From assembly GCA_017883235.1 (NCBI GenBank), contig JADGNY010000076.1:1-32364 (forward strand): DNA of 32,364 nt, given 5' to 3'. The position numbers and the translations under genes were made by a program. Numbering within the stretch: position 1 is the stretch's first letter; each line of letters begins with the position of its first letter. The DNA is from Thermoanaerobaculia bacterium. Lineage in GTDB: Bacteria; Acidobacteriota; Thermoanaerobaculia; Gp7-AA8. Positions 1 through 32,364 of the stretch are shown one piece after another. Under the pieces are notes generated by a model. It saw only the letters and a program-made list of their open reading frames with translations. It did not search any database and had not been told where the DNA came from.

Positions 1-160
1 GTCGGGCGGCGGCTATCGACCATTCCGCCGCCCAACCGGGATACAACTTGGGGGTCCTTCGACCGTCCCTTCGGCTGCGCTCAGGGCAGGCTCTGCGCCG
101 CGCAATCGCTCCGCGATTACGCGGCTCCGGCGGCTCAGGATGACAGGTAGTGTTTGCTCA
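1..160. repeat. Intergenic palindrome-rich stretch downstream of the rhodanese gene
   Basis: No gene is seen here. Two near-complementary 11-base arms at 99-109 and 113-123 (CGCGCAATCGC / GCGATTACGCG, one mismatch, 3-base loop) form a strong hairpin about 40 bases past the stop codon of the minus-strand rhodanese gene. The flanking text rich in GGCTGCGCTCAGG-type words looks like a dispersed intergenic repeat. It may stop transcription of the rhodanese gene, but no T-run follows, so the role is inferred. Confidence 0.4.
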
Positions 161-1102
161 TTACGGCTGCCCCGCGGGACCGCCGGCGTCGACCCTTATC
201 GTCTGCTTGCGCGCTGCTTCGGCGGCGCCTACGGCGCGGCTCCATTCGATATATGAGCCGTCGTAGAGATGGACGTCACGGCCGAGATAGCGGAGGACGA
301 AGTAGGTGACCGAGGCCTGCATCCCGGTGCGGCAGTAGGTGATGATCGTGGCGTTGTCGGCGATGCCGGAGCGGCGATAGAGGTCGCGCAGATCGTCAGC
401 GGTGCGAAAGAGCGCCCCCTGTCCGCCGGCTAAGGTTTCGTTCCAGGGGACGTTCACGGCTGCGGCGATGTGACCGGGATGGGCAACGCCTTCTCCCGAT
501 TCAGCGCCGCAGAATTGCTCAGGGGAGCGCGCATCGATGAGCGCCACTTCCTCCGGCCTTTCCGCCGCGACCTGCGCCAGCACACGCATCGTGGTCAGTC
601 GGGTCACAACCTCGGGACGGAGGCGAACCACAAATGCCCGCGGCTCGAATCGCGCTTTGCTATACCCGGTGGGCAGGTTCTCGAGAGTCCAACGCGCGAA
701 CCCTCCGTCGAGGATGGCGATGTCGTCGCTCCGTCCGGCATAGTCGAGCGTGAAGAACGTGCGCGCCGCCGCGATCGGATCCCTCGCGTAGATGACGATC
801 CTGCCGTGATCGGGAACGCCGGCCTGGCTGAACACCTTCTCGAGCACCGCGGGATCAGGCAACTCGTTCGGCGTGCCGTCGCGCTGGACGAGAAGATCGG
901 CCAGGGCCACGAAGCGCGCGCCGAGGATGTGCGACTTCTCAAATGTGGCACTGTCTCCGACTTCGAGAATGGTCACTTGCCGGTCGTAAAGATGTTCCTG
1001 GAGCCATGAGGTCGAAACGAGCATCTGCGAATGCTGCTGCTCTGCAGCGCCAACCGTCAGCGCCAGCAAAAGAAGGAATGAACAACCGATGACTTTGTAC
1101 AT
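161..1102 (-). CDS. Exported two-domain sulfurtransferase (rhodanese family)
   Basis: The 313-residue product carries an N-terminal signal peptide (hydrophobic core about residues 5-19) and so should act outside the cytoplasm. Two rhodanese domains follow. The first (about 28-145) lacks the active-site cysteine, and the second (about 165-290) has the loop CRTGMQAS with the likely catalytic Cys257. This is the standard layout of thiosulfate or 3-mercaptopyruvate sulfurtransferases, which pass sulfane sulfur to cyanide, thiols or proteins. The substrate cannot be told from sequence. The start has a GGAGG ribosome site about 7 bases upstream. It lies 99 bases downstream of the Fe-S repair gene on the same strand, which suggests a shared sulfur or redox-stress role. 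Confidence 0.88.
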   Translation of the reverse strand: MYKVIGCSFLLLLALTVGAAEQQHSQMLVSTSWLQEHLYDRQVTILEVGDSATFEKSHILGARFVALADLLVQRDGTPNELPDPAVLEKVFSQAGVPDHGRIVIYARDPIAAARTFFTLDYAGRSDDIAILDGGFARWTLENLPTGYSKARFEPRAFVVRLRPEVVTRLTTMRVLAQVAAERPEEVALIDARSPEQFCGAESGEGVAHPGHIAAAVNVPWNETLAGGQGALFRTADDLRDLYRRSGIADNATIITYCRTGMQASVTYFVLRYLGRDVHLYDGSYIEWSRAVGAAEAARKQTIRVDAGGPAGQP

Positions 1103-1113
1103 TGACGAACCTC

Positions 1114-1134
1114 CATGAGGCTCTTCACCTCATG
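1114..1134. promoter_or_regulatory. Inverted repeat overlapping the rhodanese ribosome binding site
   Basis: CATGAGG (1114-1120) and CCTCATG (1128-1134) are perfect 7-base complements separated by 7 bases. On the minus strand the repeat sits in the leader of the rhodanese gene and touches its GGAGG Shine-Dalgarno sequence (about 1110-1114). It could be a protein-binding operator or an RNA hairpin that limits ribosome access. Confidence 0.4.
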
Positions 1135-1201
1135 TTGTGATTTGTAATGCTTCGCCTGCTACCAGCAAAGGAGCAGGGTCACACGGCGCATGTGACAGAC
1201 G

Positions 1202-1903
1202 TCAACTGGCACGCCGGAGCTGATTCTCGAGATCGATGGCCCGGGGATAGAGGATGTTGTTCTCGAGGTGCATGTGATAGTGCACGGTGCGGCTGAATTC
1301 GCTCAGCGCGCAGAAGATCTCGTCCGCGCAGTCGTCGCGGACAAGCAGGCAGAGCTCACGCATGGTCCGGAGCTCCTCGCGAAACGTGGCGTGCTCGACG
1401 AGCTCGCGTAGCACGCGCTGACTGAGCCGCGCGTTCGGCCGGCCGTTGGATCCGCCGTTTTTCACCGCCAGGGAGGAGAAGAGATCGCGATCCTCGTGAA
1501 CCATGTGCAATGTGACCGCGGCCGAAAGAGCGGTAAAGAGCGTGACGATGCGCCGGATGTTGGTCAGCTCGGGATGCTGCCGGGCTGAGTTCTCGAGCAA
1601 TTCGCGAAGGGTGGGGATTACGTTCTCCGCCATGTCGGCATGATCTTCCGCAAGATAGCGCGCCAGCTCATCCAGAGGGCGTTGCGACCACTCGATCGCA
1701 TCTTCAGGGCCTGGAGTCTCCTCAACGAGCGCAATCAGTTCATCCGCGCCGTATCCGGCAGCAACCGCGGCATCGGCGAGCGTTTGCGCCCCTTTGCAGC
1801 TGTAGTCGATCCCGGCGTCATCAAAGACCTTGACGGCCTGCGGAAAGGCGTCGGCGACGTCGCCAACCGAACGTTGCGCGAAAAGGATTGCTTCTTCATC
1901 CAT
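1202..1903 (-). CDS. Iron-sulfur cluster repair di-iron protein (RIC/ScdA/YtfE family)
   Basis: The N-terminal part (about residues 5-65) carries the ScdA_N pattern with a DYSCKG motif in place of the usual D-x-C-C-x-G. The rest is a hemerythrin-like helical bundle with histidine/glutamate ligand motifs such as LAEDHADM, LHMVHED, EHATF and HYHMHLENN. Members of this family hold a non-haem di-iron centre and restore Fe-S clusters damaged by nitric oxide or oxidants in the cytoplasm. The ATG at 1903 was chosen because a GGAGGG site precedes it and the family N-terminus begins there. A longer frame upstream to 1999 lacks similarity and would run into the next gene. The neighbouring Fnr-type regulator fits NO/anaerobic control. 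Confidence 0.88.
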   Translation of the reverse strand: MDEEAILFAQRSVGDVADAFPQAVKVFDDAGIDYSCKGAQTLADAAVAAGYGADELIALVEETPGPEDAIEWSQRPLDELARYLAEDHADMAENVIPTLRELLENSARQHPELTNIRRIVTLFTALSAAVTLHMVHEDRDLFSSLAVKNGGSNGRPNARLSQRVLRELVEHATFREELRTMRELCLLVRDDCADEIFCALSEFSRTVHYHMHLENNILYPRAIDLENQLRRAS

Positions 1904-1988
1904 AACACCCTCCGTTTGAACGATAGCTGTGCGGCCTGGATCCCGCGTGGAGCATGCGCACACTGCTTTGGTGAGCGCCGTCACGCCG

Positions 1989-2708
1989 CTACAGGACAAC
2001 CAACGCCTCCAGCGCCGCGCGGTTTTGCACGTTGAGCGTCGATCCCTTGAGCGTGATCAGCTTCCTGTCCCGGAACTCCTTGAGAAGCCTGGTTACGGTC
2101 TCGCGCGACGTCCCGATCAACTGCGACAGGTCCTCATGGGTCATGAGCATCTGGCACCGGCACGGGTCGCATCCCTTCCCCTGCGTGGTGCACCAGGAGA
2201 GGATCAGGTTTGCCAGCTTGCCGGCAGCGGAATGCGACAGCTCGATCGCTCGAATGTGGTCGGTGCCGGCCTCGCATTCATGCGCCAGTTGTCGGATGAC
2301 GCTCGCGGACGCCTCGTGATGCTCGCCGATGAAACGGAGCAGGTCATCGCGGCGGACGAACTTGATCTGAGAAGGCTCGATCGTCTCCGCCGCGGTCTTG
2401 TAGGGATTGCCGGAGATAGAACTGCTCAACCCGAGGGCTTCTCCTGCTTCGGCGATCTTCGTGATCAGCGTCCTGCCCTCGGCCGAAGAGATGCTCAGCT
2501 TCGCTCTGCCGTGACAGATGAGAAAGATCCCCCGAGGAGGCTGCCCCTCCGAAAAAAGGACAGCGCCGTCCGGATAGACATTGGTGAAGGTGGTGGCGTC
2601 GAACTTCAGACGCACCGACGGCTCGATATTGCAAAAGTAACCCTCGGTACGCCAGGTACAGGTCAGGCAGTCGTCGAAGAGATCAAAACCGTAATGGGAA
2701 CCGCGCAT
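1989..2708 (-). CDS. Crp/Fnr-family regulator with Fnr-like N-terminal cysteines
   Basis: This 239-residue protein has a cyclic-nucleotide-binding-like beta-barrel (about 33-125), a dimer helix and a C-terminal winged helix-turn-helix (MTHEDLSQLIGTSRETVTRL, about 189-208). Cys14, Cys17 and Cys26 form a C-x2-C-x8-C cluster at the N-terminus, as in Fnr proteins that bind an oxygen- or NO-labile 4Fe-4S cluster. A fourth ligand is not obvious (Cys65 and Cys145 are options). An unusual CDPCRC patch at 180-185 lies just before the HTH. The start has a GGAGAG ribosome site. It lies upstream of the RIC and rhodanese genes on the same strand and is the likely controller of that group, possibly also of the divergent ATPase operon. 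Confidence 0.87.
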   Translation of the reverse strand: MRGSHYGFDLFDDCLTCTWRTEGYFCNIEPSVRLKFDATTFTNVYPDGAVLFSEGQPPRGIFLICHGRAKLSISSAEGRTLITKIAEAGEALGLSSSISGNPYKTAAETIEPSQIKFVRRDDLLRFIGEHHEASASVIRQLAHECEAGTDHIRAIELSHSAAGKLANLILSWCTTQGKGCDPCRCQMLMTHEDLSQLIGTSRETVTRLLKEFRDRKLITLKGSTLNVQNRAALEALVVL

Positions 2709-2744
2709 CGACTTCTCTCCGTCTGTTTTGAAGCCGAGAATGCG

Positions 2745-2783
2745 TCACTGACGGCAGTGACCACTGTGTTCTGTGACACGGAT
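2745..2783. promoter_or_regulatory. Cluster of palindromes between the Fnr-like gene and the ATPase operon
   Basis: The 175-base divergent gap holds a perfect palindrome TCACTG-ACGG-CAGTGA at 2745-2760 (6-base arms, 4-base spacer). Overlapping it is CAGTG-AC-CACTG at 2755-2766. A GTGT/ACAC pair follows within about 20 bases. Crp/Fnr dimers bind palindromes with roughly this spacing, so the cluster is a good candidate operator for the adjacent regulator. The half-sites differ from textbook Fnr (TTGAT) and Crp (TGTGA) boxes. Confidence 0.45.
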
Positions 2784-2883
2784 CGATGTGCGCTGACACG
2801 CCGCCGTAACGATCACGCCGGCCTGTGCGCCCCGGCACCGCGCGGCGCGCGCGTGCGCCGCACCGTGAGCGTGGAGGGTTCGG

Positions 2884-3201
2884 ATGCATCCCGATCTCGA
2901 CGCGATCGTGTCCTCGGACGAGGAAGCGCGATCGCGTGTGGCGCTTGCGGAGAATCGCCGCGAGCGGGAACTGTCAGCCGCACGGGCGGCGCGCGATACG
3001 GCGATCGAAGCACGCCGCCGGGAGGCCGATGAGTCTCTCCAGGGAGAGCTGCAAGCCATCCGCGCGGAAGGCGATGCCCGCGTCGCGGAGATCCTGCGGC
3101 AGCAGGAGCAATACCTGGCAACACTGGCCGATGCCGGGGAGCGAACGATCGACGACGCGGTGGCGCTCTATCTGCGGATCGTCTGCGAGGCGGCGCCATG
3201 A
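2884..3201 (+). CDS. V/A-type ATPase peripheral-stalk subunit (G/H-like coiled coil)
   Basis: The product is 105 residues, highly charged, and rich in Ala, Glu and Arg with heptad-like spacing over about residues 14-90. This is the pattern of the G/H stalk subunit that pairs with subunit E to form the peripheral stator. Sequence similarity in this class is weak, so the call rests mainly on its place as first gene of the ATPase operon and on its coiled-coil composition. A GGAGGG site lies 5 bases before the ATG. Its stop overlaps the start of the C-subunit gene by 4 bases. Confidence 0.7.
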   Translation: MHPDLDAIVSSDEEARSRVALAENRRERELSAARAARDTAIEARRREADESLQGELQAIRAEGDARVAEILRQQEQYLATLADAGERTIDDAVALYLRIVCEAAP

Positions 3202-4094
3202 CGTCGCGCGGCACGCTCGCCTACGCGCACGCGCGCATCCGGGCGGCGAAGTCGCGGCTGCTGACACGCGCCGATGCCGGACCGCTCTTCGCCGCCGCCG
3301 ATGCGGCAGGAGTCCAGCGCGCGGTGGCCGCGCTGGAGATCGAATATCCGATGCAGCGCCTCGTTCGCGTCTATCAGACCGCCATCCGCGGTTACAGCAA
3401 CGGCGCTTCGCTCTTCCGCGCGCTGTTGCGGCGTCACGAGATCGAGAACGTGAAGCTCCTCTGGCGCCTCACGGCCAAGCGCGGCCAGCGTGAAGCGCTC
3501 CCGCGCCTCTGGCTCGACCTAGGCGCGCTGGCGACGGTACCGATGGTCGATGCTGCTACGCCGCGTGAGCTGGCGGAGCATCTTGCGAAGACTCCCTACG
3601 CGGCGATCGCGGCAAGGATCGCCCGAGTGCATGGAAACGACATCGCGGCCGCGGAGCTGGCTTTCGACCGATGGGTGTCGGAGCGGCTGCTCGAGGAATC
3701 GCGGCGCCTCCCTCATCGCGAATCGCTGGCGCGGAGGCTGGTGGAGCTCGTCGTGCGCGAACGCGATGCGGAGATCGTCCGCCGAGGGGCGAAGTGGTAC
3801 GGGCTGGCGAGCGCACAGACAAGAGTGTCTGTGCCACAACAGACAGGAGTGTCTGCGCCACAACAGACAGGAGCGTCTGTGCCACAAGAAGCACAGACAC
3901 TCTTGTCTGTGCAAAAGAAGCTGTGCCGCCGTGCCTTCGTCGGCAGCCCGTTTCTCCTGGCGCCCGCGGTCGCCGTCGTCCTGCTCGCCGAGGAAGAAGT
4001 GCGCGCGGTACAGGCTCTCGTCGAGCGGCAGGGTGACGAGCAGCTCGATGCGCCGATGTTGCGGGCGATCGCGGGATCGCAGATCGGAACCTGA
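3198..4094 (+). CDS. V/A-type ATPase subunit C (AC39 family) carrying an in-frame repeat insertion
   Basis: This 298-residue protein matches the AC39/subunit C family, the funnel that joins the central rotor shaft to the membrane ring. Family-like features include the N-terminal YAHARIRAAKSRLL segment, an IENVKLLWRL helix and a C-terminal PFLLAPAVAVVLLAEEEVR helix. Between GAKWYGLAS and KKLCRRAF lies a foreign stretch of about 35 residues (reading AQTRVSV, QQTGVSAPQ, AQTLLSV) encoded by four palindromes at 3813-3912. Because the insert keeps frame, the gene may still work. It starts by overlapping the preceding stop (ATGA) and sits 2 bases before the I-subunit gene. Confidence 0.8.
   Translation: MTSRGTLAYAHARIRAAKSRLLTRADAGPLFAAADAAGVQRAVAALEIEYPMQRLVRVYQTAIRGYSNGASLFRALLRRHEIENVKLLWRLTAKRGQREALPRLWLDLGALATVPMVDAATPRELAEHLAKTPYAAIAARIARVHGNDIAAAELAFDRWVSERLLEESRRLPHRESLARRLVELVVRERDAEIVRRGAKWYGLASAQTRVSVPQQTGVSAPQQTGASVPQEAQTLLSVQKKLCRRAFVGSPFLLAPAVAVVLLAEEEVRAVQALVERQGDEQLDAPMLRAIAGSQIGT
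3813..3912. repeat. Four REP-like palindromes inside the subunit C gene
   Basis: The outer copies are perfect hairpins: GCACAGACA/TGTCTGTGC at 3813-3834 and at 3891-3912, each with a 4-base loop. Two shorter or mismatched copies (CAGACA-GGAG-TGTCTG and CAGACA-GGAG-CGTCTG) lie at 3840-3855 and 3864-3879. The same family recurs at 18014-18037 and 18092-18115, showing that it is a dispersed repeat rather than part of the gene. Confidence 0.88.
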
Positions 4095-4096
4095 CC

Positions 4097-6094
4097 ATGC
4101 TGCGCTCCGTACCGATGGTCCACTTCCGCGTGCAGGTGCCGAATCGTGATGCGGCGCTGGCCACGCGGGCCATCGCCGCCGAGGGGATGCTGCATCTCGT
4201 CGACATCGCCCACGGCCATGCGCCATTCGATGCCTCGCCTCCCGGCGTGCGGGAGCTCTATGCCTCGTTTCGCGACATCGTTCACCGCATTCACGCCACC
4301 GCGGATCGTCTGGGACTTCAACGCGAAGAGACTCACGGAGCGATCAACGATGACGAGGTGGCCGACTTCGCGGCGGAGCGGGAGCGAATCCTTCTCCTTC
4401 TCGAACCGATGGAGAAGCGGGTACAGGAGCTCGTCCGCCGCGGGAGTGAGGCGCGCGAGAGACTGACGACGGCGCGCGACAACGGCGCGGACGCGGACCG
4501 CGTGCGCGGCGCCGGCGTCGACATCGAGCGCCTCCTTTCCTTGCGGTTCGCCTTCGTCCGCCTCGGAGTCGCTCCTGCCGAGGCACTGAGCGCGATCGTC
4601 ACCATGCTCTCGCCGGCATCGCATGCCATCGTTCCGCTGCATGAGGCCGACGGCAGCGTGCTCTTCGCGGCGGCAGTCCCCGCGGCCGAGCGTGCGCGTC
4701 TCGACGAGGCGATGCGGTTGACGAGCACGAAGCCGATGGCGCTTCCGCGAACGGCGGGCGAGCTCGATCCGGCACGGCTGGCGCGCGAGCTGGCCGAAGC
4801 GGAACAGGCGGCCGCGGATGTTCAACGCGGCATCGAGGAGGAGCGAACGGCTTCAGGGGCTTCGCTCGAAGGGATCGCGCGCCGCGCCGAGACGGCCATG
4901 CTCCTGCTGCAGGCGCAGACGTTCTTCGCCGCGGCGGGGCGGTTCATCGTCATCTCGGGCTGGGTGCCGCGCGACAGCGCCGATCGTCTCGCCGAGCGCG
5001 TGCGCGCGGCAACGAAAGGGCATGCGGTCATCGAGGTCGAGCCGGCGGAGGGCATCCCCGGCGTGAGCGAAGGGACGCTGCGCGTTCCGATCCTGCACCG
5101 CAATCCCCTGCTGCTCCGGCCGTTCGAAAAGCTGATCAACATCTACGGCACGCCTTCGTACGCGGAGGTGGAGCCGACGGCGTTTTTCGCCATCGGATTC
5201 CTGCTGATGTTCGGCCTGATGTTCGGCGACGCCGGCCACGGCGCGGTTCTCTTCTCGGCGGGGTGGTTCCTCTTTCGCTATCTGCCGCGTTTTCTCGACT
5301 ACGGAATCCTGCTGATGGAGGCCGGAGTGGCGTCGGCGGCGTTCGGGATCCTCTACGGCAGCGTCTTCGGCATCCGCGGTCTCATCCCGACCTTGTGGCT
5401 CGAGCCGATCGACAATCTGCCGCGGTTCATGCTGATCGCGGTGGCCTTCGGAGCGGCGGTCGTCACCGGCGGACTTGTCCTCAACATCATCAATAGCTGG
5501 CGGAGCGGTGAGTGGAAGGCGGCGCTCTACGGTCCCCGAGGAGTCACCGGGGCGATGCTGTACTGGATCGTCCTGGTCGTTCTGGCGCGCGCCTTCGTGC
5601 CGGCCACGGTGCGCATCCCGGGCGTTGTCGTGGCAGGGGTGGTGCTCGCGGCGATCGCCGTGATCGCCGGAGCGCGTCCGCTGATGCACATGCTCGGGCG
5701 CGACGCGGAGCCAAGACCGCGCCCGGCTGTGCGGACGACGCCATGGTGGCTGCATGCGCTGGAGGCGTCGGTCGAGCTGGTGGACACGCTCTTCTCGTTT
5801 TTCGCGAACACGATCTCGTTCGTGCGCATCGCCGCGTTCGCGGCGGTCCACGCCGGCGTGTTCATCGCCATCTTCGCACTCGCCGACACGATCGCGGCGA
5901 TGCGCTTCGGCGGCGTGCTGTCGATCGTGGTCCACGTCGCCGGGAACGTGCTGGTGATTCTGCTGGAGGGACTGACGGTATCGGTGCAGGTCCTCCGGCT
6001 CGAGTACTACGAATTCTTCGGGAAGTTCTTCCGCGGCGGCGGCGAGCCCTACGCTCCGCTCACGCTGCGGTCAGGGAGTGAACGTCATGCGTAA
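4097..6094 (+). CDS. V/A-type ATPase subunit I (membrane stator, subunit a homologue)
   Basis: The 665-residue product has the two-part layout of subunit I: a hydrophilic N-terminal half with long coiled coils (about 1-320) that meets the peripheral stalks, and a C-terminal membrane half with several helices (including FFAIGFLLMFGLMFGDAGHG, about 366-385). In the family a conserved buried arginine in the membrane half helps move ions past the ring. The segments LFSFFANTISFVRIAAFA and LEGLTVSVQVLRLEYYEFFGKF are the family's typical C-terminal helices. Length is normal. It overlaps the K-subunit start by 8 bases. Confidence 0.92.
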   Translation: MLRSVPMVHFRVQVPNRDAALATRAIAAEGMLHLVDIAHGHAPFDASPPGVRELYASFRDIVHRIHATADRLGLQREETHGAINDDEVADFAAERERILLLLEPMEKRVQELVRRGSEARERLTTARDNGADADRVRGAGVDIERLLSLRFAFVRLGVAPAEALSAIVTMLSPASHAIVPLHEADGSVLFAAAVPAAERARLDEAMRLTSTKPMALPRTAGELDPARLARELAEAEQAAADVQRGIEEERTASGASLEGIARRAETAMLLLQAQTFFAAAGRFIVISGWVPRDSADRLAERVRAATKGHAVIEVEPAEGIPGVSEGTLRVPILHRNPLLLRPFEKLINIYGTPSYAEVEPTAFFAIGFLLMFGLMFGDAGHGAVLFSAGWFLFRYLPRFLDYGILLMEAGVASAAFGILYGSVFGIRGLIPTLWLEPIDNLPRFMLIAVAFGAAVVTGGLVLNIINSWRSGEWKAALYGPRGVTGAMLYWIVLVVLARAFVPATVRIPGVVVAGVVLAAIAVIAGARPLMHMLGRDAEPRPRPAVRTTPWWLHALEASVELVDTLFSFFANTISFVRIAAFAAVHAGVFIAIFALADTIAAMRFGGVLSIVVHVAGNVLVILLEGLTVSVQVLRLEYYEFFGKFFRGGGEPYAPLTLRSGSERHA

Positions 6095-6425
6095 ACGACT
6101 CTTCTGGATTCTGGCGGCGGCAGCGCCGGTCATCGTCACCGTCATCGTGCTGCCGCTCCTCGCCGCGGCTGCCCCCCCGCGCGCGGCGGCGCTTCCCGTG
6201 CCGCCGGATGTGATGCGGTGGGGATTCATGGCCGCGGCGATCGTGGCCGGACTGGCCGCCTGCGGTGCGGCCTATGCCGTGGCCATCGTCGGAGCGGCGG
6301 CGATGGGGGCGGTGGCGGAGAAGCCGGAGACGGCAGGCCGCGCGCTGATCTTCGTCGGCCTGGCCGAGGGGATCGCCATCTACGGGCTGATCATCGCCAT
6401 CATGATCCTCGGGCGGCTCGGATGA
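6087..6425 (+). CDS. V/A-type ATPase subunit K (membrane ring proteolipid)
   Basis: The 112-residue protein has a hydrophobic N-terminal segment (about 5-30) that resembles the cleaved leader seen on some bacterial V-type proteolipids. A helical hairpin (about 43-78 and 84-109) follows. Glu94 in GLAEGIAIYG is in the position of the ion-binding carboxylate. One hairpin per protomer fits an A-type or bacterial ring rather than the doubled eukaryotic form. Whether H+ or Na+ is used cannot be settled by eye. The ATG at 6087, with GGGAG about 8 bases upstream, is preferred over a GTG at 6078. Confidence 0.9.
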   Translation: MRKRLFWILAAAAPVIVTVIVLPLLAAAAPPRAAALPVPPDVMRWGFMAAAIVAGLAACGAAYAVAIVGAAAMGAVAEKPETAGRALIFVGLAEGIAIYGLIIAIMILGRLG

Positions 6426-6628
6426 GACCGTTCGTGATCGGAACGAGCGACGACGTCACCGGCTTCGGGCTGGCCGGCGTCGATGGCACGATCTGCGCGA
6501 CACCGGACGAGGCCCGCCAGGCGATGGAGCGGGCTGGCGAGGATGCGCTGGTCATCCTCTCAGCGGTGTTTGCGCGCAGCGTGCCGCACGACGACACCCT
6601 GACGATCGTGCTGCCTTCGAGGCCGTGA
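6422..6628 (+). CDS. V/A-type ATPase subunit F (short form)
   Basis: The 68-residue product begins with the F-subunit pattern (FVIGTSDDVTGFGLAGV), continues with a LVILSAVFA strand and ends near IVLPSRP. This covers the Rossmann-like core that sits on the central shaft. F subunits are usually about 100 residues with a mobile C-terminal helix implicated in regulation. Here that helix is absent or minimal. It overlaps both neighbours (ATGA at the start, TGATG at the end), so it is translated with the operon. Confidence 0.8.
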   Translation: MRPFVIGTSDDVTGFGLAGVDGTICATPDEARQAMERAGEDALVILSAVFARSVPHDDTLTIVLPSRP

Positions 6629-7185
6629 TGCGGACGCTCGGAAGCCCGGCATCCGTCGTCGCCGCGATTCGCGAAGAAGCGGACGCGGAAGTCGAACGGA
6701 CCGAGCAGACGACGGCGGACGAGCTGGCGTCGATCCGCGACGCCGCTGCATCCGCGAGCGTTGCCATCGCCGATCGCGAAGCGCGGCTGACGGCGGCGCG
6801 GCGGGCAAACGAGGAGCGCATCGCCAGGCAGGAGTGGGACGGACATCGCGCCACGATCGAGCAGCGTGAGACGTGGATTCAGCGCGTGGTGGCAAAGGCG
6901 CACCAGACGTGGACGCGCGGAGAGCCGGCGAAACGGCGGGAGCAACTCAATGCGCTGGTCCGCGATGCCCGGTCGCGATTGCCCGCGGGAGCATCCGTGC
7001 TGTCCGTCAGCGCGGGCGACCGGGAACTGGTCGATGCCGGCGACGCACGCGTCATCACGGCGACGATCGCGGGCGGATGCATCGTCACGATCGGCGACAC
7101 GTCGTTCGATAACAGCTTCGAGGCGCGGTCGCGCCGGCTGGAGCCGGAGTGGCGCAACGCGCTGAGCGGGATGTACAAGCCATGA
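6628..7185 (+). CDS. V/A-type ATPase subunit E (peripheral stalk)
   Basis: The product is 185 residues. A long charged helix (about 8-75) would pair with the G/H-like subunit. A globular C-terminal domain with the family ending FDNSFEARSRRLEPEWRN would cap the A/B head. Length and layout match subunit E. The ATG at 6628 overlaps the F-subunit stop. The in-frame GTG one codon earlier is less likely. The stop overlaps the A-subunit start. Confidence 0.87.
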   Translation: MRTLGSPASVVAAIREEADAEVERTEQTTADELASIRDAAASASVAIADREARLTAARRANEERIARQEWDGHRATIEQRETWIQRVVAKAHQTWTRGEPAKRREQLNALVRDARSRLPAGASVLSVSAGDRELVDAGDARVITATIAGGCIVTIGDTSFDNSFEARSRRLEPEWRNALSGMYKP

Positions 7186-8870
7186 GCGATCCGGCTGCAC
7201 GAGCGGGCGTGATCACCGAGATCTCCGGTTGGGTCGTCCGTGCGCGTGCCGAGGTTCCGCTTGCGCTGCGCGAGGTCGTTCTGGTGGGTGACGAGCGCCT
7301 CATCGGCGAAGTCATCGCGCTCAATCGGGGCGAGGTGACGATTCAGGTCTACGAAGAAACCGAAGGTGTGGCCCCCGGCCATCCGCTGTACGCGACCGGC
7401 GAGCCGCTCTCCCTCGAGCTCGGCCCCGGACTCCTCGGCGGCGTCTTCGACGGCGTGCAGCGCCCGCTGCGAATGCTCGCCGAACAGGAGGGCGACTTCA
7501 TCGGCCGCGGGAGCCGGCTGCCCGCGCTCGATCGCGAGAAGCTGTGGGACTTCAAGCCGGCCATCGAAGCAGGGAGCGATGTGGAGCCGGGCCGCGTTCT
7601 CGGCACCGTCATGGAGACGCCGGCGCTTCCGCATCCGATCATCGTCCCCGAGGGTGTGAGCGGGAACGTGAAATGGATCGCGGCGGCAGGACCGCGCCGC
7701 ATCACCGACGTCATCGCCCGTCTCGATGACGGCCGCGAGCTGACGATGCTGCAGAAGTGGCGCGCCCGCGTGCGGCGCCCGGTGCGCGAGCGCCTGGTGC
7801 CGGATGCGCCGCTCATCACCGGGCAACGCGTGCTCGACACCTTCTTCCCGCTGGCCCGCGGCGGGACGGCGGCCATGCCCGGCGGCTTCGGCACCGGCAA
7901 AACGGTGACGCAGCATCAGCTCTGCCGCTGGGCGGAGGCCGACGTGATCATCTTCGTCGGCTGCGGGGAGCGCGGCAATGAGATCACGCAGCTCATCGAC
8001 GAGCTGCCGCGTCTCATCGATCCGCGCACGAAGCGCCTCCTCGCCGAACGCAGCATCCTGATCGCCAATACGTCGAATATGCCGGTGTCGGCGCGCGAGG
8101 CGTCGCTCTTCACCGGCGTGACGATCGGCGAGTATTACCGCGACCTCGGATACGACGTTCTGCTTCTGGCCGATTCGATCTCGCGGTGGGCCGAGGCGTT
8201 GCGCGAGATCTCGGGACGGCTGGGCGAGATGCCGGCGGAGGAAGGCTATCCGCCGTATCTCTCCAGCGCGCTGGCGGCGTTCTTCGAACGGGCCGGCCGC
8301 GTGGTGACGCTTTCCGGCGGCCACGGATCGCTCACGGTCATCACCGCTATCTCCCCGCCGGCCGGCGATCTCACCGAGCCGGTGACGCGGCACGCGGCGC
8401 GCTTCGTCCGCACCTTCTGGACGCTCGACCGCCAGCTCGCCGCCGCCCGCGTCTTTCCCGCGGTCAGCACGCGCGCTTCGTACAGCGAAGTCCCGCCGGG
8501 CGTGACCAACTGGTGGTCCTCGCAGGTCTCGCCGGGATGGGCGGCGGCGCGCGAAGAAGCGATGACGTTTCTCGAGGAAGCATCGCGGATCGAGGAGACG
8601 GCGCGGCTCGTCGGAGCCGACAGCCTCCCCGAGCGCGAGCGATTCCTCCTGCGGCTGGCCGACACGTTTCAGGAGGGCTTTCTCCAGCAGAACGCCTACG
8701 ACGCGGTCGATGCCTGCTGCACCCCGGCGCGCCAGATGGCATTGCTCGAGACGTTCATGCGCGTGCGCCGCGAAGGGCTGGAGCAGATCGCCAAGGGAAC
8801 CGCGGCGAGCGCGCTGCCGATCGACTTTGCCGCTCTGCAGCGGATGAAGACGGCGAAGGAGCTGCCATGA
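7182..8870 (+). CDS. V/A-type ATPase catalytic subunit A
   Basis: The 562-residue product has the Walker A loop GGFGTGKT (234-241), the catalytic GCGERGNE motif with the general-base Glu263, and the ADSISRWAEALREISGRLGE block. These identify the ATP-hydrolysing or -synthesising subunit of the A3B3 head. The non-homologous insert typical of A subunits (about 115-200) is present, which separates it from F-type beta. The ATG at 7182 overlaps the E stop (ATGA). A frame open further upstream is a read-back into the E gene. Confidence 0.96.
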   Translation: MSDPAARAGVITEISGWVVRARAEVPLALREVVLVGDERLIGEVIALNRGEVTIQVYEETEGVAPGHPLYATGEPLSLELGPGLLGGVFDGVQRPLRMLAEQEGDFIGRGSRLPALDREKLWDFKPAIEAGSDVEPGRVLGTVMETPALPHPIIVPEGVSGNVKWIAAAGPRRITDVIARLDDGRELTMLQKWRARVRRPVRERLVPDAPLITGQRVLDTFFPLARGGTAAMPGGFGTGKTVTQHQLCRWAEADVIIFVGCGERGNEITQLIDELPRLIDPRTKRLLAERSILIANTSNMPVSAREASLFTGVTIGEYYRDLGYDVLLLADSISRWAEALREISGRLGEMPAEEGYPPYLSSALAAFFERAGRVVTLSGGHGSLTVITAISPPAGDLTEPVTRHAARFVRTFWTLDRQLAAARVFPAVSTRASYSEVPPGVTNWWSSQVSPGWAAAREEAMTFLEEASRIEETARLVGADSLPERERFLLRLADTFQEGFLQQNAYDAVDACCTPARQMALLETFMRVRREGLEQIAKGTAASALPIDFAALQRMKTAKELP

Positions 8871-10267
8871 CCGGGATTGCCGCCCGCCACGACAATCATG
8901 CCGGGATCGAGCGCCGCGGACTGGCAGAGCTGCGCGGACCGCTGGCGTTCGTCGAGGGCGTTGCCGGCGTCGCCTTCCACGAATTCGTCGATCTGGAAGG
9001 CTCGGACGGCGTAACACGGCCCGGGCGCGTTCTCTCGACGACGGAGCGCGGCGCGATCGTCGAGGTGTTCGGCGTGACCGACGGCCTGCAACTCGGCGCG
9101 TCGTCTGTCCGCTTCCACGGCCGTCCGATGCGTTTCGGCGTCGGCCCCGAGCTCCTGGGACGCGTTTTCGACGGACTGGGATCTCCGCGCGACTCGCTTC
9201 CACCGCCGGCATGCGTCGAGCGCCGCACGATCGGCGGATCGCCGATCAACCCCTGCCGCCGCGCCTATCCGCGCGATTTTCTAGAGACGGGGGTCTCGGC
9301 GATCGACGCGCTGAACAGCATCGTCCTCGGCCAGAAGATCCCGATCTTCACGGAATCGGGTCTGGCACACGATGCGCTGGCGATGCAGATCATCCGTCAG
9401 GCGCGCGCGCCGTCCGTCGAGAAGTTCGCCGTCGTCTTCGTCGCTCTCGGGCTTCCGCGCGACGTGGCCACCCGCTACCTCGACGATCTGCAGACGAGTG
9501 GTTCACGCGGACGCCTCATCGCCTTCCTGAATCTGGCGGACGATCCGACCGCCGAGCGGCTCATCACACCGCGCCTGGCGCTGACGGCGGCGGAGTACCT
9601 CGCCTTCGACGCCGGCTATCACGTCCTGGTCGTGCTGCACGACATCACGAACTACGGTGAAGCGCTCCGGGAGATTTCTGCCGCACGCGGCGAAGTGCCA
9701 AGCCGCAAGGGTTATCCCGGCTATCTCTACAGCGACCTTGCCTCGCTGTTCGAACGCGCCGGCCGCATCGCCGGCCGCCCCGGCTCGATCACGCAGATTC
9801 CGATCGTGACCCTCCCCTCGGGCGATCTCACACACCCGATTCCCGACCTGACCGGTTACGTGACCGAAGGACAGATCGTGCTCGACCGCGAGATCGCGCG
9901 GCGGGGCGTCTACCCGCCGGTTGCGATTCTCTCCTCCCTCTCCCGCCTGATGTCGGACGGGATCGGCGAGGGCCGGACGCGCGACGATCATCCCGACGTC
10001 GCCAAACAGCTCTACGCCGCCGTGGCCCGCGTGGAGAGGGCGCGCGGGCTGGCGTCGATCATCGGCATCGACGAGCTGACGGAGATCGAGCGGACCTATC
10101 TCCGTTTCGGCGAGTCATTCGAGCGCGAGCTCCTTACACAGCGCGGCGATGAGTCGCGCACGATCGGCGAGACGCTCGACCGCGCCTGGCGCGTCCTGCA
10201 TGAATTGCCGCGGGCGGAGCTGACGCGCGTCCGTGACGAGATCCTGGAGAAACACTACGCGCCATGA
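8867..10267 (+). CDS. V/A-type ATPase regulatory subunit B
   Basis: The 466-residue product is the non-catalytic nucleotide-binding partner of subunit A. It has the beta-barrel start (RGPLAFVEGV), the LLGRVFDGLGSPRD motif, FLETGVSAIDALNSIVLGQK and IFTESGLAHDALAMQIIRQA. It lacks a Walker A loop, as is normal for B. DITNYGEALREISAARGEVP and GRPGSITQIPI are further family blocks. The true start at 8867 overlaps the A stop by 4 bases. A much longer frame upstream is a shadow of subunit A. Confidence 0.96.
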   Translation: MTGIAARHDNHAGIERRGLAELRGPLAFVEGVAGVAFHEFVDLEGSDGVTRPGRVLSTTERGAIVEVFGVTDGLQLGASSVRFHGRPMRFGVGPELLGRVFDGLGSPRDSLPPPACVERRTIGGSPINPCRRAYPRDFLETGVSAIDALNSIVLGQKIPIFTESGLAHDALAMQIIRQARAPSVEKFAVVFVALGLPRDVATRYLDDLQTSGSRGRLIAFLNLADDPTAERLITPRLALTAAEYLAFDAGYHVLVVLHDITNYGEALREISAARGEVPSRKGYPGYLYSDLASLFERAGRIAGRPGSITQIPIVTLPSGDLTHPIPDLTGYVTEGQIVLDREIARRGVYPPVAILSSLSRLMSDGIGEGRTRDDHPDVAKQLYAAVARVERARGLASIIGIDELTEIERTYLRFGESFERELLTQRGDESRTIGETLDRAWRVLHELPRAELTRVRDEILEKHYAP

Positions 10268-10872
10268 TCGGAGCCGCCACCCGCTCGCGCCTTTTCGAGC
10301 TCCGCCGCGACCGCGGCGCCGCGCGCCGCAGCGCGGAGCTGCTCGACCGCAAGCGCGAGGTTCTCCTGCGCGAGATCTCCCGCCGCCAGCGGTTGCTGGA
10401 GACGATTCGCACCGTCACGGCCGCGCGCTACCTCGAAGCGCACCGTCTCCTGCGGATCGCCCGCGTCGAGCTCGGAATGCGCGGCGTGGAAGCCGCCGCC
10501 CTGGCCCAGCCGCCGCGCTTCACTCTCACGGAGAGCAACCGTTCGGTGATGGGTGTGCGCATCCCCGAGCTCGATGCCACCGTCCAGCCGTACCGCGCCT
10601 TCTACGGCGCCGCCGCAACGACGGAATCACTGGACGAGGCCGGCGCCGCGTTTCAGACCCTGCTCCCCGACGTCGTCGCCCTCGCCCAGGAGGAGATCGC
10701 CGTGGCGCGACTATCGATGGCGATGCGCAAAACGACGAAGCTTTGCAATGCGCTGCAGAAAGTCGTCCTTCCGAGAATCGAGCAGGAGATCCGGGCGATC
10801 GTCGACGGGATCGAAGAGGACGAGCGTGATGACGCGGTGCGGCGGAGAGTGACGATGGGGAGGGGGCGGTGA
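10264..10872 (+). CDS. V/A-type ATPase subunit D (central rotor shaft)
   Basis: The product is 202 residues, with two long helical segments at the N-terminus (ATRSRLFELRRDRGAARRS, about 4-75) and at the C-terminus (about 140-195) that would fold as the antiparallel coiled coil of the rotor axle. A short middle part separates them. NALQKVVLPRIEQEIRAI is the typical C-terminal helix. The start overlaps the B stop (ATGA). It closes the operon, and 8 bases after its stop begins REP-type sequence. Confidence 0.93.
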   Translation: MIGAATRSRLFELRRDRGAARRSAELLDRKREVLLREISRRQRLLETIRTVTAARYLEAHRLLRIARVELGMRGVEAAALAQPPRFTLTESNRSVMGVRIPELDATVQPYRAFYGAAATTESLDEAGAAFQTLLPDVVALAQEEIAVARLSMAMRKTTKLCNALQKVVLPRIEQEIRAIVDGIEEDERDDAVRRRVTMGRGR

Positions 10873-10880
10873 ACGTTAGC

Positions 10881-10922
10881 CGCCGGAGCGCTCCTTAACG
10901 CTTCGCTTGCGCAGCGCTTCGC
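10881..10922. repeat. Left flanking repeat of the RAYT unit
   Basis: CGCCGGAGCGCT at 10881-10892 is repeated exactly at 11592-11603 on the far side of the transposase gene. GCGCTTCGC at 10914-10922 faces its complement GCGAAGCGC at 11572-11580. The transposase gene is therefore bracketed by both a 12-base direct repeat and a 9-base inverted repeat, as expected for a REP/RAYT unit. Confidence 0.6.
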
Positions 10923-10974
10923 GCCGAGGTAACCTCATCGCCCCCACACGTCGGCCGCGCTCTTTCCAGCGCGC

Positions 10975-11568
10975 ATGCGCCACGACAACTTCATTTACAC
11001 AGATAAGCGATTCGTCCGTAAATCACGAGGCCGACTGCCTCACTGGCAGCTCGACGAGGCGACCTACTCAATCACTTTCCGCCTACGCGATTCGTTGCCG
11101 CGCGACGTCGCGGCCGCGCTCATTCTCGAGCGTGAGCAGTCGATGCGGTTGAGGATGAATCCATCCGAGCGTGCCGAAGTCGATCGGCTCTTCAGCCTCA
11201 GACTCGATTCCTATCTGGACCAGGGATACGGCAGTTGCATTCTTCGTGTCGACAGAAACGCAGAGCTCGTAGCGGACGCTCTCCGCCACTTCGATCGCGT
11301 CCGATACGAGCTGTACGCATGGTGCGTGATGCCGAATCACGTTCACGCCATGATGCACCTGCAACACGGCGCGGATCTCGAGTACGTACTGCATTCGTGG
11401 AAGTCGTTCACGGCGCACCAGATCGGCCAGGGCGTCATCTGGCAGCGGGAGTACTTCGATCGCATCGTTCGGGATGCAGAGGATTACTGGTCCACGCGCA
11501 GTTATGTCTTGAACAATCCATTCAAAGCCGGATTGCGAAATTGGAAGTGGGTGGGCGCGCGCGAATAG
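10975..11568 (+). CDS. REP-associated tyrosine transposase (RAYT, Y1 HUH family)
   Basis: The 197-residue product has the HUH metal-binding motif NHVHAMM (His122-x-His124) following a YELYAWCVMP strand. The C-terminal REYFDRIVRDAEDYW block and the YVLNNPFKAGL motif contain the probable nucleophile Tyr177. This is the signature of the TnpA_REP family, single-copy relatives of IS200/IS605 transposases that nick and join REP hairpins with a GTAG- or GGAG-like tetranucleotide at the stem foot. The gene looks intact. REP-type palindromes flank it, and the doublet downstream has a GGAG foot, so the likely substrate is adjacent. Confidence 0.9.
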   Translation: MRHDNFIYTDKRFVRKSRGRLPHWQLDEATYSITFRLRDSLPRDVAAALILEREQSMRLRMNPSERAEVDRLFSLRLDSYLDQGYGSCILRVDRNAELVADALRHFDRVRYELYAWCVMPNHVHAMMHLQHGADLEYVLHSWKSFTAHQIGQGVIWQREYFDRIVRDAEDYWSTRSYVLNNPFKAGLRNWKWVGARE

Positions 11569-11594
11569 CAGGCGAAGCGCGCAGCGCGCAGCGC

Positions 11595-11762
11595 CGGAGC
11601 GCTGGCGTCTCGCCGGCTGGCCCGGGGGCGTCTCGCCCCCGTGCTGGCCTACGCTGATGTAACGTAAGTCGCCCCGCCCCCCCTGTTACCAGGCCGAGTC
11701 TGGATCTCGCCAGACCGGGGGCGAGACGCCCCCGGGCCAGCCGGCGAGACGCCAGCGCTCCG
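11595..11762. repeat. BIME-like pair: two 47-bp perfect inverted REP arms
   Basis: Positions 11595-11641 and 11716-11762 are exact reverse complements over 47 bases, separated by 74 bases. Each arm holds two hairpins built on GGCGTCTCGCC: GCTGGCG-TCT-CGCCGGC (one mismatch) and CGGGGGCG-TCT-CGCCCCCG (perfect). Each arm begins with CGGAG. The spacer has a third small palindrome (GTCTGG/CCAGAC). The right arm ends one base before the stop codon of the convergent RND gene, so the element probably ends transcription from both sides. Confidence 0.93.
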
Positions 11763-11763
11763 T

Positions 11764-14945
<3,182 letters not shown>

Positions 14946-14949
<4 letters not shown>

Positions 14950-16025
14950 GCACCACTCCTGACCACCATGCCCTCGCGCACCCGCGCGGGGGCAGAGACG
15001 ATCGATTCGCCGGCGTCCAGCCCGGAAAGGATCTCGGTCCGGTCCGCGTCGATCGCGCCGAGGGTGATGAGCCGCATCCGGGCGACGTGATCCGCGCCGA
15101 CGACAAACACACTGGTGAGCTCTCCGCGGTGGACGACGGACGATGACGGCACGGTGACCGCGGAGCGCTCGCCGACCGGGAACAGGACGTTGACGTACGT
15201 GCCCGAACGCAGCGGCCGGTCGAGCTCGAGCTTCACGAGCGCCGACCGCGCACTGCTGTCCACTGAAGGTTGCACGCGCGTTACGCGCGCGCTGAGACGC
15301 TCGTTCCCGGCAACGACGACGGCACGGTCGCCGGCGCGAACGGCGACGTTCTCCGGCACGTTGGTATCGACGCGCGTGGCGTGCTCGTCCTCGATGGCGA
15401 TCAGAGGCACGCCCGGAGCCGCCTGTGCTCCGGGATCGGCGAAGCGTCCGGTGACGATGCCGTCGATCGGGGCGCGCACGCTGCTGTAGCCGAGGACCGC
15501 AGCGGCCTGCGCCGATTCGGCGCGCGCTTCGCCGCGCCGGGCCACCAACCGCGCCAGCTCCGCCTGAGCAGCAGTTTGTCGCGCGCGCACTTCGTCGAGC
15601 TCCTGCGGACTGGCCGATCCCCGCTCGCGCAAGGCCGCATATCGCTGATAGGTGGACTCAGCGAGTTTCGCATTGGCCGTGGCGGCGTCGATGGCCCGTT
15701 CGACCTCCTCGCCTCCTGCGCGTGCGCGATCCGCCTGGGCGCGCTGTGCACGTGCATCGATTTCGACGACCACCTCGCCGGCGCGCACACGGTCTCCCTC
15801 GGCGACGAGAACGCGCACGACGGTTCCGACGACGTTTGCGCTCAGCGTGCTGGCGGTCTGCGAACGAACCGTTCCGGCCACGGAGTGGAACGCCGGCAGC
15901 GACGTGCGTTGTGCGGCCACAACGGGCGCGTCGACGGTAGCGCGTGACGGCGCCTGCTCGGGATGCGCGCACGCGGCAAGCAGAAGCGCGGAAAGAAGAA
16001 GTGCCTCAGATGAATGGCTGGACAT
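14946..16025 (-). CDS. Periplasmic adaptor lipoprotein of the RND pump (membrane fusion protein)
   Basis: The 359-residue product begins with a lipoprotein signal ([11 protein letters not shown], lipobox LAAC), so it should be lipid-anchored in the periplasm. It has the half-lipoyl motif [22 protein letters not shown], a long alpha-hairpin (about 90-165), the second lipoyl half ([20 protein letters not shown]) and beta-barrel segments. The ATG at 16025, with GGAGA 9 bases before it, is chosen over an upstream in-frame ATG at 16073 because the signal peptide starts there. It overlaps the channel gene by about 20 bases. Confidence 0.9.
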
Positions 16026-17352
16026 CGTTGAGATCTCCGGTGGCGCGCAGCAGTTCAGCGTGCGCGACGACACTCTCGTAGCGGGCGGCGAGCAGCTCGA
16101 ATCGCGCGGAGACGAGAGCGGTCTGGGCGCGGAGCTGCTCGGTGATCGTGGTCAGTCCATGTTCGTAACGATCGCGGACGATGCGCGCGGCGGCCTGGGC
16201 CTGTTCGACGGCAGCGGCGGCGACCGATGCGCTCTCACGGGCGGCGCGCAGCCGCTGCCACGCCGTGATCACCTCCATCGTCACCGCGTCGCGCGCCATG
16301 GCGTCGCCGGCGCGGGCCGCGTCGATTCCGGCGCGCGCCTCCGCGATCCGCGCGGGCCGGGCGCGATCGAAGAGATCGATCGTGACGGCGATCGCTCCGG
16401 TGTAGTCGCTGTTGCGGCGTCCGAATGTCGCCCCGCTCGCACCGGCCGTACCGACTGCATCGACGCGTGGCAGCGCCGTGCCGCGCTCCGCGGTCAGCCG
16501 CAACTGTGCGTCCGAGGTCGCCAGCGCCGCGATCCGCACCGGCGCACGGCTGGCGAGGGCATGAGCGATTGCGGCATCGAGGTCGGGCTCGTTTTGCGCG
16601 CTTGCAGGGAGTGTTGAAGGGATCGTTCCGGCGATCGAAACGTCATCCCGCCGCGGCCGCTGAAGCAACGTCGCCAGCGCCGCGCGCGCGATGGCCTGCT
16701 CGCCTTCCGCCGCGATCAGCCGCTGGCGGAGCGTGGCAACCTGCACATCCGCGGAAAGCGCATCGGATTCGACGAGCAGTCCCTGCTCGAACCGGTCCCG
16801 TGCCGCTTTCGCATCCGCTTCGGCGGCGTGGACCGCTTCCTTCGTCACCGCTACCTTCTCCCCGGCCACGAGGACACCGTAGTAGCGGGCGACGACATCC
16901 GCCCGGATTCGTTGCCGGGCATCGTCGAGATCGAGCGAGGCGCGATCAACGCCGTTGGCGCCCTGACCCACCGCTGTCGACGTGCGGAACCGGTCGAAGA
17001 TGGCGAAACGTGCCGTAATCGACGACCGATAGTTCGTCATCGCCGGCGGCGCGTTCAGGAAAGCCGGATCGAAGTGGCGCGGTGCGAACCTCCCCTGCTC
17101 GAGCAACGAGCCGAATACGAAGACCGGGTTGTTGCCGCGCGTCGCGCTCTCGCTCGCGTCGATGCGTGGCATCCGCGCCGCGCGCGCTTCCGCCTCCCGA
17201 GCCGCCGCGGCCTGCTGCCGCGCATCGGCGGCGGCGATGGCCGGGTTCTTCGAAAGCGCCTCATCGACAGCATCGCGCAGCGTCAGGCTCTGGGCGGCAC
17301 CGCTCCGCGCGAAGACAAAGACGAGGATAGCCCCGGTCAGGACGGTCTTCAC
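16006..17352 (-). CDS. TolC-family outer-membrane efflux channel
   Basis: The product is 448 residues from a GTG start at 17352: KTVLTGAILVFVFARSGAAQ is a signal peptide, followed by the TolC-like SLTLRDAVDEALSKNPAIAA motif. Two copies of the outer-membrane-efflux repeat follow, the second opening near DAAIAHALASRAPV. The long helices and DLNDV ending are typical. The GTG is preferred because it overlaps the DUF2892 stop (GTGA) and opens directly onto the signal peptide. It should form the outer-membrane exit of the tripartite pump. Confidence 0.9.
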   Translation of the reverse strand: MKTVLTGAILVFVFARSGAAQSLTLRDAVDEALSKNPAIAAADARQQAAAAREAEARAARMPRIDASESATRGNNPVFVFGSLLEQGRFAPRHFDPAFLNAPPAMTNYRSSITARFAIFDRFRTSTAVGQGANGVDRASLDLDDARQRIRADVVARYYGVLVAGEKVAVTKEAVHAAEADAKAARDRFEQGLLVESDALSADVQVATLRQRLIAAEGEQAIARAALATLLQRPRRDDVSIAGTIPSTLPASAQNEPDLDAAIAHALASRAPVRIAALATSDAQLRLTAERGTALPRVDAVGTAGASGATFGRRNSDYTGAIAVTIDLFDRARPARIAEARAGIDAARAGDAMARDAVTMEVITAWQRLRAARESASVAAAAVEQAQAAARIVRDRYEHGLTTITEQLRAQTALVSARFELLAARYESVVAHAELLRATGDLNDVQPFI

Positions 17353-17537
17353 GCCGCGACGCCCGACTTGCGGAGGATGGTCATCATCGGGCACCAGTTC
17401 GTGAACCCCGACTGGAGCAGGTTCAGGCCGACGAAGGCATTCAGCAGATAGAACCAGGGACTGACCCAATAGCCGAGGGCCAGGGAAGCGAGAACGAAGA
17501 GACCGGCGATGAGGCGGAGATAGCGTTCGATGGTCAT
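17349..17537 (-). CDS. Small DUF2892-type membrane protein
   Basis: The product is 62 residues with two membrane helices (about 8-22 and 28-42) and the family ending GFTNWCPMMTILRKSGV. DUF2892 domains are often found alone or fused to rhodanese in YgaP-like proteins and lie near ArsR-controlled sulfur or metal genes. The molecular role is unknown. A GAGGA ribosome site precedes the ATG at 17537. Longer frames reaching back into arsR are artefacts. It is first in the export operon. Confidence 0.85.
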   Translation of the reverse strand: MTIERYLRLIAGLFVLASLALGYWVSPWFYLLNAFVGLNLLQSGFTNWCPMMTILRKSGVAA

Positions 17538-17561
17538 AGGGATCCTCTTTTCACGACTGAT

Positions 17562-17586
17562 ACTATATGATCGTATAGTCATATAG
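17562..17586. promoter_or_regulatory. Overlapping palindromes in the divergent arsR / efflux promoter
   Basis: ACTATATGATCGTATAGT (17562-17579) is an almost perfect palindrome with one mismatched pair. CTATATGA (17563-17570) also faces its exact complement TCATATAG (17579-17586) across 8 bases. The AT-rich site stands out in a GC-rich region and lies between the DUF2892 gene and the ArsR-family gene. ArsR-family dimers bind such AT-rich inverted repeats, so this is the probable operator for both directions. Confidence 0.7.
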
Positions 17587-17631
17587 CGATGTGATGCTGC
17601 GCACACGCCCCGGTGCGACGGAGGCGTTACG

Positions 17632-18009
17632 ATGCCGGCGATGACCCGAAAGAAGACCAGACACGAAACGCTGTCAACCGAGGTGATCGACCTCGTAGCC
17701 GCCCGTTTCCGCACCCTCGGCGAGCCGCTCCGCATCCGCATCCTGCAGGCCCTGCAGGGCGGCGAACGCAACGTCACCGCGCTCGTCGACGGAATCGGCT
17801 CCACGCAGCCGAATATCTCCAAGCACCTGCGCATTCTTCAGGAGGCCGGGCTGGTCGGCCGCAGGCAGGACGGCAACAACGTCTACTACTCCATCGCCGA
17901 TCCGACCGTCTTCGATCTCTGTGACGCTGTCTGTAACAGCATCGGTGCACGTTTGACACAGCATGCTTCGATCGCTACGCAGCTTCGTCGGCGGGCACGG
18001 AGGGGGTAG
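17632..18009 (+). CDS. ArsR/SmtB-family repressor
   Basis: The 125-residue product has a winged helix-turn-helix with the family recognition motif TQPNISKHLRILQEAGLVGRR (split as TQPNISKHLRIL and QEAGLVGRR, about 58-78) and the wing RQDGNNVYYSI. Two cysteines, Cys97 and Cys101, lie in the last helix (FDLCDAVC) and could bind a metal or form a persulfide or disulfide. The usual ELCVCDL arsenic site of helix 3 is missing. It probably represses the divergent DUF2892-TolC-adaptor-RND operon through the palindromes at 17562-17586. The 3' region is overlapped antisense by the radical SAM reading frame. Confidence 0.87.
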   Translation: MPAMTRKKTRHETLSTEVIDLVAARFRTLGEPLRIRILQALQGGERNVTALVDGIGSTQPNISKHLRILQEAGLVGRRQDGNNVYYSIADPTVFDLCDAVCNSIGARLTQHASIATQLRRRARRG

Positions 18010-19935
18010 ATGTGGCACAGACACTCCTGTCTGTGCCGGGTCTCGCCACGACTCAGATCGCAAGCCCACAGCGGCGGTCGGCTCCGGCCGGGGCACAGAC
18101 AAGAGTGTCTGTGCCACATTGGTCCCTGGCTTACGAGACGCCGAGACCGCGAGACCCCGAGACCCCGAGACCCCGCCGAAAACCTCCCGCAACAGCAACT
18201 TCAAAATCCCGGTGATCCGGAAGTTGCGCAGGAACGCTCCCGGCGCAAAGAGCTCAGACTTGTCGTTGATGGTCCCCTCGGAGAAGGCGCGCACTTCGGC
18301 GGAATCGAGCTCGCCATTCGCCAGCAGCTTGCGCCGGATCGCACGCGCGGTACCCATGCGCTTGCTCACGGCGGCGGCACAGTCGTCGCTGATGCGGCCG
18401 TATCGCCGCTTCAGCTCGTTCAACCGTTCGGCGGCGTCATAGGTGGCATCGACGATTTCGGCGCGCGTCATCCACCGCGTCTCGTAGTTGAGGATCGACT
18501 CCCAGTCGCGCTGCTCCAGAAGCGCGCGATGCTCGGCCAGCGTGTGCGCACGCATGATGTAGCCATGCCGCTCGGCACTCTCGAAGCCGTTGCTGCCGGG
18601 ATCGATGAAGGGCCCCATCGGCGTGATGAAGGCCGAGAGCCGGCGGTCGAAACGGGTGAAGAGACGCTCGACGTATCCGACCGTCTCCAGGACGTTGCCG
18701 TAGGTCTGGCCCGGCAGTCCGATCATGAAGAAGAGATCGAGATTCTCGCAGCGGAGGGCGAGCATCGCCTCGATGGCCTCCTCCATCCTGGCATTGGCGA
18801 AATGCGCTTTGCCGAGCCGTGCCCGGACCACCTCATCGTGGCTCTCCGGCGATAGCTCCGCACCCCAGTGCCGGATCGATGCGTCGATGCGCGCGACGTA
18901 TTCGCGGCTGGGGGGGTCGAAGAACTCGAAGACGAGGCGATTGTTCACCGGCGCGGCCGCGAGCGCATCGAGCACGTCGCCCGCGTACGCTTCGCCGCCG
19001 TCACGGAGATCGCCGACCAGGAAGATCGGCGCGCGCGTGAGCTCGGCGAGCTGGCGCACCTGCGCCGCCACCGACGCGGGGCTGCGCAACAACGGGTACT
19101 GGCCCGGCATGAAGCGCTGAAATGCCGCGTGCGATGCACCGCAGGTAACGCAACCGCGCGCACAGCCTCGCACGGTGAAGACGGCCGTAATCGGATGCCC
19201 CCACCAGGTGTGAAAGGGCACGGTGCTCCAGAAGTCGAGATGCGACGTGACGCCAGCGACCATCGCGCCGAGGTCGTAGGTACAGTCGTCGAGCGACGCC
19301 ACCGTTCCCTCGGCGTTCACGCGGGTCCGGCCGTTCTCCTTCCACGTCAATCCAGGCACACGCTCGAATTGCCGCGCGCCCTTCAGCTCGCGGACGAGCG
19401 CCAGGAGCGCCGGCTCGGTGACGCTGCCGCGGAGAACGAAGTCGACGGCGTCGTCACGGATCAGCTCTTCATGAAAGTAGGTCGAGGAGATGCCGCCGAA
19501 GACGATCGGGATGTCGGGATGCAGCTTCTTGAGCAGCGCCGCCACGGCCGGCCCGCCATGCGCATGCGGCAGCCAGTGAAAATCGATCCCGAACAGCGTC
19601 GGCCGCAGCTTCCGCAGCAACCGCTCCGGCCGGAAGCGCCGGCTGCGCATCATCAACAGTGCGAGATTGATGATGCGCACCCGATAACCATGCCGCCGAA
19701 GGTACGCAGCCAGCGTGAGAAACCCGACCGGATACATCTCAAACACCGGCGACGACGGAATGACATCGCTGATCGGCCCGTAGAAGATGGTCCGCTCCCG
19801 GAAGTCAAACACGCTGGGGGGATGAATGAGGACGACGTCCGGCTGTGGCACCGCTCTAAGGTGCGTCCGAGGTGCCTTCGCAGGTACGACGGTTGTCACA
19901 GGAGGGCGTGATGGTCGAGCGATTGAGCCTCTCAC
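17674..19935 (-). CDS. B12-binding-domain radical SAM protein with an anomalous C-terminal extension
   Basis: The open frame encodes 753 residues. Residues about 32-185 form a cobalamin-binding-like domain (VLIHPPSVFDFRE; GIDFHWLPHAHG). A radical SAM core follows with Cys258, Cys262 and Cys265 (CARGCVTC) for the 4Fe-4S cluster, an E-x-FDPPS strand and a C-terminal module ending near LLLREVFG (about 590). Such enzymes use SAM and cobalamin for methyl transfer or other radical chemistry; the substrate is unknown. Beyond about residue 592 the frame crosses 8-bp tandem units and two REP palindromes, then runs 336 bases antisense to arsR. That tail of about 150 residues is probably not native. The GTG start at 19935 is uncertain; no good ribosome site was found. 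Confidence 0.75.
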   Translation of the reverse strand: MRGSIARPSRPPVTTVVPAKAPRTHLRAVPQPDVVLIHPPSVFDFRERTIFYGPISDVIPSSPVFEMYPVGFLTLAAYLRRHGYRVRIINLALLMMRSRRFRPERLLRKLRPTLFGIDFHWLPHAHGGPAVAALLKKLHPDIPIVFGGISSTYFHEELIRDDAVDFVLRGSVTEPALLALVRELKGARQFERVPGLTWKENGRTRVNAEGTVASLDDCTYDLGAMVAGVTSHLDFWSTVPFHTWWGHPITAVFTVRGCARGCVTCGASHAAFQRFMPGQYPLLRSPASVAAQVRQLAELTRAPIFLVGDLRDGGEAYAGDVLDALAAAPVNNRLVFEFFDPPSREYVARIDASIRHWGAELSPESHDEVVRARLGKAHFANARMEEAIEAMLALRCENLDLFFMIGLPGQTYGNVLETVGYVERLFTRFDRRLSAFITPMGPFIDPGSNGFESAERHGYIMRAHTLAEHRALLEQRDWESILNYETRWMTRAEIVDATYDAAERLNELKRRYGRISDDCAAAVSKRMGTARAIRRKLLANGELDSAEVRAFSEGTINDKSELFAPGAFLRNFRITGILKLLLREVFGGVSGSRGLAVSASRKPGTNVAQTLLSVPRPEPTAAVGLRSESWRDPAQTGVSVPHLPPPCPPTKLRSDRSMLCQTCTDAVTDSVTEIEDGRIGDGVVDVVAVLPAADQPGLLKNAQVLGDIRLRGADSVDERGDVAFAALQGLQDADAERLAEGAETGGYEVDHLG
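18014..18115. repeat. Two REP-like palindromes between arsR and the radical SAM core
   Basis: GGCACAGACA/TGTCTGTGCC occurs at 18014-18037 and at 18092-18115, each with perfect 10-base arms and a 4-base loop. They belong to the family found inside the ATPase subunit C gene at 3813-3912. The first lies 4 bases past the arsR stop and may act as its terminator. Confidence 0.88.
18135..18174. repeat. Five tandem 8-bp units
   Basis: Five head-to-tail octamers are visible: GAGACGCC, GAGACCGC, then GAGACCCC three times. On the minus strand they encode low-complexity GVSGSRGLAVSAS near the end of the radical SAM frame. With an 8-base unit, a change in copy number would shift the frame. Confidence 0.8.
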
Positions 19936-19970
19936 GGCCTGGATCTGAGTCCCTCTTAATCAAGCCGAGT

Positions 19971-20350
19971 CGCAAATTGAGACTCGGGGTCGCATGCATG
20001 CAACTCAGGGGTCGCAAATTGAGACTCGGGGTCGCTTGAATGCGACTCAGGGGTCGCACGCAAATTGAGACTCAGGGGTCGCTTGCATGCGACTCAGGGG
20101 TCGCAAATTGAGACTCGGGGTCGCTTGCATGCAACTCAGGGGTCGCAAATTGAGACCCGGGGGTCGCTTGAATGCGACTCAGGGTCGCAAATTGAGACTC
20201 GGGGGTTGCTTGAATGCAACTCAGGGGTCGCAAATTGAGACCGGGGGGTCGCTTGCATGCAACTCAGGGGTCGCAAATTGAAACCCGGGCGTCGTGTGTG
20301 ATGCGACTCGGAATCGTCTGCATGGGACCAGGCGGTCGAACGCAAATTGA
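19971..20350. repeat. Tandem array of 42-43-bp dimeric units
   Basis: Eight units plus a degenerate ninth, marked by CAAATTGA at 19973, 20015, 20061, 20104, 20146, 20188, 20231, 20274 and 20343, so steps are mostly 42-43 bases. Each unit has two related halves: GTCGCAAATTGAGACTCGGG and GTCGCTTGCATGCAACTCAG. Both share GTCGC...ACTC(A/G)GGG, so the base monomer is about 21 bases. The array starts 35 bases upstream of the radical SAM start and ends just past the zinc-ribbon gene. Nothing marks it as coding. Confidence 0.92.
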
Positions 20351-20361
20351 TTGCTTCTCCT

Positions 20362-20649
20362 TCACTCGAACTGAACCTTCGTCTTCTCCGGAAGCGAAAA
20401 CAATTCGAAGCACTGCCCGCACTCGATTTGCAGATTGGTGAGAGGGTCCGTTCCGGCAGCCGCGTCGGCGATCAGGGAGAGGCCGTCGCCACGCTCGACC
20501 GGAGTGAACTGCCACGACTGCACAACCTCTTCGATCAGCCGGAACGGCGTCCATCCATTCTCTTCCCACTCTCCACCGGCCTGGCCATGGTTGCCGCAAT
20601 GCGGACAGGAGATGGGTAGCTCCGGCCAGTCGATTTCGTCGATTTCCAT
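20362..20649 (-). CDS. Small zinc-ribbon-like hypothetical protein
   Basis: The product is 95 residues from the ATG at 20649 (GGAAGG about 9 bases upstream). Two C-x2-C pairs, CPHC at 15-18 and CGQC at 77-80, could hold one zinc ion. The middle is acidic and mixed, with no membrane segment. I do not recognise the family. The upstream in-frame ATG at 20730 gives an Arg/Cys-rich leader that looks unreal. It is isolated, with the tandem array on one side and the palindrome mosaic on the other. Confidence 0.65.
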   Translation of the reverse strand: MEIDEIDWPELPISCPHCGNHGQAGGEWEENGWTPFRLIEEVVQSWQFTPVERGDGLSLIADAAAGTDPLTNLQIECGQCFELFSLPEKTKVQFE

Positions 20650-20840
20650 GCGAGAAGACCTTCCCGTCCCGAGGGTACCTCGGCATAAGACACATCCGCA
20701 CACCCGGCGTTTTCTCCGTATCATCATCACTCGGTCGACGCTCTCGCCTGGCTCTACGGCCTACCCGGCGGTTAAGTACAGTTCCCGGGAAGTTCGTGTC
20801 CACGGAGCCGTCATCGTGCGTTCGTGGCAATGCATCTCAT

Positions 20841-20935
20841 GCCGCGTTAGCGGGACAGAAAAGGTAGGTGCGCGCGGAGCGCGGGCACCCCTGGTTCTCA
20901 AGTGCCTCAATTTCGTACCGCGTCAGCGGCAGTGG
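20841..20935. repeat. Composite repeat, copy 1
   Basis: This copy begins with GCCGCGTTAGCGG, contains GGGCACCCCTGG and ends with CCGCGTCAGCGGCAGTGG. It is a diverged direct copy of 21284-21386. An inverted piece of its end is also present at 20964-20984. Confidence 0.65.
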
Positions 20936-21023
20936 GGGCATCGACGCAATCTCTTGTGATTCTCCAGTGCCACTGACGCGGCACATAAAGCCGCCGGAGG
21001 CGGCTCTTGCGCCGCGGAGCGTC

Positions 21024-21264
21024 GCAATCTACGTAGCCCACAGCGTGAGCTGTGGGACTCAGATGCGAGCCAGTCTCGAGCCGCGGAGCGGCGACATCTC
21101 GGAGTGATCATTTCCACATATACCGCTCGTCGCACGCCATCCCGTACTTTTCGCTGAGGCTACGTCGGATTGCACCATTGGCGACGTTCGAGATGTCGCC
21201 GCTCCGCGGCTGGAGATTGGCCGATCACAATCCCACAGCTCACGCTGTGGGCTACGTAGATTGC
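21024..21264. repeat. Long imperfect inverted repeat (about 77-bp arms)
   Basis: Arms 21024-21101 and 21189-21264 are reverse complements over most of their length, sharing GCAATCTACGTAGCCCACAG, the CAGCGTGAGCTGTGG palindrome and GCCGCGGAGCGGCGACATCT. Similarity continues outward into GCCGCGGAGCG on both sides. The 87-base spacer has no visible gene. If transcribed, it would fold into a long hairpin. Confidence 0.8.
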
Positions 21265-21283
21265 GCCGCTCCGCGGCGTGAGC

Positions 21284-21386
21284 GCCGCGTTAGCGGCGAC
21301 AAAGATGGTAGCCAGGGGTGCGAGCGTTTTTTGCGAGCACCCCTGGATCGATGCAATTCGAAATCGTGCCGCGTCAGCGGCACTGG
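21284..21386. repeat. Composite repeat, copy 2, with 10-bp stem hairpin
   Basis: This is a direct copy of 20841-20935. It contains CCAGGGGTGC (21312-21321) facing GCACCCCTGG (21337-21346), a perfect 10-base stem with a 15-base loop that includes six T residues. It ends in CCGCGTCAGCGGCACTGG. Confidence 0.7.
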
Positions 21387-21434
21387 AATGGATGACAGAT
21401 GCGCCGACTGGACACGAACTTCTGGGGAAGGATA

Positions 21435-21640
21435 CTAAGCCTCAACTCCAACTCGTGTGCCTCCCCTCCCCTTCGTCCCCCACTCGATCCGTGCGGTCAT
21501 CTGCATCACCACGAAGAGGGTGATGATCGCGCCGATGGTGATTGCCAGGCCGGTGAAGCCTTTGAAGAAGAAGGCGTAGGAGAAGAGGACGAGGCGGACG
21601 CTATGTTCACCGGACGGGGTCGTCGCCTGGACAGAGAGTC
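21435..21640 (-). pseudogene. Membrane-protein remnant, C-terminal fragment
   Basis: The minus-strand frame reads SVRLVLFSYAFFFKGFTGL followed by AITIGAIITLFVVMQMTARI and EW. This gives two credible hydrophobic segments and a charged end that resemble the C-terminus of an inner-membrane protein, perhaps of the CreD type. The upstream part of the same frame (to 21905) is antisense to the propeller gene and looks non-coding, so no full gene remains. The family call is a weak impression. Confidence 0.3.
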
Positions 21641-21768
21641 GCGGCGCATACGCGCTCACGAAGGCCGACCTCGCGTCGCTCCTCCCACTTCCAGGCCCGT
21701 TCTTTGCGTAAAGAAGGACATTCGCGCGACCCTGGGCCGCGACAACCGATCTCAAGGAGAAACACGAT

Positions 21769-22896
21769 ATGAGGAACTTGGTCGCGAAGACGTTTGCCAT
21801 CACGTCGGCGCTTTTGTTGATCCCCACCTCTCTGCTTTTCGCGCAGTTGACGGAAGGCAGGGACGTCGTTCCTTTCCTTCCAGACGCACCGCTGATCGTG
21901 TCCACGGTCCCCGACAGTGGTGACCAGAACCCCTACGGCGTTGCCTTCGTGCCCGTTGGCTTCCCGGGCGGTGGGACACTCGCCGTGGGCGACATCCTGG
22001 TCTCGAACTTCAATAACAACGCGAATCTGCAGGGAACCGGCACGAGCATCGTCGACGTGCCGGCGAGCGGCGGCGCTCCCACAGTCTTCTTCCAGGGGAC
22101 GGCTCCGCTCGGCCTCACGACCGCCCTCGCAGTGTTGAAGGAGGGCTTTGTGGTGGTGGGCAATCTCCCGACGAGTGACGGGAGTTGCGCGACCGCCCAG
22201 GCGGGATCGCTGCTCGTGATCGACCGCAGCGGCCGGCTGCTGGCCACCCTGACGAACCCCGATATCAACGGCCCATGGGACATGACGGTCTTCGAGGCGG
22301 GGGCGGGGCGGGTCCTGTTTTTCGTCGCCAATGCGCTCAGCGGCACCGTCGCCCGCCTCGACGCGCAAGTCGGCTCCGGCGGCTTGACGATCTTGAGTCA
22401 CACCCAGATCGCATCGGGTTACATGAACCGCTGCGACCCGGCGGCGCTAGTCGTCGGTCCAACCGGCCTGGTCTACGATCCAGGCAGCGACTCCCTCTTC
22501 GTCGCCTCGACAGCGGACAACGCCATCTTCGAGGTCCCGCATGCCGCCAGCACCGATCACGACCAGGGGATGGGGCAGGTGATCTACCAGGACGCCGCCC
22601 ATCTGCACGGGCCGCTGGGGATGGTCCAGGCGCCGAACGGCGACCTTCTTGTGTGTAATTCCGACGTCATCAATTCCGATCCTAACCAGCCGAGCGAGAT
22701 CGTGGAGTTCACCCGCCACGGCGGGTTCGTCAAGCAGCTCTCGGTTGACCCGGCGCAGGGTGGTTCGTTCGGCCTCAACGTGCAGACCACTGGCCACACA
22801 ACCCGTTTTGCCTATGTTGATGACGTCACCGGCACGCTGACGATCTGGACGCTGCCGCCGGCAAAGGGAGATCGTAGACACGCCGCCTCTTTCTAA
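21769..22896 (+). CDS. Secreted beta-propeller (NHL/SMP-30-like) protein
   Basis: The 375-residue product has a signal peptide (AKTFAITSALLLIPTSLLFA, cleavage near residue 25). Repeated blade-like segments follow, such as GDILVSNFNN, GSLLVIDRSGRLLAT, VLFFVANALSGTVARLD, DSLFVASTADNAIFEV and GDLLVCNSDVI. This pattern is typical of exported NHL- or SMP-30-like propellers. No catalytic metal site can be assigned, and the role is unknown. A GGAG site precedes the ATG. It converges on the cytochrome pair, with a shared stem-loop between them. Confidence 0.75.
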   Translation: MRNLVAKTFAITSALLLIPTSLLFAQLTEGRDVVPFLPDAPLIVSTVPDSGDQNPYGVAFVPVGFPGGGTLAVGDILVSNFNNNANLQGTGTSIVDVPASGGAPTVFFQGTAPLGLTTALAVLKEGFVVVGNLPTSDGSCATAQAGSLLVIDRSGRLLATLTNPDINGPWDMTVFEAGAGRVLFFVANALSGTVARLDAQVGSGGLTILSHTQIASGYMNRCDPAALVVGPTGLVYDPGSDSLFVASTADNAIFEVPHAASTDHDQGMGQVIYQDAAHLHGPLGMVQAPNGDLLVCNSDVINSDPNQPSEIVEFTRHGGFVKQLSVDPAQGGSFGLNVQTTGHTTRFAYVDDVTGTLTIWTLPPAKGDRRHAASF

Positions 22897-22965
22897 AACA
22901 ATCGGTCAATGCACCAGCGTGGAGATGAGCTCTTCGTCTGGAGTGTTGCAATTGCCGATTCAGAC

Positions 22966-22993
22966 CTGGGTTGCCGGTCACCCGGCAACCCAG
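22966..22993. terminator. Perfect 12-bp stem-loop between convergent genes
   Basis: CTGGGTTGCCGG (22966-22977) and CCGGCAACCCAG (22982-22993) pair fully across a 4-base loop. It lies between the propeller stop (22896) and the cytochrome c stop (23012), and so can serve both strands. There is no T-run on either side, so it is a stem-loop end rather than a textbook intrinsic terminator. Confidence 0.65.
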
Positions 22994-23011
22994 CGGACAT
23001 AACAGAACCAC

Positions 23012-23320
23012 CTACTTCTTCAGCGAGCGAATGTACGTCACCACCGCGTTGATCTCGTCGGCGCTCAGCTTGGCCTTGTAGGGGGGCATCTTGCCCTTGC
23101 CGTCCGCGGTCCAGGTGTTGAGCTCTTTGTCGGTCTGCTTCTGCACGTCGGCGGACGCGAGGTCGCGCAGCTTCATGGCTTTGCCCATAGCGGTCAGTCC
23201 GCTACCGTCGGGGCCGTGACAGCTTGCGCATTTCGTCTTGTAGACCGCCGCACCATCGGCGGCGAACAGACCGGTTGCGACCAGGGTGAGGATGGCGATG
23301 AGGATCACTGCTTTCTTCAT
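23012..23320 (-). CDS. Small exported class I cytochrome c
   Basis: The 102-residue product has a signal peptide (KKAVILIAILTLVATGLFA), one haem-binding site CASCH at 31-35 and a likely axial Met78 in GKGKMPPYK. It ends in the typical helix AVVTYIRSLKK. It should be a soluble periplasmic electron carrier. The ATG at 23320 has GGAG upstream. It follows the 11-haem cytochrome gene by about 50 bases on the same strand and probably exchanges electrons with it. Confidence 0.93.
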   Translation of the reverse strand: MKKAVILIAILTLVATGLFAADGAAVYKTKCASCHGPDGSGLTAMGKAMKLRDLASADVQKQTDKELNTWTADGKGKMPPYKAKLSADEINAVVTYIRSLKK

Positions 23321-23372
23321 GATGGACTCCTTTTCCATGCCGCCGCCGTTGTGGCGGCCGGCTCCTTTGAAC

Positions 23373-25205
23373 TCACTTTTTTGTTTCTCCGTCGACCCGT
23401 TCGGCTTCGTCATACGCCTTCGGGTGTTCTTCCTTGAATTGGTGCTCCGACATCTTTCCGTCGTACCAGGTCCAGCTCATCGGATAGACGTCGGGGTCGA
23501 AAATGACGTGGTAGAAGTGCCAGATGATGATGGCCAGCGTGGCCAGAATGGCCTCGTAGAAATGGATGGTCGTGGCGATGTCGACCCACCAGCGCGGGAT
23601 CCATTGCGCGACGCCGACGGCGTACCAGATCACCAGACCGGTAACGGCCATCACCATGGTGCCCCAGAGGCCGGCCCAGTACTCCGCCTTCTCGGCGTAG
23701 GTGAAGCGGCCTGACTGCGGATGGCGGTCGCGCAGCACATCGGCAAGATCGCGCGCGTCCGAGAAGCGGAACCAGAAATCGCGTAGACCTTTTCGTCCTT
23801 CCCGGGTCAGGATCATGTAGCCGAGGTGGTAGATGCCGAGGATGATCATCACTACGGCGGCGATGCGGTGCACCAGGCGGCGCAGCTCCTCGCTCGTGCC
23901 GAAGAGACGCGCCAGAAGCGAATCCGGCCAGGCCAGGGCGAAGCCGCTGATCACCAGGACGGTGAAACTGACCACCAGCACGATGTGCTGGATGCGCTGG
24001 TTGAGGTTCATGCGCACGATCGTGCGGCCGGAGGCCAGGCGCGCCTTACGGGCCTTGCGCACCCAGATGATGATGTTGTGCAGGGCCATACCGCCGATCG
24101 TCAGCACGATCAGCACGATGTAGATGAGGCGGATCCAGGTGACGGCGCGCGAGGGCGTGTCGCTCACGTCGCCGGCAACGATGTGAATCTTCCCGCGGGC
24201 GAAATTCGCGGCGGCGCCGGCGTGGCACTTGCCGCAGGTCGTCGGCAGATTCTTCACGTTGACCGCCGAGCGAGGATCGGCGGAGCGGCGGATGTCGTGT
24301 GCGCCATGGCAGCTCGCGCAGTCGGCGGCCACGGTCGACCCCATCCGGCGCGCCAGCCCGTGATAGCTGGACTCGTACGACTGAACGCGCGATCCCGGTA
24401 CGCCGAACTCCTGCGTCAGCCGGACGCCATCGTGGCAGCGCGCGCAGCTCGCGCGCGGCCCGCGGACCTGATCGGCCGTCTTGGAGATGGTGTGGACGCC
24501 GTGGCAGTCGGTGCAGACCGGAGCGTTCCAGTTCCCGCGCGCCAGCGACTTGCCGTGGACGCTGTCGACGTACTGCGCGGCGATGGCGGCGTGGCACTTG
24601 CCGCACGTGCGCGCAACGTTGAATTTGAAGATGCCGGAGAGCGGATCATTCGCCGGCCGCACGGCGTGATGGTCGTGGCAGTCGGTGCAGACGGCGGCCT
24701 TGCTGGCGCCGTCGTGCGCGACGGCACGGCCGTGGACGCTGTCCTGATACGACGTCGCCGACTGCGTGCTCAGCCCCGCCTTCTCCATCACGAACTTCTG
24801 GCCGTGGCAGCGCGCGCATGTCACGGGGATCGCGCTGTGGAAAGTCATCGACTTCGGATCGGACGACGGCAGGATGGCGTGCGGCGAGCCGTGGCAGTCC
24901 GCGCATTTTGCGCCGCGCGCGCTGCCGGACTTCACCGCCTTCGCGTGCAGCGACTCGTTCCATGCCGCCACCGAGTCGGGATGGCAGGAGCCGCAGTCGA
25001 CCGGCTTCGGCGCCGGATCGTGCGGGCCGGGACCGGCAATGCCGGCGTGGCAGTCCGTACACCCCAGCGGCCCATGGACGGAACCGGCGAATTGTTTGGC
25101 GTCCACCTTGTCGTGGCAGGCCAGACAGTCGGTGTTCGTGAGTTGCGCGTTCGCCGTCACGGAGGCGGCAAAAAACAGGGCGGCGGCGATCATGAACGTT
25201 CTCAT
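23373..25205 (-). CDS. Eleven-haem cytochrome c fused to a cytochrome b561-like membrane domain
   Basis: The 610-residue product begins with a signal peptide (residues 1-20). Eleven C-x2-C-H sites follow, starting at residues 27, 49, 71, 101, 130, 173, 201, 231, 254, 296 and 324. About five membrane helices come next (about 357-380, 406-427, 446-467, 511-532, 548-569) with histidines placed to bind haem b (for example His407, His446, His460, His548, His563). This fuses a periplasmic multihaem wire to a quinone-reactive membrane cytochrome in one chain. It probably moves electrons between the quinone pool and a periplasmic or external partner; direction is unknown. The ATG at 25205 has GGAG 8 bases upstream. 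Confidence 0.9.
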   Translation of the reverse strand: MRTFMIAAALFFAASVTANAQLTNTDCLACHDKVDAKQFAGSVHGPLGCTDCHAGIAGPGPHDPAPKPVDCGSCHPDSVAAWNESLHAKAVKSGSARGAKCADCHGSPHAILPSSDPKSMTFHSAIPVTCARCHGQKFVMEKAGLSTQSATSYQDSVHGRAVAHDGASKAAVCTDCHDHHAVRPANDPLSGIFKFNVARTCGKCHAAIAAQYVDSVHGKSLARGNWNAPVCTDCHGVHTISKTADQVRGPRASCARCHDGVRLTQEFGVPGSRVQSYESSYHGLARRMGSTVAADCASCHGAHDIRRSADPRSAVNVKNLPTTCGKCHAGAAANFARGKIHIVAGDVSDTPSRAVTWIRLIYIVLIVLTIGGMALHNIIIWVRKARKARLASGRTIVRMNLNQRIQHIVLVVSFTVLVISGFALAWPDSLLARLFGTSEELRRLVHRIAAVVMIILGIYHLGYMILTREGRKGLRDFWFRFSDARDLADVLRDRHPQSGRFTYAEKAEYWAGLWGTMVMAVTGLVIWYAVGVAQWIPRWWVDIATTIHFYEAILATLAIIIWHFYHVIFDPDVYPMSWTWYDGKMSEHQFKEEHPKAYDEAERVDGETKK

Positions 25206-25366
25206 CAAAATGCTCCGACGCTCACAGTAGGGATCGCCTGAACAGATGGCGAGGAAAGCCATCACCCTTACCCGGTGATCACGCGCACGCGAGAACGTTC
25301 GAGCGGATGCATGAATTATTTGACGTTGAAGCCTTCGGAGGGCCGCCCGCCGCCGGGTAGCCTCGA
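25206..25366. other. Divergent intergenic region, multihaem cytochrome / prepilin gene
   Basis: These 161 bases separate the divergent multihaem and prepilin genes and must hold both promoters. CATCACCC-TTAC-CCGGTGATCACGC contains a short GATGG/CATC-type repetition but no clear operator, and no promoter boxes could be named with confidence. Confidence 0.3.
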
Positions 25367-25867
25367 ATGAGCACCACGACACTCGTGTTCTCAGGGCGCA
25401 TGCATCGCCCCAATCGCCACGGATTCACAGTCGCCGAGCTGATCACGGTGACCGCGATCGTCGGAATCCTGGCGTCGATCGCTCTGCCTCTGGCGCGCTT
25501 CGGCCTGCGCCGGCAGAAGGAAGCCGAGCTCCTGCAGCACCTCAAGAAGATCACCTGGGCGATCGATCAGTATCATGACCTTCGGACAAGCGGCGTCATC
25601 AAGGAGCCGCCATCTCTGGGCCAGGGGCCGTATCCGAAGACACTCGAGGAATTGACGAAGCCAATCGAACTGATCGACGGGAAGAAACTGCGGCTTCTGA
25701 CCGTCCGCGATCTGATCGACCCGATGACCGGACGCAGCGAGTGGCGGACTGTTTCCAACACCGACGACCCCGACAGCAGTTCCTCGAACGACGACAATGT
25801 GTGGGACGTACATTCGAAGTCCACCGCGCCTGCCCTCGACGGGAAGACGCACTACAACGAGTGGTGA
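25367..25867 (+). CDS. Type IV prepilin-like / type II secretion pseudopilin-like protein
   Basis: The product has a class-typical prepilin signal: a short basic leader ending RHG, then FTVAELITVTAIVGILASIA. The conserved Gly(-1), Phe(+1) and Glu(+5) mark prepilin-peptidase cleavage and N-methylation. The rest (about 100 residues) resembles GspG-like minor pseudopilins, with a DPMTG turn and acidic Asp/Ser-rich stretch before the end. Two starts are possible: 25367 (166 residues, 19-residue leader) or ATG 25400 (8-residue leader); neither has a strong ribosome site. It begins a three-gene plus-strand cluster. Confidence 0.83.
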   Translation: MSTTTLVFSGRMHRPNRHGFTVAELITVTAIVGILASIALPLARFGLRRQKEAELLQHLKKITWAIDQYHDLRTSGVIKEPPSLGQGPYPKTLEELTKPIELIDGKKLRLLTVRDLIDPMTGRSEWRTVSNTDDPDSSSSNDDNVWDVHSKSTAPALDGKTHYNEW

Positions 25868-25898
25868 GTCGATCCGCCTTCTATAATCACGCTCGCGT

Positions 25899-28130
25899 AT
25901 GCCATCACGTTGGCTCGAGAGACCGCTCGTCGCCAACGCAATCGTCGCCGGCAGCCTGATCGTTGTCGCACTCGCGGCCTTCTGGAGAGTTTTCAACGGA
26001 ACCGCAACCTTTTTTCTCCGTGATCTGCTGACGACACATATCCCGGCTTTCGCGCTCTTCGATCGGCTCCGGTACTCGGTCCTCAATCCTGCCTGGTCTC
26101 AGGGAGCGCCGTGGTCGGGCAATCCGAATCTTCTCGTCTACTACCCGACCATCCATCAGGCGGGCTTCGTCTCCGTTCACATCCTTCTTCACCTCGCAAT
26201 TGGCTTCGCGGGCATGGCCGTCTTCACCCGACGCGCCCTCGGCGTGAGCCGCGAGGGTGCGCTCCTCAGTGGAATTCTCTACATCGGCAGCGGATACGTC
26301 CTGTCGAGCGCTTCGTTTCTGAACGCGGTGACAACCATCGCCTGGGTGCCGTGGCTCCTGTTCGCGTCCGACGAGCGCGCAATCGAGCGGATGTGGCTGC
26401 GCATCATCGCGTGCACGATCGCTATCGTTCTGCTCGTGCTGGGTGGTGAGCCCACGCTGGCAGTCATGGCAATCTGTGTGTGCGTAGCGCGGCTCGCGGT
26501 CGTAAACCGGCGAGCACTCGCGGGTTTCGCCTCTTCGCTGGCCCTCGCAGCGGCGCTCCTCGCGCCGTTGGGCGTACTCGTATGGAAGGCCGGCAGCGAC
26601 TCGGCGCGCGCAGTAACCGGCTATACGTTCGACGAGACCATGCGTGCGTCGCTCCACCCGGCGCGTCTACTCGAGATCGTCACGCCCTTCATTTTCGGAC
26701 GGCCCGATCGGATGGTGCACGGAGCCTGGTGGGGATTCATGGTCTCGCGCAACGCCCCTCCCTACATCTACTCGCTCTCCTGGAGCGTTCTCGCGCTGCT
26801 CATGATCGTCTTCAGTTCGCAGTCCACTCGCGAGTCGCGTTTTTGGCTTGTTGCTGCGATTGCCGGTCTGGTTCTCGCGTGCGGAGGATATCTGCCGGGA
26901 GCGGAGACCGCTTACAAAGCGTTGCCTCACGTGTGGCGATATCCGATCAAATTCGCCTTCATGACGGTAATCGCGGGCAGTCTCCTCGCGGGAAAAGCGC
27001 TGGACAGTACGCTTGCTTCGAAGCGGCAGAAACGACGCAGCGTCTCGCTTTGGTTTGCCGTTTTCTCTGCGATTTTCGCTGCAGTGGGAGGTTTCTGCCT
27101 CCGCAGCCCCACGGCCGCGGCAGAGCCGCTGATCGCGCGCTGGTGGGACGATTCCTGGCGAAACAACGCGGCGGCCGTTGTTGGACCGCTGGTACGCGGC
27201 GGCGGATGGCATCTATTGATGCTCAGCGGACTTGGCGCGCTTTGCTTCATCATCCTGCGAAGAGACGGCGCCTGGCGCAGCACAGCGATTGTCTTGCTGA
27301 TCATCGCGGAGACCGTGTCGAGTGCCGCGCCGCTATTTCCGACTGTAGATACAGCTACCGTTGCTCGCCCGTCGCCCTTCGTGCAACGCGCGCTTGGCCT
27401 CGGCCTGATTTACGAGCGTGCCGGCAAGGACCTCGATGCCGTGCGCCGAGGATTGAATGGCAGGTATCCAGCGGACGAGGCTCAATGGATGGCTGTCGCG
27501 CAAGCGAGACAGGCGTGGGCAACGACCGGGTCGATGTTCGGCGTGCGCTACGCCTTTAACCACGACCCCGACGGCAGCTACCCGGAACGCATCGATTACG
27601 TCTCCGACCTCCTCAACCAGCGGAGTTGGCCCGAGCGGCTGAAATGGCTGCGTGCGGCTGGCGTGCGAGGTGTGATCACCTACGATCCCGCCAGCCTCGG
27701 CGACGGTTACGACTGCGTCGCGAAAGAGGCGGAATACGGAGTGCCCGCATTTCTCTGTGCCATTCGCGAGCCGCTTCCCGAGATCCGCCGATCCAGTCAC
27801 GTCGTCGCCGTCAACGACCGGATCGAAGCGGCGGTAGGGGTCGAAGACAGCTCGTGTGATCCAGCGGACTGCACGGTGATCGAGGGGGGCCTCTCACTCG
27901 CAGGCAGTGCGGACGCGAACGTTCACGCAAGCGTCTTGTCTGATACCGGCGACCGGATCGAGGTCGTGACAAATGGTTCGACGCCCGCGGTCTTGTTCAT
28001 CGCCCGCGCGTATCAAAAACATGCTTCAGCCATTGTGAACGGAAAGCCGGCAACGACGTTCCCCGCCGATATCGCTTTCACAGCCGTTCCCGTCCCCGCG
28101 GGAAAGGTTGACGTCGTCGTGGTCTGGTGA
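25899..28130 (+). CDS. YfhO-like polytopic membrane protein
   Basis: The 743-residue product has about 11-13 membrane helices over residues 10-470. A soluble C-terminal domain ends in TPAVLFIARAYQKHASAIVN and a VPVPAGKVDVVVVW strand. Helix spacing, the WSQGAPWSGNPNLL loop and the C-terminal beta domain are typical of the YfhO family, GT-C-fold-like proteins that have been linked to cell-surface glycosylation. The donor and acceptor are unknown. It follows the prepilin-like gene by 31 bases and precedes the TPR gene by 19 bases, suggesting co-transcription. Confidence 0.8.
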   Translation: MPSRWLERPLVANAIVAGSLIVVALAAFWRVFNGTATFFLRDLLTTHIPAFALFDRLRYSVLNPAWSQGAPWSGNPNLLVYYPTIHQAGFVSVHILLHLAIGFAGMAVFTRRALGVSREGALLSGILYIGSGYVLSSASFLNAVTTIAWVPWLLFASDERAIERMWLRIIACTIAIVLLVLGGEPTLAVMAICVCVARLAVVNRRALAGFASSLALAAALLAPLGVLVWKAGSDSARAVTGYTFDETMRASLHPARLLEIVTPFIFGRPDRMVHGAWWGFMVSRNAPPYIYSLSWSVLALLMIVFSSQSTRESRFWLVAAIAGLVLACGGYLPGAETAYKALPHVWRYPIKFAFMTVIAGSLLAGKALDSTLASKRQKRRSVSLWFAVFSAIFAAVGGFCLRSPTAAAEPLIARWWDDSWRNNAAAVVGPLVRGGGWHLLMLSGLGALCFIILRRDGAWRSTAIVLLIIAETVSSAAPLFPTVDTATVARPSPFVQRALGLGLIYERAGKDLDAVRRGLNGRYPADEAQWMAVAQARQAWATTGSMFGVRYAFNHDPDGSYPERIDYVSDLLNQRSWPERLKWLRAAGVRGVITYDPASLGDGYDCVAKEAEYGVPAFLCAIREPLPEIRRSSHVVAVNDRIEAAVGVEDSSCDPADCTVIEGGLSLAGSADANVHASVLSDTGDRIEVVTNGSTPAVLFIARAYQKHASAIVNGKPATTFPADIAFTAVPVPAGKVDVVVVW

Positions 28131-28149
28131 GTCACCGCGGAAGCACAGC

Positions 28150-28593
28150 ATGCAATTCCAGCAGGCGGAGCACGAATTCTTCGTTGGCCATCAAGTGGAT
28201 TCCGAGAACTTCGACGTATGGATCGGGCAAGCGGTCTGCTGGTGGAAGCAAGGCAACGTTGCTAAATCGGAAGCGGCGCTGGCTGGTGCGGAACGGCGGG
28301 TTCGGAGTAACGCTGATCATCTGAAGCTGAATGGACATAAGGAGCGAATGGCACGGTCCCGTCACGACGCCGTCGCCCTGGAGCGTATCCTGCGCGAAAA
28401 CATGTCTCTTGACCCTCAGTCCCCCTGGGCTCACGGCAACTACGCTCTCTTCCTGAAGGGGCAACGGCGATACGACGAGGCAATCGTCGAATACAAGAAA
28501 GCCCTTGCCATCGCCCCCTATCCGCTGGCTGAGCACCAACTGGCCGAGGCGGAGAAACTCCGCAACGAGTCTCGCCAGAACTCACATCGGTAG
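28150..28593 (+). CDS. TPR-repeat protein
   Basis: The 147-residue product has at least two tetratricopeptide repeats (about 10-45 and 90-125; the second reads SPWAHGNYALFLKGQRRYDE then AIVEYKKALAIAP). No signal peptide or membrane segment is seen from this ATG, so it is probably cytoplasmic. It may be the surviving part of a longer TPR protein, as the first repeat begins abruptly. The partner is unknown. It is last in the prepilin-YfhO-TPR cluster. Confidence 0.65.
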   Translation: MQFQQAEHEFFVGHQVDSENFDVWIGQAVCWWKQGNVAKSEAALAGAERRVRSNADHLKLNGHKERMARSRHDAVALERILRENMSLDPQSPWAHGNYALFLKGQRRYDEAIVEYKKALAIAPYPLAEHQLAEAEKLRNESRQNSHR

Positions 28594-28677
28594 GCTTGGA
28601 CGCCTAACCGCGGTCCGACGACTGAGAGTGCAGTAATCAGGACGTGGGGCGTTTGGCGTGATCGCTGACGACCTCCT

Positions 28678-28899
28678 TTACTCTGGCTGGATCGTACTCG
28701 ACATACCCAACCCAACTCTGCCGTCAGAGGTCTTTGTGGTCTCAGTGTTCTTGACGAGACTTTCCAGCATCCAGCCTTGCCAACCGCAAGCGTCGGGTGT
28801 GAGGCCGCACACCGAATAAGTGATCCAAGCATAATCTGGGGAATCGACGTCTTTCAATTCTATCTCAAGCAAGTCACCGCTACGGGTTCGGCGATGCAC
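28678..28899 (-). CDS. Small hypothetical protein of the Rhs island
   Basis: The product is 73 residues from a GTG start (28899); no ATG exists in frame before an upstream stop. The reading DLLEIELKDVDSPDYAWITY and CGWQGWMLESLV looks like genuine protein, with three Trp and balanced charge, but no family is recognised. It could be the end of a broken gene. It follows the 128-codon secreted-protein gene by 26 bases on the same strand and may be a leftover immunity or accessory gene. Confidence 0.4.
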   Translation of the reverse strand: MHRRTRSGDLLEIELKDVDSPDYAWITYSVCGLTPDACGWQGWMLESLVKNTETTKTSDGRVGLGMSSTIQPE

Positions 28900-28924
28900 C
28901 CACCCGCATTGTCTCCGCGCACCC

Positions 28925-29308
28925 TCATGGCGGCGTGTCAGGCATCACTCGCTGCCATTCGCCATCGGACCAAAAGAACGCGGCGCTGCCTCGATTCCGC
29001 ACAGGTCCTTCGGAAGAAAGGACGCAGTGGATGGAGCCATCTGACCTACGTGTTGTTTTGATGTCGATCGCATTTCCCCACCCATCCGCGCACGTGCCTC
29101 GGTCAAGTCGAAGACCGGAACGCCGCAGAATCGCCGTGCAGTCATTGGTCAAAATCCCTGCAGTCCGGCAAGCCCTGCCAACCTGCGAAATATGCGTCGT
29201 CGTAATCTTCATCCGATGGCGCTCAAATTGCCGCAAAAGCCACGGCAAAGCAAGAGCAAAGCCGACAACAAGAATCGACACGGATCCGATGATTGTTTTT
29301 GAACGCAT
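28925..29308 (-). CDS. Membrane-anchored or exported hypothetical protein of the Rhs island
   Basis: The 127-residue product has one N-terminal hydrophobic helix (IIGSVSILVVGFALALPWLL) and a periplasmic part with four cysteines. CADGWGNAIDI and a SSEGPV turn resemble the C-terminal part of GspG-like pseudopilins, but there is no prepilin cleavage site. The ATG at 29308 begins within 4 bases of the stop of the Rhs fragment upstream. That position, plus export, makes it a possible immunity protein of a lost toxin tip. This is an inference from location. Confidence 0.5.
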   Translation of the reverse strand: MRSKTIIGSVSILVVGFALALPWLLRQFERHRMKITTTHISQVGRACRTAGILTNDCTAILRRSGLRLDRGTCADGWGNAIDIKTTRRSDGSIHCVLSSEGPVRNRGSAAFFWSDGEWQRVMPDTPP

Positions 29309-29311
29309 CAC

Positions 29312-30575
29312 TTAGTTGCCCATCGTCAACACGCGCTGTTCGTTCGGATTGATCAGTCCTTCCCTCGAAAGAAGGAACAAGAGCGTTCCGTTGACTTTCT
29401 TGCTATCCGCCGGTTCCGGCCGTCGATAACGTAGTCTACCGCTGTCCCGTTGGCGAGCGTGACGTGGGTGAGGTTCCCCAGTTCGTCGTAGGTGAAGGCT
29501 GTTGCCCCATTCGCGTCGGTCCGTGTCGATAGCTCGCCGGCCGCGGTGTAGGCGTAGCTCGTGGCGTTGTAGGTGAGCAGGCGATCCTGGGCGTCATAGC
29601 TACCTACTTCGGCGCCCTCCGCCGTGGTGCGCGTGAGGCGGTTGCCGTTCCCGTCGTACGTGTAGTGGCTGATGTTCACGCCGTCCTTCGTGACGTCGGT
29701 GAGCCGCCCCGAGGGGTCGTAGCCGTAACTGAACTGCGAGGTAACGCCGGCGACGTTCTCGCTCTTCTGAGCGATCCGTCCGACGTCGTCGCGTGTGTAC
29801 TGCTGGTTGAACACCTCGGCTCCTCCGTAGGTCGCCACGTAACTCAGCGGCTCGGCGAAGGAATTGTACGTCCATGTGTCGTTCAGGCTTCCGATCGAGG
29901 TGCCGGTGAGCAGGCCGTTCTGCGGGTCGCGGCTGAGCGCCAGGTCGCCGGCTCCGACGAGCAGCCGGTCCTCATCGTAGGAGAAAGCGATGGCGCTGCA
30001 GGCCAGGGTTACGGCCGTCGGGCAGTTCACCGTCTCCGCGCTGACGGCGAAGTTGTTGTCGTAGTCCCAGTGCATCGATCCAACCACGCCTCCGGTCCAG
30101 GTTGCGTCGGTCAGGAGCGAGCCATCGTAGGGGAAGGTCATCAGGCCCCCATCGGGGGCGGTGATGGAGGTTAGATTGCCGCTCGTGGCGTCGTGCGCAT
30201 ACTGGTAGGTTCCCCTTGCGATCGCGAGCGTGGCGAGCCGTCCGGCGCCGTCGTATCCGAGCGCCACCGTGCTGCTGTCGGGCCTGGTGACCAGTGTCAA
30301 TTGCTTGTCGCGGTTGTAGGCGTATTGGGTTGCACCACCGTTGGGAACCGGCTGAACAACTCGACTGCTCCGTAGGTCACCACGTAACTCAGCGGCTTAG
30401 CGAAGGAATTGTACGTCCATGTGTCGTTCAGGTTCCGATCAAGGTGCCAGTCCGGAGGTGGTTCTGCGGATCGGCTGAGGACGAGGTCCACCGGCTCCGA
30501 CTGCAGCCGGTCCTCGTCGCAAGAGAAGCTGACGTTGCAGGCCAGGGTGAACGCGGTCGGGCAGTTCGCCCACAC
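29312..30575 (-). pseudogene. Frameshifted, internally duplicated Rhs/YD-repeat fragment
   Basis: The reading carries many YD repeats (YGYDPSGRLTDVTKDGV, YTYDGNGNRLTR, FTYDELGNLTHVTLANG). The frame breaks near 29395-29410, where IDGRNRRIA should continue as KKVNGT, and again near 30335-30350. The region 30351-30575 is a decayed direct copy of about 29803-30032 (shared LNDTWTYNSFA(E/K)PLSYV). The stretch 29443-29600 is about 90 percent identical by eye to 32211-32364 of the Rhs gene at the window edge. This is a displaced Rhs C-terminal segment, not a working toxin. The last reading stops at 29312. Confidence 0.82.
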
Positions 30576-30619
30576 CGACGCTCGGCACGCGCGGCCCGGC
30601 TCATGTCTTCCGAAGCCGT

Positions 30620-30645
30620 GCTCAGGCAACTCGAGACACCTGAGC
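30620..30645. terminator. Small stem-loop after the candidate immunity gene
   Basis: GCTCAGG (30620-30626) and CCTGAGC (30639-30645) pair across 12 bases, about 45 bases past the stop of the exported gene at 30688. There is no T-run. It is only a possible transcription end. Confidence 0.25.
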
Positions 30646-30687
30646 GGCGAAGCGCGCCAACCAGTTTGCGACTTGTGCACAACTTCC

Positions 30688-31305
30688 CTAGGTCGTTTCG
30701 GTCTTATAAATCTCGATTTCGTCGACACCATCTGTACTGCTGTGAAGGTTAACCCCCACCACAACATCTACGTAGATGGTGCGACCGTTTCCCATGACCT
30801 CGCGAAGCGACGTGTGCCGGTACGAACACGAGTGCGCATCACTCTTGAAAGGAACGCCCATAAGGCGCCTTACCGCTTGGCGACTCATCCCCAGTCGAAG
30901 CAGTCCGGACGTTGTCATCGATCGCCTGACGAGCGGTGAGCGAGCGCAGTCACGACCAAGTCGGTGCGAAACGAAGCGAATCTGAGAGATCGTCTTCCAT
31001 GCGCCCGCTGATCCGGAAGTGAAGATCATGGTGGTATTGTCACCAGACAACGCAGACACGTAACAAATGCTCCGGGGACTCTCGTCAGTGCCATCCTCGT
31101 TGAACACGTGACTTTCCCCAAGAAGTCGCTGAACATCGCTAAACGTCGATTTCCCTACTTCGAAGCCAATGATCGTAAGATTTCGCCGAACGCTGAATGA
31201 GGTCTGTGACTGAGTTGCCGCAGTGACTGTTGGCGGTTGCACCACACATGGCGCCAACAGCAAGCCGAGCAATGGCAGAGCTATGACTCGCGTTTGAGAG
31301 ATCAT
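30688..31305 (-). CDS. Exported candidate immunity protein for the Rhs toxin
   Basis: The 205-residue product starts with a signal peptide (VIALPLLGLLLAPC; Cys20 could be a lipobox cysteine) and so should reach the periplasm. Two BamE/SmpA-like motifs are visible: FEVGKSTFSDVQRLLGE (48-64) and LRLGMSRQAVRRLMGVP (136-152). The protein may therefore be a tandem of two such small domains. Its ATG overlaps the stop of the Rhs toxin gene (ATGA), the strict coupling seen for toxin-immunity pairs. A periplasmic location fits protection against a peptidoglycan-directed toxin. The pairing is inferred from position, export and overlap. Confidence 0.7.
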   Translation of the reverse strand: MISQTRVIALPLLGLLLAPCVVQPPTVTAATQSQTSFSVRRNLTIIGFEVGKSTFSDVQRLLGESHVFNEDGTDESPRSICYVSALSGDNTTMIFTSGSAGAWKTISQIRFVSHRLGRDCARSPLVRRSMTTSGLLRLGMSRQAVRRLMGVPFKSDAHSCSYRHTSLREVMGNGRTIYVDVVVGVNLHSSTDGVDEIEIYKTETT

Positions 31306-32363
31306 TTTTCGACAACCGTTAGTGTGCCACCACCCGCGTCGTCGATCGCATCCCGGGTGGATCTGCTCATGATAATGCAGCCTTCCGACGCCTCGCCTGG
31401 ATGTGATGCACTGTCACCGTGAATCAAGAATCCACTTCTTTCAGGCGAACACATGTTGTTCCCCGAGTCCGGAGTCAACGGAAGTACTTTGGGGCCGTGA
31501 GTCGTCGTGTCATACGCTGTCCCGATACTGTAGGTGCCACGAGGTATAGGATCCTCGTCAATATCGCATTGGTTTGACGGGCTGTTCTTCTTGGCGCCCT
31601 TACCTGAGTAGCCTGCTTCGTCGACAATTCCTTTTTTTGTTCCATTATCAACACAGGTTAGTTGTCCCGTCTCTTGATGGTCTGTGCACGTCGCCGTCAA
31701 ACCGGTCGCGTCAACGAGATTAACCGGGTCGGCGAAAACATACCCGTAGAGATTAGCGCCTCGCCCGAGAAATGAAACCGGATCCTTGGCTGTCCATCGG
31801 CCCGTTTGTGGGTCGTAGTCCCTGGCGCCGAAGCGAACTAGTTTCGTGCCAGCATCGTATAAGCCGCCGGCGAAGCCGAACGGCTGAAAGCCGGGGTTGG
31901 TGTCGCTCAGGACATTGCCGAATTCGTCAAAATCCATCCGTTGCGCGACGCTTCCGTCGTCGACTCTAATGATCAGGCGTGGGCTTCCACGGTGGTCGGC
32001 GATCACACGATAGGTAATATCTCCCTTGATGATCAAATCTGGAGTGTTCGGATGCGTAGCGTACACAAAACGTGTTACGACATCGCCATTGGCGTCGAGC
32101 TCGGCGGCCGGACTGACGCGGCCCGTGTAGATGAACCGCTGAGCAAATGTTCCATTAATTTTCTCGCCAACTCGTTTATTCTGGCCGTCGATGAGGTAGT
32201 CGATTGCTGGTCCGTTGGCGAGCGTAACGTGGTTGAGGTTGCCCAGTTCGTCGTAGGTGAAGGACGTTGTCCCGTTCGAGTCGGTCCGTGTCGAAAGCTC
32301 GCCAGCCGCGGTGTAGGCGTAGCTCGTCGCGTTGTAGGTGAGCAGGCGGTCCTGGGCGTCGTA
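31302..32363 (-). CDS. Rhs protein C-terminus with a Tlde1/DUF2778-like toxin domain (5' end beyond window)
   Basis: The frame is open without a stop from 31302 to the window edge, so this is the last 353 codons of a larger gene. The core part has YD repeats and the classical Rhs end: RLIIRVDDGSVAQRMDFDEF, DYDPQTGRWTAKDPVSFLG, LYGYVFADPVNLVDATGL. Past 31698 comes a new tip of 131 residues. It carries PRGTYSIGTAYD, SGFLIHGD and ASEGCIIM, with His and Cys 14 residues apart (Cys codon 31377-31379). This matches Tlde1-type L,D-transpeptidase-like effectors that damage peptidoglycan. Delivery (T6SS or other) cannot be told from the window. Confidence 0.82.
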   Translation of the reverse strand, partial: YDAQDRLLTYNATSYAYTAAGELSTRTDSNGTTSFTYDELGNLNHVTLANGPAIDYLIDGQNKRVGEKINGTFAQRFIYTGRVSPAAELDANGDVVTRFVYATHPNTPDLIIKGDITYRVIADHRGSPRLIIRVDDGSVAQRMDFDEFGNVLSDTNPGFQPFGFAGGLYDAGTKLVRFGARDYDPQTGRWTAKDPVSFLGRGANLYGYVFADPVNLVDATGLTATCTDHQETGQLTCVDNGTKKGIVDEAGYSGKGAKKNSPSNQCDIDEDPIPRGTYSIGTAYDTTTHGPKVLPLTPDSGNNMCSPERSGFLIHGDSASHPGEASEGCIIMSRSTRDAIDDAGGGTLTVVEK

Positions 32364-32364
32364 G

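Follow-up and report, generated by a model that had tools for sequence, protein, structure and literature searches.

The subunit C gene of a V/A-type ATPase in G000, a Thermoanaerobaculia (Acidobacteriota) genome, carries a doublet of REP palindromes within its coding region. Very probably, this doublet is a REPIN mobilised by a RAYT, or the recombination product of one, that entered a linker of the protein with the reading frame kept and has been tolerated there as selfish DNA. The window, meaning the whole stretch of 32,364 nucleotides analysed here, is contig C128 of this 6.9-Mb genome of 246 contigs.

A REP doublet in the subunit C gene

The host gene (3198–4094, plus strand) encodes 298 amino acids, matches the vATP-synt_AC39 profile (Pfam PF01992, E 1.3e-18), and is open across the insert. 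It lies in a V/A-ATPase operon with the gene order G, C, I, K, F, E, A, B, D (2884–10872, plus strand), in which G, C, I, K, E, A, and D are Pfam matches, while F and B were named from sequence only. Both the profile match and the adjoining subunit genes place the product among the V/A-ATPase C (AC39) subunits. A fold search with a low-confidence AlphaFold model (mean pLDDT 53) gave Thermus subunit C (1r5z/1v9m) as the best match, with a Z of about 7.5. As a hint only, the same weak model depicts residues 202–228 as a loop and residues 230–248 as the C-terminal helix, which begins with the last REP peptide. As the initial annotation had described, the operon is intact apart from the insert.

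The insert contains four GCACAGACA-type palindromes, and the pattern GGCACAGACANNNNTGTCTGTGCC, with up to three mismatches, has four matches in the window and none in shuffled sequences. Two of the palindromes are perfect 22-mers, GCACAGACAAGAGTGTCTGTGC and GCACAGACACTCTTGTCTGTGC, which are 100% complementary, lie in opposite orientations 78 nt apart with 56 nt between them, and form a REPIN spanning 3813–3912. The first (copy 1; 3813–3834, plus strand, “>” orientation) has the perfect consensus and encodes AQTRVSV, while the last (copy 4; 3891–3912, minus strand, “<” orientation) closes the REPIN and reads AQTLLSV on the plus strand. They enclose two degenerate copies at a spacing of 24 nt, namely copy 2 (3839–3863, plus strand, encoding QTGVSAPQ) and copy 3 (3863–3887, plus strand, encoding QTGASVPQ), each 92% identical to copy 1. 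Every spacing is divisible by three, and the insert keeps the frame and introduces no stop codon. The presence of four palindromes inside the coding region without loss of frame, as originally noted, is thus confirmed by these copies and by the open 298-residue frame.

Two orthologues of this subunit C were found, one in the Thermoanaerobaculia MAG Chersky.9_17 (G002; 70% identity) and one at locus L083 (65% identity). The latter, a close orthologue on JADGRS010000361.1, is filed under a Burkholderiales MAG, possibly through a binning error. Comparison with relatives had been proposed in the initial annotation, and codon-level alignment with L082 and L083 identified residues 206–241 (3813–3920, plus strand) as a lineage-specific segment whose REP peptide is missing from both orthologues. 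The interval from GLAS to LCRRAF comprises 36 residues in the window as against 22 and 18 in the two orthologues, where the site holds the native sequence VAPxxxxDITxLRRERLR. On this alignment, the REPIN stands in place of a native linker of 18–22 residues, with a net gain of 14–18 residues, although the closest orthologue is only 70% identical and gives the pre-insertion linker only approximately. The addition of about 35 residues that was first proposed is therefore too large as a net change, since a native linker was lost. Such a loss is at odds with simple insertion, which would not be expected to remove native sequence. No target-site duplication was seen at the insert.

Downstream of the insert, comparison with G002 gave a dN of 0.112 and a dS of 0.88 (dN/dS about 0.13), and upstream a dN of 0.203 and a dS of 0.85, these pairwise values averaging in the time that preceded the insertion. 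Downstream constraint is no worse than upstream, and the codons after the insert remain under coding constraint. This bears on an alternative that we consider unlikely, in which a dispensable V-ATPase has lost its activity through the insert, or will soon do so, with the open frame a matter of luck and the operon an early pseudo-operon. The enzyme had been described as essential-looking, a description that we do not retain: because an F-type ATP synthase gamma subunit is also encoded in G000, and because subunit C of the V/A type was found in only three of 18 genomes of the family, the V/A-ATPase is probably accessory and the host gene non-essential. The F-type subunit and the sporadic occurrence of the V/A type would suit inactivation, as would the replacement by REP sequence of DITxLRRERLR, which is common to both relatives. 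Against it stand the absence of any stop or frameshift from the subunit C gene, the constrained downstream codons, and the same pattern in PurH (see below), whose loss would be costly.

The repeat family and its candidate mobiliser

The exact palindrome has 191 copies in the 6.9 Mb of G000, where a reversed-pattern control had none. It occurs in 76 and 44 copies in two congeneric genomes and in 3–128 copies in five other genomes of the family, with control patterns again at zero, and no matches were found beyond the family among 61 genomes. At 22–24 nt, the palindrome has the length of a REP (20–40 nt), and its copy number is correspondingly high. The 60 sampled loci contain 38 doublets in opposite orientation, mostly 75–100 nt apart and in both “><” and “<>” forms; this arrangement is that of REP doublets (REPINs; PMC3116915). 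The stem is followed on one side by a conserved tail, CACATTG (CAATGTG on the other strand), at about 60–96% per position. Neither a GTAG nor a CGTC terminal tag was found in the GCACAGAC REP, which sets it outside the tag super-families. By eye, degenerate inner copies like those of subunit C are also present in doublets L049, L053, and L058, and the spacer of the REPIN at L054 (G000:C59) holds a further local repeat of tandem GTTTGCGGCACGTGCG-like units. The openness of the REP in all six frames was considered as a special adaptation and rejected, as every shuffle of the arm is equally open; it is trivial because the 5′ arm contains no T.

The window has a second REPIN of this family (18015–18114), close to where a gene for a B12-binding radical SAM protein has its 3′ end (ORF 17677–19851, minus strand). 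The radical SAM frame continues past this REPIN, antisense to an ArsR-like gene, and the true gene end is uncertain. Elsewhere in the window, 29353–32363 contains, by eye, several similar RHS/YD-repeat gene pieces, one of which runs off the contig end.

A RAYT gene was located in G000 at L058 (1738–2241; NF047646, E 3e-24), flanked on both sides by GCACAGAC REPs, the last of which lies 11 bp past the stop codon. Its orthologue in G002 (78% identical) is flanked by the same REPs, and a RAYT fragment in G008 (76%) has one such REP adjoining. At the REP density of G000, the chance that a random gene has a REP on each side within 200 bp is about 3e-5. The family accordingly has a cognate RAYT in both L058 and G002, and the L058 gene, on a contig other than that of the window, is the likely mobiliser of the GCACAGAC REP. 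The RAYT of the window itself (10975–11568) was rejected as the most likely mobiliser, being flanked by a different palindrome, GGGGGCGTCTCGCCCCC, with no adjoining GCACAGAC REP. In this RAYT-like Y1 transposase region (10975–11760), GGGGGCGTCTCGCCCCC occurs at 11624 and in reversed form at 11717. Contig C181 has a copy of the gene with 92% identity, and motifs of the GGCGTCTCGCC/GGCGAGACGCC type are common, with 116 matches in 0.95 Mb.

REP copies in other genes

The census of insertion sites covered 1.16 Mb in all, comprising 60 loci at listed exact REP copies in contigs C1–C114, the window, and 60 further stretches, with genes called by a simple purpose-made codon model. Although the coding fraction of this sample is 0.81, 66 of its 81 REP clusters are intergenic, with 10 inside called genes and five at gene edges; the probability of 15 or fewer genic clusters under random insertion is 9e-34. 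Genic copies are therefore strongly depleted yet not absent. The initial view that REP elements are normally extragenic holds for the GCACAGAC family, with the subunit C copy among the exceptions, and the depletion points to a purging of out-of-frame insertions.

Six of the 10 proteins with an internal cluster have a family match, namely subunit C, PurH, pyruvate:ferredoxin oxidoreductase (PFOR), a TIGR00275 flavoenzyme, and STT3-like and Alg9-like proteins. The remaining four are L103 with a weaker RmlD match, the radical SAM protein of the window (18015) with the REP beyond its matched domain, and L033 and L036 without a match. A further REP, in a family-2 glycosyltransferase (L027), was missed by the gene caller, found by frame score, and confirmed by alignment. 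Relative to orthologues, PurH has an almost clean net gain of 35 residues between its two domains and the glycosyltransferase a net gain of 17, while in the TIGR00275 flavoenzyme a single REP with its tail replaced about four residues for a net gain of six. REP peptides are seen in all three forward frames (AQTxxSV, HRQECLC, and GTDxxVCA). An insertion of this kind had been called unusual, but several further enzymes of G000, PurH and PFOR among them, carry the same REP in frame, and intragenic in-frame REPs have been published (PMC3733652, PMC10969869).

The inter-domain linker of PFOR was compared across L061, L180, L181, and L183. In G000, it holds a GCACAGAC REP pair (L061, about 1450–1530). 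The same linker in G012 holds a GTAGGACAGGCG...CGCCTGTCC palindrome with tandem pieces, which recurs in a sample of G012 and is absent from one of G000. In G001, it holds a TGTCATCCTGAG...CTCAGGATGAC inverted repeat whose terminus recurs in a sample of G001 and occurs in G000 too, and in G002 no such repeat was found in the linker. The tandem-copy repeat of the PFOR linker is a GTAG-type GGACAGGCG REP. Three unrelated palindromic repeats thus occupy one linker in three relatives. Speculatively, and with odds that we regard as rather low, certain protein linkers could be places where unrelated palindromic mobile repeats land again and again and succeed one another in frame, with selfish sequence swapped for native linker, and could so drive the evolution of loops in Acidobacteriota. 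On this view, the PFOR linker would offer the clearest example, with subunit C as a further instance of replacement.

A co-opted role for the REP peptide or for the hairpins of its mRNA, such as translation pausing or the tuning of subunit stoichiometry at the C-terminal domain, seems very improbable. The RNA hairpins of the REP segment in subunit C are indeed strong (z -5.55), but hairpins arise automatically from palindromes, the REP is found in unrelated proteins in several frames, and the relatives manage without it. An assembly artefact, by a chimeric join at a repeat, is scarcely credible: some contig ends do carry REPs (C33, C57), but the two flanks here are correctly ordered, in-frame parts of a single gene, where a chimera would have brought unrelated sequences together, and other genes provide independent instances of the same pattern.

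Proposed history and relation to known systems

Under the preferred reading, that of a tolerated REPIN, a non-autonomous element would have been moved by its cognate RAYT, an HUH/Y1 tyrosine transposase, into the inter-helix linker of subunit C; possibly, the insert is instead the recombination product of a REPIN. About 54–66 nt of native linker would have been lost with the reading frame retained, either at insertion or later, the relatives being too distant to tell. If translated, the REP peptide would presumably leave a functional subunit C with a longer, probably disordered loop, with the beginning of the C-terminal helix re-formed by the last REP-encoded residues. The insert would then be neutral for an ATPase that presumably still works. 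Across the genome, insertions that break genes would be purged, and those that are in frame and sited in linkers would survive.

In kind, the phenomenon is already known and ordinary. REPs, single or as dimers, lie in frame in conserved genes (in repair genes for dimers) and encode roughly 20–30 residues (PMC3733652), and linkers or loops have been suggested as the sites that tolerate them (Di Nocera et al. 2013; PMC3733652). Those GTAG/CGTC REPs are likewise short palindromes, single or dimeric, in frame within genes. The GCACAGAC REP behaves alike but has neither tag, a CACATTG tail, and a Thermoanaerobaculia host. As described in PMC10969869, which cites Ogata et al. (2000/2002), the Rickettsia palindromic elements (RPEs), the classic example, are palindromes of about 150 bp that sit in frame across many unrelated genes within a single genome, nearly half of them intragenic in R. 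conorii. Compared with that description, the REPIN here is shorter (about 100 nt), is intragenic in a minority of copies, and has a REP-flanked RAYT. In Pseudomonas fluorescens, REP doublets are the replicating unit and the RAYT gene is flanked by its own REPs (PMC3116915), two features common to both systems; the Pseudomonas analysis dealt with REPINs in extragenic space, whereas here some copies lie within genes.

Neither the GCACAGAC repeat family nor its Thermoanaerobaculia host is described in the literature cited here (PMC3733652, PMC10969869, PMC3116915). With our findings, the known range of in-frame intragenic REPs comes to include a REP/RAYT pair of Acidobacteriota outside both named tag super-families. 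Comparison with REP-free orthologues of PurH, the TIGR00275 flavoenzyme, the glycosyltransferase, and subunit C displays net gain, replacement, and the use of three frames, and suggests that REPs may replace native linker residues rather than merely add to them.
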